Of a stretch of 58,523 nucleotides of DNA, positions 1-58,523 are shown piece by piece. The stretch lies in the IMG/VR virus record IMGVR_UViG_3300042691_003858, positions 1-58,523 of that record, one strand, 5' to 3'. Position 1 is the stretch's first letter. Each line of letters starts with the position of its first letter. Source of the DNA: a virus. Below the pieces are notes generated by a model. It was given only the letters and a program-made list of their open reading frames with translations, had not been told where the DNA came from and did no database searches. The translations under genes were made by a program, and so were the position numbers.

Positions 1-271
1 TGTCGTCAGTGACGCGGTACGGGTGGCAGTTCTCGAAGTCGATGTCACCGTGGGTCTTCATACGCGCATGCCAGATGCAGTCGCGTCCCTTGGCGTACTG
101 GTTGTAGAAGTCCACCATCTCGTCGGCGTTGGTCGGCAGAACCTTGTAGACGTGGACCTTGCCTCCCTCGGCGTACATGACGCCGAAGCCGTCCGAGTTC
201 CTGCTGTAGACGTCCTTGATGAAGTCCTCGGTGAACTCAGTTTTCTTGGGTTGTTGAACGAGCAGGCACAT
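1..271 (-). CDS. Class II glutamine amidotransferase-like protein (3' end outside window)
   Basis: The reading frame starts at ATG 271 and is still open at the window edge, giving about 90 N-terminal residues. It begins MCLLVQQP, so removal of Met exposes a Cys nucleophile as in Ntn-type class II amidotransferases. Further family marks are NSDGFGVMY, then IWHARMKTHG, then ENCHPY. These match the N-DG-G, H-R-THG and N-HP blocks of the glutaminase fold, which releases ammonia from glutamine or hydrolyses a related amide. The start follows the amidoligase stop with no gap, and a GGAG lies about 10 bases upstream inside the amidoligase gene, so the two are translationally coupled. The C-terminal part and any fused domain cannot be seen. 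The family call is strong; the substrate is unknown. Confidence 0.8.
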   Translation of the reverse strand, partial: MCLLVQQPKKTEFTEDFIKDVYSRNSDGFGVMYAEGGKVHVYKVLPTNADEMVDFYNQYAKGRDCIWHARMKTHGDIDFENCHPYRVTDD

Positions 272-1774
272 TTATGCAATCTCCAAACGGTTGTGAACGT
301 ATGCCCGCAGGGTCTTGGTCTCCTGCGGGATCTTCTTGTCGATGAACTCGAGGAAGCAGTCAGCCTTCATGTCGTTGCAGCCGTAGCCTGAGTAGGGCTT
401 GGAGAACTCCACCATGGCGTTGGCGAACTCGATGGCCGCGATGACCGACTCGTACTTCAGCGTGCCCTTGAACACGCGGAACTCGATGGTGCTGCGCGGC
501 GTGACGTTGACTGCCTCGTAGCGGTCTTGTGACCTGTGTGCATTGCCGATCTTGGACTTGTCCTTGATGCGACAGTACCCAGTGGCAGCCTGACCGTAGC
601 GACGGGCGATGGCGGTGACGAGAGACTCGTTCTCGGGTGCGTTGATGAATGCGACGATCTTGCCAATCTGGAGGGCGGAGAGCCCACTGCGGCTGATGTG
701 AACGTGCAGGCCACAGGTCGTGGTCTGATGGCTCTTCATGCCCTTGGTGAGGGACCTGTTCTGAAGCCACTGCCACAGTTGCCTATGCGCAGGCAGGCTC
801 ATGGGCTGAGTGATGATCTCGAATCCGTGGCTGAGGCTGCCGTCGGACTCAAAGAACACCTTTTGGCCCTTGATGCCGGCGTTGACGGCTTTGTGGATGA
901 TCGAAGCCTTGTCTTCGCGGTCGTAGCCGCTTTGGACCTCGACCTCCAACTCCACGCCGATGTAGCGCTTGTTGGTGTTGGTCCAGTCATCGTGTTGCAG
1001 GCGCTGGTCACGCTTGGACGAGTGGTAGGACTGGATGACGAGCTCGACATGCTCGTAGTTGCAATGCGCCCAGCCGTCCAGGTCTTCGTTGTAGCAAAAG
1101 TTGTCGTCATGCTCGCTGACGAGTACATGATTGCCGCCCTCATCCCTGGCGTTACGAGCCTCGCTTTCGCTCACGTATGAGTCGTAGTACTCAGACCAGC
1201 GGAAACTGTCATCAACGCATTGGCGGCAGATCCGGGTGTCGTCCCAGGTGCCGGTGATTGATTCCGCCCACTCCCACTCTTCGCAGTGGTCGCAGCGCAC
1301 GATGTCTGCGTTGTCCATGAGCCATTCCATAGCGGCGTCGGAGTCTTCGCAGTCGGCGGCTGCCGAGATGAAGTCCCGAAGCGAATGAGTGCTTCTGGGG
1401 ATGGCGTTCTGCAACTTGTTGACAATGAAGTACGACTCGGCGCTGTACTCGCTCAACTCGTAGTTGTCGACGACGTCTCGGAACTCAGCGACCAATGCCT
1501 GCAAGACGTGGGACACAAACCGCGACTCAGCATGCGCTCGGGCATAGGCATCGCTGTCCGACTTGACGGCCGCCTCATCCCGCGCATAACGCGCGTCATG
1601 TCTGGCATCGTCCAGAGATACAAGCAGCCTGTTGCACGCCAAGACGGTCTTGGTGCGATTGCTGCGAGCCATACGCATGATGGTTTTGGCTACGCTGGCT
1701 GTTGTTGTTGACTCCTCGCCGCTGATGAACTTGTCGATCTTGCGGGAGAAGTAGCGCGAAAGCGTTATTCGCAT
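272..1774 (-). CDS. Amidoligase (glutamine synthetase-fold COOH-NH2 ligase) with zinc-ribbon-like insert
   Basis: The protein has 500 residues. Residues 272-280 read IGVELEVEV, the metal-binding ExExE strand of the amidoligase family (Pfam Amidoligase_2). ESDGSLSHGFEIITQP follows at 309-324, CGLHVHIS at 354-361 and TIEFRVFKGT at 429-438. These are the successive active-site strands of this glutamine synthetase-like fold, which joins a carboxylate to an amine using ATP. The N-terminal half is helical and carries CxxC pairs at 161/164 and 183/186, probably a zinc ribbon. The start at 1774 has GGAGGTTCAC before it; the in-frame ATG 18 bases upstream lacks a Shine-Dalgarno site. The adjoining glutamine amidotransferase probably supplies ammonia or trims a glutamyl peptide. 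The true substrate (peptidoglycan peptide, protein tail or metabolite) is unknown. Confidence 0.85.
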   Translation of the reverse strand: MRITLSRYFSRKIDKFISGEESTTTASVAKTIMRMARSNRTKTVLACNRLLVSLDDARHDARYARDEAAVKSDSDAYARAHAESRFVSHVLQALVAEFRDVVDNYELSEYSAESYFIVNKLQNAIPRSTHSLRDFISAAADCEDSDAAMEWLMDNADIVRCDHCEEWEWAESITGTWDDTRICRQCVDDSFRWSEYYDSYVSESEARNARDEGGNHVLVSEHDDNFCYNEDLDGWAHCNYEHVELVIQSYHSSKRDQRLQHDDWTNTNKRYIGVELEVEVQSGYDREDKASIIHKAVNAGIKGQKVFFESDGSLSHGFEIITQPMSLPAHRQLWQWLQNRSLTKGMKSHQTTTCGLHVHISRSGLSALQIGKIVAFINAPENESLVTAIARRYGQAATGYCRIKDKSKIGNAHRSQDRYEAVNVTPRSTIEFRVFKGTLKYESVIAAIEFANAMVEFSKPYSGYGCNDMKADCFLEFIDKKIPQETKTLRAYVHNRLEIA

Positions 1775-1790
1775 GTGAACCTCCAAATGC

Positions 1791-1812
1791 AAAAAGCCCG
1801 CACTTGGCGGGC
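1791..1812 (-). terminator. Rho-independent terminator just ahead of the amidoligase
   Basis: On the minus strand GCCCGC-CAAGT-GCGGGC is followed by TTTTT. The T-run ends 10 bases before the GGAGG of the amidoligase gene. It would end transcripts from the small genes at 1874-2777, yet it abuts the next ribosome site, so amidoligase expression needs readthrough or control of termination. Confidence 0.75.
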
Positions 1813-1835
1813 AGGTTGATGATGGAAAAGGGAAA

Positions 1836-1876
1836 GCGGTGGCCCGCCCCCCGTTAGGGGCGGGACAACGCGACTA
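1836..1876. repeat. Hairpin element copy 1 (GCGGTGGC ... GGACAACGCGACTA)
   Basis: A perfect 8-bp stem CCCGCCCC / GGGGCGGG (1843-1850, 1857-1864) is flanked by GCGGTGGC and GACAACGCGACTA. The same flanks surround a different hairpin at 4216-4257. It lies directly after the coding part of the 65-residue gene, whose TAG stop is inside the right flank. It is probably a transcript-end or RNA-stability element of the minus-strand units. Confidence 0.55.
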
Positions 1877-2071
1877 GCGGGTGGCTACAAAGAGGATGAC
1901 GAGAGAAGCCAGTGCGTACACGGCCCACGGCCAGTACTTAGGCTTTCGTTTGGAGATGAGTGCGAGTTGCAGCCTGTCCATGTCCAGGCTGGACTCGTAG
2001 CGCCGAGGCGGCTGGTAGTACTTGCCGATCTCGACCTTGCCGGTGTTGTAGATACTGCCTGTGTTCTTCAC
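1874..2071 (-). CDS. Small membrane protein, 65 aa, unknown function
   Basis: I do not recognise a family. A soluble basic N-terminal half ends in RKPKYWPWAV, followed by one C-terminal hydrophobic segment (about residues 46-63, ending LASLVILFVATR). This suggests a tail-anchored inner-membrane protein facing the cytoplasm. ATG 2071 overlaps the stop of the upstream 125-residue gene by four bases (ATGA), so it is the last gene of a three-gene unit 2777-1874. A hairpin element lies immediately downstream. Confidence 0.6.
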   Translation of the reverse strand: MKNTGSIYNTGKVEIGKYYQPPRRYESSLDMDRLQLALISKRKPKYWPWAVYALASLVILFVATR

Positions 2072-2445
2072 AGTGACACCTCCACGCTAAACGTGGCTTC
2101 ACGCAGGGCGTCGCGCACCGCGCTTTCAAGGTCGCTTTGGCTGTTGTTTTCAAACTCGTCGCACACGCTGTCGTACCTGTCGTGGTCGTAGGTGCTGGCA
2201 TGCGCGTCGAGCGCCTCCTCGATCCTGTTGTCGATCAGTTCCTTGATCTTGTTGAGATCGGTGTTGAGCGGCATACGCAGCTCCAGTGCCGCCACGCGCT
2301 GCTTGAGGTTGTCGATGTCGGTTACGAACTGAGCGGTCGTATTGGCGTAACTCTGCAAGAGGGCGGTCAGGCGGGCGTCTACAGCGGCGTTGATGGCCTT
2401 GTCGAACGCCTCTCTGAGGGAGTGGATCAGGATGTCGTTGTTCAT
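2068..2445 (-). CDS. Predicted coiled-coil protein, 125 aa, unknown function
   Basis: No family is recognised. The sequence is almost entirely helical and acidic, with a heptad-like stretch around DIDNLKQRVAALELRMP and further amphipathic helices around the LIDNRIEEALDAH segment, suggesting an oligomeric coiled coil. Its start overlaps the stop of the 111-residue gene by four bases, and its own stop overlaps the start of the 65-residue gene by four bases. The three genes are thus one translationally coupled operon. Confidence 0.6.
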   Translation of the reverse strand: MNNDILIHSLREAFDKAINAAVDARLTALLQSYANTTAQFVTDIDNLKQRVAALELRMPLNTDLNKIKELIDNRIEEALDAHASTYDHDRYDSVCDEFENNSQSDLESAVRDALREATFSVEVSL

Positions 2446-2777
2446 GGCGCCATCCCTTGCATTTCAAAGATGTTGCCGAAGCGGACTTTGGCCCTGACTT
2501 CCTCGACTGTGGTATTGCAGTCCACGCTGTCGCCCTCCTCGTTGCAGCCCACGACCAGTCCCTTGCCCGCCAGGGGGTTCGGGTATTCCTCGTGCATGAA
2601 GAAGTGAGTCGGGTTGTGCAGCAGGCCTTCGTCGTCAACGAAGATCCCGTCCATGCGCGAGATCCGAGCGCAGTCGAAGCAGTCAGCCTCGATCAGCGTG
2701 TAGATCTGCCTGTAGTCGCCGTTGTAGTCGACCTCCGTGACCGTCTGGTCGTACGGGTTGATGAGTATCGCTTTCAC
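2442..2777 (-). CDS. DUF3846-like hypothetical protein, 111 aa
   Basis: The protein begins MKAILINPYDQTVTEVDYNG and contains FVDDEGLLHNP, then PLAGKGLVVGCNEEG. This arrangement of a short N-terminal strand, a 'DDEGLL' turn and a 'P-AG-x-LVxG' strand resembles small phage and plasmid proteins of the DUF3846 type, of unknown role. The start is GTG at 2777, with AGGAG five bases upstream. An ATG two bases upstream is in another frame and meets TGA at once. It is the first gene of a three-gene unit and carries the CAATATCTACATG leader shared with the gene at 3624. Confidence 0.6.
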   Translation of the reverse strand: MKAILINPYDQTVTEVDYNGDYRQIYTLIEADCFDCARISRMDGIFVDDEGLLHNPTHFFMHEEYPNPLAGKGLVVGCNEEGDSVDCNTTVEEVRAKVRFGNIFEMQGMAP

Positions 2778-2787
2778 ATGAACTCCT

Positions 2788-2800
2788 CATGTAGATATTG
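2788..2800 (-). promoter_or_regulatory. Leader motif CAATATCTACATG, copy 1
   Basis: CAATATCTACATG is followed by AGGAG and the GTG start of the 111-residue gene. The same 13 bases precede the start at 3624. In both places the motif lies between an upstream terminator-like hairpin and the first gene of a new unit, as expected for a promoter -10/leader or a translational control site. Confidence 0.45.
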
Positions 2801-2822
2801 AAACGTGAGTGGCCACTAGTCG

Positions 2823-2849
2823 AAAAAATAGGCGGTCGAGCCGCCTATT
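2823..2849 (-). terminator. Rho-independent terminator after the HTH gene
   Basis: On the minus strand a 9-bp stem AATAGGCGG / CCGCCTATT with a 5-base loop is followed by a T-run. It lies 18 bases past the stop of the gene at 2868-3185 and closes the unit 3624-2868. Confidence 0.85.
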
Positions 2850-2867
2850 CTTCCGAGTGACCTGATC

Positions 2868-3185
2868 TCACACGGTGGGTTGGATGTAGGGCGACTTGCG
2901 CCCTGGTTCTGGGACGAGGTGAGCCCTCGTCGAGTAGCGACAGATCTGGTCCACAGTCCGACTGGTGAGGTCGAGGTTGTGGTCCTGTCCCAATCGCTGG
3001 GCAATGATCCTGCAAGTCCAGCCGCACTCCTCGCGAAGACGGCGGATTTCCAGTATCACCTCGTCGGGGTACTTAGGGGCTGGACTGCCCCGACGATTGG
3101 GTTTGGGCTTTTCCACTTTGGGTGTGGGTGTCCACAGTTTGTTGATGAGAGACGAACGTATGTAGTAGAGGCTTGCGTTCTTCAA
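2868..3185 (-). CDS. Putative helix-turn-helix DNA-binding protein, 105 aa
   Basis: After a basic, proline-rich N-terminus (about residues 18-36) comes YPDEVILEIRRLREECG, then WTCRIIAQRLGQ and a second helix around SRTVDQICRY. This looks like a helix-turn-helix in which 'IIAQRL' and 'SRTVDQI' form the turn and recognition helices, as in small phage regulators. It is the last gene of the unit 3624-2868; its ATG overlaps the stop of the 62-residue gene by four bases, and a strong terminator follows. It is one of few regulator candidates in the window, but the target is unknown. Confidence 0.55.
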   Translation of the reverse strand: MKNASLYYIRSSLINKLWTPTPKVEKPKPNRRGSPAPKYPDEVILEIRRLREECGWTCRIIAQRLGQDHNLDLTSRTVDQICRYSTRAHLVPEPGRKSPYIQPTV

Positions 3186-3370
3186 AACGGCACCTCTTGA
3201 CTACGAGACTCGAGTATCGCGTCCCACTGGTACTGGTCGGCGTACTCTTTGAGGCCTAAGGCGTAACCGTCTCGGTACGCCAACTCATCGGACTCTGCGG
3301 GCATCAGGCTCATGCCGTGATGGTAGCCACGGGCATACGCCCTAAGTAGGGCAAGCGTGAACTCGTTCAT
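3182..3370 (-). CDS. Small hypothetical protein, 62 aa
   Basis: No family is recognised. The sequence has two similar helices with a G-Y spacing (ARGYHHGMSL and YRDGYALGLKEYADQY), a pattern common in very small phage accessory proteins. It overlaps both neighbours by four bases, so it is coupled with the 85-residue gene upstream and the helix-turn-helix gene downstream. Confidence 0.6.
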   Translation of the reverse strand: MNEFTLALLRAYARGYHHGMSLMPAESDELAYRDGYALGLKEYADQYQWDAILESRSQEVPF

Positions 3371-3624
3371 TGCCTGCCTCCCTGGTGCATGAGCCCATGG
3401 CTGATCCAGTGCGCCGTCATGTCGGCAACACGGAAGTCAGTGCATTCGAACTCGCCCTCGAGCCCGATCTCCTCGGGGGAGTGCAACTCCCCCTCCATGT
3501 CCTCGATGTAGATGCAGAACAGGTCTGCACCCTCGCGGTCGCAGTCAACGAGTTCCTCGAGCCCGTTGGACTCAACCAACTTCATCGCTCTTACGATGAC
3601 CGAACAGCAGTCTTCAATGTTCAT
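3367..3624 (-). CDS. Small acidic hypothetical protein, 85 aa
   Basis: No family is recognised. The protein begins MNIEDCCSVIVRAMKLVES and is strongly acidic, with EDMEGELHSPEEIGLEGEFE near the middle. ATG 3624 was chosen because GGAGG lies four bases upstream, preceded by the CAATATCTACATG leader also found before the GTG at 2777. The longer in-frame extension to 3717 runs through that leader and a hairpin and is not expected to be coding. It is the first gene of the unit 3624-2868. Confidence 0.6.
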   Translation of the reverse strand: MNIEDCCSVIVRAMKLVESNGLEELVDCDREGADLFCIYIEDMEGELHSPEEIGLEGEFECTDFRVADMTAHWISHGLMHQGGRQ

Positions 3625-3634
3625 GTGACCTCCA

Positions 3635-3647
3635 CATGTAGATATTG
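3635..3647 (-). promoter_or_regulatory. Leader motif CAATATCTACATG, copy 2
   Basis: This is identical over 13 bases to the motif at 2788-2800 and is again followed by a GGAG site and a start codon. It lies one base downstream of the GCCGGG hairpin at 3649-3664. Confidence 0.45.
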
Positions 3648-3648
3648 A

Positions 3649-3685
3649 GCCGGGAGAACCCGGCAACGAGGAATCTGCCCAGGCA
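3649..3685 (-). terminator. Hairpin pair between transcription units
   Basis: GCCGGG-AGAA-CCCGGC (3649-3664) and the near-palindrome TCTGCC-CA-GGCAGA (3672-3685) lie between the stop of the 148-residue gene and the 85-residue gene. There is no clear T-run, so the terminator reading is tentative. Confidence 0.4.
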
Positions 3686-3719
3686 GACGGGGTCTCCCCC
3701 ATCCACCTGGGCGTCACAC

Positions 3720-4166
3720 TCAGAAGGGCGCCGGCTCCACGGGCTTGTCGGCCTCAGCCGGGATCTCCGGCTTGGCGTACGTCAGCGTGCGCGTCTCCTT
3801 GAACACCGGAGCCGATACGCGGCGCTTGAGGTCGACCAACATGTTGGCCAGGGCAGCCTGACGCTGCTCAGCCGACCCAGCACGCTCGACGGCGTCCAGA
3901 TGCTCAGCCACGCTGAGATGCAGGCTGAGGTGACGGGCAGTCGCCCCGGGCAGGCGCTTCGGCGCCCAACCGAGGTTGATGCCGATGGTGGCCAACTTGG
4001 CCTGCTGCGCCTCCCGAGCGGGAGCCATGTTCAAGGCGACCTCGTTGGCCTCGATGGCCTTGGAGGCAGCCTCACGAGAGGCGAATGCGTCGGGGTGCGA
4101 CGCCTGGGTCAGCCCTACGCGGGCGAGATAAGCGACTTGCTTGTCGGTGGGCATACGAACGTCCAT
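3720..4166 (-). CDS. Hypothetical protein with TDKQVAYL-type N-terminal motif, 148 aa
   Basis: The N-terminus MPTDKQVAYLARVGL followed by FASREAASKAIE is a short helical motif ('T-x-KQ-x-x-L-x-x-LG', then 'S-x-x-A-S-x-x-I') found at the ends of several plasmid and phage proteins, where it probably mediates protein or nucleic-acid contacts. The rest is helical, with a proline-rich tail. ATG 4166 has GGAG six bases upstream. The function is unknown. Confidence 0.6.
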   Translation of the reverse strand: MDVRMPTDKQVAYLARVGLTQASHPDAFASREAASKAIEANEVALNMAPAREAQQAKLATIGINLGWAPKRLPGATARHLSLHLSVAEHLDAVERAGSAEQRQAALANMLVDLKRRVSAPVFKETRTLTYAKPEIPAEADKPVEPAPF

Positions 4167-4215
4167 GATGGTCTCCTTGACTGGACAGGTTGAGGAAAGA
4201 GAGAAAAGAGAAGAG

Positions 4216-4257
4216 CGGTGGCACCCTTCTCCTCAGAGAAGGGGGACAACGCGACTA
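4216..4257. repeat. Hairpin element copy 2 (GCGGTGGC ... GGACAACGCGACTA)
   Basis: An 8-bp stem CCCTTCTC / GAGAAGGG (4224-4231, 4236-4243) has the same flanks as copy 1, while the stem sequence is entirely different. Preserved pairing with changed bases argues for selection on RNA structure. It follows the 47-residue gene on the minus strand. Confidence 0.55.
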
Positions 4258-4271
4258 AACCCGGAGCGCGG

Positions 4272-4415
4272 TTAGCCCCGAGCCACGAGGTCGTAAGAGC
4301 CGTCCCGGTACAGACGGGCGAAGTTCGCCTCGTCGTAGTACAGGTCGACCCACAGCGCCCTGTAGGGCCAGTGCCGAAGGCTGATGCGCCTGAGCGCAGC
4401 GAATAGGTCAGTCAT
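4272..4415 (-). CDS. Small hypothetical protein, 47 aa
   Basis: The frame runs from ATG 4415 to TAA 4272 and encodes MTDLFAALRRISLRHWPYRA and a further 27 residues with LYYDEANFARLYRDG. The ATG overlaps the TGA of the 63-residue gene (TGATG), and a GGAGG lies about nine bases upstream, both supporting real translation. No family is recognised. The hairpin element copy 2 follows. Confidence 0.55.
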   Translation of the reverse strand: MTDLFAALRRISLRHWPYRALWVDLYYDEANFARLYRDGSYDLVARG

Positions 4416-4606
4416 CAGAAGTCCTCCGTGGCGTCAGCCAGCCTGCCGGCTAGATAGCCGACGACGAACAGCAGAGCCAGCGCCGCAAGGCCTGGGACAG
4501 GCTCAATGCGTTGCGCAATGCCAGCGCCAGCCAGGATGACCATGCCGAACAGGCAAACGGCCATCGTCAGCCACGCGGTTACATGAGTGAGGTATCGGTA
4601 GTTCAT
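4415..4606 (-). CDS. Small two-helix membrane protein, 63 aa
   Basis: There are two hydrophobic segments, about residues 10-31 (AWLTMAVCLFGMVILAGAGI) and 37-54 (PGLAALALLFVVGYLAG), joined by a short polar turn. This predicts a hairpin inner-membrane protein with both ends in the cytoplasm. GGAG lies eight bases before ATG 4606. A terminator ends directly upstream of that ribosome site. Possible roles include superinfection exclusion, but nothing specific supports one. Confidence 0.6.
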   Translation of the reverse strand: MNYRYLTHVTAWLTMAVCLFGMVILAGAGIAQRIEPVPGLAALALLFVVGYLAGRLADATEDF

Positions 4607-4623
4607 GGGTGTCTCCAGAAGTG

Positions 4624-4644
4624 AAAAAGCCCGCCGAAGCGGGC
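4624..4644 (-). terminator. Rho-independent terminator ahead of the membrane-protein gene
   Basis: On the minus strand GCCCGC-TTCG-GCGGGC is followed by TTTTT, a UUCG-type tetraloop hairpin. The T-run ends 8 bases before the GGAG of the 63-residue gene, the same arrangement as before the amidoligase. Confidence 0.75.
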
Positions 4645-4746
4645 TGGAAGGCCTCCTGTGGAGGCCGGCGGTAGCGCCTTACGTTGCCGGCCAAAGCCGG
4701 GGTCTAAGCGCACTGGATTGCCACGAAGGCAATCCGCTGGGCTCAG
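4645..4746. other. Hairpin-rich non-coding segment
   Basis: Between two terminators lie, in order, GGCCTCC-TGT-GGAGGCC, a pair of alternative CCGGC/GCCGG stems, and GGATTGCC-ACGAA-GGCAATCC. Consecutive stems with small loops suggest a folded RNA or a processed 3' end. No reading frame is credible. Confidence 0.45.
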
Positions 4747-4764
4747 AAAAGCCCCCGAAGGGGC
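4747..4764 (-). terminator. Rho-independent terminator after the 112-aa gene
   Basis: On the minus strand GCCCC-TTCG-GGGGC is followed by TTTT. It lies six bases past the stop of the gene at 4770-5108. Confidence 0.75.
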
Positions 4765-4769
4765 GGGCG

Positions 4770-5108
4770 TCACACGGGAAGGCCAAGGTCCTTCATCCGC
4801 TTCCAGCGGCGGTACTCCTCAGGCGAGAGGATCTGTGGCTCGGTGGAGCCATACAACGACCCCACGAACCGAGGCCCCTCGGGCAGCGGATCGCCGCACA
4901 CGACCTCGAAGCAGCCATCCGCGATGCGACGCAGCGAAACCTTGCGGGCACCGCCAGCAACCAGCGCCTTGGCTTGGGCGTTGGCCTGAGCGAACGTCAG
5001 GAATGAGGGCTCAGGCTCCCTGCGCCCGTCGTCGCCACGGTCGAAGCCGTCCCAGCGAGATTCGTCAGGCTGCGAGTCGAGATGCTCTTGATAGGTGTCG
5101 ATCCACAT
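4770..5108 (-). CDS. Hypothetical protein, 112 aa
   Basis: No family is recognised. An acidic N-terminus (to about residue 32) is followed by a compact region with FLTFAQANAQAKALVAGGA, a strand around KVSLRRIADGCFEVVCG and a C-terminal helix SPEEYRRWKRMKD. The middle resembles a small alpha/beta fold. ATG 5108 has GGAG eight bases upstream. It is the most upstream gene of the leftward block, next to the large non-coding region. Confidence 0.55.
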   Translation of the reverse strand: MWIDTYQEHLDSQPDESRWDGFDRGDDGRREPEPSFLTFAQANAQAKALVAGGARKVSLRRIADGCFEVVCGDPLPEGPRFVGSLYGSTEPQILSPEEYRRWKRMKDLGLPV

Positions 5109-5639
5109 GGGTCAGTCTCCGAAAGTTGAGGTGTGAGAACGGGTTATGCAAAAGATGCATGGGATGGCACCGTCCTCGTTAGGGGACGGGGTCAGCCCAC
5201 GACCCCCCGAAGAGGCAAGACACACCTCGCTAGCGTGTCTTCAGAAGCCTCTCGAACGACGTTCAGCAACACAGTTGCAGCACAAGCAACGCCAGCAAGT
5301 ACGCTGCGATTGAGGTTCCGACTGACTACAACTCAGGTGTCGGCGTGCTTGCAGGCTAGTGAGAGGGCGCCAACCTGCGAGGTATCCGACTGGGAGGGGG
5401 GTAGCGATGGCCACTTAGGTGGAGGGTGGGGGGTATGAGGACTCCAGTCATATCCCCACCTCACGCACAAGTCCCCACCTCAAGCGCGAGCCTACCTCAC
5501 GCACGGACCCAAGGTTCACACCCCTAAGCGCCACCCAATGCCCCTATTCCGCGTCAGAACGGCCCGGGAAGCGAGATCTCTGAGGGGGTAGGGGGTAGGG
5601 TGCTGCGGACCAAAACGAAGCCTCTGACGCCGTTCTGAG
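5109..5639. other. Non-coding region with hairpins, iteron-like repeats and G-rich tracts
   Basis: No coding frame is credible on either strand. It holds a third, partial hairpin element (CCGTCC / GGACGG, 5170-5189), an inverted repeat AAGACAC / GTGTCTT (5217-5241), G-rich runs at 5391-5440 and 5582-5600, and three imperfect repeats at about 5455-5508. It probably carries the promoters for the leftward block and may form part of an origin or packaging site. Confidence 0.6.
5455..5508 (+). repeat. Three iteron-like repeats (CCYACCTCAMGCRC)
   Basis: CCCACCTCACGCAC, CCCACCTCAAGCGC and CCTACCTCACGCAC follow each other at 17-19-base spacing. Short direct repeats with near-helical spacing are typical of initiator or regulator binding sites. 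No cognate protein is identified. Confidence 0.5.
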
Positions 5640-5910
5640 CCTCCGCACTACATCTTTACTACTAGACGACTTCTTTCCTAAGAAAGAAGGAGTCTCATAC
5701 TTCTATCTCTACAAGAAACATCTTTCTGTATTTGGTATTTGTATTTTTCTTGTAGAAAAGTTCTTCTGTATTTCTCTTAGAGAAATATCTTTGTCTTAGT
5801 AAAGATAAATATCTTCTTTCTTCTTATGTATCTTCTGTAAGAAACATAGAAGATGTATTTGTATTCTGTATTTACTTAGAAAATACATTTATATGTATAT
5901 ATAAATACGC
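5640..5910. repeat. AT-rich array of seven successive hairpins
   Basis: Direct counting over 5701-5880 gives 46 G/C of 180 bases, about 25%, in a GC-rich genome. Perfect stems occur at 5670-5689 (8 bp), 5709-5755 (10-bp arms CTACAAGAAA / TTTCTTGTAG), 5769-5787 (8 bp), 5786-5807 (7 bp), 5830-5854 (7 bp), 5868-5886 (6 bp) and 5887-5906 (8 bp). TTCTGTATTT occurs three times, and four loops contain CTAA, TTA or CTTAG. It lies between divergent gene blocks just upstream of terS, so origin, cos/pac or master control region are candidates. Confidence 0.75.
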
Positions 5911-6096
5911 AAGTCTCATGCCAACATGATCTCTTAGTCCCACTTAGGATGCTGTCACCCCAGCGGTGCGTGGCAGCAACGACCGCAGTTCGAGCCCTCT
6001 GTCTCCTCCAGCGAGGGTGATCGAGCCGGATGGCCCACGTCACGGGCCACTTCCTCGTTTACCATGTCGTTGTGCTTCTTTGCTAGTTGCGACTTA

Positions 6097-6126
6097 GGCC
6101 CGGACTTGTTCCGGGCCTTTCTTTTT
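6097..6126 (+). terminator. Rho-independent terminator upstream of terS
   Basis: GGCCCGGA-CTTG-TTCCGGGCC is followed by TTTCTTTTT. It would stop rightward transcripts from the control region before the packaging genes, implying a rightward transcript or small RNA from 5900-6090, or insulation from upstream genes. Confidence 0.8.
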
Positions 6127-6138
6127 CCCGCTTACAGT
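6127..6138 (+). promoter_or_regulatory. CCCGC + -10-like motif upstream of terS
   Basis: CCCGCTTACAGT directly follows the terminator T-run, 32 bases before the terS start. It belongs to a set of four similar intergenic sites (others at 22639, 36893 and 40345) with CCCGC followed by a TATAAT-like hexamer. It is the weakest match of the four. Confidence 0.4.
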
Positions 6139-6170
6139 CGCGGCATCATCGCTTCCCTCAGGGGAAAGAC

Positions 6171-6407
6171 ATGGCAGCAAGAATTCGCAAGATCCGTCAC
6201 GACGACGACACTCGAGCCAAGATCCAGGCGTCGTACTACATCAACCGTCTGCACGATCACATCATCGGCAAGGTGTCGATGTCTGACTCCCAGATCAAGG
6301 CGGCGAAGATCCTTCTGGACAAGTCGCTGCCCAACCTGTCTGACGTAAAGTTGGACACCGGCGCTCAGGGCATTACGTTCAACCTGAACAGCACGCTGCC
6401 CAAGTGA
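6171..6407 (+). CDS. terS: Terminase small subunit
   Basis: The protein has 78 residues. MAARIRKIRHDDD is followed by IQASYYINRLHDHIIG and SDSQIKAAKILLDKSLPNLS, a helical core seen in short podoviral small terminases that bind the packaging site and regulate the large subunit. ATG 6171 has GGGGAAAG upstream; the longer in-frame extension to 6087 would run through the terminator and is rejected. The stop overlaps the terL GTG start (GTGA). The assignment rests on the motif and on position directly before terL. Confidence 0.8.
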   Translation: MAARIRKIRHDDDTRAKIQASYYINRLHDHIIGKVSMSDSQIKAAKILLDKSLPNLSDVKLDTGAQGITFNLNSTLPK

Positions 6408-7855
6408 CGGTAGCCGTTGCTGACGACTCGCTCGTCACCTATCACCCGCCTGGGCCGGTGGCGGCGTCTTTCCACCAGGACAACTCCTTCATCCGTGGAC
6501 TGCTTGGGCCGGTGGGCTCGGGCAAGTCCTCGACCTGCTGCGTCGAGATCGTGATGCGGGCGCTGAAGCAGGAGCCTTGGGTTGACGGCGTACGGCGTAG
6601 CCGCTGGGCGGTGATCCGCAATACTTACCCGGAACTGAAGTCCACGACGATCAAGACCTGGGAGACGTGGTTCCCATCGAACGTGGCGCCCATCCGTTGG
6701 GACACGCCGATCACGTCGCACATGCGGATTGACGACATCGGTGACGGCACGGCGATGGACCTGGAGGTCGTCTTCCTGGCGCTGGACTCGGAGACCGACA
6801 CCGGGAAGTTGCGCTCACTGGAGTTGACTGGCGTCTGGATCAACGAAGCCTCGGAGATCGCCCGTGGCGTGTTCGACATGACGACTCAGCGGGTGGGCCG
6901 CTACCCGGCCAAGTTGCGTGGCGGACCCTCCTGGACGGGCGTGATCCTGGACACCAACCCGCCAGACGACGATCACTGGTACTACCACTTCGCTGAGTCT
7001 GAAACGCCTAAGGGCTGGAAGTTTTTCCGCCAGCCAGGAGGCCTGTACCGGGATGAGGAGGGCGAGTACCACCCCAACCCGGACGCCGAGAACGTGGACA
7101 ACCTGCCCAACGGGCACGGCTACTACCTCCAGCAGTTGGGAGGCAAGCAGGAACAGTGGATCAACGTCTTCCTGTGCGGCAACTACGGCACGACGTCTGA
7201 CGGCAAGCCGGTGTTTCCGGAGTGGAATGACCGGGTGCATGTGGCGTCCGAGCCACTAAAGCCCGTGCGTGGCCTTCCCATCGTGCTGGGCTGGGACTTC
7301 GGCCTGACGCCGGCCTGCATCATTGGCCAGATGATGCCCAACGGGCGTCTGCACATCCTCGAAGAGTTGGTGGCCGAGGACATGGGTATCCGCCAGTTCG
7401 CCTCCGATGTGGTGAGGCCGGTGCTGGTGACCAAGTACAACGGCTTCCCGCGCTTCAGTGAAGGCGACCCTGCGGGGCAGATCCGCGCCCAGACCGATGA
7501 GCGCACATGTTTGCAGGAATTGGCCGAACTCGGCATAGCCACGGATCCGGCCCCTACAAACGACTGGATTCCCCGGCGAGAATCCGTCGCGTACTTCCTC
7601 ACCCGCATGATTGACGGCGGGCCTGGGTTCCTTCTGGATCCAAGTTGCGCCAACCTGCGGAAGGGGTTCAACGGTCGGTATCGCTACGAGCGTCTGAAGA
7701 CCTCAGGCTCGGCGCGATACAGAGACCGCCCGGTAAAGGACCAGTTCTCACACCCGCACGATGCCCTCCAGTACATGTGCATGCGAGTCCGAAACGGACT
7801 GCAACCCATTAGGGCCAAGACGGTGGTGAGCGCATCGAGTAAGGGTTGGACTTGA
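6404..7855 (+). CDS. terL: Terminase large subunit
   Basis: The 483-residue packaging motor has an ATPase and a nuclease domain. Walker A GPVGSGKS is at residues 35-42, Walker B with the catalytic glutamate in VWINEASE near 143-150. The RNase H-like nuclease begins at LGWDFG near 296-301 (first metal Asp), with a late acidic residue in SHPHDALQ near 450. The start is GTG 6404 overlapping the terS stop. The length is normal for podoviral terminases. Its stop overlaps the portal start (TGATG). Confidence 0.95.
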   Translation: MTVAVADDSLVTYHPPGPVAASFHQDNSFIRGLLGPVGSGKSSTCCVEIVMRALKQEPWVDGVRRSRWAVIRNTYPELKSTTIKTWETWFPSNVAPIRWDTPITSHMRIDDIGDGTAMDLEVVFLALDSETDTGKLRSLELTGVWINEASEIARGVFDMTTQRVGRYPAKLRGGPSWTGVILDTNPPDDDHWYYHFAESETPKGWKFFRQPGGLYRDEEGEYHPNPDAENVDNLPNGHGYYLQQLGGKQEQWINVFLCGNYGTTSDGKPVFPEWNDRVHVASEPLKPVRGLPIVLGWDFGLTPACIIGQMMPNGRLHILEELVAEDMGIRQFASDVVRPVLVTKYNGFPRFSEGDPAGQIRAQTDERTCLQELAELGIATDPAPTNDWIPRRESVAYFLTRMIDGGPGFLLDPSCANLRKGFNGRYRYERLKTSGSARYRDRPVKDQFSHPHDALQYMCMRVRNGLQPIRAKTVVSASSKGWT

Positions 7856-9870
7856 TGAACGCGATCTCACTTCCCACGGCGCCTCCCCCCATCGAGGTGG
7901 ACGTGGAAGTCAAGCAGGCCCCGTCCTCGGAGTACGACCTTCTCCAGACTGAACTGTCCCGGCACATCACCGATTGCTGGGAACGCGCCAAGTTCTCCAA
8001 GACCGAGATCACCGACCGCCTGCTGCGCTGTGAGCGTCAGCGTCGTGGCGTCTACGACCCGGAAAAGGAGATGGAGATCGCCAAGACTGGCGGCTCAGAC
8101 ATCTTCATGCGGATGACCGACATCAAGTGCCGCGCCGCCGAGGCGTGGATCCGCGATGTCATGAATGCCGCTGGTCGCCGCGTGTTCGACCTCGACACCG
8201 CCGAGGAGCCCGAGGTGCCGCCCGAGGTGGCTGCCGGCATCGTGGAACTGGTGCGCCTGGAGATGCAGGAGTTCGTCCAGGCTGGCGGCATGGTGCATCC
8301 GGAGGCCTTCCGCGCCCGGATGGAAGAGGTGCATGACCAGATCATGGACAAGATGCGTGAGCAGGCCAAGGAAGCCGCTGCACGCATGGCGGACAAGATT
8401 GAGGATCAGTTGAACGTCGGCAGGTTCCCGCAGGCGTTCCAGGATTTCGTGTCCGACTTTGTCACCTACCCCACGGCAGTCATGCAGGGCCCGGTGGTCA
8501 GGCGGCGCAAGAAGGTGACCTGGGGCCCGAACTTCCAGCCGGTCATCATCAACGACTTCTCCCGCGACTTCGAGCGCGTCAGCCCCTACGACGCCTTCCC
8601 CTCGCCCAACGCCACCAACCCGCAGGACGGCTACTTCATCCGCCGTCACCGCCTCAGCCGTGCGGCGCTACAGGAACTGCGTGGCACCCCCGGCTACAAC
8701 GATAAGGCCATCGACCAAGTCCTGGAACGCTTCGGTGACGCCGGCTTCCGCTCGTGGCTCATGGGCGACCAGGAGCGTGACCGCCTGGAGGGGAAGATGT
8801 ACGCCCGCCTGTTCACCAGAGAGGTGATCGAGGCTATCGAGTTCTGGGGCTCGGTGTCTGGCAAGTCACTCCTCGACTGGGGCTTGAAGTCCACCAAGGA
8901 GCGCCCCATCGAGTGGAACCGCGAGTACGAGGTCACCGCTTGGCAGGTTGGGCCGATTGTCATCAAGGTGGCCATCAACCCGGATCCTCTCGGACGGCGC
9001 CCCTACGAGATCGCCCAGTGGAACGAGATCCCTGGCGCCTTCTGGGGCACCGCCCTGCCCGAGCAGATGCGCGACGTGCAGATCATGTGCAACGCCGCTG
9101 CCCGCGCTCTGGCCAACAACATGGGCATCGCCTCCGGCCCGCAGGCCGAGATCCAGGTCGACCGACTCCCGGACGGCGAGGACGTCACCTCGATGTTCCC
9201 CTGGAAGATCTGGCAGACGACCTCCGACCGCAGTGGCGGCGGTCAGCCAGCCGTCAGGTTCTTCCACCCGGAGATGAACGCCCAGCCGCTGATGATGGTG
9301 CATCAGTACTTCAACAAGCAGGCGGACGAAGTCACCGGCATCCCGGCGTACCTGTACTCGGGCACCACAGGCTCTGGTGCGGGCCGTACGGCCTCCGGCC
9401 TGTCGATGCTGATGGACAACGCGGCCAAGGGCATCAAGACGGCGATTGCCGCGCTCGACATGGTCGTGTCTGCGATGGTGGACCGGCTCTACATCCACAA
9501 CATGATGTACGACCCGGACCCTGCCATCAAAGGCGACTTCAAGGTCCAGGCGCGTGGCGCTATGGGCATGGTCCTCAAGGAGCAGTTGCAGCAGCGCCGC
9601 GCTGAGTTCTTGCAGGCCACCGCCAACCCGGTGGACATGCAGATCCTCGGCATCAACGGGCGGGCGTACCTCCTGCGAGAGATCGCTGACTCGCTTCAAA
9701 TGGACACCAGTCGTCTGGTGCCTTCTCCCGAGATGTTGCAGTTCAACCAAGAGAAGCAGCAGGCGTTCCAGATGGCCATGGCGCAGATGCCTGGGCAGGG
9801 GACTCCAGCCGCACCGCAGGCTCCTTCCAACGCGCCGATGGCAGATCCTGGCGCACTACCACCCCTGTGA
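7855..9870 (+). CDS. Portal protein
   Basis: The 671-residue portal forms the twelve-fold ring through which DNA enters and leaves the head. Family marks include SPYDAFPSPNATNPQDGYFI (middle), PLGRRPYEIAQWNEIPG, and a C-terminal region GRTASGLSMLMDNAAKGIK followed by a Gln-rich barrel-like tail. ATG 7855 is preferred over an upstream TTG because it overlaps the terL stop. The length fits large podoviral portals. Confidence 0.92.
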   Translation: MNAISLPTAPPPIEVDVEVKQAPSSEYDLLQTELSRHITDCWERAKFSKTEITDRLLRCERQRRGVYDPEKEMEIAKTGGSDIFMRMTDIKCRAAEAWIRDVMNAAGRRVFDLDTAEEPEVPPEVAAGIVELVRLEMQEFVQAGGMVHPEAFRARMEEVHDQIMDKMREQAKEAAARMADKIEDQLNVGRFPQAFQDFVSDFVTYPTAVMQGPVVRRRKKVTWGPNFQPVIINDFSRDFERVSPYDAFPSPNATNPQDGYFIRRHRLSRAALQELRGTPGYNDKAIDQVLERFGDAGFRSWLMGDQERDRLEGKMYARLFTREVIEAIEFWGSVSGKSLLDWGLKSTKERPIEWNREYEVTAWQVGPIVIKVAINPDPLGRRPYEIAQWNEIPGAFWGTALPEQMRDVQIMCNAAARALANNMGIASGPQAEIQVDRLPDGEDVTSMFPWKIWQTTSDRSGGGQPAVRFFHPEMNAQPLMMVHQYFNKQADEVTGIPAYLYSGTTGSGAGRTASGLSMLMDNAAKGIKTAIAALDMVVSAMVDRLYIHNMMYDPDPAIKGDFKVQARGAMGMVLKEQLQQRRAEFLQATANPVDMQILGINGRAYLLREIADSLQMDTSRLVPSPEMLQFNQEKQQAFQMAMAQMPGQGTPAAPQAPSNAPMADPGALPPL

Positions 9871-9877
9871 GGTAACG

Positions 9878-10099
9878 ATGGCCAAGGCATTTAGCGGTAA
9901 GCAGACCCCTGCTGAGGAACGCAAGGAAGCCTCGATGGTGCGCTCGGGCAAGGTCACTCCTTCCCAGTACGCGAGGCGCGAAAAGGCTGAGGGCGACAGC
10001 AAGTCGATGTCGACCTTGAGATCCACCGGCCAGAAGTTGGCCAGCGGAAAGATGACCGCGTCGCAGTACGCGGCCAAACGCTCACCTAAGAAAGGCTGA
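9878..10099 (+). CDS. Small basic protein, 73 aa, unknown function
   Basis: The protein is Lys/Ser-rich and polar. It contains a repeated motif: MVRSGKVTPSQYARREKA and KLASGKMTASQYAAKRS share S/A-GK-x-T-x-SQYA. The start ATG 9878 lies seven bases after the portal stop, with GAGG just before. Small basic proteins between portal and scaffold are common in this phage group; a role in head assembly is likely only from context. Confidence 0.7.
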   Translation: MAKAFSGKQTPAEERKEASMVRSGKVTPSQYARREKAEGDSKSMSTLRSTGQKLASGKMTASQYAAKRSPKKG

Positions 10100-10101
10100 C
10101 C

Positions 10102-10290
10102 ATGAAGAAGATGTCTCCCAAGGCTCCGCCCAAGATGCCGGCGGGAATGCCCAAGGGCCGCATGCCCAAGTCGCCCAGCGGCGGCATGGTGATGATGGCC
10201 AACGGCGGATCTGTGAAGAAGATGTCGCAGATGGCCGGTAACGCCAAGTCTGGGTCGCCGACCTGTGGCCCAGGCAAGGCCAGCCGGTAG
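10102..10290 (+). CDS. Small basic Met/Pro/Gly-rich protein, 62 aa
   Basis: The first half is Met-Pro-Lys-rich (KMSPKAPPKMPAGMPKGRMP) and the second half contains MVMMANGGSVKK. The composition suggests a disordered, DNA- or shell-associated peptide. It starts two bases after the previous stop. No function is known; a head-associated role is inferred from position. Confidence 0.6.
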   Translation: MKKMSPKAPPKMPAGMPKGRMPKSPSGGMVMMANGGSVKKMSQMAGNAKSGSPTCGPGKASR

Positions 10291-10295
10291 TTGCA

Positions 10296-10532
10296 GTGCT
10301 ACTGCAATCCCCGGATAGAGTTACGTCGGCGCTGGCTTCTCTTGAAGGCAACGCTGAGTTTGAAGTGGTTGTGCAGTGGCTCAAGGACAACCTTGAGCAA
10401 CTTCGCAGCGAGAGTGCTTACCTCAAGGACGAAACGTCAGTGAGGTGGGCGCAGGGCGGGATGCAAGTGCTGTCCGAATTCCTGGAGAAGTCCAGGTCGG
10501 CAAGACAAGTGCAGTTCGCCAGAAGGAAGTAG
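10296..10532 (+). CDS. Hypothetical helical protein, 78 aa
   Basis: The likely start is GTG 10296, giving MLLQSPDRVTSALASLEGN followed by FEVVVQWLKDNLEQLR and a helical C-terminus. It resembles short podoviral proteins with 'ALASLEGNxxFxxVxxWL' that lie between portal and scaffold and have no assigned role. The ribosome site is weak, so the exact start is uncertain. The following 113 bases contain no convincing gene. Confidence 0.6.
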   Translation: MLLQSPDRVTSALASLEGNAEFEVVVQWLKDNLEQLRSESAYLKDETSVRWAQGGMQVLSEFLEKSRSARQVQFARRK

Positions 10533-10645
10533 CCCATAGGGCAAACGCTTGCCAGTGGCGTTTCACTGGTCCCAAGAACACCGGAACACCAGAGGCGGAT
10601 ACCAAGAGGCCCGCTGAGTTGGGGTGAAGGCTCAAGGAGTTGGAA

Positions 10646-11527
10646 TTGGAACTTCCACGCGCCGTCCTAGAGGCGGAAAGGAAAGCAGAAGAGGCACTTT
10701 CGAGACTGAAGTCGCCACCTCAGCCAGAAGCAGCACCGGCTCAAGAGCCAGCGCCAGCCGAGGCAACCGCTCCGCCCCCACCGGCCCCAGCGCCGGCCCC
10801 AGCGGAAGACGACAAGTGGGAACAGCGTTACCGGGTACTCCACGGCAAATACAACGCCGAGGTCCCCAGGCTCAACGCGGCGATGAAGGAACGTGAGTCC
10901 GAACTTGCGGCCCTGCGGGAAGAAGTTGAGGCACTGAAGAAGACCAAGGAGAGGCAGTCACTCGTCAAGCCTGAGGAAATTCAAGAGTTCGGAGAACCGC
11001 TGGTCGACCTGATCCGACGCGCTGCCCGAGAGGAAGTTGCGTCCAAGGATGCAGAGATCGCGGAGTTGAAGACCGAACTCAAGTCGATGAAGTCCACCAC
11101 TGAACACTCGACCGAGGCCACGTTCTACGAGCGTCTGGCGCAGTCGGTTCCGGACTGGATGGCCATCAACGACGACCCTGAATTCCACACTTGGCTTGCC
11201 GAACACGACGACTTCACTGGCTTCCAGAGGCAGCAACTTCTGACTGACGCGGAGAAGCGCAAAGACGCAGTGCGCGTTGCGCGTTTCTTCGATGCGTTCA
11301 AGAGGACCAAGTCCAAGACCGAGGTTGCAGCGACGAGTTCATTGGAGTCTCAGTTGGCGCCAGTCAGCACTAGGACCGAATCTCCGCCCCCGTCCAAGAA
11401 GATCTGGACAAGGGCTGAGGTTGCCGAGTTCTACGCGAAGGACAGGCGCGGCGGATACACCCCAGAACAGTCTGCTGCGATTGATGCTGACATCCAAGCC
11501 GCCGTGCAAGAAGGCCGAGTGCGGTAA
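10646..11527 (+). CDS. Scaffolding protein
   Basis: The protein has about 293 residues with a Pro/Ala/Glu-rich N-terminus (about 25-57), a coiled coil (about 70-105) and a second helical region, ending in KIWTRAEVAEFYAKDRRGGY and a short helix. This acidic-linker, coiled-coil, helix-turn-helix tail plan directly before the coat gene is typical of phage scaffolds that guide procapsid assembly. TTG 10646 is preferred because AAGGAG lies six bases upstream; TTG 10640 is too close to it, and TGA at 10625 blocks longer starts. Confidence 0.8.
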   Translation: MELPRAVLEAERKAEEALSRLKSPPQPEAAPAQEPAPAEATAPPPPAPAPAPAEDDKWEQRYRVLHGKYNAEVPRLNAAMKERESELAALREEVEALKKTKERQSLVKPEEIQEFGEPLVDLIRRAAREEVASKDAEIAELKTELKSMKSTTEHSTEATFYERLAQSVPDWMAINDDPEFHTWLAEHDDFTGFQRQQLLTDAEKRKDAVRVARFFDAFKRTKSKTEVAATSSLESQLAPVSTRTESPPPSKKIWTRAEVAEFYAKDRRGGYTPEQSAAIDADIQAAVQEGRVR

Positions 11528-11550
11528 GGAACTCAACCTAAGGATCCATC

Positions 11551-12498
11551 ATGTCTGTTGCAGTAACCTCCGGCTACTACGGTGCCGGCACCACCGACCA
11601 GTACGCTGCGTCGGGCACCGCGAAGTTCATCCCCGAGATTTGGTCGGGGAAACTCCAGGTCAAGTTCTACAAGTCCACTGTCCTCAGTGAGATCACGAAC
11701 AACGACTGGGAAGGCGAGATCAAGGGTCAAGGCGACAAGATCCGCATCCGCTCGATTCCGACCATCACCATCAACAACTACACGAAGGGTCTGAACCTGA
11801 CCAGTCAGGTCCCGACCAGCACCCCTCTGGAGTTGAACATCGACAAGGGCAAGTACTTTGCCGTCGTCCTGGACGACGTGGACAAGGTGCAGACCGACGT
11901 CGCTTTGATGGACATGTTCACCAACGACGCGGCTGAGCAGATGAAGATCGCCATCGACGGCGACGTCCTGTCTTCGGTTTTCGCAGACGCGGCCACCGGC
12001 AACAAGGGCGCCAACGCTGGTGTTCTGTCGACCGGCATCAACCTGGGCGTCACGGGCACTCCCCGTCAAGTCACCAACTCCACCGTCCTGGACGCCATCC
12101 TGGACATGGGGTTGTGCTTGGACGAGCAGAACGTGCCCGAGACTGGACGCTGGATTGTGATCCCCGCTTGGATGGCTTCGCTCATCAAGCGGTCGGACCT
12201 CAAGCAGGCGTACCTGACCGGCGACAGCGTCACCCCGTTGCGGAATGGCAAGTTGGGCATGATCGACCGTTTCACGGTCTATGTGTCCAACAACCTCGCC
12301 ACCACGGTGGACGGCGCCAACACCGTGTGGAACACGATGGCCGGCACCCGCGACGCCATCTCGTTCGCCTCGCAGATCACCAACGTGGAAACCCTGCGGT
12401 CGCAGGCCACGTTCGGCAACATCATGCGTGGCCTGAACGTGTACGGCTACAAGGTGACCAAGCCTGAAGCCCTGGTACACGGCTACTTCCGCAAGTGA
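11551..12498 (+). CDS. Major capsid protein
   Basis: The 315-residue shell protein has an N-arm (FIPEIWSGKLQVKFYKSTVL), a spine-helix region with DKGKYFAVVLDDVDKVQTD and VPETGRWIVIPAWMASLI, the pattern of HK97-fold coat proteins of P22- and podovirus-like phages. It lies directly after the scaffold gene, with AAGGATCC before ATG 11551 and a terminator after it. Confidence 0.93.
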   Translation: MSVAVTSGYYGAGTTDQYAASGTAKFIPEIWSGKLQVKFYKSTVLSEITNNDWEGEIKGQGDKIRIRSIPTITINNYTKGLNLTSQVPTSTPLELNIDKGKYFAVVLDDVDKVQTDVALMDMFTNDAAEQMKIAIDGDVLSSVFADAATGNKGANAGVLSTGINLGVTGTPRQVTNSTVLDAILDMGLCLDEQNVPETGRWIVIPAWMASLIKRSDLKQAYLTGDSVTPLRNGKLGMIDRFTVYVSNNLATTVDGANTVWNTMAGTRDAISFASQITNVETLRSQATFGNIMRGLNVYGYKVTKPEALVHGYFRK

Positions 12499-12518
12499 TT
12501 GGCTGAAGCAGGAAAGGA

Positions 12519-12548
12519 GGGGGAGTCGGGCAACTGGCTCCCCTTTTT
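12519..12548 (+). terminator. Rho-independent terminator after the coat gene
   Basis: GGGGAG ... CTCCCC closes a 12-base loop region and is followed by TTTTT. A partial terminator after the coat gene would raise coat transcript relative to downstream genes. Confidence 0.8.
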
Positions 12549-12551
12549 CAC

Positions 12552-12767
12552 ATGAAATACCTCAAGCAAAAAGGCTCTGGCCACGTCTATGTGTGGTCGG
12601 AGGCCCTCTCTCAGCGCGACGACATGGAGCCATACGAGCCCCCTGCGCCGCAAACCCCCGCAGAAAATGCGGAAGAGCCAAGCGCCGAGTCATCCGGACT
12701 CGAAGCGGCCCTCGAAAACTTCCGGCGCGATGTTTCCAAGCGGAAGCCCAAGGCAGGTGAAGCATGA
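12552..12767 (+). CDS. Hypothetical head-region protein, 71 aa
   Basis: MKYLKQKGSGHVYVWSEALSQ followed by an acidic Pro/Glu-rich tail resembles short proteins placed after the coat gene in many phages ('KYLxxKxTGxVYxxTxxLAxR'). Their role is not established. The start ATG 12552 lies immediately after the coat terminator, so a ribosome site is not evident. The stop overlaps the next start by four bases. Confidence 0.6.
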   Translation: MKYLKQKGSGHVYVWSEALSQRDDMEPYEPPAPQTPAENAEEPSAESSGLEAALENFRRDVSKRKPKAGEA

Positions 12768-13480
12768 AGGTCAATGACGTACTCAGCCGAGCCCGCATCC
12801 TGTTGAACGACCAGGATGGCACCCGTTGGCTTGACACCGAGTTGGTGAGTTGGCTGAACGATGCCCAGAAGTTGATTGCGATGACGCGGCCCGACGCCAG
12901 CGTCTCCAACTCGACGGTCACCCTGGTCGGCGGCACCAAGCAGGCGCTGCCCACGGGTGGGTTCCGGCTGCTGGACGTCATCCGCAACATCCTGACCAAC
13001 GGTTCTGGCGGTCGCTCGATCCGCATCGTTGACCGCGAGGTCCTGGACTCCCAGGACCCGATGTGGCACGCCTCGACTCAGGCCGGGACCATCAAGCACT
13101 TCATCTACGACAACCGGGATCCCAAGACGTACTACGTCTACCCGGCTGCCGTGGCGGGCACCAAGATCGAGGTCATGTACTCGGTCTCCCCCACCGAGAT
13201 CGTCTACGACGGCACCAACAGCACCACCATCGCGGCCTCCCTGGACGCAGTGCTGACTGTCTCCGACATCTACCTCGAGGCGGTTCTGAACTACGTCATG
13301 TACCGCGCCTACAGCAAGGACGCCGAGTTCTCGCAGAACCCGCAACTCGCTGCCGGCTACCTCCAGACGGTGTACTCGATGCTCGGCATCAAGACCCAGA
13401 AGGACGTGGCGTTCTCGCCTGACCTCAACAGCAAGGGCTCCATGCCCAACGCTGCGGCAATCCAGGCCGGCGGTGTCTGA
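12764..13480 (+). CDS. Head-tail connector (adaptor) protein
   Basis: The 238-residue protein begins MKVNDVLSRARILLNDQDGTRW, then LVSWLNDAQKLI, followed by a beta-rich middle and helices around DIYLEAVLNYVMYRAYSKDAEF. This is the pattern of podoviral adaptor proteins (DUF6682-like) that extend the portal ring. Gene order coat - connector - connector supports the call. Start and stop overlap the neighbours. Confidence 0.75.
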   Translation: MKVNDVLSRARILLNDQDGTRWLDTELVSWLNDAQKLIAMTRPDASVSNSTVTLVGGTKQALPTGGFRLLDVIRNILTNGSGGRSIRIVDREVLDSQDPMWHASTQAGTIKHFIYDNRDPKTYYVYPAAVAGTKIEVMYSVSPTEIVYDGTNSTTIAASLDAVLTVSDIYLEAVLNYVMYRAYSKDAEFSQNPQLAAGYLQTVYSMLGIKTQKDVAFSPDLNSKGSMPNAAAIQAGGV

Positions 13481-14130
13481 TGGCGCTGTACGAGGACTTC
13501 CTCTCGCGGGTGCTGATCGAGGTGCCCGGATGCTCGGAGATCTCCGCGCTCCAGGCTGTCAAGGACACCTGTATCGAGTTCTGCGAGAAGAGCCTCGTGC
13601 TGACCCGCGACCACGATCCTGTGACTGTGCAAGAGGGTGTCGTGGACTACGACCTGGAGCCGCCCAGCGGCTACCTCGTCGTCAAGATCATGAAGGCGTG
13701 GCTCAACCATCTTCCGTTGGGCCCGCTGCCTCCTGATGTCGTGAGTGATGCTGCCGTTTACAACCGGGAGTTCCCCGAGTACCAGGACGCTGCCAGCACT
13801 CCCACACGATTCCTGCAAAAGGACGAGCGCACTGTCAGCCTTTGGCCGATGCCCGACAAGGACTACGTCAACGGCTTGACAATGCGCGTCGCCCTGAAGC
13901 CCACCCGCTCCTCGACAAGCATCGAGGACGTGGTGTTCGAGGACTACGCGGAGACCATAGCCTCTGGTGCCCTCGGGCGCCTGCTGTCGTCCGTTGGCAA
14001 GGCGTACACCAACGTCTCTGCTGCGGCCATGCACAAGGGCATGTTCATCCAGGGCCTCAACGTCGCCCGTCAGCGGGCAACCCACGGGCACGTCAGGTCC
14101 AACCTGAGCGTGAAGTTGGTCAAGTTATAA
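13480..14130 (+). CDS. Second head-tail connector / tail tubular-like protein
   Basis: The 216-residue protein begins MALYEDFLSRVLIEVPGCSE and has ALQAVKDTCIEFCEKSLVL, then a beta-rich centre and a helical end around ASGALGRLLSSVGKAY. Phage connectors of this size sit between adaptor and nozzle. ATG 13480 overlaps the preceding TGA by one base. Function is inferred from size, fold pattern and position. Confidence 0.65.
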   Translation: MALYEDFLSRVLIEVPGCSEISALQAVKDTCIEFCEKSLVLTRDHDPVTVQEGVVDYDLEPPSGYLVVKIMKAWLNHLPLGPLPPDVVSDAAVYNREFPEYQDAASTPTRFLQKDERTVSLWPMPDKDYVNGLTMRVALKPTRSSTSIEDVVFEDYAETIASGALGRLLSSVGKAYTNVSAAAMHKGMFIQGLNVARQRATHGHVRSNLSVKLVKL

Positions 14131-14151
14131 CCGCCATCCAAAGGAACCATC

Positions 14152-14553
14152 ATGGCAAGCGCAATCTACCCGAAGTTCAAGGAAGCCATCCTCCAAGCCA
14201 CTGCCAACTCATCGTTGGGTGGCACGGTCAAGGTGGCCTTGGTCGACACCGGCACCTACACCTACAGCGCCGCGCACGAGTTCTACTCGTCGCTGACCGG
14301 CATCGTTGGCCCGGCGCAGGCTTCGCAGCCTACCCTCGCCACCAAGACCTTCGTGAACGGTCTGTTCGACGCGCAAGACGTCACCTTTACGGGCGTCAGC
14401 GGCGTATCGGTCGAGGCGCTGGTGATCTACGTCGACACCGGCACGGCGGCCACTTCGCGTCTGGTCGCCTTCGTCGACTCGTTCACGGCGGTGACCCCGA
14501 ACGGCGGCGACATCACCATCACTTGGAACGCCAGCGGCATCTTCCAACTGTAA
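14152..14553 (+). CDS. Tail/adhesin-region structural protein, 133 aa
   Basis: A beta-rich protein with KEAILQATANSSLGGTVKVALVD and a C-terminal strand DITITWNASGIFQL. Its arrangement (helix, 'VKVALVDT', 'YTYSAAHEFYSSL') is typical of small phage fibre or decoration proteins. It opens the adhesin block, 21 bases after the connector gene, with AAGGAACC before ATG 14152. The stop overlaps the next start (TAATG). Confidence 0.65.
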   Translation: MASAIYPKFKEAILQATANSSLGGTVKVALVDTGTYTYSAAHEFYSSLTGIVGPAQASQPTLATKTFVNGLFDAQDVTFTGVSGVSVEALVIYVDTGTAATSRLVAFVDSFTAVTPNGGDITITWNASGIFQL

Positions 14554-14735
14554 TGGACGTACTGCTCGTCAAAGACGGGGTAGTCGAGAACTGCATCTGC
14601 GCCGACTCGGTGGCGCGGGCGCAGCAGTTCTACCCCGACCACATCTGCATCGAGCGCACCGAGGCCCTGCGCGAGTGGGGTCCGGGGGATCTGCACGACG
14701 GCACGAACTTCTCTCACCCGGAGGTGCAGCCATGA
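14553..14735 (+). CDS. Small tail-region protein, 60 aa
   Basis: The frame ATG 14553 to TGA 14735 encodes MDVLLVKDGVVENCICADSV, then AQQFYPDHICI, and ends with GPGDLHDGTNFSHPE. The pattern 'V-x-GVVEN-x-I-x-x-x-x-x-A', then 'GP-GD-xDG-xFxxP' occurs in small phage proteins next to fibre genes and in fibre-assembly domains. It overlaps the preceding stop (TAATG) and the next start (ATGA). A chaperone-like role is a guess. Confidence 0.65.
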   Translation: MDVLLVKDGVVENCICADSVARAQQFYPDHICIERTEALREWGPGDLHDGTNFSHPEVQP

Positions 14736-15664
14736 TCGGCGGGCCGGTTCTTCGTCAGCACGTTGTCGAGTTCATCCGGGGGACGGGCGTCAATACGGAT
14801 GGTGTGACAGACGCAACATCCACCAACGGCCCTTGGACGTGGGCGGTGCCGAGCGGTGTTGTGACCATATCGCTTGACGGCTGTGGCGCTGGTAACGGCG
14901 GCGCGGGTGGCGGTGTTGCCGGGGCCAACACAAGTGTCGGCGGCGGAGGCGGCGGAGGCTCCGGCGTATCCGCAATCGGCGCACAACTCAAGGTTGTCCC
15001 CGGCAGTTCGCTGGTTGTAACGCTCGGCGCTGCCAGCGCGGGAGGCAGCGCAGGCAGCGGGGGAGGAAGTGGGGCGGGCAACACCACCATCGCGGGCCTT
15101 CTTCCGATGTGTGATATCCCCGCCGCCAACGGCACTACCCTTGTTTTGAAGGGCGCAGGCAATCCCGCAACAGCGGGGGCCTCTAGCGCATCTGCCGCAG
15201 GCGGGGCGGGCGGGCGAAGCGGCGCTACCACCAACGCGGGCGGCACAGCAGGCGCAGCAGGCGCTGGTGCTGGTGGGACCGTAGACATTCAAGTCGCTAC
15301 GCTTTGGGGCGGTTTTGCACAAGCGCAAGGCGGGGGCGGCGGTGGTGGTGGTGCCGCGACTGGGAATACAGCAGGTGGGCAGGGCGCCTCATATCAAAGT
15401 ACAGCCACAAATATCGGATTTTTTAGAGGCCCCACCATCCGAGTTGGCGCCTCAGGAAACACAAATGCTGGAACCATTAGTCGCGGAGGCGGCGGCGATG
15501 GTGGCTGCTCCGCTTTTGGCGGCGGAGGGTCCGGCGGGGATGGTGGCGCTGCTGGGGGCGCATCAACGGCCTATGGCGCTGGCGGGGGCGGCGGTGGTGG
15601 TGAAGCGGGGGGCGGCGCTGGCGGAAACGGATACGTCCGATTGATCTACTGGAGGGCCGACTAA
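14732..15664 (+). CDS. Poly-glycine-rich adhesin-like protein, 310 aa
   Basis: After an N-terminal domain (about 1-55) with VVEFIRGTGVNTDGVTD and the strand WTWAVPSGVVTISLDG, the rest is extremely Gly/Ala/Ser-rich with many runs of 5-8 glycines, ending YVRLIYWRAD. The N-terminal 'W-x-VPxGVxxIxLDGxGAGxGG' pattern is common in phage tail proteins, and dense glycine runs can form polyglycine II lattices as in receptor-binding adhesins of T-even relatives. ATG 14732 has GGAGG eight bases upstream; a longer frame to 14675 is rejected. A surface or receptor-binding role is likely. Confidence 0.7.
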   Translation: MIGGPVLRQHVVEFIRGTGVNTDGVTDATSTNGPWTWAVPSGVVTISLDGCGAGNGGAGGGVAGANTSVGGGGGGGSGVSAIGAQLKVVPGSSLVVTLGAASAGGSAGSGGGSGAGNTTIAGLLPMCDIPAANGTTLVLKGAGNPATAGASSASAAGGAGGRSGATTNAGGTAGAAGAGAGGTVDIQVATLWGGFAQAQGGGGGGGGAATGNTAGGQGASYQSTATNIGFFRGPTIRVGASGNTNAGTISRGGGGDGGCSAFGGGGSGGDGGAAGGASTAYGAGGGGGGGEAGGGAGGNGYVRLIYWRAD

Positions 15665-16012
15665 ATGGCCATCTCCGAAGCCTTCGCTGGATCTGCCTCG
15701 ATCAGCACCACCGAGTACGACCTCCCGAGCGCATCGACCACCGTGTCGGCGCAAACGGTAGACGGCATCTATCAGGTCTACCTCGACCTCAATGCGTTGA
15801 CGAGTACCGAGCAGTACCGCCTGCGCATCTACGAGAAGACCCGCTCCAGCAGCACCCAGCGCGTGATCGAGGAAGTCATCCTTTCTGGCGTGCAGTCTGA
15901 GCCCGTCTACGTCACCCCGGCGCTGTTGTTGATGCACGGCTGGACCGTGACACTGCTCCGGCAGCAAGGCACAGACCGCACGATTGAGTGGTCAATCAGG
16001 AGTGTTGCATGA
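15665..16012 (+). CDS. Structural protein of the adhesin block, 115 aa
   Basis: The protein is beta-rich (STTEYDLPSASTTVSAQTVDG, then YQVYLDLNALTSTEQYRLRI). The pattern 'IS-TTEYxLxxxStxxaxxtxdGxyQ-xxDLxaLxxGdxyxlrIyE' is common in small virion proteins of tailed phages from marine and soil sources. It starts one base after the poly-glycine gene and its stop overlaps the next ATG. It is probably a minor structural or fibre-base protein. Confidence 0.65.
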   Translation: MAISEAFAGSASISTTEYDLPSASTTVSAQTVDGIYQVYLDLNALTSTEQYRLRIYEKTRSSSTQRVIEEVILSGVQSEPVYVTPALLLMHGWTVTLLRQQGTDRTIEWSIRSVA

Positions 16013-16470
16013 CGACCATCAAGTACACGCTCGGTACTCGTACCGCGCTCACCACCACGGCGCTGGACGGCCTTGTTGGAACCACCGCGACCTACGTCAG
16101 TGCAGGCACGATCACGCTGGCTACTGCTAGCAAGACGCCGCTGGACGTTCTGCTCGAAGTCGCTGTCACCCCCGGCACTGTCACCGGCAACAAGCAGGTG
16201 GTGGTCTTCCTCAAGGAGTCGCTGGACGGCACAAACTTCAGCACCGGCCCGGAGTCAGGCACGACCGCCACGGACGAGCCGAACCTCGTATTCCTTGGCG
16301 TGGTCCCGTGCAACACGAACTCTACCCAGCAGCGGGCGACGTTCAGCATTGCCGGGGCCTGCGGTGGCGTGCTGCCACACTCGGTCAAGGTCATCTGCAA
16401 GAACGAAACAGGGGCCGCGCTGACCACCGGCAGCGTCTACTACCAGACCGTAGACGGCGAAGCAACCTAA
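16009..16470 (+). CDS. Structural protein of the adhesin block, 153 aa
   Basis: A Thr/Val-rich beta protein with KYTLGTRTALTTTALDGLVG at the N-terminus, and VVVFLKESLDGTNFSTGPES. It has the make-up of an immunoglobulin- or jelly-roll-like virion domain. ATG 16009 overlaps the preceding stop (ATGA), which decides the start over an upstream alternative. No specific family is recognised. Confidence 0.6.
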   Translation: MTTIKYTLGTRTALTTTALDGLVGTTATYVSAGTITLATASKTPLDVLLEVAVTPGTVTGNKQVVVFLKESLDGTNFSTGPESGTTATDEPNLVFLGVVPCNTNSTQQRATFSIAGACGGVLPHSVKVICKNETGAALTTGSVYYQTVDGEAT

Positions 16471-18228
16471 ATGTGGTTCACCCCGCTGCTGCAAGGAGCC
16501 GCGCAGCAGCAGGCTGCGACGACAGGCTATCGGAGCATCTCCTCCGCAGTTGGTTCTAATGTCCAGTTTATTACTGGATCGCTGCCCTCTGGCACACAAC
16601 CGACAGACCTATTGGTTGCGGTGCTGGCTCGCGTTTTGCCGCAAATCCCAATAGTGCCTCCAGCGGGATGGACAAGACAGACCATCCCCGGGCTTGTTGA
16701 TGAACGGCTTGTTATTTATACCGCAAGTGGTGCGGCCACCGATTTCACATGGGTCTGGAACGCCAACAACGATGTTGTTTTGCAGATCGCGGCGTTTAGC
16801 GGGAGAAGCAGAAATATATCTGGCTTGGCTTTGTTGCAGGAAGATGCAAATACAAGTTTTATAGCCCCAAGTGTCACAGCAGCCGCCAATGATTCATTGA
16901 TGGTTGTGATGTGGGAGTGGCAGCGCACAAACCAATTACCAGACCCCACGCCCAGTATTTCCGTCAAGTCTAGTCTTTCTGCATTAAACGGCCCAGCCTC
17001 GTTAATTGCCATAGCAGACAATTTGTCCGCTGGCCCCACTGGCAATTACACGACAGCCAAAAACGCCTACTACACCGGATACGGCATTCAGCTACTACTG
17101 CCTGCCGCATCCACAACCCCCGCGTTCTACATCCCGCCTAAGCGATGGACCCGCCAGCCGCAGGGCGCGGTTGAGATTGATTGGAGCAATCCGCTGACGC
17201 GGGGGTTGCAGTGCGCCTTGTCGCCGTACTTTGAGCACGTAAAGAATCGACGACCGACGTACAGCGGCACGATGGCTTATGGAACTAGTGCTTTTGGCAG
17301 ATCGTTGAAAGGAAACAACGCTGGTCTGGCGTTTGTCCCGGTGTCTGGTGTAAGTGACCCTATGACAATGCTTTACGCTGGGTCTATTAACCGAACAGCA
17401 AATCCAAACCTTGTTGCAGGACTGGGGTCGTCTACAGGAAGTCAAGTTCTGGCGTTTCAGTTCAGCACAACTCAAATTGGAAACAAGACTATTCTTCGGC
17501 AGACATCTGGAGACACAAACAGATTTTTTAATAACAACCTTAATACGGTATCCGCCGCAAAAGTCGCGCTGTGTGCTGTTGCTACTGGCGCATCATTAGA
17601 TGTTTATTGGAACGGCACACTTGATAATGGCAGTATAAGTATTCAATCTACGGGCGACAATTCAGCCTTTGACAGGGCGTGTCTCGGCGGTATACGCAGG
17701 ACGGGAAACACGAACGCCGACACCGGCACAGACGGCGCTCTGTTCTGCTACTGGAACCGCGCCCTGACGGCCAGCGAGATCGCGTCTATCAGCGCCAACC
17801 CGTGGCAAATCTTCAAGCCAGTGACCCGCACCATCGGCGCGGTCATCAGCGGCGTCACGATCTCCCGCCCCAGCAGCGACATCACCACCACCGGCTGGAC
17901 CGCATCGAGTGGCGCTGTCCTCTACGACATGATTGACGAGTCGGTGGCCTCTGACGTTGACTACATCATCAGCCCGAGCCTGAGCGGGTCACCCGGGCCT
18001 GCCGTATTTGGCCTCTCCTCGACGCTGGACGCCGGCACCTACAACGTCCGCACCCGCGCACGCAGGACCGGCACCACCGGACAGATTCGCGCTCTGTTGC
18101 TGGACGCATCCGGCACCACGGTCGGCACTGGATCGTGGCAGGCCCTGACCCAAACCCCCATCACCTACGAACTGAGCGTGACGACGAGCGGCACCGCCGC
18201 CCGCGTGCGCATTGAGGTCCAGCAATGA
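16471..18228 (+). CDS. LamG/concanavalin-like tail fibre protein, 585 aa
   Basis: The N-terminal ~205 residues are beta-rich. The centre (about 220-455) is a LamG-type jelly roll: it begins with NPLTRGLQCALSPYFEH and ends with LFCYWNRALTASEIASISAN before PWQIFKP, the closing motif of phage LamG domains. A C-terminal beta-sandwich (about 460-585) with LDAGTYNVRTRARRTG follows. Such domains bind glycans, fitting a receptor-binding fibre. The GC content dips in the central part (about 16750-17680), suggesting that domain was acquired. Confidence 0.75.
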   Translation: MWFTPLLQGAAQQQAATTGYRSISSAVGSNVQFITGSLPSGTQPTDLLVAVLARVLPQIPIVPPAGWTRQTIPGLVDERLVIYTASGAATDFTWVWNANNDVVLQIAAFSGRSRNISGLALLQEDANTSFIAPSVTAAANDSLMVVMWEWQRTNQLPDPTPSISVKSSLSALNGPASLIAIADNLSAGPTGNYTTAKNAYYTGYGIQLLLPAASTTPAFYIPPKRWTRQPQGAVEIDWSNPLTRGLQCALSPYFEHVKNRRPTYSGTMAYGTSAFGRSLKGNNAGLAFVPVSGVSDPMTMLYAGSINRTANPNLVAGLGSSTGSQVLAFQFSTTQIGNKTILRQTSGDTNRFFNNNLNTVSAAKVALCAVATGASLDVYWNGTLDNGSISIQSTGDNSAFDRACLGGIRRTGNTNADTGTDGALFCYWNRALTASEIASISANPWQIFKPVTRTIGAVISGVTISRPSSDITTTGWTASSGAVLYDMIDESVASDVDYIISPSLSGSPGPAVFGLSSTLDAGTYNVRTRARRTGTTGQIRALLLDASGTTVGTGSWQALTQTPITYELSVTTSGTAARVRIEVQQ

Positions 18229-18860
18229 CGATCACCCTGCGATCCACCAAAGGGACTCCGCTGTCCTTTAGCGAGTTGGACGGCAACTTCAACGACCTCG
18301 ACGCCCGCACGGCGCAGGGCTGGGCCTCTATTGCGGTCACGCCTGAGGTGCGACCCAACGACGTGGATGCGCCACAACTGACGCTGTTCCGGGGCGGCAT
18401 CTACGAGTACGCCTACTTCCAAGGACAGTTGTCGAGTGCCTACACCTCCTTCGCGGTGCCGATGGACTACGCGGCGGGAACAGACTTGCGGGCGGCTGTG
18501 CAGTGGAGCCCCGGCAACTTCACCGACAGCGGGTCTGTCCGCTTTGGCATGGAGTTCACCTACGCATGGGCCTACGGCTCACCGACTGCGCCGACCAACC
18601 ACGAGTTCTCGGTGCCGGCCACGGTGTACACGCAGGCGGCTGGTCATACCAACATGACCTACCACCACCACACCAAGTTCTTTGAGGACACGATCCCCGG
18701 CAGCCAAGTGCAGCCGAATATGCGGTTCCTGATCCGGTTCTTCCGCGACGGCGGAAATCCCTTGGACACTTTCGCTGGCGACGTCTTCGTGACCGGCATC
18801 GGCTTCTACTACCAGCGCAACAAACTGGGCCAGCCCGGTTATGAGCCCCCCTTCATCTGA
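18225..18860 (+). CDS. Tail-fibre-associated protein, 211 aa
   Basis: The N-terminus MTITLRSTKGTPLSFSELDG followed by NFNDLDART is a frequent N-terminal module of phage fibres ('LRxxKGxPLTxxELDxNF-xL'), which links fibre parts to the virion. The remainder is a beta-sandwich-like domain with an aromatic stretch including HTNMTYHHHTKFFED. The start overlaps the previous stop by four bases. It is probably a short fibre or an adaptor for the neighbouring fibres. Confidence 0.65.
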   Translation: MTITLRSTKGTPLSFSELDGNFNDLDARTAQGWASIAVTPEVRPNDVDAPQLTLFRGGIYEYAYFQGQLSSAYTSFAVPMDYAAGTDLRAAVQWSPGNFTDSGSVRFGMEFTYAWAYGSPTAPTNHEFSVPATVYTQAAGHTNMTYHHHTKFFEDTIPGSQVQPNMRFLIRFFRDGGNPLDTFAGDVFVTGIGFYYQRNKLGQPGYEPPFI

Positions 18861-18868
18861 GGTAGATC

Positions 18869-19048
18869 ATGCCGGCATTTCCTCCCGCACCTCCTGACGG
18901 CTCCGGGGTCGTCATCGTGACCCTGTCCACCGGACTCGAACTAGAGGCCGAGTGGCTTGACACCAACTGGTGGGCTCACCTCAACGACAACCCCAACGCG
19001 GCGCCGATTGACGCGGCGTTTGTGGTCGCGTGGAGGCCGGCGGAGTAA
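18869..19048 (+). CDS. Small tail-region protein, 59 aa
   Basis: ATG 18869 to TAA 19048 encodes MPAFPPAPPDGSGVVIVTLS, a strand LELEAEWLDTNWW and the end FVVAWRPAE. GAGG lies seven bases before the ATG, and the frame fills the gap between two fibre genes. It is acidic and aromatic-rich. No family is recognised. Confidence 0.55.
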   Translation: MPAFPPAPPDGSGVVIVTLSTGLELEAEWLDTNWWAHLNDNPNAAPIDAAFVVAWRPAE

Positions 19049-19051
19049 ACC

Positions 19052-22000
19052 GTGGCCGCTGTATTTCAGGCAATCGGCAACCAGTCTGCGGGCGCAGCCT
19101 CGCAGGCGGTCGCGTGGCCGGTTCACGTCGCCGGCGACCTTGGCATTCTGGTCATCGAGACAGGCGGCGAGGGCACGACCCTTACGCCACCGGCTGGTTG
19201 GCTGGCCGTTACAGGATCGCCGGTCACTGACGTAGCGTCAGCCGCCGGCTCGAAACTTCAGGTCTGGTATCGCTTCGCTGCGAGCGCGGCGGAAGCCAAC
19301 GTCAACACAGGCGACTCCGGCGACCACCAAGTCGCCCGCATCGTCACGTTCCGGGGCGTCGATCCGACCACTCCGTTTGATGCGACCCCGGTCACGGGCG
19401 TCAAGACGACCGCATCGACCACCGTAACGTGGGACTCGATCACCACCGTCACTAATGGTGCCCTGATCGTCCTGATCGCCACGCGGCCGGATGACACCAC
19501 CAGCGTTGCGACATTTGGCGCCGTCACCAACGCCAACCTGACCAGCATCACCGAGCGTGGCGAAGGCGGCTCCAACGCTGGCCACGGCGGCGGCTTTGTC
19601 GTCGTTACCGGCACCAAGGCCACGGCGGGTGCGACGGGCACCTCTACCTGCACGACGACAGTCAGCGTCACCAACGCAGAGATCACGATTGCGCTGCGGC
19701 CACAGCCGGAAATCCTTCCGCCGCTGCTGCGCTTTGATCGCGTCAACTACGTCCGCAACAGCGCGGCTCTTGGATCCGTTACCGGCACCCCCGGCACCGC
19801 GCCAAAATATTGGTCGGTCGTCACTGGCGCAGGCATCTCCAGTCAGATCGTTGCCAACGGCATTGACGTCAACGGCAGAGAGTACGTTGACATCCGCCTG
19901 TTCGGCACTGGCACCGGGTCGTTCGACAACGGCGTCTACATCGAGGACATCGCCCCGGCAGTAATTGGGGATCCTTGGAACGGAAGCGCCTTTGTGTCGC
20001 TTGTGTCAGGGACAGTCCCGTCGCAGTTCCAGATCGTTCTGAGAGAACTGGCTGCCGGCGGCTCCCTTACGGGCGCCATTGGCAATACGTTGTCTGGCAT
20101 TACTGGTACATCCTCAAGGTATCAGGTCGGACGGGTGCTGGTTGGCGGCGCAACCACTCGTGCCGCGCTTTGGCTGCAATGCTCAATCACCAACGCGCAG
20201 TCAATAGACTTCACGTTCCGGGTTGCGGGTCCGCAGTTGAGTTATGGCTCAACCTCCACCCAGACATATGCCGCCACCTATGACGTAGTTCTCCCGCGCC
20301 AGTTCCACACGCCCACGGTCACGCAGTCGGCTGCAAGTCAACAGATTGCGCCGGCCCTGCTAAGCGAGGGCAATACCCTCTACACGCCGACAGCCACTCC
20401 GGGCGCCGTATCGAGAACGCCTGCGCTGCTGACCGAAACCAGCACGCTCTACACCCCGAGCGTCTCCGCAGCCGCGCCAACCCAGAGCATTGCGCCCGCG
20501 CTGCTCAGTGACGGTGACACGCTCTACACGCCGACATCGGCGGCGACGTACTCGGTTGCGCCTGCGCTGCACACGAACACCAGCACGCTCTACACGCCTA
20601 GCCGCTCTACTGCTTACAGCGTTGCGCCGAGCCTGCTCACGAACAGTTCGACGCTGTACACGCCTTCGGTGGCGCCAACGACGAGTGTTTCCCCTGCGCT
20701 GCTGACTGACGGCGACACCCTCTACGTCCCGACAAGTTCTGTTGGGGCCGTGTCGCGCACTCCGACGCTGCTGACAAACTCCTCGACGCTGTACACGCCT
20801 ACGGTGTCAGTTGGGTCTGCGCCAACTCAGAGCGTCACGCCGAGCCTGTACACGAACACCAGCGTCTTGTACACGCCTACGCGCACGACCGCGTACTCGC
20901 TGGGCCCTGCGCTTCTCACCAACGCATCCACGCTGTACGCCCCCACGTCAGTCCCGGGGTCGGTGAGCCGGGTGCCAAGCCTGCTGACCAATACCAGCAC
21001 GCTGTACGACCCCACGAGTGCGGCAACCTACTCGGTCCAGCCGTCGCTGTACTCGAACACTCCGACGTTCTACACGCCGTCTGTCGCGTTCGACCTGAGG
21101 GTTCAGATCTCGTGGATCGAGATCACACCGATACAGGGCGTCAACATTGCGCCCCTGCTGCTGTCGAACAGCAACACGCTGTACGCGCCGACGTCGTCTG
21201 TTGGCCCGGTCTCTCGTACACCGGATCTGCTGACCAACACCAGCGTTCTGTACGCGCCCACGACGGCGCTGACCTACTCGCTGAACCCGGCGCTGCTGTC
21301 GGACGGAGACACGTTCTACGCCCCAACGGTGTACACGTTCGGTTCGCTGGCGCCAGCACTGCTGACCAACACCAGCGTCCTGTACACGCCGACACGGACC
21401 ACGGGGCCTGTCAGCCGCACTCCGGCCCTGCTGACCAATACGTCGGTCCTGTACACGCCGACGACTGTCTATGTCGTGCCCCCGGCGCTGCTGACGAACA
21501 GCAACGCCCACTACGCGCCGACTGTCAGGCCGACTACCGCTGTAGCGCCGGCACTGCTGACCAATACCAGCACGCTGTACGCGCCTACCCGGTCGGCAAC
21601 CGTATCTGTGGCCCCGGCGCTGTTGAACAACAGCAGCACCCTGTACACGCCTACGCGGTCCACAACCGTCTCCAGGGCGCCTGCACTGCTCACGGACGGC
21701 GACACGCTGTACACGCCTGTCGTCTCCGACATCAAACTCGTAGCGCCGGCTCTGCTGACGAACTCGTCGGTGGTCTACGTCCCGACCAGGACAGTTGGCC
21801 CTGCCGACAGGTCTCCGGCCCTGCTGGTCAACTCGAGCAGCCTGTACGTCCCGTCCCTGTTGCCGGGGCCCATCTCGCGCACGCCGAGTCTGCACACCGA
21901 CCCAGACGAGGTGTTCAGCCCGGTGGTGCTGTCGGGCCAGAGGATTTCGCCATCTCCGGCAACAAACGTCAGCGCCTTCTACGTTCCATCAACATCCAAC

Positions 22001-22336
22001 AACTATCCGCTCACATTCCCGGACTACGTCGAGGGCGGGTATTCAGAGGATGGCTACTCGGCCACCTCGGCGTTCAACGTCAACGGCTTCTTCCAGCCAT
22101 CTCTGCTGTCCGTCTACAGCGCCCTGGTGGGGCGTCTGGACAACGCCAGCCAGACGTATTCGCCAATCCTGTTCGCCTACATCAAGTCTGCCGCTGCGTA
22201 CAAAGCCACGGCGACAATTCAGTCCAACTACGCAAAAGCGGTTGGCGGCGACTCTGTCGCCAGGGTGGTTCGTGCCTCCAACTCGGCCAAGGTGCCGTCA
22301 ACCGGGAATTCAACGTCCATCTCCGTCCCACTCTAA
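19052..22336 (+). CDS. Large tail fibre with about 24 'PALLTNTSTLYTPT' repeats, 1094 aa
   Basis: The first ~215 residues form a beta domain (GILVIETGGEGTTLTPPAGW, then LQVWYRFAA) like the N-terminal domain of the 585-residue fibre. Residues about 225-425 resemble a carbohydrate-binding beta-sandwich. From about 434 to 980 a 20-26-residue unit, consensus P-A-L-L-T-N-x-S-x-L-Y-T-P-T plus a variable linker, repeats about 24 times. A distinct C-terminal domain follows. Tandem short repeats of this kind form stiff fibrous shafts. The start is GTG 19052, three bases after the previous stop. Confidence 0.75.
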   Translation: MAAVFQAIGNQSAGAASQAVAWPVHVAGDLGILVIETGGEGTTLTPPAGWLAVTGSPVTDVASAAGSKLQVWYRFAASAAEANVNTGDSGDHQVARIVTFRGVDPTTPFDATPVTGVKTTASTTVTWDSITTVTNGALIVLIATRPDDTTSVATFGAVTNANLTSITERGEGGSNAGHGGGFVVVTGTKATAGATGTSTCTTTVSVTNAEITIALRPQPEILPPLLRFDRVNYVRNSAALGSVTGTPGTAPKYWSVVTGAGISSQIVANGIDVNGREYVDIRLFGTGTGSFDNGVYIEDIAPAVIGDPWNGSAFVSLVSGTVPSQFQIVLRELAAGGSLTGAIGNTLSGITGTSSRYQVGRVLVGGATTRAALWLQCSITNAQSIDFTFRVAGPQLSYGSTSTQTYAATYDVVLPRQFHTPTVTQSAASQQIAPALLSEGNTLYTPTATPGAVSRTPALLTETSTLYTPSVSAAAPTQSIAPALLSDGDTLYTPTSAATYSVAPALHTNTSTLYTPSRSTAYSVAPSLLTNSSTLYTPSVAPTTSVSPALLTDGDTLYVPTSSVGAVSRTPTLLTNSSTLYTPTVSVGSAPTQSVTPSLYTNTSVLYTPTRTTAYSLGPALLTNASTLYAPTSVPGSVSRVPSLLTNTSTLYDPTSAATYSVQPSLYSNTPTFYTPSVAFDLRVQISWIEITPIQGVNIAPLLLSNSNTLYAPTSSVGPVSRTPDLLTNTSVLYAPTTALTYSLNPALLSDGDTFYAPTVYTFGSLAPALLTNTSVLYTPTRTTGPVSRTPALLTNTSVLYTPTTVYVVPPALLTNSNAHYAPTVRPTTAVAPALLTNTSTLYAPTRSATVSVAPALLNNSSTLYTPTRSTTVSRAPALLTDGDTLYTPVVSDIKLVAPALLTNSSVVYVPTRTVGPADRSPALLVNSSSLYVPSLLPGPISRTPSLHTDPDEVFSPVVLSGQRISPSPATNVSAFYVPSTSNNYPLTFPDYVEGGYSEDGYSATSAFNVNGFFQPSLLSVYSALVGRLDNASQTYSPILFAYIKSAAAYKATATIQSNYAKAVGGDSVARVVRASNSAKVPSTGNSTSISVPL
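20349..21990 (+). repeat. In-frame tandem repeat array, about 24 units
   Basis: The array encodes the repeat shaft of the 1094-residue fibre. Units are mostly 63-72 bases and vary in linker sequence while keeping the LLTN-x-S-x-LY-x-P core. One unit near 21055-21165 carries a longer insertion. The diverged DNA shows that the repeat is old and kept at protein level. Confidence 0.8.
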
Positions 22337-22345
22337 GGATTCGGT

Positions 22346-22630
22346 ATGAGCAGCATCTTGGCCAAGTTCAGTAAACAGCCGGTCGAGGTCCAGGATTACG
22401 ACATCGACTTCACCGACTACCTGGAGTTTCACAACGACATTGCATCAACCCACACGGCAGTTGCAGAAACTGGGTTGACGATCCTGGCCTCAACCAGGAC
22501 CGAGGGCGTGGTCAAGGTGTTCGTTTCCGGCGGAACGGACGGCTCCAGTTACAAGGTCAGCGCCACGATCACGACGGTCGGCGGGCGAGTAAAACAGGGC
22601 GACATCCTCGTCAAGGTAAAAGAAATTTGA
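22346..22630 (+). CDS. Fibre-tail adaptor-like protein, copy 1, 94 aa
   Basis: The protein has the plan of small phage fibre-tail adaptors: KQPVEVQDYDIDFTDYLEFH at the N-terminus, then VVKVFVSGGTDGSSYKVSAT and GGRVKQGDILVKVKE. It is paralogous to the gene at 24517 (shared KQPxExxDYDIDF, SGG-T-G-xYK and GRVKQ). It probably joins the neighbouring fibres to the tail. ATG 22346 follows the big fibre by nine bases. Confidence 0.75.
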   Translation: MSSILAKFSKQPVEVQDYDIDFTDYLEFHNDIASTHTAVAETGLTILASTRTEGVVKVFVSGGTDGSSYKVSATITTVGGRVKQGDILVKVKEI

Positions 22631-22638
22631 CGGAGGCC

Positions 22639-22650
22639 CCCGCCTAGAAT
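22639..22650 (+). promoter_or_regulatory. CCCGCC-TAGAAT promoter-like motif
   Basis: CCCGCCTAGAAT lies in an 80-base gap 60 bases before the start at 22711. TAGAAT differs from TATAAT at one base. The same 12 bases occur at 36893. A TGACGTCA palindrome lies about ten bases downstream. It is probably an internal late promoter. Confidence 0.5.
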
Positions 22651-22710
22651 TCTTCGGGCGATGACGTCAGCGTCGCTTCGCGTTCAACCCAGGCAATTAC
22701 AGGAGTAAAC

Positions 22711-23139
22711 ATGCCCGGCTTCTCTAGAGCACTCGCGCAGTCGATCTTCGACGCAACGCTGGCTTCATCGCGCACCAGCCTGACCGCCAAGTCTGGCGTG
22801 TGGATGTCTCTCCACACTTCGTCTCCCGACGACAACTCTGGCGGCAATGAGGCAACCTACTCGGGCTACGCCCGCGTGAACATTGCCTCGGTGATGACAT
22901 CTTCGACTACTGGCTCTGCGCCAGAGCAGACGGTGTCGGCTACCAACACTGCCGACATCAACTTCCCGGCGTCGACCGGCGCCACGCAGACCGTGACCCA
23001 CTGGGCCATCTGGTCTGACCAGTCGCTTGGCACTAGCGCCTACCTGATGTACTCGGGTTCGCTGTCGTCCAGCCGCTCGGTGCAGTCTGGTGACGTGGTG
23101 GTGATCCCGGCCAGCCAACTGGTTATCAACCTGACCTAA
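22711..23139 (+). CDS. Tail fibre-type protein, tandem paralog A, 142 aa
   Basis: A beta-rich protein: LTAKSGVWMSLHTSSPDDNS, then YSGYARVNIAS, INFPASTGATQTVTHWAIW and LSSSRSVQSGDVVVIPA. It follows the pattern 'xxWxxLHTxxPxxxxxxxEaxYxGYARv...FPxxTgxxxxxTHwaIwd' of small phage fibre proteins. It is homologous to its direct neighbour at 23142, so the pair arose by duplication. AGGAG lies six bases before ATG 22711. Confidence 0.7.
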   Translation: MPGFSRALAQSIFDATLASSRTSLTAKSGVWMSLHTSSPDDNSGGNEATYSGYARVNIASVMTSSTTGSAPEQTVSATNTADINFPASTGATQTVTHWAIWSDQSLGTSAYLMYSGSLSSSRSVQSGDVVVIPASQLVINLT

Positions 23140-23141
23140 TC

Positions 23142-23573
23142 ATGTCAGGGCTGTCGAAGTACCTAGCCCTGCAACTGTTCGACTCGACGTTGAACCCGTT
23201 GCGGACGGCGCTGACGCCGCCGCCGAGCCTATGGCTTGCGCTGCACACATCGGCGCCAAACGATGCGACGTACGGCGCAGAAGCCTCCTATGGGGCGTAT
23301 GCAAGACAGGCCCTGAACAGTCTGGCTTCCGACCAGGACGTGCAACTGGGCGGAGGAGAGGTAAGCGTCGTTGTGACCAATGGCGCCCCCCTGGTGTTTC
23401 CCGCTTCAACGGGGCCATCGGCGCAGACGATCACGCATTGGGCGATCTGGGACTCTGAAACAGTGGGTGAGGGCAACGTCCTCTACTCAGGAAACATTGC
23501 CCAGTCCCGCCTAGTCACCGTGGGTGACAGCGTGGTGGTGCCGGAGGGCAACATCTCTCTCGTCATCACATGA
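23142..23573 (+). CDS. Tail fibre-type protein, tandem paralog B, 143 aa
   Basis: The same fold plan as paralog A: LTPPPSLWLALHTSAPNDAT, then YGAYARQALNS, LVFPASTGPSAQTITHWAIW and SGNIAQSRLVTVGDSVVVPE. It starts two bases after paralog A and its stop overlaps the next gene. The two copies are diverged in most positions apart from these blocks, suggesting distinct partners or heteromeric assembly. Confidence 0.7.
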   Translation: MSGLSKYLALQLFDSTLNPLRTALTPPPSLWLALHTSAPNDATYGAEASYGAYARQALNSLASDQDVQLGGGEVSVVVTNGAPLVFPASTGPSAQTITHWAIWDSETVGEGNVLYSGNIAQSRLVTVGDSVVVPEGNISLVIT

Positions 23574-24520
23574 GTCTCAATGCGATCAACGGCAACGAGA
23601 TCAATGGCGTCTCCTTTCCTGGATCGGAGACCGGCCTCTCGCTTGTCCAGTTGGTCGGACAGGTCACGATTGATGCGTCAATGTCGTTCTTCACCCTGCG
23701 GCTTACCGCAGGGGCAACGACAAACGCAACAGCAAGTAGCCCGCTAACCCAGACCAAGGCCCGATTCAATATCGGTGCCTCGACGGAGGCTTTTGCCGTT
23801 TCGTCGGCTGGCGTCGTCAGCAAGATCAAATTTGATCCTGTTGACCAGAGTGCAACAGCGACGGTCAGCGCAACCGCAATCCGTAGGTTCAGGCTTGGGG
23901 CTCAGACATCTGGGCTTGCTTCGGCCTCGGCGCAAGGCGTGTACTCGAGGGTGCCGCGCAGCGCCATCGTCGACGCCAAGATCACCAGCAGCGTCATCCC
24001 GTTCCGCCTGGAGATTGCGGGAGCCGCTACAGACGCCTCCGCATCCACTTCGGCTGACATCAGGGTCAAGACGCGGCGCTCCGCCAACACCACAGCAACG
24101 GCATCTTCGACGGCTCACACGACCGCTAGGTTCCGCCTTGGGGCCTCTGCGTCAGGCGTGTCTACCGGCACAGTGGCCACGCGCAGAAAGATTGCCCTGG
24201 GGGCCTCTGCGACCGCGACAGGCTTTGGCCAGAACGCCTCGTTCCGCTTCCGTCGAGGCTTGACTCTGGATTCCCAGTTGGCTCAGGCCCTGGCGCAGAG
24301 CATCACACCCAGGTTCAAGATCTCTGTGGGTGGGGCGCAGGTTTCTGCAACGGCTCCAGGATCAGCCTTGGCTGGTCTGAAGATGCGTTTTGGCGCAACC
24401 ACCATTGCCACGGTCTCCTACGCCATCGCGGCAGCCGACTACGCCGCCAGGACGCCAGCGCCGTCTGAGCGCACGATGGTTCTGCCACTCAGTTCCAGAC
24501 GCATGGAAGTCACATCATGA
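23570..24520 (+). CDS. Ala/Ser/Thr-rich fibre protein, 316 aa
   Basis: A low-complexity beta protein built of loosely repeated units such as RFRLGASASGVSTG and RFRLGAQTSGLASASAQ, about every 35-45 residues ('F-R/L-x-x-A-G/x-A-x-x-x-A-x-A'). This is the texture of a fibre shaft. Start and stop overlap neighbours by four bases. No family is recognised. Its gene sits between the two adaptor copies, so it is probably a fibre attached through one of them. Confidence 0.6.
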   Translation: MSLNAINGNEINGVSFPGSETGLSLVQLVGQVTIDASMSFFTLRLTAGATTNATASSPLTQTKARFNIGASTEAFAVSSAGVVSKIKFDPVDQSATATVSATAIRRFRLGAQTSGLASASAQGVYSRVPRSAIVDAKITSSVIPFRLEIAGAATDASASTSADIRVKTRRSANTTATASSTAHTTARFRLGASASGVSTGTVATRRKIALGASATATGFGQNASFRFRRGLTLDSQLAQALAQSITPRFKISVGGAQVSATAPGSALAGLKMRFGATTIATVSYAIAAADYAARTPAPSERTMVLPLSSRRMEVTS

Positions 24521-24828
24521 TCCTCGGCACCTTTGAAAAGCAGCCCGCCGAATCGCTCGATTACGACATCGACTTCTCGGCAATCCTGGACGACGGCGAC
24601 CTTCTCGCCACTTCCGGCGATCCCCCGGTTCCAATACCGCTGGATGTTGTCGTAAGCCCGTCTGGACTAACCCTTGGCCCGACGTTTGTTCTTGCAGATG
24701 GCAAGACCTACAAGCAGTGGCTTTCTGGCGGCACCAGCGGCGTTCGATACAAACTTACCGTGACGGCCACTTCAAACGCGGGGCGCGTCAAGCAAGTGGA
24801 ATTCGTGGTGCGTGTGAAGGACGAGTGA
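24517..24828 (+). CDS. Fibre-tail adaptor-like protein, copy 2, 103 aa
   Basis: A paralog of the gene at 22346: EKQPAESLDYDIDFSAILDD, then KQWLSGGTSGVRYKLTVTAT and AGRVKQVEFVVRVKDE. It lies one base before the 1453-residue fibre gene, so it probably connects that fibre, as copy 1 may do for the repeat fibre. The start overlaps the preceding stop. Confidence 0.75.
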   Translation: MILGTFEKQPAESLDYDIDFSAILDDGDLLATSGDPPVPIPLDVVVSPSGLTLGPTFVLADGKTYKQWLSGGTSGVRYKLTVTATSNAGRVKQVEFVVRVKDE

Positions 24829-24829
24829 T

Positions 24830-27800
24830 ATGACGTTGCAGTTCAAAAACAACGCCAGCACTACGCTGAGCGGCTCGATCAACAACACTCAGACTTCGAT
24901 CACTGTTGCAAGTGGGAGTTCATTCCCTGCTTTGGCGGGCGGGGACTACTTCTACGCCACGATGTACGAAGTCTCTGGCGCGACCGAGATCAACATCGAG
25001 ATCGTCAGGGTCACCGCCACCCTGGGCAATAACTGGACGGTTGTGCGGGGCCAGGACGGCACTACGGCTCGTTCACGCGATGGCATCACGACTTGCTACG
25101 TCGAGAACCGCTACACCGCAGCGTCTGCCTTGCAGATGCTTCAGAAGGACAACGACCTCTCTGATCTCACCAGCGCCGCCACAGCCCGCACCAATCTCGG
25201 CCTGGGCTCGATGGCCACCCAGGCGGCAAGCAGCGTCAACATCACTGGCGGCACGATCTCTGGCGTCACGTTCAGCACCATTGACTCGTCCACGACGATC
25301 CAGGACAACGTCGACGCCACAAAGAAGGTCGCTTTCGAGGTTTCCGGAGTCAGCACTGGAACCACGCGCACCCTCACGGTTCCCAACGCCAGTGGCACCA
25401 TTGCCCTGACGTCTGATCTGAGTACCGGATACCAGCCGCTCGACAGCGATCTCACAGCCATTGCCGGCCTTGCGGCCAACGGCCTTGTGGCCCGCACTGG
25501 AACTGGCACGGCTGCTGTCCGCACGATCAGCCAGCCTGCTGCCGGCATCACGGTGACCAACGGCGACGGCGTGTCAGGCAACCCAACTCTGGCCCTGGCC
25601 AATGACCTTGCCGGCGTGGAAAGTCTCAACACCACGGGCTTCGTCCGTCGCACGGCGGCAGACACCTGGAGTGCTGCGGCCATTGCCGACGCTGACCTCC
25701 CTGGTGCGCTCACCGGGAAGACCTACAACAGCCTCACACTGACCTCTCTGGCCACTGGCTTTTCGATTGCCGGCGGCACCACCAGCAAGACGCTGACGCT
25801 GAACAAGACGCTGACGCTGGACGGTACGGACGGGGTCACGGTCACGTTCCCCGCCACCTCGGGAACGCTGCCGCTCAACAACCAGACGTTCTTCCTTGGC
25901 ACTACCAGCATTGCCATCAACCGCCCGTCAGGAAATTTGTCACTGGCTGGTGTCAGCATCGACGGCTCTGCTGGGTCGGCTTCAACGGCTACCTCTGCAA
26001 CCACCGCAACCAACATCGCTGGCGGGGCGGCAAACCAGATTCAATACCAGACTGCCGCTGGCGCGACCTCATTCATCGCGGCCCCTGTCAGCGCGTCCAC
26101 CTACCTCAGTTGGAACGGCACCGGCTTTGCCTGGGCCAGCCCTGGTGGTGGCGGCACGGTCACCAGCGTTGGCATCACGTCCTCTGACCTCTCGGTCAGC
26201 GGAAGCCCGGTCACCGGCAGCAGTTCGATCACTCTTGGCCTGAACACGGTTGGCATTGCCAAAGGCGGCACGGGTGCCACGACCAAGACAGACGCCTTCG
26301 ACGCGTTGTCTCCCGCGACAACGCTGGGCGATCTGATCTACAGCGACGGCACGGACAACGTCCGTCTGGTTGGCAACACCACGGCTAATCGACGCTTCCT
26401 GCGCCAGACTGGCAACGGCACGGTGTCTGCCGCGCCCGCCTGGGACGCGCTGACAGACGCCGACGTGCCCTCTGCCCTGACTGGCAAGACCTACAACGGC
26501 CTGACGGTCAGCACCACCACCGGCACGCTCACCGTCACGAGCGCCAAGACCCTGTCGGTCAGCAACACCCTGACCCTGTCCGGCACTGACGGATCCACTC
26601 TGAACGTCGGTGGCGGCGGCACCCTGGGCTCGGCAGCCTTCACTGCCAGCACCACCTACGCGCCTGCGGCAGGCTCCAGCAGCATCGTCACTGTCGGCAC
26701 CGTCTCCTCTGGGACGTGGCAGGGCAGCACCATCGGCATCACCTACGGTGGTACTGGTGCCACGACTAAGGCGGCGGGCTTCAACGCCCTGTCACCGGTC
26801 ACCACGCTGGGCGATCTGATCTATGGGGACGGGGCCAACAGCAACACCCGGCTGGCCGGCAACACCCTTGCCAGCAAGAGGTTCCTGACCCAGACGGGCA
26901 CCGGCTCTGTCTCTGCGGCTCCGAGTTGGGGCGCCATTGCGGACGCTGACATACCCAACCTGACCGGGAAGACCTACAACGCCCTGTCCCTGACGGCCAA
27001 CGCCACTGGGTTCCAGATCGCTGGCGGCACGACGTCCAAGACGCTGGCCGTCAGCAACAACCTGACTCTCTCCGGCACGGATGGCTCGACGCTGAACATC
27101 GGCGGCGGCGGCACGCTTGGCAGCGCGGCCTACACCGCAAGCACTGCCTATCAGGCGGCAGACGCAGACTTGGCTGCTATCGCAGCCCTGGCTGGCACTA
27201 GCGGTCTTTTGAGGAAGACTGCCGCCGACACCTGGAGCCTGGACACCAACACCTACTTGACTGGCAACCAGTCAATCAGCATCTCGGGTGATGCCTCTGG
27301 CAGCGGCTCTACCGCCATCAGCCTGACGCTGGCCAATACGGGAGTTACCGCAGGCACCTACAACAACGTGACGGTGAACTCCAAGGGTCTCGTCACTGGG
27401 GCTTCCAACGCCTCATACCTCACCGGCAACCAGACCATCACTTTGTCTGGCGATGTGTCCGGATCTGGCGCGACGTCCATTGCCGTGACTCTGGGCACGG
27501 TCACGGCAGGCAAGGGCGGTACTGGGCAGACCGCCTACGCGGTTGGCGACATCCTGTACGCCAGCGGCGCCTCTGCGCTGTCCAAACTTGCAGGAAACAT
27601 CACAACCGGCAAGCAGTTCCTGTCCCAAACGGGCAACGGTTCTGTGTCTGCGGCTCCGGCCTGGGCGACGATTACCAAGTCTGACGTCGGGCTTGGTAGC
27701 GTGGAAAACACCGCGCTGTCCACCTGGGCCGGCTCATCGAACATCACGACTCTTGGCACCGTTGGCACCGGCACTTGGCAGGCAACTGTTATCGGTTCGA

Positions 27801-29191
27801 CCTACGGCGGCACGGGGGTGAACAACGGCGGCAGAACGCTGACGGTCAACACCAACAGCGGCACGCTGGCATTCAGCAACGCCTCGACAACCCTGACGGT
27901 GGCCAACACCGCATCGGTGTCCGGCACCAACACGGGCGACCAGACGATCACGCTGACCGGAGACGTTACCGGATCAGGCTCGGGGTCGTTTGCGACCACG
28001 CTGGCCAACTCTGGCGTGACAGCGGGAACCTACTCCAGTGTGACAGTGGACGGAAAGGGCCGGGTGACTTCCGGCTCCAACCCCGGCTACCTGACTGGCA
28101 ACCAGAGCATCAGCCTCTCGGGTGATGCCTCTGGCACCGGCAGCACTTCCATTGCCGTCACCATCGGCGCATCTGCCGTCACTGGCAAGGCGCTTACCGG
28201 GTACGTTGTCGGCACCAACACCGCCCTTGCGGCCACCGACACGGTCCTGGGCGCGTTCCAGAAGTTGCAGGGTCAGGTCAATGCCCGACTGAGCAGCATC
28301 TCGTCTGGAGACGTCACGACGGCGCTGGGCTACACGCCGTACAACAGCACCAACCCAAGCGGGTACATCACTGGCAACCAGTCGATCACCATCTCCGGGG
28401 ATGCCTCCGGGACAGGTTCGACTGCAATTTCCCTGACGCTCGGGAACAGCGGCGTAACCGCTGGGACCTACAACAACAACGCTGCTCAGGTCAGGCCATT
28501 CACGGTTGACGCCAAGGGGCGAGTCACCGCCATTGGTTCTGCCGTCACGATCACGCCTGACTGGTCCAACATCCAGACCAAGCCAACCACACTGTCCGGG
28601 TACGGAATCACTGACGCAGTGGCCACCTCCGGAGACCAGACGGTCGGCGGCATCAAGAGTTTTAGCGGCGTTATCGGCGTCGGCGGGCAGGCTGGGAACT
28701 CGGGCAACTGGACCACGGTGGGATGGACCAAAGCCATCTCGATGGCGGCTGGTCAAGTCCTCTGGTGGCCCAAGGGCTCCAACACTGTGTCCAAGGGAAT
28801 TGGATCGACTGGAGACGAATTCATCTACTTTGCCGCCTCAACGGCAGACAGTGGTGCTGCGGTCACCTACCCGTTCCAGTTCCATATGAGCAACGGGGAC
28901 TTTACGGCCACCGGCAACGTGACGGCCTACTCGGACCGCCGGCTGAAGAAGGACATCGAGCCGATCAGAAGCGCCCTGGACAAGGTTCTGAAGATCACAG
29001 GCGTGTCGTTCACTCGGATCGAGAACGATCAGCGCGGCATCGGTGTGATTGCCCAGGACGTCCAGGAGGTCTTCCCTGAGGCGGTGATTGATACGGGCAG
29101 CCGTCTGAGCGTGGCCTACGGCAACTTGGTTGGCCCGATCATCGAAGCCCTGCGCGAGATCGACGCTCGCCTGAAGGCTTTGGAGGCCTGA
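24830..29191 (+). CDS. Long tail fibre with C-terminal S74 intramolecular chaperone, 1453 aa
   Basis: An N-terminal anchor domain (NNASTTLSGSINNTQTSITV, with WTVVRGQDGTTA near 66-77) is followed by a long Gly/Thr/Ser-rich shaft with repeated modules such as GTVSSGTWQGSTIGITYGGT and LTGNQSISISGDASGSGSTA. The C-terminus (about 1367-1453) is a Peptidase_S74 domain: YSDRRLKKDIEPI provides the Ser-Lys cleavage pair, followed by GVIAQDVQEVFPEAV and a coiled-coil end. These domains fold fibre trimers and then cut themselves off. Length and domains mark the main long fibre. Confidence 0.9.
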   Translation: MTLQFKNNASTTLSGSINNTQTSITVASGSSFPALAGGDYFYATMYEVSGATEINIEIVRVTATLGNNWTVVRGQDGTTARSRDGITTCYVENRYTAASALQMLQKDNDLSDLTSAATARTNLGLGSMATQAASSVNITGGTISGVTFSTIDSSTTIQDNVDATKKVAFEVSGVSTGTTRTLTVPNASGTIALTSDLSTGYQPLDSDLTAIAGLAANGLVARTGTGTAAVRTISQPAAGITVTNGDGVSGNPTLALANDLAGVESLNTTGFVRRTAADTWSAAAIADADLPGALTGKTYNSLTLTSLATGFSIAGGTTSKTLTLNKTLTLDGTDGVTVTFPATSGTLPLNNQTFFLGTTSIAINRPSGNLSLAGVSIDGSAGSASTATSATTATNIAGGAANQIQYQTAAGATSFIAAPVSASTYLSWNGTGFAWASPGGGGTVTSVGITSSDLSVSGSPVTGSSSITLGLNTVGIAKGGTGATTKTDAFDALSPATTLGDLIYSDGTDNVRLVGNTTANRRFLRQTGNGTVSAAPAWDALTDADVPSALTGKTYNGLTVSTTTGTLTVTSAKTLSVSNTLTLSGTDGSTLNVGGGGTLGSAAFTASTTYAPAAGSSSIVTVGTVSSGTWQGSTIGITYGGTGATTKAAGFNALSPVTTLGDLIYGDGANSNTRLAGNTLASKRFLTQTGTGSVSAAPSWGAIADADIPNLTGKTYNALSLTANATGFQIAGGTTSKTLAVSNNLTLSGTDGSTLNIGGGGTLGSAAYTASTAYQAADADLAAIAALAGTSGLLRKTAADTWSLDTNTYLTGNQSISISGDASGSGSTAISLTLANTGVTAGTYNNVTVNSKGLVTGASNASYLTGNQTITLSGDVSGSGATSIAVTLGTVTAGKGGTGQTAYAVGDILYASGASALSKLAGNITTGKQFLSQTGNGSVSAAPAWATITKSDVGLGSVENTALSTWAGSSNITTLGTVGTGTWQATVIGSTYGGTGVNNGGRTLTVNTNSGTLAFSNASTTLTVANTASVSGTNTGDQTITLTGDVTGSGSGSFATTLANSGVTAGTYSSVTVDGKGRVTSGSNPGYLTGNQSISLSGDASGTGSTSIAVTIGASAVTGKALTGYVVGTNTALAATDTVLGAFQKLQGQVNARLSSISSGDVTTALGYTPYNSTNPSGYITGNQSITISGDASGTGSTAISLTLGNSGVTAGTYNNNAAQVRPFTVDAKGRVTAIGSAVTITPDWSNIQTKPTTLSGYGITDAVATSGDQTVGGIKSFSGVIGVGGQAGNSGNWTTVGWTKAISMAAGQVLWWPKGSNTVSKGIGSTGDEFIYFAASTADSGAAVTYPFQFHMSNGDFTATGNVTAYSDRRLKKDIEPIRSALDKVLKITGVSFTRIENDQRGIGVIAQDVQEVFPEAVIDTGSRLSVAYGNLVGPIIEALREIDARLKALEA

Positions 29192-29192
29192 C

Positions 29193-29807
29193 ATGCCACT
29201 TGCAGCCTCCGGGACGATCAGCATCGGCGGCTCGACCGCCACGCGCTCGATCAACCTCGAATTGGGGAGGGCGGCGGGTGCGTCGTCCAACCTCAACGAG
29301 ACGGCTCTGCGCAGCCTTGCCGGGGTCGCTAGTGGCGCCATCAGCCTGAGCAACTTCTACGGCAAGTCTTCCCTAAGTTACGTCACCACACTTGGCTTCA
29401 ATGGTCAGACCTATGGAGACCAGGACCTAGACGCCGGCAACGCGATTTCGTATTTGCAGATGTTCTCGGACGGTACTTGGCGGGTGACGCTGCAAGCGAA
29501 CACCACTCAGTACGACGGAAACTGGGCAACACCGACAACCGCTGGCGTAGGGGCCGGCAAGTACGTCAAGTTCACTCTTGGGACTACCGACGGGAGTTCT
29601 TCCGGCACCTCGTGGTCAACAACCACCGGATGGCAGGAACTCAATGCCACTCGGCAAGTGTCGGTGGGCGCTTCGACCGTCACAACCGGCAAGTACAGGA
29701 TCGCAACCTACACAGTTGAGGTCTCTACCAGCGCCAGCGGGTCCCCAGTGGTCGCGTCTGGAACCATCACCCTAGAAGCCGCAGCCTCCTACACCGGCGG
29801 CGCGTAA
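29193..29807 (+). CDS. Virion protein with SLSNFYGKS motif, 204 aa
   Basis: The N-terminal third ends in GAISLSNFYGKS, a conserved motif of phage structural proteins in which 'ISLSDFYGKS' closes a small helical-beta domain. The rest is a beta-sandwich rich in Thr/Ser. It starts one base after the long fibre gene, so a fibre-tip or fibre-associated role is likely. Its exact job is unknown. Confidence 0.6.
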   Translation: MPLAASGTISIGGSTATRSINLELGRAAGASSNLNETALRSLAGVASGAISLSNFYGKSSLSYVTTLGFNGQTYGDQDLDAGNAISYLQMFSDGTWRVTLQANTTQYDGNWATPTTAGVGAGKYVKFTLGTTDGSSSGTSWSTTTGWQELNATRQVSVGASTVTTGKYRIATYTVEVSTSASGSPVVASGTITLEAAASYTGGA

Positions 29808-29820
29808 ACAAGGAGCCATC

Positions 29821-29955
29821 ATGGAGTTCTTCATTGCAGCAGTCGTGATCGCTCTGGTCGCGCTGGTTGTCTTCCGAGAGTCGAGGAAGGAGTCTGGCGA
29901 CAGGCCGGCTACTCCGCCTCCGCCAAAAGAAGACGTCAACACCCAAGAGAAGTAA
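29821..29955 (+). CDS. Small single-span membrane protein, 44 aa
   Basis: ATG 29821 to TAA 29955 encodes one hydrophobic segment, FFIAAVVIALVALVVF (3-18), followed by a basic then Pro-rich polar tail. AAGGAG lies five bases before the ATG. It is the first gene of the lysis cluster, so it may be a small holin, an antiholin or an i-spanin-like peptide; the sequence does not decide between these. Confidence 0.55.
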   Translation: MEFFIAAVVIALVALVVFRESRKESGDRPATPPPPKEDVNTQEK

Positions 29956-29968
29956 GGTGTAGTTGGAA

Positions 29969-30202
29969 ATGGAGCATCAGACCCTTCTGAACTTTTTGTT
30001 TGGCACCGTCAGCGCAATCCTCGGCTGGTTCGCACGAGAGTTGTGGAGTTTGGTCAAGTCGATGAAGGACGAGTTGCACCGGCTGCGGGAAGAAATCGCT
30101 ACTGAGCGGGTGCATAAGGACGACTTCCGCCACGCGCTCGACAAGGTCGAAATCATGCTGGAGAAGATCTTCTCCAAGTTGGACCAGAAGGCCGACAGGT
30201 GA
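29969..30202 (+). CDS. Membrane-anchored coiled-coil protein, 77 aa
   Basis: A short hydrophobic N-terminal helix, LLNFLFGTVSAILGWFARELW (about 5-25), is followed by a charged coiled coil to the end. ATG 29969 is preferred to the TTG two codons upstream. The topology (N-terminal anchor, soluble helix) resembles i-spanins and holin partners. The stop overlaps the next GTG start. Confidence 0.55.
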   Translation: MEHQTLLNFLFGTVSAILGWFARELWSLVKSMKDELHRLREEIATERVHKDDFRHALDKVEIMLEKIFSKLDQKADR

Positions 30203-30600
30203 GTCAGGAACTCGAAATTCTTCGCGCCAACGCGAAGATAGAACTCGACAAGTTGGAGGCCCACGCAACTGCGCGTGAGGTCGCTGCCAAGACCATCGGC
30301 AAGCAGGCCCTGCTGTGGATATTCCTGCTTGTGCTGGTCGGCGTCGGGTCAAGCCTAGCCCTGGCCCCAGAGGCCCTGGCCCCCGTGATCGGTCTGGTTG
30401 CCACTGCGACCATGGCGCTCATCCAGATGGTTACCGGCATCGTCACCGAGGCCAAGAAGGAAGAGAAGCCTGAGATCACCATCATCAAGGAATTGATCGC
30501 CCGTCTCGATCAGAAGGAGCCCCCGATGAACGTGAGCGTCGAGGGCGAGAAGGTCATCGTGTCGAAGGGGCACGACACCATCACTACGACTGCGAGGTAA
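30199..30600 (+). CDS. Two-span membrane protein, holin candidate, 133 aa
   Basis: A helical N-terminus of about 35 residues is followed by two hydrophobic segments: QALLWIFLLVLVGVGSSLAL (about 37-56) and VIGLVATATMALIQMVTGIV (about 63-82). A charged tail rich in Lys/Glu follows. The start is GTG 30199 in a GTGA overlap with the preceding stop. The two-span topology and position before the endolysin fit a class II holin or a pinholin-like partner, but no family match is evident. Confidence 0.5.
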   Translation: MSQELEILRANAKIELDKLEAHATAREVAAKTIGKQALLWIFLLVLVGVGSSLALAPEALAPVIGLVATATMALIQMVTGIVTEAKKEEKPEITIIKELIARLDQKEPPMNVSVEGEKVIVSKGHDTITTTAR

Positions 30601-30602
30601 GC

Positions 30603-31097
30603 ATGCTCGAACTATTGGGCGGCGGCGTACTCGGCTCTCTGCTGGGTGGCATCTTCCGACTGGCCCCGGAAGTTCTCAAGTTCATGGACAAAAAGAACGA
30701 ACGCAGCCACGAGTTGCAGATGTTCGATAAGCAGTGCCAACTGGAGGCCCAGCGGGGATCCCAGCGCCTCCAGGAGATCGGGGCCCAGCACGCGGCTGCC
30801 GTAGACACTGGGGTGTTGACCGCCTTCAACGCCGCCCTTGAGCAGCAGGCTGAGATGGTCAAGGCCGCAGGCGGATGGGTGGCCTCGCTCAGCGCCAGCG
30901 TGCGCCCCGTGGTCACCTACTGGATCCTCGGCATCTGGTCGTTCGTGCATGTCTGGTACGCCTGGAATGCCTGGACCAATGGCACTCCGCCGGCTGACGT
31001 CTTCAGGTTGATGATGAGCGCGGACTTCGCGGCCCTCATCAGCGGCACGCTCAACTACTGGTTCCTGGACCGCACCCTGGCTAAGAGGGGCCTGTGA
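30603..31097 (+). CDS. 3TM holin-like protein (GTA_holin_3TM type)
   Basis: The 164-residue protein starts with a Gly-rich segment LGGGVLGSLLGGIFRLAPEV, then FMDKKNERSHELQMFDKQC and a soluble helix. Near 100-123 is SVRPVVTYWILGIWSFVHVW, and near the C-terminus an ISGTLNYWFLDRTLAKRG segment. This is the order of the three-span holin family known from gene transfer agents and phages, which forms membrane lesions that release the endolysin. The stop overlaps the endolysin GTG start. Confidence 0.75.
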   Translation: MLELLGGGVLGSLLGGIFRLAPEVLKFMDKKNERSHELQMFDKQCQLEAQRGSQRLQEIGAQHAAAVDTGVLTAFNAALEQQAEMVKAAGGWVASLSASVRPVVTYWILGIWSFVHVWYAWNAWTNGTPPADVFRLMMSADFAALISGTLNYWFLDRTLAKRGL

Positions 31098-31534
31098 ACC
31101 TGGAGCCCACCGTCGAACTCTGCAAGAAGTTCGAGGGCTTCTATCCGAAGCCTTACCTGTGCCCAGCAAACGTCTGGACCATTGGCTACGGCACCACCTA
31201 CTACCCTAATGGCGGGCGCGTATCCAAGGACGATCCAAGCGTTACCAGAGAGTACGCCGAGACCCTCCTGATGCACGAGATCAACAAGGTGGCCCTTCCC
31301 GGGGCGCTGCGGTTCTGCCCGAACCTTGCCATGCACCCCGGCGCTTTGAATGCGGCGGTGGACTTTTGCTACAACCTCGGCGTTGGTCGCCTCCAAACCT
31401 CCACTCTCCGGAGAAAATTCCTGGCCGAGGACTGGGACGGCGCCAAGCAGGAACTCATGAAGTGGGTTCGCGGCGGAGGCAAGGTCCTGAAAGGTCTCGT
31501 GAGGCGCAGAGAAGCGGAATGCGCCCTGTTCTGA
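31094..31534 (+). CDS. Endolysin, GH24 lysozyme
   Basis: The 146-residue muramidase cleaves peptidoglycan glycan strands. The catalytic block reads E14-x8-C23-x5-T29 in KKFEGFYPKPYLCPANVWTIGYGT. The usual Asp of T4 lysozyme is Cys here, a known GH24 variant. There is no signal peptide, so release depends on a holin. The C-terminal helix region contains WVRGGGKVLKGLVRRREAE, the typical end motif. The start GTG 31094 overlaps the holin-like gene stop. Confidence 0.92.
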   Translation: MNLEPTVELCKKFEGFYPKPYLCPANVWTIGYGTTYYPNGGRVSKDDPSVTREYAETLLMHEINKVALPGALRFCPNLAMHPGALNAAVDFCYNLGVGRLQTSTLRRKFLAEDWDGAKQELMKWVRGGGKVLKGLVRRREAECALF

Positions 31535-31555
31535 CGAGCCTACAAGGAGCCGACG

Positions 31556-33823
31556 TTGCCAGCCATCCACATCAAGGCGTTCAGCGGGCTGAAGCCGATC
31601 CTCAGCCCGTTGCTGTTGCAGCAGGGGGACGCCCAGACGGCGGTCAACGCACGGCTCGTCTCTGGGGCCTTGTCTCCCCTGGCCGGGACGACAACGCTCA
31701 AGACCGCGACAGAGGGCAGCCAGACAATCTTCAGGTACGGGAATCCGTCCTCCGAAGACGCCAACTGGCTGCAATTCTCTGGCGACGTTGACCTGATCCG
31801 GTCGCCGATTGCAGACGACCAGTACGGGCGGGTCTACTGGACTGACGGCGGCACTCCGAAGTACGCCACCTCCACCATCCTTCCTGGCGGCGACTTCACG
31901 CTTGGCGTCCCCGCGCCCGAGACCGTGCCATCGGTGTCGGCGTCTTCGTACGGGCAAGTGACGGTTGAGATCCAGTCTGCCGACATTCTGGAGATGTCTC
32001 CTGGCGACAAATTGCGCGTGGTCGTGGATAGTGGAAACGAGCAGATTGTCGTCCTTACTGGCACCACCGTTACGGCTGACACGTTGCGGGCCGACCTTGA
32101 TTCGGTTGGCGGCTTGGATGCGACCGTAGACGGCGGTGCAGTGGTTCTCAAGACCGAATCCTTCGTCTCCACCTCGTCGCTAAAGGTGGAGCGGCAGACG
32201 GGCGAGAAGAAGGACTTCTCGGCGGACGTCGTTTCCTACTCGGCAGTGGCTGGACCCGTGGCCGGCACAACCTCCAACGGAACCGACCCGGCAACGTCTG
32301 CGACGTACACCTTCAGCGCAGCGGAGATCTCCGCCATCGAGCCTGGGGCTAGGTTTGCCGTCAAGGTCAACGCCAACGCCGACGTGGTGGTCATCATCAA
32401 TGCCGGCGTCAACACCTTCCCGACTGCGGTCACGGCGACATCCCTGCGCCTCGCCCTGGCGTCGGTTGCTGGCCTGAGCGCCGTGGTGAATGACGGCACC
32501 ACCCAGACAGTCACGGTCTCCACCGTCTCCTCTGGCGACTCCTCGTCTCTGCTGATCCGCAAGATCAACCCGCAGGTAACTCCGGTCTACACCGAACTGG
32601 TCAGCGGCTCCAACATCCAGAACGCCGCCCTCGTCGAGACTCGCACCTACGTCTACACCTACGTCTCCAGGTACGGCGAGGAGGGGCCACCGTCCTCTGC
32701 CTCTGAACTGGTCAAGGTCGGCTCAGGGCAGGCGGTGGAGATCGTCGGCATGTCTGCCGCGCCCTCTGGCGACTACGACATCACGCTCAAGCGGATCTAC
32801 CGCTCATCGGCTACAGGGACTTCGGCGCAGTTCCAGTTCGTGGTCGAGATCCCGGTGTCCCAGGCCAACTACACCGACAAGATCGAGCAGGCAGCCCTGG
32901 GCGAGGTACTTCTGACCGAAGGGTGGAACATTCCCCCTCAGGGTCTCAAGGGTTTGAAGTTGCTGTCCAACGGCGCGGCCATTGGCTTCAAGGACAACAC
33001 CGCTTACCTGTCAGAGCCCAATCTGCCGCATGCGTGGCCGCACCAGTACCCGATTGACGAGACCATTGTCGGAATCGGCGTCATGCGCCAGTCGGCTGTG
33101 TTGCTGACCAACTCGCACCCCTACGTCATGTCGGGTGCTGATCCTCAGGCGATGAGCCTGGAGCAGTTGGAGTTGCCGCAGGCCTGCGTGTCCAAGCGTT
33201 CTATCGTGGACACGGGCGACGGCGTCCTGTACGCCAGCCCGGACGGTCTGGTCAGCATCAGCGCGGGCGGCATCGACATCATCACCAAGGGCCTGCTCAG
33301 TCGTGAACAGTGGCAGGCGTACAACCCGTCGAGCATGGTGGCTGCCGTGCATGACAACCGCTACCACGTTGCCTACACGACTACGTCTGGGACACGCGGG
33401 ATGTTGGTGTTCGACTTCTCCGGCCAGGGCGCCGTGATGACGACCAGCGACATCAACTCCAGCAGCGCGATCACCGCGATGTACGCGGAGCCCAAGACGG
33501 ACACCCTGTACATGCTCCAGGGCGGCAACATCGTCCGGTTCAACGCCGGTACGGCTCTGACGTACACATGGCGCTCCAAGATCTTCCGGGCCCCGTTTGC
33601 CATGAACTTCGGCAGAGCCCAGGTCGTCGCCTCTGGATACCCAATCATCATGAAGGTGTACGCCGATGGCGTGCTGCGCCTGACCAAGAACGTGGTCAAC
33701 GGCAACATGTTCCATCTGCCAGCCGGGTTCCGCGCCCTTGACTGGGAGATCGAACTGCTGGGCAACACCAGCGTCACCCAGGTCTCCGTTGCCACCTCTG
33801 CCGAGGAGATGAGAACGTCATGA
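31556..33823 (+). CDS. Tail nozzle (tail tubular B-like) protein, 755 aa
   Basis: A large beta-rich tail protein. The C-terminal half matches podoviral nozzle proteins: TYVYTYVSRYGEEGPPSSAS, then GLKGLKLLSNGAAIGFKDNT, YLSEPNLPHAWP, CVSKRSIVDTGDGVLYASPD and SREQWQAYNPSSM. An extra repeated domain lies at about 130-330. The nozzle hexamer closes the tail and opens on infection. The start is TTG 31556, with AAGGAG upstream. This gene is the strongest sign that the virion has a short tail. Confidence 0.88.
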   Translation: MPAIHIKAFSGLKPILSPLLLQQGDAQTAVNARLVSGALSPLAGTTTLKTATEGSQTIFRYGNPSSEDANWLQFSGDVDLIRSPIADDQYGRVYWTDGGTPKYATSTILPGGDFTLGVPAPETVPSVSASSYGQVTVEIQSADILEMSPGDKLRVVVDSGNEQIVVLTGTTVTADTLRADLDSVGGLDATVDGGAVVLKTESFVSTSSLKVERQTGEKKDFSADVVSYSAVAGPVAGTTSNGTDPATSATYTFSAAEISAIEPGARFAVKVNANADVVVIINAGVNTFPTAVTATSLRLALASVAGLSAVVNDGTTQTVTVSTVSSGDSSSLLIRKINPQVTPVYTELVSGSNIQNAALVETRTYVYTYVSRYGEEGPPSSASELVKVGSGQAVEIVGMSAAPSGDYDITLKRIYRSSATGTSAQFQFVVEIPVSQANYTDKIEQAALGEVLLTEGWNIPPQGLKGLKLLSNGAAIGFKDNTAYLSEPNLPHAWPHQYPIDETIVGIGVMRQSAVLLTNSHPYVMSGADPQAMSLEQLELPQACVSKRSIVDTGDGVLYASPDGLVSISAGGIDIITKGLLSREQWQAYNPSSMVAAVHDNRYHVAYTTTSGTRGMLVFDFSGQGAVMTTSDINSSSAITAMYAEPKTDTLYMLQGGNIVRFNAGTALTYTWRSKIFRAPFAMNFGRAQVVASGYPIIMKVYADGVLRLTKNVVNGNMFHLPAGFRALDWEIELLGNTSVTQVSVATSAEEMRTS

Positions 33824-35415
33824 CCCGGCGTTCCGTCCCGGGAATCCCTGCGCCAACGGACGGCAACCTTCGCGACGTGGCGCGGGCGCTCAAGGGCATC
33901 CTTGACGTGCGCGAGGGTCTGATTGGTGACCCCCTGGATCGGTTCATCACGCTGCGCGAGTTGAAAGAGGCTGGTCTGGTGAACACCCAGACCAACCGCG
34001 CCTCCGGTGACGGAGCCACAACGGTTGTACCCATCCCGTCCAACCCGGTAACGGACGAAGACGGCTACGACCCGACCACCGACTACACGACTCCGCCGCG
34101 CCCCGAGGACTTCACCGTCACTGGCCTCTTCGCCGCCGTGAAGTTGGGCTGGGGCCTGCCCCGGATCCTGAACTACGCCTACACCGAGATCTGGGCCGCG
34201 TCGACCAACAGCCTTGCCGAGGCGTCTCTGATCGGCACCACCCCGTCCCAGTTGTTCCTGGACTACCTGGGCCAGAACCAGTCCCGGTACTACTGGGTCC
34301 GGTTCGTGTCGGAGGCCAACGTCATCGGCCCCTACAACAGTGACGCGGGAACGCTTGGCCAAACGGCTCTCAGCCCGGACCTGCTGCTGGAGTCCCTGTC
34401 CAACCAGATCACAGAGTCGGAGTTGTACAGCGACCTGGGCGCACGCATCAATCTGATCGACGCCCCCAACACGGGACTTGTCACCCAGGTCACCAACGTC
34501 AACGGCAGGTACACCGTCAAGATCGACAACGCTGGCCATGTGTCTGGCTACGGACTGATCTCGGAGCCCAACGACGGCAACCCGGTCAGCGCCTTTGGCA
34601 TCCGGGCCGACCAGTTCTGGATTGCCCCGCCGTCCATCAACAGCAGCACCGCGCCCACGACCAACAACTACAAGGGCAAGGTCTGGGTCGACACCAGCGG
34701 CGCGAGTCCGGTCACCAAGTACTTCAACGGCACCACCTGGGTCACCACTCCCACCGCTCTGCCGTTTGTCGTGCAGACCAGCCCGACTACGGTGGGCAGC
34801 GTCACCGTCCCGCCAGGGGTGTACATCGACACCGCCTACATCAAGAGGGCCTCGATCACTGCGGCGCAGATCGGCAGCGTGGACGCCGACACCATCAACG
34901 CCGGCTACACATCCTCGGTCGACCTCGAGTCATCGGTCTTCTACGGCTCCCACCTGTACCTGGGCGGCACAGCCACCTACAGGAAGGACCCCAACGACTC
35001 CAACCGCAAGATAGGGATCCTCTCCGTCACCAACCCGTCCGTGGCCATCAACAACAGTGGCGCGGAGTTCACGGTCGACTTCTTTCGCATCAAGACCAGC
35101 CCGGTAGAGGGGGCCCAACCAGTCTTCGAGGCCGTCAATGGGGCGGTCAGGATTCGGACGGCGCTGATCGCCACTGGCTCGATCACCAACGCCTACATCG
35201 GCAACTTCATCCAGTCCAACAACTTCCAGACCGGGGTGAGTGGCTGGAGGATCGACAAGACCGGGGACGCCGAACTGAACAACGCCACCTTCCGTGGGAC
35301 GCTGGATGTTGTTGGCAGGGGGAACCAGAGCGCCAGGATGGAGATCAAGAACGATGCCATCCGGGTCTATGACGAGTCCGGCGCACTGCGCGTTCAGTTA
35401 GGGAAACTGTCGTGA
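33820..35415 (+). CDS. gpJ-like tail tip / receptor-binding protein, 531 aa
   Basis: The C-terminal half follows the end region of lambda gpJ and related tip proteins: GRYTVKIDNAGHVSGYGLIS, then IDTAYIKRASITAAQIGSVD and WRIDKTGDAELNNATFRGTL, ending RVYDESGALRVQLGKLS. The N-terminal 240 residues have a fibronectin-like section and a helical linker, and lack the larger baseplate part of gpJ. It follows the nozzle gene with a four-base overlap, so it probably sits at the nozzle tip. Confidence 0.72.
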   Translation: MTRRSVPGIPAPTDGNLRDVARALKGILDVREGLIGDPLDRFITLRELKEAGLVNTQTNRASGDGATTVVPIPSNPVTDEDGYDPTTDYTTPPRPEDFTVTGLFAAVKLGWGLPRILNYAYTEIWAASTNSLAEASLIGTTPSQLFLDYLGQNQSRYYWVRFVSEANVIGPYNSDAGTLGQTALSPDLLLESLSNQITESELYSDLGARINLIDAPNTGLVTQVTNVNGRYTVKIDNAGHVSGYGLISEPNDGNPVSAFGIRADQFWIAPPSINSSTAPTTNNYKGKVWVDTSGASPVTKYFNGTTWVTTPTALPFVVQTSPTTVGSVTVPPGVYIDTAYIKRASITAAQIGSVDADTINAGYTSSVDLESSVFYGSHLYLGGTATYRKDPNDSNRKIGILSVTNPSVAINNSGAEFTVDFFRIKTSPVEGAQPVFEAVNGAVRIRTALIATGSITNAYIGNFIQSNNFQTGVSGWRIDKTGDAELNNATFRGTLDVVGRGNQSARMEIKNDAIRVYDESGALRVQLGKLS

Positions 35416-35693
35416 GTTTTGGCCTTGAGGTACTCAAAGCCAACGGCGCCCTGTCGTACACGTCTTCTGACGTCACCTGGAATCAGGTGGACTTCTTCGG
35501 CATCGGCGGCAACGAGTCCCGATCCAACACCTACCCGGTTCTTGTCGGTCGTGAGGCCCTGGTGGCGCAACTCCTGGTCGAGCCGCCCCCGCTGGACCGT
35601 CGCGCCATCGCGCACACGATCACCGTCAACGGCGGGACCGTGACCGTCTCTGGCGGATCCGAGAAGGCGTACATCCTGGTGCTGATGCGATGA
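35412..35693 (+). CDS. Tail-tip-associated protein, 93 aa
   Basis: The protein begins MSFGLEVLKANGALSYTSSD and ends in an all-beta stretch TITVNGGTVTVSGGSEKAYI. The N-terminus 'FGLEVxxxNGxxxxtSxD' is shared in style with the next gene (FGFVVINDNGQVLVSSE), pointing to a small structural domain. It overlaps both neighbours by four bases. Such genes commonly follow gpJ-like proteins. Confidence 0.6.
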   Translation: MSFGLEVLKANGALSYTSSDVTWNQVDFFGIGGNESRSNTYPVLVGREALVAQLLVEPPPLDRRAIAHTITVNGGTVTVSGGSEKAYILVLMR

Positions 35694-36253
35694 CATTCGG
35701 CTTTGTGGTCATCAACGACAACGGTCAAGTGCTGGTCTCCAGCGAGACCCGCAACCTGCACTTTGTCGGCAAGGCTGATCTGTACGAGGTGGTACGACAG
35801 TTCGACGGCTACGGCGGGCTACGCCACTGGAGTTTCAGGATCCAGTGCAACACCACTCCGGTGCCGTTCTTCACCATGCCAACCGAGGACTTCTACGCCG
35901 TCACAGGCGTCTCCAATATCGGTGGCGGCATGTGGGACATCCGGGTGATCCGCAGCGGCACCTCGGCATCGGTGCCAGAGGTGTTCGTGTTTGCCGACCC
36001 CAGAGGGTTCACCAACGATCCCGACAGTGCCTGGGGCATGCAGGTCTTCCGCGACGACGGCACTGCCGCCTTCGACAGCCGCAGGCAGCCCCTGGCCATC
36101 ACCGGGGGCGGAGTCGTCAAGCCGCCCAACAACCCCCTGTCCGTCCCGCCATCCCTGGTCACGGCCAAGTACTGCAACGGCACCGACCTCAGCAGCGGCG
36201 GCGGTGGCGGCGGCGGTGGCGGCAACGAAGAGGTTGAGACGGCGCTCCAGTAA
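35690..36253 (+). CDS. Tail-tip-associated protein with poly-Gly tail, 187 aa
   Basis: The protein begins MTFGFVVINDNGQVLVSSET, contains GLRHWSFRIQCN and AWGMQVFRDDGTAAFDSRRQ, and has a run of nine glycines before its acidic end. The pattern 'G-x-V-x-N-x-x-G-x-V-x-I-S-S-x-x-x-N', then 'WGxxVf-xxGxxxFdS' is typical of small tail-tip proteins in phages. It overlaps the preceding gene by four bases. The function is likely structural. Confidence 0.65.
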   Translation: MTFGFVVINDNGQVLVSSETRNLHFVGKADLYEVVRQFDGYGGLRHWSFRIQCNTTPVPFFTMPTEDFYAVTGVSNIGGGMWDIRVIRSGTSASVPEVFVFADPRGFTNDPDSAWGMQVFRDDGTAAFDSRRQPLAITGGGVVKPPNNPLSVPPSLVTAKYCNGTDLSSGGGGGGGGGNEEVETALQ

Positions 36254-36255
36254 CC

Positions 36256-36687
36256 ATGCCCATCGACACCAAGATGAATCCCAACGGGGTCGAGACCACC
36301 ACGGTGATCCCGACTGGCGCAAAGCCGATCTTCTTCTACCCTTCCGTGGCCCAAGCCCAGCGGGAGTACCAGTTTGTCGAGCGGGAGCGGGAGTGCGACG
36401 GCATTCGGGTCCTTGGCGTTTGCGTAGGCATCGAGCGTGAGTACACCTGGGAGTCCAACTACTGGGCCTTCTACCGCTCCGGTATCCGCATCAAGAACGG
36501 CGTGATCGAGTGCGGCTGGATCACGGTCGAACACGGCTGCAACTGGACCTACCTCAAGGAGAAGGACTTCCTAGGCATCGGTATCGGTGGCGACTCGGGG
36601 GCTGGTGGCACATGGCCGTACCAGAACGAAACCCTCAACTTGGTCGATACCCCGGTCATCATTGCGGAAGGAGTCAGGTTTGAGTAA
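36256..36687 (+). CDS. Hypothetical tail-region protein, 143 aa
   Basis: No family is recognised. The protein is rich in Trp/Tyr (YTWESNYWAFYRSGIRI, HGCNWTYL) and has four Cys in the middle (CDGIRVLGVC, ECGW, HGC). The pattern suggests a compact beta domain. It starts three bases after the preceding stop, within the tail operon, and its end overlaps the next start. Confidence 0.55.
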   Translation: MPIDTKMNPNGVETTTVIPTGAKPIFFYPSVAQAQREYQFVERERECDGIRVLGVCVGIEREYTWESNYWAFYRSGIRIKNGVIECGWITVEHGCNWTYLKEKDFLGIGIGGDSGAGGTWPYQNETLNLVDTPVIIAEGVRFE

Positions 36688-36901
36688 GTACGAGATTCTT
36701 CAGACCAGACCGGAGCCGGATGGAACTGGCGTCATCTATCAGGTCTTCCGGGACACCCTGATTGGTCAAACCATCAAATCGCTGGGCGCAAAGGGGTACT
36801 TCCTGGTGCCTCACGGTCAGGATGTCGACACCGCCCTGAGCGAGTTTCTGCGGGCTTCTGGGTGGTTCGATGACCCCGTTGTAGAAGACCCTCCCGCCTA
36901 G
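36680..36901 (+). CDS. Small hypothetical protein, 73 aa
   Basis: TTG 36680 with AAGGAG seven bases upstream gives MSKYEILQTRPEPDGTGVIY, then QVFRDTLIGQTIKSLGAKGY. The gene overlaps the preceding stop by eight bases. It looks like a small alpha/beta domain. It is the last gene before the promoter-like motif at 36893. The function is unknown. Confidence 0.55.
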   Translation: MSKYEILQTRPEPDGTGVIYQVFRDTLIGQTIKSLGAKGYFLVPHGQDVDTALSEFLRASGWFDDPVVEDPPA

Positions 36902-36904
36902 AAT
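36893..36904 (+). promoter_or_regulatory. CCCGCC-TAGAAT promoter-like motif ahead of the cupin gene
   Basis: These 12 bases are identical to those at 22639. The TAGAAT ends nine bases before ATG 36914, and no Shine-Dalgarno site lies between. If it is a -10 box, the transcript would start within a few bases of the ATG and be (nearly) leaderless. Confidence 0.5.
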
Positions 36905-36913
36905 CCAAACGCC

Positions 36914-37390
36914 ATGCTCGACCTACAAGCAGCACCAGAAACCACGCCGATTGCGGCGATGAACGCCTTTGCAGAAGGCGGAGATCTGCGTCACAAGGTC
37001 GAGCGCCTTGAGTCGATCATGTTCGAGATGCCTGAGCACGTTACCGAGTTGCCCGTGCGTCACATCTTCGCCAGCGGCCTGTACGCCAGGGAGTTGACGA
37101 TCCCCAAGGGAATGGTCGCCACCGGCAAAGTCCACTGTCAGGAACATCTTTTCTTCGTCAACAGCGGGGAGATCTCTGTCCTTACCGAGTCTGGGCCCCA
37201 GCGGCTGAAGGCTCCCGCCGTATTGGTGACCCAACCGGGCACCAAGCGCGTCGTGTACGCGCACGAGGACACCGTCGTTACCACGGTCCACGCCACCACC
37301 GAAACCAAGGTCGAGCAACTGGAGGCGGATCTCGTCGTCAACAGTTACGCCGAGTACGAGGTGAGGCTGCTGGCATCACCGGGAGTTTGA
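36914..37390 (+). CDS. Cupin-fold virion-region protein, 158 aa
   Basis: Residues about 53-125 have the cupin beta-barrel pattern: YARELTIPKGMVATGKVHCQ, EHLFFVNSGEISVLTESGP and VLVTQPGTKRVVYAHEDTVV. Two His of the usual metal site are kept (in VHCQEH). Phages of this type carry such a protein between tail and core genes; whether it is an enzyme or a structural part is not known. There is no ribosome site at ATG 36914, in line with a leaderless start. Confidence 0.72.
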   Translation: MLDLQAAPETTPIAAMNAFAEGGDLRHKVERLESIMFEMPEHVTELPVRHIFASGLYARELTIPKGMVATGKVHCQEHLFFVNSGEISVLTESGPQRLKAPAVLVTQPGTKRVVYAHEDTVVTTVHATTETKVEQLEADLVVNSYAEYEVRLLASPGV

Positions 37391-37391
37391 T

Positions 37392-38660
37392 ATGAGTTTC
37401 ATGGCAGTTGCCGTTGCTGGTTCTGCGGTCGTAGGCGCAATCGCATCGAACTCCGCATCCAAGCGTGCGGTAGGCGCGGCAGATCGGGCGACCGATGCGT
37501 CGTTGCAGGCCGCTGAGTGGCAGTACGACCTTGGTCGGGACACGCTGGACTTCAACCGCGAGTACTACAACAGCGTAGTCAAGCCCGCTGCTGACTTCGA
37601 CCTCCAGACTAGGCAGGCGATGGCGCCTCGCCTGATGGATGCGTTTGATAAGCAGGAGGATTTTGCTGACCAGCAGCGCCAGGACTACCTGCAAAACTGG
37701 CGCCCCCTTGAGCAGCGCGTCCGCCAGGACGCCCTCAACTACGACTCAGAGGACAACGTCAACCGCCGCATGGGGATTGCGGCAGCCAACGTCAACCAGC
37801 AGTTCTCCAACGCCGCAGGCCAGCAGGCCCGGACGCTGTCGCGCTTTGGCATCAACCCGAACTCCTCGGCGTTTGCCAACATGAACGCCAAGTTGGCCAA
37901 CCAGCAGGCCCTGGCGTCAGCCGGGATGCAGACCGGCGCCGCCTTCGAGACGATGGACCGTGGCATCGCCCTGCGGGCGGGAGCCGCCAACTTCGGGCGC
38001 AACATGCCCAACGCGGCAGCCGCCTTCGGCCAACTCGGCAACCAGACGGCTGGCACCACGGCTGGCGTCACGGGCGGGGCACTCAACAACTCCATCGCCG
38101 CCGGCAACTTCATGAACAACGGCTTCAACAATGCCAGCGGGATCATGAACAACGCTGGCAACGGGTTCATCAACGCGGCCCGCATGAACCTAGGCATGGC
38201 CGGCATGCAGCAGCAGGGCATCAGCGACCTGTTCTCCGGCATCGGCCAGGGCGTCGGCATGTGGGGACGCAACGGGTTCCAACTCCCCGGCCAGAACGGT
38301 GGTCTTGGTCCGATGAGATCAAGCAACCCGGCTGGAACCGCCTTCAACGACACCAACATGTACGGCGCAGACCCGGCGTTCACTTACCCCGGCTCATTCG
38401 CGGACGGTGGCCCCACCACATCCGGCATGACGCCGGAAGGCCACAACTTCGGCCTCATCAACGGTCCCGGCAACGGCGTGTCCGACAGCGTCCCCGCAGT
38501 CAACACTGGCACGGGCCAGCCTGTGCGGCTCAGCAACCGCGAGTACATCATCCCCGAGGATGTCCTCTTGTACAAAGGCCAGGAGTTCTTCGACAAGTTG
38601 GTAACCAAGCACCACACCCCCGCTGAAGTTCAGCGCATGGGTCTGGCAAGGAGAGCGTAA
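37392..38660 (+). CDS. Internal virion protein A (T7 gp14-like position), 422 aa
   Basis: The N-terminus MSFMAVAVAGSAVVGAIASN is a hydrophobic segment, followed by long helices with Gln/Asn/Ala-rich composition (SNAAGQQARTLSRFGINPNS), a feature of ejected core proteins that insert into the outer membrane. The C-terminus carries NGVSDSVPAVNTGTGQPVRL then SNREYIIPEDVLLYKG, a module seen at the ends of several phage tail and core proteins. GGGAG lies seven bases before ATG 37392. Confidence 0.72.
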   Translation: MSFMAVAVAGSAVVGAIASNSASKRAVGAADRATDASLQAAEWQYDLGRDTLDFNREYYNSVVKPAADFDLQTRQAMAPRLMDAFDKQEDFADQQRQDYLQNWRPLEQRVRQDALNYDSEDNVNRRMGIAAANVNQQFSNAAGQQARTLSRFGINPNSSAFANMNAKLANQQALASAGMQTGAAFETMDRGIALRAGAANFGRNMPNAAAAFGQLGNQTAGTTAGVTGGALNNSIAAGNFMNNGFNNASGIMNNAGNGFINAARMNLGMAGMQQQGISDLFSGIGQGVGMWGRNGFQLPGQNGGLGPMRSSNPAGTAFNDTNMYGADPAFTYPGSFADGGPTTSGMTPEGHNFGLINGPGNGVSDSVPAVNTGTGQPVRLSNREYIIPEDVLLYKGQEFFDKLVTKHHTPAEVQRMGLARRA

Positions 38661-40339
38661 TGGGAGTCGGACTGATGGGCGCTGGCGCCGCCGTCAAGGG
38701 GCTTATTGGCGGCTACCAGCAGGGGCGCAAGTTCGCTCAGGACGAAGAGCGCTTCGAGATGGAGAAGGAGGACTTCCAGCAGCGCAAGGAGTTGCGCGGC
38801 CTCCAGATGGAAGGCACCAAACTCTCCAACAAGAAAGCCCAGGGCGAACTTGACGATGCAGATTTTGACCGCGACGTCCGCAATCAGGCTGACGCCATCC
38901 GCAAAGACTACGAGGGCAAGATCCGTGCGCTACAGGAGCCGGCTCCGGTCGAGGTGGCTCCCCAGGCCGCAGGCATAACGCAGCCGCCTGTGCCCGGTGG
39001 GCCTGCGCCAGGGATTCAAGACCCCGCTGGCGCGGCTTCTCGTGCGGCGCCCAGGCCCTCGATGTTCCAGTTGCAGCAGGACATGACCGTTGCCCTGCTG
39101 AACAATGAACTGCGCTCCAAGGGCGCCAACCGTGGCGCCATCCTGAAAGACATCTTGGCTGCTGGCCGTTTCGCCAAGACCGCAGAGGCACAGGCAACCC
39201 TGGACGCCATAAACGCATGGGAGTCCGGTGTACCTCAAGAGCAGATCTTCTCTGAACTGAGGCAGAAGTTTGGCCGCGACATCCCCGCTGGCACTGAGTT
39301 CGTGAAGACCAATGTTCCGCTGTACGAAGGCTCCAAGACGATGGTGCCAGACGTGCAACTGAAACTCCCGGACGGGAAGATTGTGTCGCGCTCGTCTTTG
39401 GCGAAGTCAATGCTCAGCCCAGAGCAGATTGTTCAGAGCAACACCGAGATTGGGAAACTGCACTCTCAGGTCAGCCACTACGCTGACATGAAAGAACTCG
39501 CAGAGCAGGAGGGTCGGCGCCGAGAGACTGCTGACGCCAACAGGCATCAAGAGGTCATGGCCCGATTCAGAGAGTCCGCCGAACAGAACGCCAGGATCTA
39601 CGGCCTTCAGTTCGACAAGTTCCAGTGGGACAAATACGACTCCAGGCAGAAGTCCGCTCTTGATGAGTTCTCTCGCCTGTACGGCTTCCAGCCGCTAACG
39701 GAGTCCGAGCGCGTCAAGATTGAGAAAGAAAGCGGCGCAGATGCTCTTGCTAAGGCTGAGGCGCGGGCGACGACGGGAAGCCAAAGCGTGTCTGCCGGCA
39801 TGATCGTCTACAACATGAACGTCGACCCTAGGACGCTGCGCCCGAACGTAGCGCCCACGGAGGCCATAAAGGCAATCGAGACGGTTGGCAAAGTGCGCCG
39901 CAAGGAATTGCCTCCAGAGACTATCCAGCAAGACGACCTAGGGCGCTCTTATGTTTCCGTTGGCGGCAACAGAGTGCTGGTCCCGGTCAATGCGGATCTC
40001 GGCCCAGCGAGGGGCCGCGCAGAGGCTGCTGCCGAGGCAGACCCGAAGCGCCCCGGCGTGAAGCCTCCCCCGGTTGACGCGCCTCCGTTGCCGGCCCGCT
40101 ACTCCGGCCTGCAAGAGCGTGGCGCTGAAGAGACCAAGCGAAGGTCTGAGGCCGAGGCCAAGATGGCGACAGAGAAGAAGGCCAAGGAAGAGGCCAAGGC
40201 AACTCGCACAAACGAGGCCAAGGGGTTCACGCCAGACCGAATCAGGGTCATGAGGCCATCTGAGGCTCAAAGCGTTTTGAGTGAGTACGGCGACGTGCTG
40301 AGCCGCGAACAGCGGGCCATGCTGAGAAAGAGAATTTGA
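38660..40339 (+). CDS. Internal virion protein B (T7 gp15-like position), 559 aa
   Basis: The protein begins MGVGLMGAGAAVKGLIGGYQ, then long charged helices (about 20-90), a Pro-rich linker (about 95-130), a helical middle and a final Lys/Glu/Ala-rich coiled coil (about 490-535). Such all-helical architecture and its place between the other internal proteins fit a core protein ejected with the DNA. The start overlaps the preceding stop by one base. No direct sequence match to T7 gp15 is claimed. Confidence 0.65.
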   Translation: MGVGLMGAGAAVKGLIGGYQQGRKFAQDEERFEMEKEDFQQRKELRGLQMEGTKLSNKKAQGELDDADFDRDVRNQADAIRKDYEGKIRALQEPAPVEVAPQAAGITQPPVPGGPAPGIQDPAGAASRAAPRPSMFQLQQDMTVALLNNELRSKGANRGAILKDILAAGRFAKTAEAQATLDAINAWESGVPQEQIFSELRQKFGRDIPAGTEFVKTNVPLYEGSKTMVPDVQLKLPDGKIVSRSSLAKSMLSPEQIVQSNTEIGKLHSQVSHYADMKELAEQEGRRRETADANRHQEVMARFRESAEQNARIYGLQFDKFQWDKYDSRQKSALDEFSRLYGFQPLTESERVKIEKESGADALAKAEARATTGSQSVSAGMIVYNMNVDPRTLRPNVAPTEAIKAIETVGKVRRKELPPETIQQDDLGRSYVSVGGNRVLVPVNADLGPARGRAEAAAEADPKRPGVKPPPVDAPPLPARYSGLQERGAEETKRRSEAEAKMATEKKAKEEAKATRTNEAKGFTPDRIRVMRPSEAQSVLSEYGDVLSREQRAMLRKRI

Positions 40340-40344
40340 CCGTC

Positions 40345-40356
40345 TCCCGCCGATAC
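40345..40356 (+). promoter_or_regulatory. CCCGCC-GATACT promoter-like motif ahead of the giant gene
   Basis: CCCGCCGATACT lies 31 bases before ATG 40388. As at 22627, the upstream gene ends in AATTTGAC followed by this motif. GATACT differs from TATAAT at two positions. Confidence 0.4.
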
Positions 40357-40387
40357 TTGTCGGCATCGGCAATGAAGGAAGACGTGA

Positions 40388-43300
40388 ATGTCGGCGTATG
40401 ACGACCTCTTCGGTCCAGTCGGACCCAAGACCTACAAGTCCTCCGACGAGGCGTACCGACAAGACGTAGTCCCCCGCGCCAGGGGCGGCGCTATGGATGA
40501 CCTGTTTGGGTCTTCCGCTGCGCCGCCGGCTGCGGCTCCTGCCGCTCCCGCTCCAGCCCCTCAGGGCGACTTCGGGCGCGGCTTCGGCATTGCAGGCAAG
40601 CAACTCAAGCAGACTGGCTACGGCGCTGCCGCGCTGATCGGTGACACCTTTGGTTCGGACGGCCTCAAGCAGTGGGGCCTCAAGGGCTACAAGGAAGCCG
40701 AGAAGGAGATCCAGGCTGTCAGCAAGGACACGGACTCCTTCACCACCGCCATCGACAAGGGGGCCGGTTCTGTCGTTGACTGGCTCCAGTACGCCGCAGG
40801 CTACCTGTCAGGACAGGCCGTAGAGACTCTTGCTGCCGCTGGCGCTGGCGCTCTGGTGGGCGGTGCCATGTCAGGCCCTGCCGCGCCCGCAGGGGCCGTT
40901 GGAGGCGCGGTCGCCGGGGCCATCAACAGGACTGCCGTCCAGACCGGGGTCAAGGCTGCCATCGGCAAGATGGTGGACAAGGAAGCCGAGCGGCTCGTCC
41001 TCAAGGGCGTGGCCGCTGACGTCGCTGCTCAGCAGGCTGCCAAGTCGGTCTACCGTGGGATCGGCGCCCGGGCCGGCATGACGCTGGTCAACGCCACCCA
41101 GGAACTGGGCTCCATCTACGGAGAGGCGGTTGACGAGGCCAAGGGCGGAGACGTCAGTCTCGCCCGTGTCTGGCTGTCTGGTATCGCTGCCACGGCGGTG
41201 GACTCCTGGGCCGACTCCAAGGCGCTGGGCGGCATCACCGACGCATTCAAGGGCAAGACCCGTGGCGCCAGCATCGCCGCTGAGGCGTTCAAGGGCGGAC
41301 TGCGTGAGGGCCTGACCGAGGGCGTGCAGACGGCCATCGAGCGTTTTGGCGCCACCAAGGATCTGGCCAGCGCAGAGGCGTTCAAGGAGTACATCGACTC
41401 GGCAGCCATCGGTGTCCTGGGCGGCACCGTCACTGGTGGCGTCAAGGGTGCGGTGTCCAAGTTGGCTGTCCCCGGACAGCCGGCAGACCCCAACGTGGAT
41501 CCGGCCAACCCGGACCCGACCGGGCTTCCCAAGCCGCCTTCCGGTCGCGGGCGTGACCCCGAGTCCGACGCGCCCTTGCTTCTCAAGGATGACGTCTGGT
41601 CGACTCTCCAGAACGCTCCCATGATGGCCGCGATGTATGCGCGTGGCGACGACGCCCAGCAGAAGGCCATCATCAAGGCGGTTGACCGCGCCAACCTGCG
41701 TGGCGAGTTCGAGGCCGCGTTCAAGGACCGTGCGCTCATGGAGCGCAACGAGAAGATCGTCAGCGAGTACCCCGACCTGATCTCCAACACGGTTGCCGGC
41801 ATCCAGATGTTTGCCGACACGATGCCGTGGCCGAAGTTCAAGGTGGACTTCCGCACCACTGGCGGCACCATAGCCGACGAGAACCGCGCCATTGCGCCGC
41901 CGGATGACGACGCCATACCCGCTGTCCAGAAGACTGAGGTCGAGCCCGCTGGCGATCCGTCTGTCGCGCCCACGACCGAACTGCCTGAGCGCCCTGGGCC
42001 TCAGGATGAAGAGCGCAACACTCTCATCACCAAGTTCAACGAGATCGGCACCCAGATCTTCGGCATGAACCCTGGGCAGACCCAGGACGCCAAGTTCGAC
42101 TGGGCGATGAACCAGTTGGTGCAGACCCATGGGTTCAGCAACAAGGACGCCAGGGCGATCCTGACAGGCTCGATGAAGCCGGAGGCTGTAAACGCAACAA
42201 CCAAAACGGACGCGACGCCAAACGAAACAACCGAAACGGGCGACATCTCCAGCGACCCGCTGTACCCAGAGTTTGTCCGCCTGACCAGGGCGACCTCCGC
42301 CGCCGAGAAGCAGTCTGACCCCAAGGACTGGACCCCAGAGCAGCGCAAGGCTTACGACGACGGAGACTGGCGGACCTTCTCTCGGCTGCGCGGGTACACC
42401 GAAGAGGAGATCAAAGACTACGGCGCCTATATGGACGTAGCCAACAAACTCATCGCCAAGTACGGCGCCGACATCGTGATGGGCGAAGAGATTGCCCTGT
42501 TGGAGGAGTCGGCAGAGCGGCCGCAAAATGCCGCCAACACCGCGTCGACAAAGGCCCCGTCCGTCAACCTGCCAGAGGATGATCGTGGCGCACCGCCTTC
42601 CACTCGCACTACCAGAGAAGAACTGAAGGACGCGGCAGCCAACCTGTTCGACGTCCTGACCGACATCACTGGCGCCAAGCAGAACATCACTGGCCAGCGG
42701 TACACGGTCAAGGATCTGCCCGCCGCCCTTACCAGGGTGATGGCTGCGCTCATCAAGGAAGGCGTCAACTCCTTCAAGGAGGCCAGCGCCCAACTGATGC
42801 AGCGCATGCGCGAGTCCAAGGACTGGGCGCCCCTGGCTGACAAGGTGGACCAGGGCATGCTGCTGAAGGCGTGGAATGAGGCTGGGGGCGGAAAGCCTGA
42901 GGCCAAGCCCGCCACCAAGAGTACTCAGACGCTGCCAAAGGTGGAGGGCGCTGACCCGGCCTCCACGCTTCGCTCACAGACCCGCGCTGTCAAGGGCTCC
43001 AAAGGCGACACGCTCATCACCAACCAGAACCCGATCAACGCCAGATCTTTCTACATGACCCCAGAGGAGGTCAAGGAGAACCAGAGGGCTGCTGAGGAAC
43101 TGAAGTCTGGCGAGACCGAAGAGGTCAAGGGAGAGAAGGCTGCCGATGGTGACGACTTCGCTGGCAAAGCCATGTATCCCGTCAAGCCCGAGAACGGTGA
43201 GGCCAAGAAACGCACAGAGTCTGCCAAGCCCTACTACAGGCAGGCGCTGTCCCAGGCCAAGACCCTATTGAACGGGCGTCTGGCGTACGTCGGCAAGGAC

Positions 43301-46300
43301 CCCAAGCCGGTGAGGCTGAGAAGCGACATGCTTGACAGCATGGGCTTCGACATGTTCAAGGTTCGACTTGCAGATGACAGCGACGGCAGAGGTAAGAAGG
43401 CTCTGGCCAAAATCAAGTCGGACATGAACAAGGCGGTCCAAGCCTTCGAGAACAAGAAGAAGGAAGACCCGAAGCCGCCGGTACTGCGTGAACAGCAGTC
43501 ACTTGCCCTGCCTCCCGTGGCGCGTAAGGCTGATCCGGCCCCGATTGTCAAACTCAAGGGGATGATCGAGGGCTTCATCAGGAACATGACCAACGCCTCG
43601 TACTACGAGGACACGATCAGGGTTCTGAATGAGCAACTTGCCAAGATCGACGCCCGACTGAATGAGGTCAATGAGTTTCAGACGGACAGCGGGGAGACCT
43701 TCCGTGTCCGCAGCAGGGGCGACAGCAACCCCGGCATGTGGGGCCTCCAAGACGAGAACGCCTACGACCGCTTTGACAGCGGCATGGTGTTCGACAAGGC
43801 TACCCCCAAGAACGCGCTGCTCGACCTGCGCCGCAAGATTGCTGATGACCTCAAGGCTGCTCGTGAGCAGTCCGTGAAGGGTCGCGCACGTCTGTACCGA
43901 CTCGGCATGGACAGGCTTGGTGACTACATCGTCCGTCGCAGCCAGGGCGCCATCAGAGGCGGTGTCGATCAGGAACTGGTGCTGGCCGCAGTGCGTCCGT
44001 ACCTTGTCGGGACCTTCGCCCTGAGAGAGGCGAACTCCAGAGTCGCAGATGACGCAGCCGAGACCAATGCGGCTCTTGCAGAGGCCAACCTCAACCTTGC
44101 CCAAGAAGACATGTTCGAGGGCGAGAGGGTTGCCATCGGCATCCTGTCCGACTTCAAGGCCAAGAAGATCGGGAAGTCTGAACTCCAGGTCCTGGAGACT
44201 CGCGGCATACGCGAGGGCGACTTCACCTTCACCGACCTCTTGCGTGCTTACCGCGCAATGGGCATCAGCCCAAGCCAGTCGCTGTACGCCTGGACCAAGC
44301 ACTTCTCCACCCGCATCCGTCTGAGGGACTACGTCGCCCAGAACGGCGGGCGTGCAAGCGCGGCAGACGCCTACTTTGCCGACATGCTGTCTGCCAAGGC
44401 GCTGATGAGCCCAGAGGAGTTTGCTCGACGCTACGGCGCTCAAGAGCAGAGACAACTTGTCCTCTGGCAGGAGTACCGCAGCAAGGTGCTGGCCAGGAGG
44501 CACATCACGCCCAGGATGCGTGACCCTCTCAAGAAAGACCCGCGCAAGGTCTTTGACGGCTTCCTGTTCACCCGCATCAGCCTGGAGGAAGCCCGCAACC
44601 CGGACACCATCCAGAGTACAACTCTGCGCCTGACCTACAAGAGCCTGTTCGACAACCTCGAAGAGGCGTGGTTCTCCGATCTGGCGGCTGCGCTGCGACT
44701 GCGTCCCGACTTGGAGTCGGAACTGTTCAACCCGGAGCCCGATTTCTTCTATAGCCAGTCTCTGGGTGAGCGTATTCAGGCTATTCAGGAAAGCGGTCAA
44801 CTCTCCACTCCTACTGCGGCTGTGGCAGCAGATCCTGTCATCTCACCGCAGGAGCGTGCTGCGTTCAAGCAGTGGGTAGAGCGCATCAAGGCCGGCGTCA
44901 TGAAGCAGGCCGAGGTCATGGCCCGCTCGCCGTACTTCGAGGCGCTGCGCAACGACCCCAGGCTGGAGGCTGTCCGCACCGCAGAGGGCTCGCCGATGCT
45001 GGCCAGTACGCCGGAGATTGACCCGGACCCGGGCAGGTTCAGCGAACTCGAAGGGCCGGTGGTGAGCGTCAAGAGCGCCCGTGAATTCGAGCGTATGGCC
45101 AGCGCCTGGAAGCCCCGCCGGGTTGCCATGAGCGCCGACCTTGAGGCCAACGGTGGCCGTGAGGTGCGGCTAGCCGGATACGAGGCCCTGTACGTCAAGG
45201 TAGCCAACGGCGAACTCCAGGCCGTTCAGGAATTCCTCGAGTTCAACGCCCGCTTCAAGGCGTACGGCAATGGCATGGTTGACCTGGAGACTGGCGAGAT
45301 CCTGAGCGTCACAGATGCCGAGGAACTGGCGTCGGACGCACTCCAGAGCGTGATGATGAACGCTCAGATGCAGTCGGCTCTTGACCAGTACGGCAACGAG
45401 ATGAGCGCCTTCGGGGCTCGGGTCCAGGGCGACGAGAAGGTAGTCCGCACCATTGAGGAAGCGGCGGAGAGAGACGCCCAGATCGGCGGCGCCGCCAATG
45501 TCTCGATGGAAGACCTGTCCTCGGAAGAGCAGATCCAGGAAGAGGCCCTGTCCGAGTTCGACATGGAGTCGATGGAAGATGGCTCCGAGGTCGAGACTGG
45601 TGCAGCAGAGCAGGGCCCTGCGGCCCAAGACCAGGAAGAGAAGGCGCCCAAGGGTGGACGGGTCCCGCGCAGCCTGATCCCCGGCATGGAGTACCGCTTC
45701 CGTCGCGGCCCCGCCTGGGACGTTGTCACTGCTGCGATGGTGCAGGACATCGTCAATCAGATCACCAGCACCTGGAAGAACGCCCCCAACATCATCGTCA
45801 TTCCCAACGCTCAGCATCTTCCTCCCGAGATCCGGGAGAGGGTGCTGGAGAAACTTGCCGGGGATGGCGCCAAGGGTCTGTACCACGACGGCACCGTCTA
45901 CCTGTTCTCGCAGCACCTGACGGGAGAAGCCGACGTCGAGTTCACTCTCTTCCACGAGGCGTACGGTCACCTTGGCATGCGTGCCCTGCTGGGCGAAAAG
46001 TTCGACCAGTTCCTGGAGACCGCCTACCGGGTGAACGCCAAGGTCAAGGCCGAGGTCGACGCCCTGGTTGCGACCGGGATGCCGAAGTTGGAGGCCATTG
46101 ACGAAGTCCTGTCAGACATGGCGGCTGAGAACCGTCAGGTCGGGATCGTCAAGCAGTGGGTGGCCAAGGTCATCGCCGGCCTACGCGAGATCGGTATGAA
46201 CTCGGTGGCGGACTTCGTGTCCAGACTGACCAACGCCGAGATCGCCATGACCCTGTCTCAGGCGCGTGACGCTGCCCGCAACGGCGTCAGCCCTGCCATG

Positions 46301-49300
46301 AACGGGGCGCCTGACGACATCCGCTTCAGCCTCAAGCATCGCCCGCCCTACGAGATCTTCTCGACCTCCGGCAACAGGACCACGGCGTACGCCCGGTACA
46401 ACCCGGCGACCGACACCTGGGCTGTGTTCCACACCTTCGAGTCAAGCGACATCCGGGACAACTACACCGGCTTCGTCAGCGACAAATACGACGACGTCGT
46501 GAACTTCATGCGCCAGCAGGGCAAGGTGGACTACCGCACCCGCTCGGGCATGTACATAGACGACAAGATCGTGGGCGACATGGTGCGCCTGACGGGGGTC
46601 GGCAAGAGGGAGGGCAAGATCGCCAACTGGTGGCGCAACTTGGTCATCGGGTTCCAGAACGAATACCTGCCGGTGTTCGAGATGGTGGACTACCTGCGCG
46701 GCCTGGGGCGCATTGACGACCGCGTGGACGTCAAGACCGCCCTGCTGCTTTACGAGGGCCGCACCGGGTCCAAGTTGCAGAAGTTCCGCCGCGAGTACGT
46801 TGACCCGATCATGCGGCTGGTCAAGGAGGCTGGCGCACTCGGAGCCACCGAGGCCGATGTCAACCTCTACATCACGGCCCGCCACGCTGAAGAGCGCAAC
46901 CGCGCTGTTGCGGCTATCAACAAGAACATGCCGGACGGCGGCTCTGGTCTGATGACCACCGTAGAGGGGATTGAGAAGTACCCTGAACTGAACGCTTACA
47001 AGATCCTGGAGGACCTCAAGGCCAGCCCTGCCGGCGCGAAGTTGGAAGAGATCGGGCTCAAACTCGACCAGATGAGCGAGGCCAAGATCAACTACATGGT
47101 GAGGACCGGGCTCATCACCAAGAAGGCGGCGCTGAAACTCCAGAAGAACTGGAACGAAGAGAAGCAGCGCTGGGATGGCTACTCCCACTACGTCAACCTG
47201 TCCGGCGTGATGACGCCTGACGGCCAGGACACCGTCGACCAGTACGACGATCCGATGGCCATTGCTGGTGGCAGCAAGTTCAACGCTCAGAAGGGCAAGG
47301 AGCGCAGGGCCTTCGGTCGTGGCGCTGGCAACCTGTCACCCGATGTCCTGGGGCGCACCATCCAGTCCTTCGAGGCCCAGTTGATCCGAGGCCAGAAGAA
47401 CGAGGTGGCCAAGAAGGTCCTGGCCCTGATCGAAACCAACTACGACCCGGCCTTCGCGGTCATCAACAAGATCTCGTTGCGCCGCCAACTGAACCCCGAG
47501 ACGGGTCTGGTTGAGGAGGTGGTGGACGAGGGCTACATGGCCCGCAAGGACGTGATGGTGGCCAAGGTCGCCGGCATCCCTGTGACCATAGAGTTCAAGG
47601 ACACCAGCCGTGGGTCGTTTGCTGAGGCCATCCACGGCTACGTTGCGCCGCGTGAGTCCAACAGCGTCATGGAGTGGATTGGCAAAGCCAACCAGATCTT
47701 CGGCCAGATGCTGACCACCTGGAACCCGGCCTGGGTGTTCGTCAACTTCTTCCGTGACGTCCAGACCCTGTACTTCAACTCGGCTGCTGACGGGCGCATC
47801 ACCAAGCAGATGGCCCGCGACATGCTGAAGAACCTGTGGCCGGCGCTGAAGGCTGCGTCTTACATGGCGTTCGAGGGCAAGTTGAACATAAACGCCGACC
47901 CCGAGATGGTCCGCATGTTCAAGGAGATGCGCGACTCCGGCGGCATGACCACCTTCGCCAACTTCAAGGATTTGGAAAGCCGGGTCAGGGACATCCAGGT
48001 TTCCATGAGCGGAAAGACTGGCGTTGTTGGCAAGGCCAGGGCGTTCCTGGACCTCATGGAGAAGTTCACTCTGCCCGTTGAAATTGCCTCCCGGCTTGCC
48101 GCCTACAAGGTGGTGCGGGACAACGGATGGACCAAGGAGCAGGCTGCCACCTATTCCGTTGAGGTGACGGTCAACTTCAACCTGCGCGGTAACCAGCGGT
48201 GGGTGCGCCAACTGTTCGTCTTCTTCAACCCGGCAGTCCAGGGCACCGAGAAGTTGTACCGGCTGGCCAAGGAGAACCCCAAGAAGATGGCCATGTACGC
48301 CGGCATGTGGGCTGGCCTGGGCATGATGTCCACCGTCATTGCCCGCCTGTTCGGTGACGACGACGAGGAAGACAAGATCCCCGCCCTGGACAAGATCTCG
48401 CCCTACAAGCGTGCTACGTCGGTCGTGCTGTTCCCTGGCGTCCCTGGCGCCGCATTGCCCATCCCCTATGGCTGGAACGCCCCGTACTCCTTTGGCACCT
48501 TCCTGATGGACTCGGTCATGGGTGTGCAGCCCTGGACTACCTCGATCAAGCGGGCAGCCAAAGCGTCCGCCGAGGCGATGCTGCCCCCGCCCATCATGCA
48601 GGGCGCAGACTCCAAGACCATCGAGGGCAAGATCGCCAAGACGCTGGCGCCTACCCTGGGCCTGCCGGTCATCGAGTACGCCCTCAACGAGAACAGGTAC
48701 GGTGCCCCGATCTACAAGGGCAAGAGCCCGTTCGATGACGCCGAGGTGCCGGACGCCCAGAAGTACTTCCGTGGCGTGTCCCCGATCTCTCGCGCCATCA
48801 CTGACGGGCTGACCTCAGCCTTCGGCGGCAACAAGTACAAGGCTGGCGCCATCGACATCAACCCGGCCACCATAGACTTCCTGATCTACTCGTACACCCC
48901 GGGCGTGATTGCGGAGACCTACAAGTTGGCGTCCACCGGGGTCAGGGCGGCGCGAGGCGAGACGATCAAGCGCACCCCGCTGCCGATCATCGACAGGTTC
49001 ACGGCGCCCATCAACCAGGGCTACGAGGCTGGCGCCTACCGCCGCGCTGCCGAGATCGTGGAGACGGCCTACAAGGAGTACAGCAACTCCCGGGACCAGG
49101 AGAGGCGCAAGGAGATCCGGGAGGAGTTCCCGCGCCTGTCGGCGGCCCATGCCACCATCGCCTCTGCCAAGAGGGATCTGCGCGACATCAACAAGCGCAT
49201 CGCTGACCTCGACACCAAGCCGATCTCGTCAGACGAGAAGGTCAGGCGCACCAATGAACTGCGGAACCGGGAAGAGCAGATCTACAAGCGGGCCACCAAG

Positions 49301-49354
49301 AGACTGATGGAGGCTGGCCCACAGGTCAGCGAGGCCATCCTCGCCAACGAGTAA
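40388..49354 (+). CDS. Giant polyvalent internal virion protein, 2988 aa
   Basis: The N-terminus has a Pro/Ala linker (about 37-60) and Ala/Gly-rich hydrophobic segments (about 130-190). A central metallopeptidase-like domain (about 1770-1930) has FTLFHEAYGHLGMRALLG with His1856, Glu1857 and His1861, and a downstream acidic helix EAIDEVLSDMAAE near 1902. The C-terminal third resembles the LPD38 region of large polyvalent phage proteins: NFFRDVQTLYFN near 2455, FVFFNPAVQGTEKLYRLAKE near 2613, a hydrophobic helix near 2635-2655 and SPYKRATSVVLFPGVPG. It is probably ejected with the DNA and acts in the host. No lytic transglycosylase motif was seen. Confidence 0.82.
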   Translation: MSAYDDLFGPVGPKTYKSSDEAYRQDVVPRARGGAMDDLFGSSAAPPAAAPAAPAPAPQGDFGRGFGIAGKQLKQTGYGAAALIGDTFGSDGLKQWGLKGYKEAEKEIQAVSKDTDSFTTAIDKGAGSVVDWLQYAAGYLSGQAVETLAAAGAGALVGGAMSGPAAPAGAVGGAVAGAINRTAVQTGVKAAIGKMVDKEAERLVLKGVAADVAAQQAAKSVYRGIGARAGMTLVNATQELGSIYGEAVDEAKGGDVSLARVWLSGIAATAVDSWADSKALGGITDAFKGKTRGASIAAEAFKGGLREGLTEGVQTAIERFGATKDLASAEAFKEYIDSAAIGVLGGTVTGGVKGAVSKLAVPGQPADPNVDPANPDPTGLPKPPSGRGRDPESDAPLLLKDDVWSTLQNAPMMAAMYARGDDAQQKAIIKAVDRANLRGEFEAAFKDRALMERNEKIVSEYPDLISNTVAGIQMFADTMPWPKFKVDFRTTGGTIADENRAIAPPDDDAIPAVQKTEVEPAGDPSVAPTTELPERPGPQDEERNTLITKFNEIGTQIFGMNPGQTQDAKFDWAMNQLVQTHGFSNKDARAILTGSMKPEAVNATTKTDATPNETTETGDISSDPLYPEFVRLTRATSAAEKQSDPKDWTPEQRKAYDDGDWRTFSRLRGYTEEEIKDYGAYMDVANKLIAKYGADIVMGEEIALLEESAERPQNAANTASTKAPSVNLPEDDRGAPPSTRTTREELKDAAANLFDVLTDITGAKQNITGQRYTVKDLPAALTRVMAALIKEGVNSFKEASAQLMQRMRESKDWAPLADKVDQGMLLKAWNEAGGGKPEAKPATKSTQTLPKVEGADPASTLRSQTRAVKGSKGDTLITNQNPINARSFYMTPEEVKENQRAAEELKSGETEEVKGEKAADGDDFAGKAMYPVKPENGEAKKRTESAKPYYRQALSQAKTLLNGRLAYVGKDPKPVRLRSDMLDSMGFDMFKVRLADDSDGRGKKALAKIKSDMNKAVQAFENKKKEDPKPPVLREQQSLALPPVARKADPAPIVKLKGMIEGFIRNMTNASYYEDTIRVLNEQLAKIDARLNEVNEFQTDSGETFRVRSRGDSNPGMWGLQDENAYDRFDSGMVFDKATPKNALLDLRRKIADDLKAAREQSVKGRARLYRLGMDRLGDYIVRRSQGAIRGGVDQELVLAAVRPYLVGTFALREANSRVADDAAETNAALAEANLNLAQEDMFEGERVAIGILSDFKAKKIGKSELQVLETRGIREGDFTFTDLLRAYRAMGISPSQSLYAWTKHFSTRIRLRDYVAQNGGRASAADAYFADMLSAKALMSPEEFARRYGAQEQRQLVLWQEYRSKVLARRHITPRMRDPLKKDPRKVFDGFLFTRISLEEARNPDTIQSTTLRLTYKSLFDNLEEAWFSDLAAALRLRPDLESELFNPEPDFFYSQSLGERIQAIQESGQLSTPTAAVAADPVISPQERAAFKQWVERIKAGVMKQAEVMARSPYFEALRNDPRLEAVRTAEGSPMLASTPEIDPDPGRFSELEGPVVSVKSAREFERMASAWKPRRVAMSADLEANGGREVRLAGYEALYVKVANGELQAVQEFLEFNARFKAYGNGMVDLETGEILSVTDAEELASDALQSVMMNAQMQSALDQYGNEMSAFGARVQGDEKVVRTIEEAAERDAQIGGAANVSMEDLSSEEQIQEEALSEFDMESMEDGSEVETGAAEQGPAAQDQEEKAPKGGRVPRSLIPGMEYRFRRGPAWDVVTAAMVQDIVNQITSTWKNAPNIIVIPNAQHLPPEIRERVLEKLAGDGAKGLYHDGTVYLFSQHLTGEADVEFTLFHEAYGHLGMRALLGEKFDQFLETAYRVNAKVKAEVDALVATGMPKLEAIDEVLSDMAAENRQVGIVKQWVAKVIAGLREIGMNSVADFVSRLTNAEIAMTLSQARDAARNGVSPAMNGAPDDIRFSLKHRPPYEIFSTSGNRTTAYARYNPATDTWAVFHTFESSDIRDNYTGFVSDKYDDVVNFMRQQGKVDYRTRSGMYIDDKIVGDMVRLTGVGKREGKIANWWRNLVIGFQNEYLPVFEMVDYLRGLGRIDDRVDVKTALLLYEGRTGSKLQKFRREYVDPIMRLVKEAGALGATEADVNLYITARHAEERNRAVAAINKNMPDGGSGLMTTVEGIEKYPELNAYKILEDLKASPAGAKLEEIGLKLDQMSEAKINYMVRTGLITKKAALKLQKNWNEEKQRWDGYSHYVNLSGVMTPDGQDTVDQYDDPMAIAGGSKFNAQKGKERRAFGRGAGNLSPDVLGRTIQSFEAQLIRGQKNEVAKKVLALIETNYDPAFAVINKISLRRQLNPETGLVEEVVDEGYMARKDVMVAKVAGIPVTIEFKDTSRGSFAEAIHGYVAPRESNSVMEWIGKANQIFGQMLTTWNPAWVFVNFFRDVQTLYFNSAADGRITKQMARDMLKNLWPALKAASYMAFEGKLNINADPEMVRMFKEMRDSGGMTTFANFKDLESRVRDIQVSMSGKTGVVGKARAFLDLMEKFTLPVEIASRLAAYKVVRDNGWTKEQAATYSVEVTVNFNLRGNQRWVRQLFVFFNPAVQGTEKLYRLAKENPKKMAMYAGMWAGLGMMSTVIARLFGDDDEEDKIPALDKISPYKRATSVVLFPGVPGAALPIPYGWNAPYSFGTFLMDSVMGVQPWTTSIKRAAKASAEAMLPPPIMQGADSKTIEGKIAKTLAPTLGLPVIEYALNENRYGAPIYKGKSPFDDAEVPDAQKYFRGVSPISRAITDGLTSAFGGNKYKAGAIDINPATIDFLIYSYTPGVIAETYKLASTGVRAARGETIKRTPLPIIDRFTAPINQGYEAGAYRRAAEIVETAYKEYSNSRDQERRKEIREEFPRLSAAHATIASAKRDLRDINKRIADLDTKPISSDEKVRRTNELRNREEQIYKRATKRLMEAGPQVSEAILANE

Positions 49355-49363
49355 GGAGCCGAC

Positions 49364-49618
49364 ATGGCAAAGACAGCAGCATGGCAGCGCAAGGAAGGCC
49401 AGAACCCCAACGGCGGCCTCAACGCCAAGGGCAGGGCCTCCTACAACAAGGCCAACCCCGGCAAGCCTGGACTCAAGGCGCCTCAGCCTGAGGGGGGCCC
49501 AAGGCGGGACTCCTTCTGCGCCCGGATGGAAGGGATGAAGAAGAAGTTGACCAGCGAGAAGACGGCCAAGGATCCGAACTCCCGCATCAACAAAAGCCTG
49601 CGGGCATGGAACTGCTGA
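49364..49618 (+). CDS. Conserved small basic phage protein (DUF6321-like), 84 aa
   Basis: MAKTAAWQRKEGQNPNGGLN, then GRASYNKANPGKPGLKAPQP, DSFCARMEGMKKKLTS and DPNSRINKSLRAWNC form a highly conserved short basic protein found in many environmental podoviruses. The composition suggests nucleic-acid or shell binding, but no role is established. AAGGAG lies six bases before ATG 49364. It is the last gene of the rightward late operon. Confidence 0.75.
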   Translation: MAKTAAWQRKEGQNPNGGLNAKGRASYNKANPGKPGLKAPQPEGGPRRDSFCARMEGMKKKLTSEKTAKDPNSRINKSLRAWNC

Positions 49619-49662
49619 GGCTGTGCGAGGCTTGTGCTTGAACCTGTATATTGCTCAGTGAT

Positions 49663-49703
49663 GCGGTAAGGCGGTCTCCGTTGAGGCATCAAGGACTTAC
49701 CGC
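49663..49703. repeat. Inverted repeat near attP (GCGGTAAG / CTTACCGC)
   Basis: Perfect 8-bp arms at 49663-49670 and 49696-49703 lie 42 bases upstream of the tRNA fragment. Candidates are an integrase arm-type or excisionase site, or a transcript-end hairpin of the late operon. No T-run follows. The rest of 49619-49744 shows no gene. Confidence 0.4.
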
Positions 49704-49744
49704 TCACCAAGCACTACAGGCCACCACAAATTACCCCACCAAAT

Positions 49745-49793
49745 CAGACTCATAATCCGTAGGTGCCGGGTTCAACTCCCGGGGGGCCCACCA
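49745..49793 (+). other. attP: attP core: 3' half of a tRNA with CAT anticodon
   Basis: GACTCATAATCCGT holds a CAT anticodon loop and its 3' stem strand. The T-arm CCGGG-TTCAACT-CCCGG and GGGGCCC plus ACCA complete a tRNA 3' half. The matching 5' acceptor GGGCCCC, D-arm and 5' anticodon strand are absent upstream, so this is not a whole tRNA. Its end is five bases from the integrase stop. Integration would restore a host tRNA-Met or lysidine-type tRNA-Ile, crossing over in the anticodon stem-loop. Confidence 0.85.
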
Positions 49794-49798
49794 CTTTT

Positions 49799-50833
49799 TC
49801 AAACGGTGTGCAGGATATGTACTGACGCCTGCCTGGGCCTACCAAGAACCCCATCCAACACTGCCGCCTTCGGGGCGAGATGCTCGACATCCAGGTGCGC
49901 GTACCGCTGCACCATCTCGTGAGACTCCCATCCGCCCAACTCCTGGAGGTCTGACAGACCGACCCCGGACTGGCGCATGAGGCTGGCCCAGGTATGGCGC
50001 AGGTCGTGCCAGCGCAAATCCTCCAAGCCGGCCTTCTCCAGAGCCGCCGCCCACAGCCGCGACGACAACTCCTTCACAGGCTTGCCCCGGTACTCGAAGA
50101 CGTACCCCTCAGTGCGGCCAACCCACCCCCGGATCACAGACATGGCGGTCTCGTTCAGCGGGATGGAGAACGGCAGACCGTTCTTCATGACCTTGCCCGA
50201 GAACACCAGCATGCGCCGCTGGAGATCGACCTCACTCCACTTCAGACCGAAGACGTTGCTCTGACGCAGCCCCGTAGACACGGCAAGAAGCGCCATGTCG
50301 GCGTAGGGGGTGGGTAGGGCACGGACCAGCCTCTCGACCTCGGCAGGATTCAGGAAACGCCTGCGCTCGACCTCACCCGGCAGAAGCCGGAACTTGGGCG
50401 CCTTCTCGGTCCAGAGCCACTCCAGAGCCGCAGCCCTCATCACCGCCCTGAGGAACGCCAGCCTGCGGTTGACCGAGGCAATCGACACCCGCTTGACCTC
50501 TTCGTCTCGGATGTCTTTCACCACGTCCGGGGTGACTTCCTCAAGGAGCCTGATCTCAGCGGCGCTGAACTGCTCCTTCCACCACTCGGCATACCGTTCA
50601 TCGTCCCGGCGCGACTTCTTGTGCCGGTGTTCCCGCAGGAACCGATCAATGGCCTCACCGATGCCACGCTTCTGAGCCTCGCCAAGGACCCTGCCGCGCC
50701 AGATGTCAGCGCGGATGCGGTCGTGCAACTCCTTGGCCTGAGACTCGTCTTCAGTCTTGCAAGACCCGCGATGCGTCTTGCCCTTCACAGTGATGCAATA
50801 CCACCACGTTTTGTTTCTCAGGTAGATGGACAT
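49799..50833 (-). CDS. int: Tyrosine recombinase integrase
   Basis: The 344-residue protein catalyses phage integration and excision. The catalytic set is visible: Arg190 (VSTGLRQSN), Lys217 (GKVMKNG), His276-x-x-Arg279 (WHDLRHTW), Trp302 (GGWESHE) and nucleophile Tyr311 (VQRYAHL). The N-terminal part has an arm-binding-like domain (about 1-60) and a SAM-like core-binding domain (about 60-160). GGAGG lies about eight bases before ATG 50833. The gene ends beside attP, as is typical. A hairpin with a T-run sits directly before its ribosome site. Confidence 0.95.
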   Translation of the reverse strand: MSIYLRNKTWWYCITVKGKTHRGSCKTEDESQAKELHDRIRADIWRGRVLGEAQKRGIGEAIDRFLREHRHKKSRRDDERYAEWWKEQFSAAEIRLLEEVTPDVVKDIRDEEVKRVSIASVNRRLAFLRAVMRAAALEWLWTEKAPKFRLLPGEVERRRFLNPAEVERLVRALPTPYADMALLAVSTGLRQSNVFGLKWSEVDLQRRMLVFSGKVMKNGLPFSIPLNETAMSVIRGWVGRTEGYVFEYRGKPVKELSSRLWAAALEKAGLEDLRWHDLRHTWASLMRQSGVGLSDLQELGGWESHEMVQRYAHLDVEHLAPKAAVLDGVLGRPRQASVHILHTV

Positions 50834-50842
50834 CTTCCCTCC

Positions 50843-50901
50843 AAAAGAAGAAGCCCCACCAGAGACCGCGACACAAAAGTACCACGGCCCCCGGTGGGGC
50901 T
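50843..50901 (-). terminator. Terminator-like hairpin directly upstream of the integrase
   Basis: On the minus strand AGCCCCACC ... GGTGGGGCT (9-bp arms, 32-base loop) is followed by TCTTCTTTT, which abuts the integrase GGAGG. Leftward transcripts from the early block should mostly stop here, keeping integrase low unless termination is relieved. Confidence 0.6.
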
Positions 50902-50913
50902 CAAGTCAGTCGG

Positions 50914-51114
50914 TCAGTCTTCGACGGTCGCCGTAGTCGTCTGCTCCAACTTGGCGCCATGGCCCATCAGGCGGGCCACCACGGCTGCGCTGGCAGCCTT
51001 GACCTCGAACTTGTCGCTGGTCACATGCCGCATGGCCTGGGCGGGTGTCTGAGCCATGACAAGGCGCTCATAGCCAGAGTTCTTTTCGGTGACGACGTAG
51101 ATGCGTTGCTGCAT
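50914..51114 (-). CDS. Small hypothetical protein, 66 aa
   Basis: MQQRIYVVTEKNSGYERLVM is followed by AQTPAQAMRHVTSDKFEVKA and a helix. This pattern 'rxYVVxxxxxxxxRLVxAxTxAqAxrHvaxdxfxVxxAs' is common among short phage proteins of the early region, with no known role. It is the last gene of the early leftward operon before the terminator. A GAGAGA run lies before ATG 51114. Confidence 0.65.
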   Translation of the reverse strand: MQQRIYVVTEKNSGYERLVMAQTPAQAMRHVTSDKFEVKAASAAVVARLMGHGAKLEQTTTATVED

Positions 51115-51126
51115 GTTTCTCTCTCT

Positions 51127-51297
51127 TTAGTCAGTGGTTCCGACCTTCTCGTCGGTCGGCTCTTGGTTCATCGCTGCCGTCGCACGGGCGCGGATGGCGT
51201 CGATGTGGGGTTGCGAGAACTCGTAGGGCAACTTGGCCAAGGCCGCGATTGCCGCGTTCAGAGTCTCGACAGATAGGGTGATGGTCAACTCTTGCAT
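51127..51297 (-). CDS. Small hypothetical protein, 56 aa
   Basis: ATG 51297 to TAA 51127 encodes MQELTITLSVETLNAAIAAL, then AKLPYEFSQPHIDAIRARAT and an acidic tail. The 'LTLSVexxNxIxxALxxxPyexv-xLIxxIrxQA' pattern is a frequent tiny phage protein of unknown function. Its ATG overlaps the TGA of the Tad2-like gene (TGATG). Confidence 0.65.
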   Translation of the reverse strand: MQELTITLSVETLNAAIAALAKLPYEFSQPHIDAIRARATAAMNQEPTDEKVGTTD

Positions 51298-51545
51298 CAG
51301 AGAACTTCTTTCCAGTCGTATGACAAAAGGTCGGTGTGGGACGCGACCCAGGGGACGAGGTCACCGCCGACAGTCCTCATGTAGAGGTACGGCAGGGACA
51401 TCTTGCTGTTGGCGTCGGGCTCTTGGAGGGACACCCACATGTCCTTTCCATTCCAGCCCCTACGGCTGACCTTGCGACCAGCCTTGAGGCTGTCCAGGGC
51501 CATGCCGAAATCCATCTCGCCAGTCATTGCGTTGTAACGTGCCAT
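51297..51545 (-). CDS. tad2: Thoeris anti-defence protein 2-like (DUF2829)
   Basis: The 82-residue protein matches the DUF2829 family: MDFGMALDSLKAGRKVSRRG, then WNGKDMWVSL, then PYLYMRTVGGDLVPWVASHT and DLLSYDWKEVL. Conserved points are 'F-G-x-AL-x-x-LKxGxKVxRxGWNGK', 'Y-x-x-MxTxxGxxVPWxASxTDxLxxDW'. Tad2 is known to bind and sequester the gcADPR signal that Thoeris defence uses to activate its effector. Some family members may have other ligands. It is coupled to the 56-residue gene. Confidence 0.82.
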   Translation of the reverse strand: MARYNAMTGEMDFGMALDSLKAGRKVSRRGWNGKDMWVSLQEPDANSKMSLPYLYMRTVGGDLVPWVASHTDLLSYDWKEVL

Positions 51546-51552
51546 TGATGCC

Positions 51553-51816
51553 TCACTGAATCATCTTCTCGATGTCCTTGATGGACACCTGACCTGCAAA
51601 GCAGGCCTCCGCGTACTTGGCGTAAGACCGTGCGACGTTGTCGCCGTAGTCCTGCCTCCACTTCTGATACAACTCCTTGCGCCGGGTCGGAGACGAGGTC
51701 CTCAAGGCGATACGCACATGCTCAACGAACCTTGTGCGATACATCTTGAGTTCTGCCGCTATGCGTCTCTCGTTCTCCTCCAGTTCTTCTGGAGTCATAT
51801 CCAGTTGGCTCTTCAC
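51553..51816 (-). CDS. Small helical hypothetical protein, 87 aa
   Basis: An all-helical charged protein: MTPEELEENERRIAAELKMY, TRRKELYQKWRQDYGDNVAR and a C-terminal SIKDIEKMIQ. No family is recognised. Its start overlaps the stop of the MazG-like gene by four bases, so it belongs to the early leftward operon. Confidence 0.6.
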   Translation of the reverse strand: MKSQLDMTPEELEENERRIAAELKMYRTRFVEHVRIALRTSSPTRRKELYQKWRQDYGDNVARSYAKYAEACFAGQVSIKDIEKMIQ

Positions 51817-52265
51817 ACGAACCGCGAGAGATCAGGCGCAACCCAGCCAGGGGGCTTGCCGATCTTCCCGCCCTCCTTCAGCACCGGCTTGCCGTCCACC
51901 AACTTGGCGTCGTTGGCGTTCAGCACGGCGGCGTCTGCCCCCTCCTTGTCGAACCCCGCGAGGTAGGCCACACCGTTGCCGGTGACCTCCATGTCGCACA
52001 GGGCGTCCAGGGCGCGTTCGCAGTCCCAGGGCGCGATCCAGACCATCTCGTTGCCGGACTTCAGTGCGTTGGCCACGGACTCCAGGAGTTCGGATGCCAC
52101 CGCAACCCGATGCACGTTCAGAGAGTTGTCGTTGCGGATCGTGAGTTGGTCGAGGAACTCAACGAACTCCTCGATGTGGCAGCCGATCTGCACGGCGAGG
52201 CTTCCGTCTCCCGGCTCCTTGCCGCATGCTTTTAGCCAGTCGGCTGTGCGCCTGAAGTTGCTCAC
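51813..52265 (-). CDS. MazG-like / all-alpha NTP pyrophosphohydrolase
   Basis: The 150-residue protein has HIEEFVEFLDQL (Glu32, Glu33, Glu36) and a second acidic helix with WDCERALDALCDMEV (Asp87, Asp91), the paired EExxE and D/ExxD helices that bind metal in the all-alpha NTP pyrophosphohydrolase superfamily. The end PPGWVAPDLSRFV matches phage members that clean up or reshape nucleotide pools, possibly lowering (p)ppGpp. GTG 52265 overlaps the upstream TGA; the longer open frame to 52418 is rejected because it lies inside the neighbour. Confidence 0.75.
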   Translation of the reverse strand: MSNFRRTADWLKACGKEPGDGSLAVQIGCHIEEFVEFLDQLTIRNDNSLNVHRVAVASELLESVANALKSGNEMVWIAPWDCERALDALCDMEVTGNGVAYLAGFDKEGADAAVLNANDAKLVDGKPVLKEGGKIGKPPGWVAPDLSRFV

Positions 52266-52585
52266 GCCGCCCTCCACAGCACCTTCGGGCTGTTGTTGGA
52301 CGACCGGGCCTTCTCGTACCCCGCCGACCTCACGAACCCCTCCCGACTTGCCCGTCGAGCGATATAGCCCCACGCCCGCCCATCTGGCGGCGGCGGCAAT
52401 CCAATCTTTTCCGCCCATGCTCTTGCATCCTCAGTAAGGAACCCATCAGGTTTGATCGTGGAGTACAGGCGGAAGAAGTTCAGCGCCTCTTCCGACCAGT
52501 TGCCGATCTCCCGATCCGCGTGGGCAGCCGCCAACAGCATCCCGGTCTCAGCAGCCTCTTCGGCCATTTCCCGGCTAAGAGTCAT
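52262..52585 (-). CDS. Hypothetical early protein, winged-helix-like, 107 aa
   Basis: An N-terminal helix region is followed by DGRAWGYIARRASREGFVRS, then AGYEKARSSNNSPKVLW. This 'PDxRAWGxxxRxAxRxGxI-xxGYxxxxxxxxHxxpxxxW' pattern recurs in small phage replication-region proteins and looks like a winged-helix DNA-binding fold. It overlaps both neighbours by four bases. Function is unknown. Confidence 0.6.
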   Translation of the reverse strand: MTLSREMAEEAAETGMLLAAAHADREIGNWSEEALNFFRLYSTIKPDGFLTEDARAWAEKIGLPPPPDGRAWGYIARRASREGFVRSAGYEKARSSNNSPKVLWRAA

Positions 52586-52857
52586 CGCCTAAGCCCTCCC
52601 AGCCTGTCTGCCACCAACTTGGCGTACCCGGCGATGTCCACCCAGGAGTCCGCGTAGTTGGGGTCTCCGTTCACGATCCGGGCCATCTTGTGGCAGATCA
52701 TCTCCAGGGCCTCGCGCTGGTCTTCATCCAGCACCTTGCCCCGTGTGAGGAGGTTGGTCGACAGCACTTCCTTGAGTTGCTGTGACACCTCAGCGTGGCC
52801 GGCGAACGTGCCGTACCTCTTGCCCCTGTCTGTCAGGGTGGTGTCGATGTCATGCAC
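52582..52857 (-). CDS. DUF6378-like hypothetical protein, 91 aa
   Basis: TDRGKRYGTFAGHAEVSQQL, then QREALEMICHKMARIVNGDP and YADSWVDIAGYAKLVADRL form the pattern of a widespread small phage protein ('RxxxYGxF', 'EALxxIxxKiARIxxGDPxxxDSWxDIAGYA'). The helices resemble a MazG-type fold, so a nucleotide-linked role is possible. The start GTG 52857 has GGAGG eight bases upstream and overlaps the HTH gene end. A longer open frame to 53088 is a shadow of upstream genes. Confidence 0.7.
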   Translation of the reverse strand: MHDIDTTLTDRGKRYGTFAGHAEVSQQLKEVLSTNLLTRGKVLDEDQREALEMICHKMARIVNGDPNYADSWVDIAGYAKLVADRLGGLRR

Positions 52858-53023
52858 TTGCGGTGCCTCCGTATTGCTGGCGCAAGAACGAGTCGAGGTC
52901 TTCTCGGTTGAATCGCCATAGGCGACCGACCCTTCCCCCGGGGATGCGGCCCTCACGAGCCAACTTGCGTATCGAGAATGGGCTGAGTCCAAGGTAGTTC
53001 GACGCCTCAAAAACCGACAGCAT
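52850..53023 (-). CDS. Excisionase-type helix-turn-helix protein, 57 aa
   Basis: MLSVFEASNYLGLSPFSIRK, then LAREGRIPGGRVGRLWRFNR and EDLDSFLRQQ form a complete HTH_17 (MerR/excisionase) domain, with the helix-turn-helix at about 3-25 and the wing at 30-42. Such proteins serve as recombination directionality factors for tyrosine integrases, or as regulators. ATG 53023 matches the domain start, with GGGGAA upstream. The gene overlaps the nuclease gene by 17 bases. Confidence 0.75.
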   Translation of the reverse strand: MLSVFEASNYLGLSPFSIRKLAREGRIPGGRVGRLWRFNREDLDSFLRQQYGGTASA

Positions 53024-53849
53024 CCGGTTCCCCGGCGATCCGTTGGTACTGTTGGCAGAAGGCTGCGACTTCGCAGTAGTGGGCGCATCGGCGGTTCTCG
53101 CCGGGTCGCTCAACGATTTCGTAACCCGTGTCTGGTGTTCCGAGTTCATCTCGGATTGGGGAGATCTTGACTGCACGTTTGCCACCTTTTTTCATGAGCG
53201 CATACACGGTCCCGCTGTACCAGCGTTCCTCGTCATTGCACTCGACGGTTTCTCCAAGTTCTGCCTGCTTGTGCAGGCGGACCCGCTCAACGATGTACTC
53301 GTAGGCTTCGTCCAGAGTCCACACGGGAAGGCCAATGACCTTCACCGCTTGCTGTGGGTACTCCGGCTTGCGCATAGCCTCCGACTTTTTCCAGTCGCGG
53401 AAGATCGCCACGACTTCAAGTCGGTCAACGGTGATGCCGTTCTGCGCCGCCAGCCATCGCAGTACGTTTTGCTGCCGAGTCCAGGAAACGTCTCCATCGG
53501 CCTTGTAGACCGAGCAGACTTTCCAGTCCTGCATGACGCCGTCGTCAAGGTGGACACGGTCGAACTGACCAGAGAGTTTCCAGCCTTCGACCTCTGCGTA
53601 CAGCCGCTTCTCGACCAACGCTGAGGTCTGCGCCCGTTCAAGGACGGTGTGAACGGCCTGACCCATCAATGACCAAATCCGCTCACTGACGTCCTCGACC
53701 ACCATCTCCCGGTACTTGCGCCCGAGGACACGCTTCTGAGGCGAGTCGATCAACTTGGTGGTGGAGATGTCCCCACCACCCGTGTACGGGTCGTTCTTGA
53801 CGGCTGCGACCAGCGCGTCAGGAAGTCCGTGCAGGTTGGTGAGGTTCAT
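53007..53849 (-). CDS. PD-(D/E)XK exonuclease (RecB/Cas4-like)
   Basis: The 280-residue protein has the family order: His67 in GQAVHTVLERAQ, GQFDRVHLDDGVMQDWK with Asp97 and Asp108-x-Lys110, and a Gln/Tyr helix near 125-135 (TRQQNVLRWLA). A C-terminal Cys group (RRCAHYCEVAAFC) resembles the iron-sulphur or zinc end of Cas4/AddB-like nucleases. With the neighbouring annealing protein it would form a phage recombination pair, resecting DNA ends. Confidence 0.8.
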   Translation of the reverse strand: MNLTNLHGLPDALVAAVKNDPYTGGGDISTTKLIDSPQKRVLGRKYREMVVEDVSERIWSLMGQAVHTVLERAQTSALVEKRLYAEVEGWKLSGQFDRVHLDDGVMQDWKVCSVYKADGDVSWTRQQNVLRWLAAQNGITVDRLEVVAIFRDWKKSEAMRKPEYPQQAVKVIGLPVWTLDEAYEYIVERVRLHKQAELGETVECNDEERWYSGTVYALMKKGGKRAVKISPIRDELGTPDTGYEIVERPGENRRCAHYCEVAAFCQQYQRIAGEPDAVGF

Positions 53850-54106
53850 CAGAAGTCGACCTCGACCTGATTCCTGCCGCCGCCCTGCTGCCGGGGCTGC
53901 TGGTCACGCGGCGCGTACTTGGGGTCGGGCAACTTCAGCGTCCCGCTCTTGTACGGGTTGCCGTTCTTGCTGACCTTGTTCCACAGGGCGACGTCGTACT
54001 TGGTGCCGTCCGGGAACTCGACGGTGCCGATCTCGTGGGGAGACTTTTCCGACTTCTTCTTGTTGTTCTCGAAGAGGCGGATCTCGATCTGGTTGTTGTA
54101 GGTCAC
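53849..54106 (-). CDS. Small OB-like protein, SSB candidate, 85 aa
   Basis: A beta-rich core, NNQIEIRLFENNKKKSEKSP, then GTVEFPDGTKYDVALWNKVS and GNPYKSGTLKLP, ends in a Gln/Gly-rich tail with the acidic end VEVDF. The layout (small strand domain, 'WxKxxKxGxPYxSG', flexible tail with acidic tip) resembles phage single-strand-binding or DUF736-type proteins. It is placed between nuclease and annealing protein with overlaps of one and four bases, fitting a role in recombination. Confidence 0.6.
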   Translation of the reverse strand: MTYNNQIEIRLFENNKKKSEKSPHEIGTVEFPDGTKYDVALWNKVSKNGNPYKSGTLKLPDPKYAPRDQQPRQQGGGRNQVEVDF

Positions 54107-54669
54107 TTGGACGCTCCTTGTGCTGCCTTCTTCTGAAGGCGCTTGACGACTTCCTCGACCTTCTCCTTGGGGAGTTGGGCAAGGGACTGAATCCCGTAAC
54201 TGGCACAGATGGCATCGACGTGGATGCCGACCTCGGTGGCCAGCCTCTGGATGATCTCGACCTCAGCCTTGTCGGCCTTGGGACGGGCCGCGTAGGCGTT
54301 CGTAGCGGCGTTGCCGTCATCGTCCTCAGGGGCGATGCCGCAAGCCGCCATGAGGCTGTAGCGCCGCGCATAGGTCAGAGCCGAGCCGTAGCCCTGGGGG
54401 TCGTGCTTGGCTGCGGGAACGTGCAACTTGCCCGCGCTCATGGTCTCGCCCGACTCGTGGACGAACGTCGTCTCCACGATCACGCCCGACTCGCACAGGT
54501 CGGTCTTCTGGATCAGGGCGATCCCGTTGTTGTTCAGAGCGTCGATCACGGCTTCAACGCAAGCAGCCAGATCTGCGTACTTCGACTTGAAGTGCGGATT
54601 GCTGCTGCTCTTGAGGGCCGGTCCGAACTCGCGCTGCGCCTTGACAAGCGCCGTGCTGATGTCCTTCAT
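54103..54669 (-). CDS. erf: ERF-family single-strand annealing protein
   Basis: The 188-residue protein begins MKDISTALVKAQREFGPALK, followed by SSSNPHFKSKYADLAACVEA, the signature of ERF-type recombinases, and has QGYGSALTYARRYSLMAACG with the conserved 'GSAxTYaRRYxL' block. A linker and C-terminal helices follow. ERF proteins anneal complementary strands, for genome circularisation and recombination. It is the first gene of the early leftward operon. Confidence 0.92.
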   Translation of the reverse strand: MKDISTALVKAQREFGPALKSSSNPHFKSKYADLAACVEAVIDALNNNGIALIQKTDLCESGVIVETTFVHESGETMSAGKLHVPAAKHDPQGYGSALTYARRYSLMAACGIAPEDDDGNAATNAYAARPKADKAEVEIIQRLATEVGIHVDAICASYGIQSLAQLPKEKVEEVVKRLQKKAAQGASK

Positions 54670-54895
54670 GGTGTTCCTAAGGAGTTGCGACAGAGGGGAA
54701 GTGCGCTAACGTCTAAGGACTGAGGCAGTGACGTCAGCAGTGAGGAACCTCAGTGTATGTCTAAGTTTTTGTTTGTTGCTCATGGAAAACCCTAGTAGTA
54801 ATTGAGAAATCTCAACAGAGAATCGAGCGGCATCTTGCCCGTATGAACACCTACGGAGAACTACGAACAAAGAACCATTCCGGGCGCAATCCGGA
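54670..54895. promoter_or_regulatory. Divergent control region between erf and the primase-helicase
   Basis: This 226-base gap feeds both directions. It contains an inverted repeat ACTGAGG / CCTCAGT (54719-54754) enclosing TGACGTCA, two CTAAG motifs (54713, 54761), an AT-rich tract with a T-run at 54766, and two further dyads listed separately. No repressor is identified. Both early promoters are expected here. Confidence 0.65.
54802..54815. promoter_or_regulatory. Operator-like dyad TTGAGA-AA-TCTCAA
   Basis: A perfect 6-bp dyad with a two-base spacer lies in the AT-rich centre of the divergent region. The size fits the binding site of a dimeric helix-turn-helix repressor. It is the best operator candidate in the window. 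Confidence 0.5.
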
Positions 54896-54897
54896 AT
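54877..54897. promoter_or_regulatory. Dyad ATTCCGG-N7-CCGGAAT overlapping the primase start
   Basis: Perfect 7-bp arms include the ATG at 54896. As RNA it forms a hairpin that would hide the start codon; as DNA it could be a regulator site. The tiny frame 54843-54899 (18 codons) ends in it with an ATGA overlap and may couple translation. Confidence 0.5.
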
Positions 54898-56641
54898 GAC
54901 GCAACATCCAGCAACACACAACAACATGAAGACATTCAACGACTTCGGGATCAACATCTCAGGTAAAACCCTAGGTGTTGAGGTGAAAACAACATGTCCG
55001 CAGTGCAGTCACACCAGAAGGAAGTCCAACTACCCCTGTCTCAACGTAAACACTGAAAAGGGGGTGTGGCACTGCCATCACTGCGGGTGGTCTGGGGGGC
55101 TAAGTAACGGGGTCATCAATCGCTCCGCTCCCCCGTCGCGTCGCGTCTACCCCAAGCCAGAGTTCCGCCCTGCTGCTCTGAGTGAGGCGGCGCTTCAGTT
55201 CTTCCAGAAGAGGGGGATCACCACTGAGGTTCTGATCCGCAACCGCATCTCGATGGAGAGGGTGTGGATGCCTCAGATTGAGGATGAGGTCACCTCCATC
55301 TCCTTCCCGTACTACAAGCAAGGGGAGGTGGTGAACGTCAAGTACCGGGACAACGCCAAGAACTTCAGGCAGGTCGCTGGCGCCCAGAAGATTCTCTACA
55401 AGTGGGATGACCTCGGGATCGTCACGATCATCACCGAGGGTGAGATGGACGCCTTGGCCTGCGAGGTGGCCGGCTACCAGAACGCGGTGTCTGTGCCTGA
55501 TGGCGCACCGTCTGCCGACTCCAAGAACTTTGAACACAAGTTCGAGTACCTCGATGACGAGGCCCTCGACAAGGTCAAGACCTTCATCCTGGCGGTCGAC
55601 AACGACGCCCCAGGGGTGAGGCTGGAGGACGAACTCTCACGCCGCCTGGGCCGCGATAGGTGCCTGCGCGTGACATGGCCAGAGGATTGCAAGGACGCCA
55701 ACGAGGTGCTGGTCAAGCACGGCGCACAGGCCTTGGCCGACTGCATACACGACGCCAAGCCTTACCCGGTGGAGGGCGTCTTCTCGGTGGCTGACATCGA
55801 GGAAGACATCAACAACATGCTGGAGTACGGGCTGATCCAGGGTGAGCCCACGGGGTGGGACTCCATGTCCCGCCTGTACACGCCAGCCCCTGGCCAGTGG
55901 ACGCTGGTCACCGGCATTCCCTCAATGGGTAAGAGCGAGTGGCTGGACGCCCTGGCCATCAACCTCGCAGAGAACGCTGGCTGGGTCTTCGGCGTCTGCT
56001 CACCTGAGAACCAGCCCATCTCCTGGCATGCCGCCAAGTTGATGGAGAAGCGCATGGGCGAGAGGCTGGTGGCCGGCAGGGTGAGCCCCACCAAGTTCCA
56101 GGAGGCCAAGGCGTGGTTGGGCGAACACTTCCACTTCATCATGCCCGAGGAGCCCACGCTCGACGCCGTGCTGGCCAAGGCCAAGACGCTGGTCAGGCGC
56201 CACGGCATGAAGGGTCTCATCATCGACCCGTACAACGAACTGGATCACACCAAGCGCAAGGACAACGTCGCAGAGACTGAGTACGTCTCCCTGTTCCTGA
56301 CCCAGTTGCGCAAGTTTGCAAGAGAGAATTCGATCCATGTCTGGCTGGTGGCGCACCCAGCGAAGTTGATGAAGGACAACAAGGGCGTGTACCCAGTGCC
56401 AGACGGCTACTCCGTCTCGGGCTCTGCCCACTTCTTCAACAAAGCCGACAACATCATCGCCGTACACCGGGACACCAACAACCCGGCGGCACCCACAGAA
56501 GTCCACGTTCAGAAGATCCGTAGCCGATGGCTCGGTCGGCGTGGCACTGCCTATCTCCAGTGGCGCCCTGAGTCAGGGCGATTCCGTGAGTACCCCGGCG
56601 CCTACGCGCCACCTGAAGACGAAGGAGATTCCAATGCCTGA
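54896..56641 (+). CDS. Primase-helicase (T7 gp4-like)
   Basis: The 581-residue replication protein combines an N-terminal zinc-binding domain (Cys34, Cys37, Cys60, Cys63), a TOPRIM primase core (ITEGEMDALA near 180, AVDNDAPG near 233) and a RecA-like DnaB helicase (Walker A GIPSMGKS near 341-348, Walker B GLIIDPYNELD near 440-450). It primes and unwinds the phage DNA at the fork. ATG 54896 gives the full frame; ATG 54926 would give MKTFNDFG and is equally possible. Neither has a Shine-Dalgarno site. Confidence 0.92.
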   Translation: MTQHPATHNNMKTFNDFGINISGKTLGVEVKTTCPQCSHTRRKSNYPCLNVNTEKGVWHCHHCGWSGGLSNGVINRSAPPSRRVYPKPEFRPAALSEAALQFFQKRGITTEVLIRNRISMERVWMPQIEDEVTSISFPYYKQGEVVNVKYRDNAKNFRQVAGAQKILYKWDDLGIVTIITEGEMDALACEVAGYQNAVSVPDGAPSADSKNFEHKFEYLDDEALDKVKTFILAVDNDAPGVRLEDELSRRLGRDRCLRVTWPEDCKDANEVLVKHGAQALADCIHDAKPYPVEGVFSVADIEEDINNMLEYGLIQGEPTGWDSMSRLYTPAPGQWTLVTGIPSMGKSEWLDALAINLAENAGWVFGVCSPENQPISWHAAKLMEKRMGERLVAGRVSPTKFQEAKAWLGEHFHFIMPEEPTLDAVLAKAKTLVRRHGMKGLIIDPYNELDHTKRKDNVAETEYVSLFLTQLRKFARENSIHVWLVAHPAKLMKDNKGVYPVPDGYSVSGSAHFFNKADNIIAVHRDTNNPAAPTEVHVQKIRSRWLGRRGTAYLQWRPESGRFREYPGAYAPPEDEGDSNA

Positions 56642-56750
56642 TACCCCCACCGAGACTGTCGTGGTGGTGACCCACACCGATACGCAACTTGGCATAGAGC
56701 CCACCGAGACAGTGACCGTGACCGTTACTGAAGTTGTGGAGACGCCGTGA
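56634..56750 (+). CDS. Small Thr/Val-rich peptide, 38 aa
   Basis: ATG 56634 to TGA 56750 encodes MPDTPTETVVVVTHTDTQLG followed by a TETVTVTVTEVVETP end. AAGGAG lies six bases upstream, and the gene overlaps both the primase stop and the next GTG start. The repetitive T-V alternation suggests a beta strand or disordered peptide. The function is unknown. Confidence 0.5.
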   Translation: MPDTPTETVVVVTHTDTQLGIEPTETVTVTVTEVVETP

Positions 56751-56947
56751 CCAACCTACGCGAGGCCGCAGTTGTGGTCATCGTCGGCGTCCTTGCCGGC
56801 GCTGGTCTGGCTGCTGGACTCATGGCCCATAAGTACCGCGATGGGGTCTGGGTCCCGTGCGGGGTTGCAGAAATCTCGCCAGACGTTCCGCCTCAGTTGC
56901 GCGACTGGTGTAGAAAACAAAGGAGTAAGCATGTCGTCACTCCGTGA
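56747..56947 (+). CDS. Small membrane-anchored protein, 66 aa
   Basis: A hydrophobic N-terminal segment, AAVVVIVGVLAGAGLAAGLM (about 7-26), is followed by a soluble part with two Cys (VPCGVAEIS, RDWCRKQ). It is probably anchored in the inner membrane with the Cys-containing part in the periplasm. GTG 56747 overlaps the preceding TGA by four bases. The function is unknown. Confidence 0.55.
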   Translation: MTNLREAAVVVIVGVLAGAGLAAGLMAHKYRDGVWVPCGVAEISPDVPPQLRDWCRKQRSKHVVTP

Positions 56948-57287
56948 AACCGCCCAGCAGGCGCTGGAGGTACTCGTTCGCGCCAGCAGTTATTACGACA
57001 CCTACGCAGAGATTGCCGCTCTTGAGGCCGCGCTGGCAGAGCCGGTGCAGGAGCCGGTGGCGTGCAATGCGTGTGTTGGCAGTATTGCCCATGTGCAGCA
57101 TGGATTACCTATCGGCACAAAGCTCTTCACCCACCCACCCCGCCGCGAGTGGCGAGGGCTGACGGATGAGGAGATCAGAGACTTGTGGTCATGGTCTGCA
57201 ACCGCCGAAGCAAAGCGCACAGCAACCACACAGCAGCACGCATTTGCCCGCGCCATCGAGGCCGCGCTGAAGGAGCGCAACGCATGA
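56931..57287 (+). CDS. Hypothetical early protein with LRETAQQALE start, 118 aa
   Basis: MSSLRETAQQALEVLVRASS, IAALEAALAEPVQEPVACNA and PPRREWRGLTDEEIRDLW form a modular protein type found in many phages of Burkholderiales: a helical start, an 'AEPVQEPVA' linker and an 'EWxGLTDEEI' helix. Roles are unknown. AAGGAG lies six bases before ATG 56931. It shares its N-terminus with the truncated gene at the right edge. Confidence 0.65.
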   Translation: MSSLRETAQQALEVLVRASSYYDTYAEIAALEAALAEPVQEPVACNACVGSIAHVQHGLPIGTKLFTHPPRREWRGLTDEEIRDLWSWSATAEAKRTATTQQHAFARAIEAALKERNA

Positions 57288-57988
57288 CCCCATTCATTCA
57301 GTCCACGATGCGCTGGATGACAGAGGCCGGCATCGACCCTACGGAAATGCAATGGTTCGATCTATCCGGCACGATGGATCAGAGTACCGTCGATCAGCAT
57401 TGGCTGCGCGAGTACAGGCCGCCGTTCGAGAAGTGCATGGTCGTGTGGCAAGGCAAGTCGGCAACGCATCAGGTCTACGAACTGCTGATGGCGGTGGCCG
57501 GCACCGACCCCGAGGAGGGCGTCGTCTTGTCTGTCCACAAAGGACCGTATGGTCAGATGCCGCGCAAGCTGCCGCTGATGGTCTACGCGCTCGACGACGG
57601 GGCCATCAAGTACGGCCCCGTCGAAGAGGGCGACACGGTCAGCGAGGCCGACGCCAACATGGTGCTGGCCGTCGTGGGCAACTGGTACAGGCTGCTAGCG
57701 CAGGGTATCGCCGCGCACAAGCCGCAGATGCGCGACACCTTCACCAATCGCCGAAAGATCGCCCAGGGCAAGACGCCGACCTACACCTGGACGACGGTCT
57801 ACATCGAGCCGTCAACGCCGCGCACCGAATCTCGGGGCGGCACTCACGCATCACCCCGTCTACATGACAGACGCGGGCATCTGCGCCGGCTGAGAAGTGG
57901 CCGCAATGTGTGGGTCAAACCTTGCAAAGTTGGTGATGCGGGCAGGGGCTCGGTTTGGCACGACTACGCGATCAAGGAGGCGGCTTGA
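57284..57988 (+). CDS. Hypothetical phage protein, 234 aa
   Basis: The C-terminus GGTHASPRLHDRRGHLRRLR, then SGRNVWVKPCKVGDAGRGSV is a well conserved end in many phage proteins ('GGtHaSPRxHxRRGHxRxxxsGkxvWVxxxxVGd'), basic and His-rich, suggesting nucleic-acid binding. The N-terminal part (about 1-170) has helix MTPFIQSTMRWMTEAGIDP and mixed strands. ATG 57284 overlaps the preceding stop by four bases. Function is unknown. Confidence 0.7.
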   Translation: MTPFIQSTMRWMTEAGIDPTEMQWFDLSGTMDQSTVDQHWLREYRPPFEKCMVVWQGKSATHQVYELLMAVAGTDPEEGVVLSVHKGPYGQMPRKLPLMVYALDDGAIKYGPVEEGDTVSEADANMVLAVVGNWYRLLAQGIAAHKPQMRDTFTNRRKIAQGKTPTYTWTTVYIEPSTPRTESRGGTHASPRLHDRRGHLRRLRSGRNVWVKPCKVGDAGRGSVWHDYAIKEAA

Positions 57989-58227
57989 CCCGCGACGACA
58001 TCATCCGCATGGCGCAGGAGGCTGGGCATCCCCTAGACGAGGCGCAAAGCGACATCGTTCTGCGCTTTCAGGCTGTACTCGCCGATTTTGCTCAAGCCGC
58101 CTACGCCGCAGGAGCCGCTGCCGAGCGTGAGGCGTGTGCGAAGGTGTGTGATGAGGTAGGAAACCGAGACAACGACAACCACGCATGGGATGCAGCCGCC
58201 GCCATTCGCGCAAGGGGAAACACATGA
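57985..58227 (+). CDS. Hypothetical early protein, 80 aa
   Basis: TTG 57985 with AAGGAGG five bases upstream gives MTRDDIIRMAQEAGHPLDEA, then a helix FAQAAYAAGAAAEREACAKV and the end AAAIRARGNT. The 'REACAKVCDE' and 'AxAIRARG' blocks mark a common family of small phage proteins with no assigned function. It overlaps both neighbours by four bases. Confidence 0.6.
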   Translation: MTRDDIIRMAQEAGHPLDEAQSDIVLRFQAVLADFAQAAYAAGAAAEREACAKVCDEVGNRDNDNHAWDAAAAIRARGNT

Positions 58228-58448
58228 CCAAACTAACACCAGTCATCATCGACCATCACAAAGAGCAAGCCGCCGCTGTGCTGCACGAGGCGCTGGACGA
58301 GAGCCCGGATAGCGTCATCGTGCTGTGCTTCTGGAAAGACCGGGGGAAGTTCAAGATCAAGACTTCCACCATTCCCGACAGGCTCACGCTCATCGGTGCG
58401 TTGGAGGAAGCCAAGAACAAAATCATTACGGATGGGTACGCATCATGA
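58224..58448 (+). CDS. Hypothetical early protein, 74 aa
   Basis: MTKLTPVIIDHHKEQAAAVL, then SPDSVIVLCFWKDRGKFKIK and LTLIGALEEAKNKIITD suggest a small alpha/beta domain. ATG 58224 overlaps the preceding stop, and GGGGAA lies upstream. No family is recognised. Confidence 0.55.
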   Translation: MTKLTPVIIDHHKEQAAAVLHEALDESPDSVIVLCFWKDRGKFKIKTSTIPDRLTLIGALEEAKNKIITDGYAS

Positions 58449-58523
58449 CCACACTACGCGAAGCCGCCCAGCAGGCGCTGGAGGCGCTTGGCAAGTGGAG
58501 CAGTGGCCGCGACATGGGCGCCG
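58445..58523 (+). CDS. Hypothetical early protein with LREAAQQALE start (3' end outside window)
   Basis: The visible 26 residues read MTTLREAAQQALEALGKWSS and onward, nearly the same start as the gene at 56931. It overlaps the preceding stop by four bases. The frame is open at the window edge, so length and function are unknown. Confidence 0.6.
   Translation, partial: MTTLREAAQQALEALGKWSSGRDMGA

Follow-up and report, generated by a model that had tools for sequence, protein, structure and literature searches.

A minimal amidoligase-glutaminase gene pair in a temperate phage, a candidate glutamine-dependent amidotransferase

Results

The locus and its completion

At the left end of the window (the whole stretch of DNA analysed here, a 58.5-kb IMG/VR virus record of 58,523 nucleotides), the minus strand carries an amidoligase gene followed by the beginning of a gene for a class II (Ntn) glutamine amidotransferase-like protein, hereafter called the glutaminase (Table 1). 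The TAA stop codon of the amidoligase directly abuts the ATG TGC of the glutaminase, leaving the zero spacing reported in the initial annotation.

Table 1. Features of the amidoligase-glutaminase locus. Positions refer to the window, except where contig L009 is named.
Feature	Position	Strand	Remarks
Class II (Ntn) glutamine amidotransferase-like gene, first 90 codons (begin MC)	1-271 (codons 2-271)	-	Cut by contig end
Complete glutaminase gene	L009:7504-8478		324 aa
Amidoligase gene	272-1774	-	500 aa; ATG at 1774, stop TAA 274-272
GS-fold catalytic domain, residues about 262-500	275-991	-	Structural matches and conservation in 68 sequences
H357-V-H359, presumed GS-type GxHxHxS metal/ATP motif	698-706	-	H357 invariant, H359 at least 90%
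Zinc-ribbon-like Cys4 motif, C161-X2-C164-X18-C183-X2-C186	1217-1294	-	Conservation
Likely Shine-Dalgarno GGAGG of the amidoligase	1780-1784	-	Sequence
Terminator-like hairpin, GCCCGCCAAGTGCGGGC + TTTTT	1796-1812	-	About 20 nt between its end and the amidoligase start; conserved position in clade
Second terminator-like hairpin, same intergenic region	1831-1852	-

Searching IMG/VR with the amidoligase protein, we identified a 19.4-kb contig (L009; IMGVR_UViG_3300031951_001603) with 100% identity to the window across 7774 bases. The next 4604 bases of this contig (7775-12378) are missing from the window and join its positions 1 and 58523, after which the contig is again identical to the right end of the window. 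Since L009 bridges both ends, the genome appears to be circular or circularly permuted, with a size of about 63 kb; with about 4.6 kb absent between its ends, the window falls short of the full genome. The initial annotation had suggested recovering the rest of the glutaminase from flanking DNA, and L009 supplies the whole gene, whose product has the glutaminase fold (see below). Right after it lies a gene for a 176-aa protein (L009:8639-9169, plus strand) with no Pfam or PHROG match. Its conservation at this position is confined to the close clade (L010-L016, L091-L095), and it could be a third member of the group.

The window encodes a terminase, a head-tail adaptor, a major head protein, an internal virion protein, tail fibres, a primase/helicase and a tyrosine integrase, and the carrier is a temperate phage with integrase. 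A DNA-level comparison of window positions 1-25000 with INPHARED phages did not find a near relative, and PADLOC reported no defence family. The genome also encodes a 2988-aa protein with an LPD38 large polyvalent protein domain (window 40388-49354, plus strand).

Sequence and structure of the two proteins

The amidoligase matches the Pfam family PF12224 (Amidoligase_2) with an E-value of 1e-8 and 35.8 bits, against a cut-off of 22. The protein comprises a helical N-terminal region (residues about 1-155), a Cys4 zinc-ribbon-like segment (158-190) and the catalytic domain. An AlphaFold2 model based on 68 viral relatives (mean pLDDT 86.6) has the glutamine synthetase (GS)/glutamate-cysteine ligase fold, matched over residues 266-500, with VIA-align Z scores of 13.4 to YbdK (1r8g), 12.6 to plant glutamate-cysteine ligase (2gwc) and about 12 to glutamine synthetases. 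We assigned the protein by its fold because PDB sequence searches gave nothing convincing: the single sequence as query had no match, and the profile produced weak, unconvincing zinc-finger/RING/HypA-like matches alone, all in the ribbon region. Among the 68 viral relatives, residues G273, E275, E277, D311, E319, G355, H357, R392, N423, E431 and R433 are invariant, and the ExE, HxH and ExR residues are invariant or at least 90% conserved. The HVHI residues highlighted in the initial annotation, whose H357-V-H359 is presumably the GS metal motif, are kept. Its ExExE motif stands in part: the first two glutamates, E275 and E277, never vary, and E279 is constant in the close clade only. The predicted activity is ATP-dependent amide-bond formation.

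The complete glutaminase exceeds the cut-off of PF13230 (26 vs 23 bits); its 90-aa fragment alone stays below, with 20.5 bits. Across 61 sequences, M1, C2, H68, R70, T73, G75, H83, P84, N96, G97 and D111 are invariant. These include the N-terminal Cys nucleophile following Met, consistent with the Cys2 described earlier, as well as the glutamine-binding/oxyanion residues R70, T73, N96-G97 and D111. The glutaminase profile aligns to GlmS across HxRxxTHG ... NxHP ... HNG (HTRWATHG, NAHPH and HNG in GlmS), and D111 was paired by eye with D123 of GlmS. In the structure model (pLDDT 85.9), residues 2-191 form an Ntn-hydrolase fold, with Z scores of 12.0 to EgtC (4zfj), 11.7 to GlmS (1xff) and 10.9 to PurF; residues 195-241 are modelled with low confidence as a linker that leads into a small helical region. 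The PF12224 match, the GS fold, the complete 324-aa glutaminase and the phage genes of the window together bear out the original proposal of an amidoligase coupled to a class II glutaminase in a phage.

The cysteines C161, C164, C183 and C186 had been noted as a zinc-ribbon-like insert of the amidoligase. All four are present, and at least 90% conserved among the 68 viral relatives. Considering relatives with a recognisable catalytic motif, at least two CxxC precede it in 131 of 140 viral and 78 of 79 bacterial sequences. Since the segment is kept in nearly all relatives, it is a hallmark of the subfamily and not a local insert. The segment is predicted to bind zinc; the spacing of the cysteines varies from 18 to 20 residues among phage ligases. 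Two phage pairs (L005 and L006) lack the ribbon altogether. We considered whether the ribbon is limited to ligases with an adjacent glutaminase, and rejected this: L007 and L008, which have neither ribbon nor glutaminase, fit such a rule, but L005 and L006, with glutaminase and no ribbon, break it. In phage LUZ24 the glutaminase gp19 (L171:9902-11434) has a C-terminal CxxC...CxxC, whereas the subfamily of the window has its Cys4 on the ligase instead.

Expression of the pair

The terminator that had been described right before the ribosome site of the amidoligase is real as a terminator-like hairpin: one occurs at the matching position in 7 of 13 relatives, compared with 0.07 expected from base-composition shuffles, and across relatives the stems differ in sequence while pairing is kept. 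The separate control of expression deduced from this terminator was not upheld, however. Because the hairpin is separated from the start codon by only about 20 nt, and a scan for sigma-70-like promoters in window 1-4500 found none, a default stop with regulated read-through or antitermination is more likely than a promoter of the amidoligase's own. Similar hairpins lie directly before the ribosome sites of two other minus-strand genes (starts 4166 and 4606), and may therefore be a general trait of the early region; possibly the left operon is an antitermination-controlled early operon.

Coupling of the two genes across phages and bacteria

The initial annotation had suggested looking for the same gene pair in other phages, and it is present in many. 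Across IMG/VR and the phage records that we fetched, 158 viral ligase loci have a glutaminase, always downstream and on the same strand, mostly within 100 bases or overlapping; wider gaps are few (including L005, L006, L097 and L099). These viral counts include near-identical contigs, and removing near-duplicates leaves 90 distinct ligases and 82 distinct glutaminases. Another nine viral ligase loci have no glutaminase; in seven of them the contig stops about 120 bases or less from the ligase. The Clostridioides difficile phage AR1086-1 and a Microcoleus phage truly have no glutaminase nearby, and both ligases are remote and ribbon-less. In AR1086-1 (L007:4689-6878), the PF12224 amidoligase gene adjoins a gene for the RNA-repair protein RlaP (PF10127), with a KptA-like gene nearby.

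We also searched bacterial and archaeal genome contigs, using a ligase profile made from nine sequences. The best 80 loci comprised three from Polynucleobacter, a majority from Ruminococcus and other Oscillospiraceae, and a small remainder; a glutaminase called with an improved profile lay downstream in 78. Some of the bacterial pairs adjoin integrases or recombinases. The coupling of ligase and glutaminase is thus near-absolute, and is kept in phages and in mobile DNA of distant bacteria. Over 125 pairs, ligase and glutaminase distances correlate with r=0.87 (shuffled maximum 0.09), which fits a partnership but may also be given by linkage alone.

A gamma-glutamyl cyclotransferase is encoded in 11 of 46 related records. 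A simple replacement of glutaminase by cyclotransferase, or the reverse, was rejected for the subfamily of the window, as both co-occur in these records. In phage C75C1 (L006:5001-5897), whose genome also encodes an amidoligase, a class II glutaminase domain and a gamma-glutamylamine cyclotransferase (PF06094) are naturally fused.

Comparison with known systems

Pairs of this kind had been said to be known from comparative work, and the phage literature agrees. In phiEco32, LUZ24, tf, PSA-HP1 and other phages, a ligase/GATase pair belongs to a cassette predicted to alter peptidoglycan (PMC5498523, PMC3890496, PMC3517423). As in the window, a PF12224 amidoligase is followed there by a class II GATase. 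Unlike the window phage, the five-gene cassettes of the phiEco32/LUZ24 type also have a PF14395 COOH-NH2 ligase, an ATP-grasp protein and a gamma-glutamyl cyclotransferase. We did not find PF14395, which was detected in the LUZ24 and phiEco32 controls, nor the cyclotransferase family PF06094, in the window or the L009 record. LUZ24 gp21, used as query for a RimK-like ATP-grasp, matched phiEco32 and nothing in the window or L009 record, although a very divergent one could escape this search. The LUZ24 ligase has no N-terminal Cys4 segment, and LUZ24 gp18 was not recognised by the profile of the window-ligase subfamily.

Closer in organisation are phages MEP401 and MEP402 (Methylophilales), whose pair was published as an amidoligase (PF12224) and a GATase (PF13522) among auxiliary genes (PMC10580990), and the podovirus MW202733. 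All three have the same gene order, tight spacing, homologues of both proteins and a Cys-rich segment before the catalytic domain; they belong to other phage families, and full-length identity to the window ligase is 21-35%. Since the other cassette members are absent and the ligase is far from LUZ24 gp18, we place the pair in a ribbon-bearing two-gene subfamily that includes the MEP phages. Phage ligase/GATase pairs are already known, and that of the window is a divergent, minimal version.

Two cellular systems resemble the pair. MurT/GatD is likewise a two-gene operon of ligase and glutaminase, and the MurT ribbon (C205/208/227/230), mutation of which affected association with GatD (PMC6085368), has the same X2-X18-X2 spacing as the window ligase. 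The likeness is one of analogy only: MurT belongs to the Mur ligases and GatD to the class I (Triad) glutaminases, whereas the window pair combines the GS fold with a class II (Ntn) enzyme. In EgtA/EgtC, from ergothioneine synthesis, a GCS-type ligase works alongside a protein of the class II GATase fold. The glutaminase has its best structural match in EgtC, at a low identity of 12%; no other egt-type genes were recognised among the proteins scanned, in which the EgtA family is unmatched by Pfam.

Discussion

Amidoligase/glutaminase pairs have been noted in phages for years, and they are still annotated from gene neighbourhood alone. We tentatively favour, at slightly less than an even chance, the reading that the two proteins together make up a single glutamine-dependent amidotransferase, in which they would most likely form a complex. 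The Ntn glutaminase, with Cys2 as nucleophile, would hydrolyse glutamine and hand the ammonia to the GS-fold amidoligase; this would activate a substrate carboxylate with ATP/Mg and convert it to the amide, and the zinc-ribbon-like segment of the ligase may help to dock the glutaminase or the substrate. Such an arrangement would be MurT/GatD-like in organisation, a Cys4-ribbon ligase and a separate glutaminase in one operon, built from unrelated folds. Ammonia transfer is favoured by the fixed gene order, the tight coupling, the full glutaminase site, the MurT/GatD-like ribbon and the self-sufficiency of two genes, which is to be expected because the window genome has no other cassette enzyme. 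The substrate usually guessed in published work is a peptidoglycan or peptide carboxylate. The initial annotation had proposed a host peptide or a metabolite as target, in a lysogenic or anti-host trait; the analysis turned up no evidence pointing to a substrate.

Several observations argue against an amidotransferase. GS-fold enzymes can take free ammonia without a partner, which counts against the need for a glutaminase. Judging from the models, the glutaminase resembles GlmS no more than it resembles EgtC, which is a gamma-glutamyl hydrolase with no synthetase as partner; the ligase folds that appear nearest are those of YbdK and glutamate-cysteine ligase, enzymes that couple glutamate to amines and do not use ammonia. 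The presence of a cyclotransferase in about a quarter of related records, together with the C75C1 fusion, points to gamma-glutamyl chemistry. Finally, the ribbon has no constant cysteine spacing, and the L005 and L006 pairs do without it.

The same structural neighbours suggest another reading, in which the two enzymes would work in opposite directions: the ligase would decorate an amine or peptide with a gamma-linked glutamate or other amino acid, which the class II enzyme, as a gamma-glutamyl hydrolase, would take off again, giving a write/erase or protect/deprotect pair comparable to EgtA/EgtC or BtrJ/BtrG. The cyclotransferases of related records, and of the LUZ24, UFV-P2 and PSA-HP1 cassettes, would suit this chemistry. 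However, neither a cyclotransferase nor another pathway enzyme was found in the window genome and its close clade, an eraser would not need such strict one-to-one adjacency, and GlmS and PurF are nearly as close to the glutaminase as EgtC. We regard opposing activities of this kind as the main rival reading, less probable than the amidotransferase.

A further proposal is about the target and would suit either mechanism: the pair could be a module against superinfection that modifies the cell wall, with stem peptides in the peptidoglycan of an infected or lysogenic host receiving amidation or unusual amide linkages. The integrase of the window phage would be in keeping with this, and the prediction has been published for related cassettes (PMC5498523, PMC10580990, PMC11318856). 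That claim is itself predicted from gene neighbourhood; moreover, no wall-related gene was recognised beside the window pair, the other cassette ligases are absent, and the window-ligase profile does not detect LUZ24 gp18. For this phage we therefore consider a role in the cell wall doubtful. Least plausible is auxiliary nitrogen or amino-acid metabolism, with the pair merely freeing and re-using glutamine ammonia for infected cells, as put forward for Phage-ZRK32 and, as AMGs, for MEP401/402: hosts already own glutaminases and glutamine synthetase, and the Cys4 segment, the large N-terminal region and the strict pairing would be left unexplained, so that we think it very improbable.

Returning to the glutamine-dependent amidotransferase, a broader conjecture is possible, although we lean against it: an amidoligase-glutaminase complex that is widespread and mobile, uses the ribbon as docking piece and evolved as a convergent counterpart to MurT/GatD might amidate some carboxylate of host or phage, both in phages of Proteobacteria and in Ruminococcus mobile elements. 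Consisting of just two genes with intact active sites and near-absolute coupling, and accompanied by no accessory enzymes, the pair of the window is about the smallest version and thus a good object for learning what such pairs do. If it does amidate a cell-wall or protein carboxylate, this would be a new way for a phage to change its host.

Regarding the surroundings of the bacterial pairs, the Ruminococcus genomes (L172-L251) contain several copies each, some of them beside integrases, DUF960 genes or putative defence genes. The putative defence genes encode DNA methyltransferase, GHKL and Z1-like proteins in L182, and vWA and PP2C-like proteins in L211 (names partly assigned by eye).
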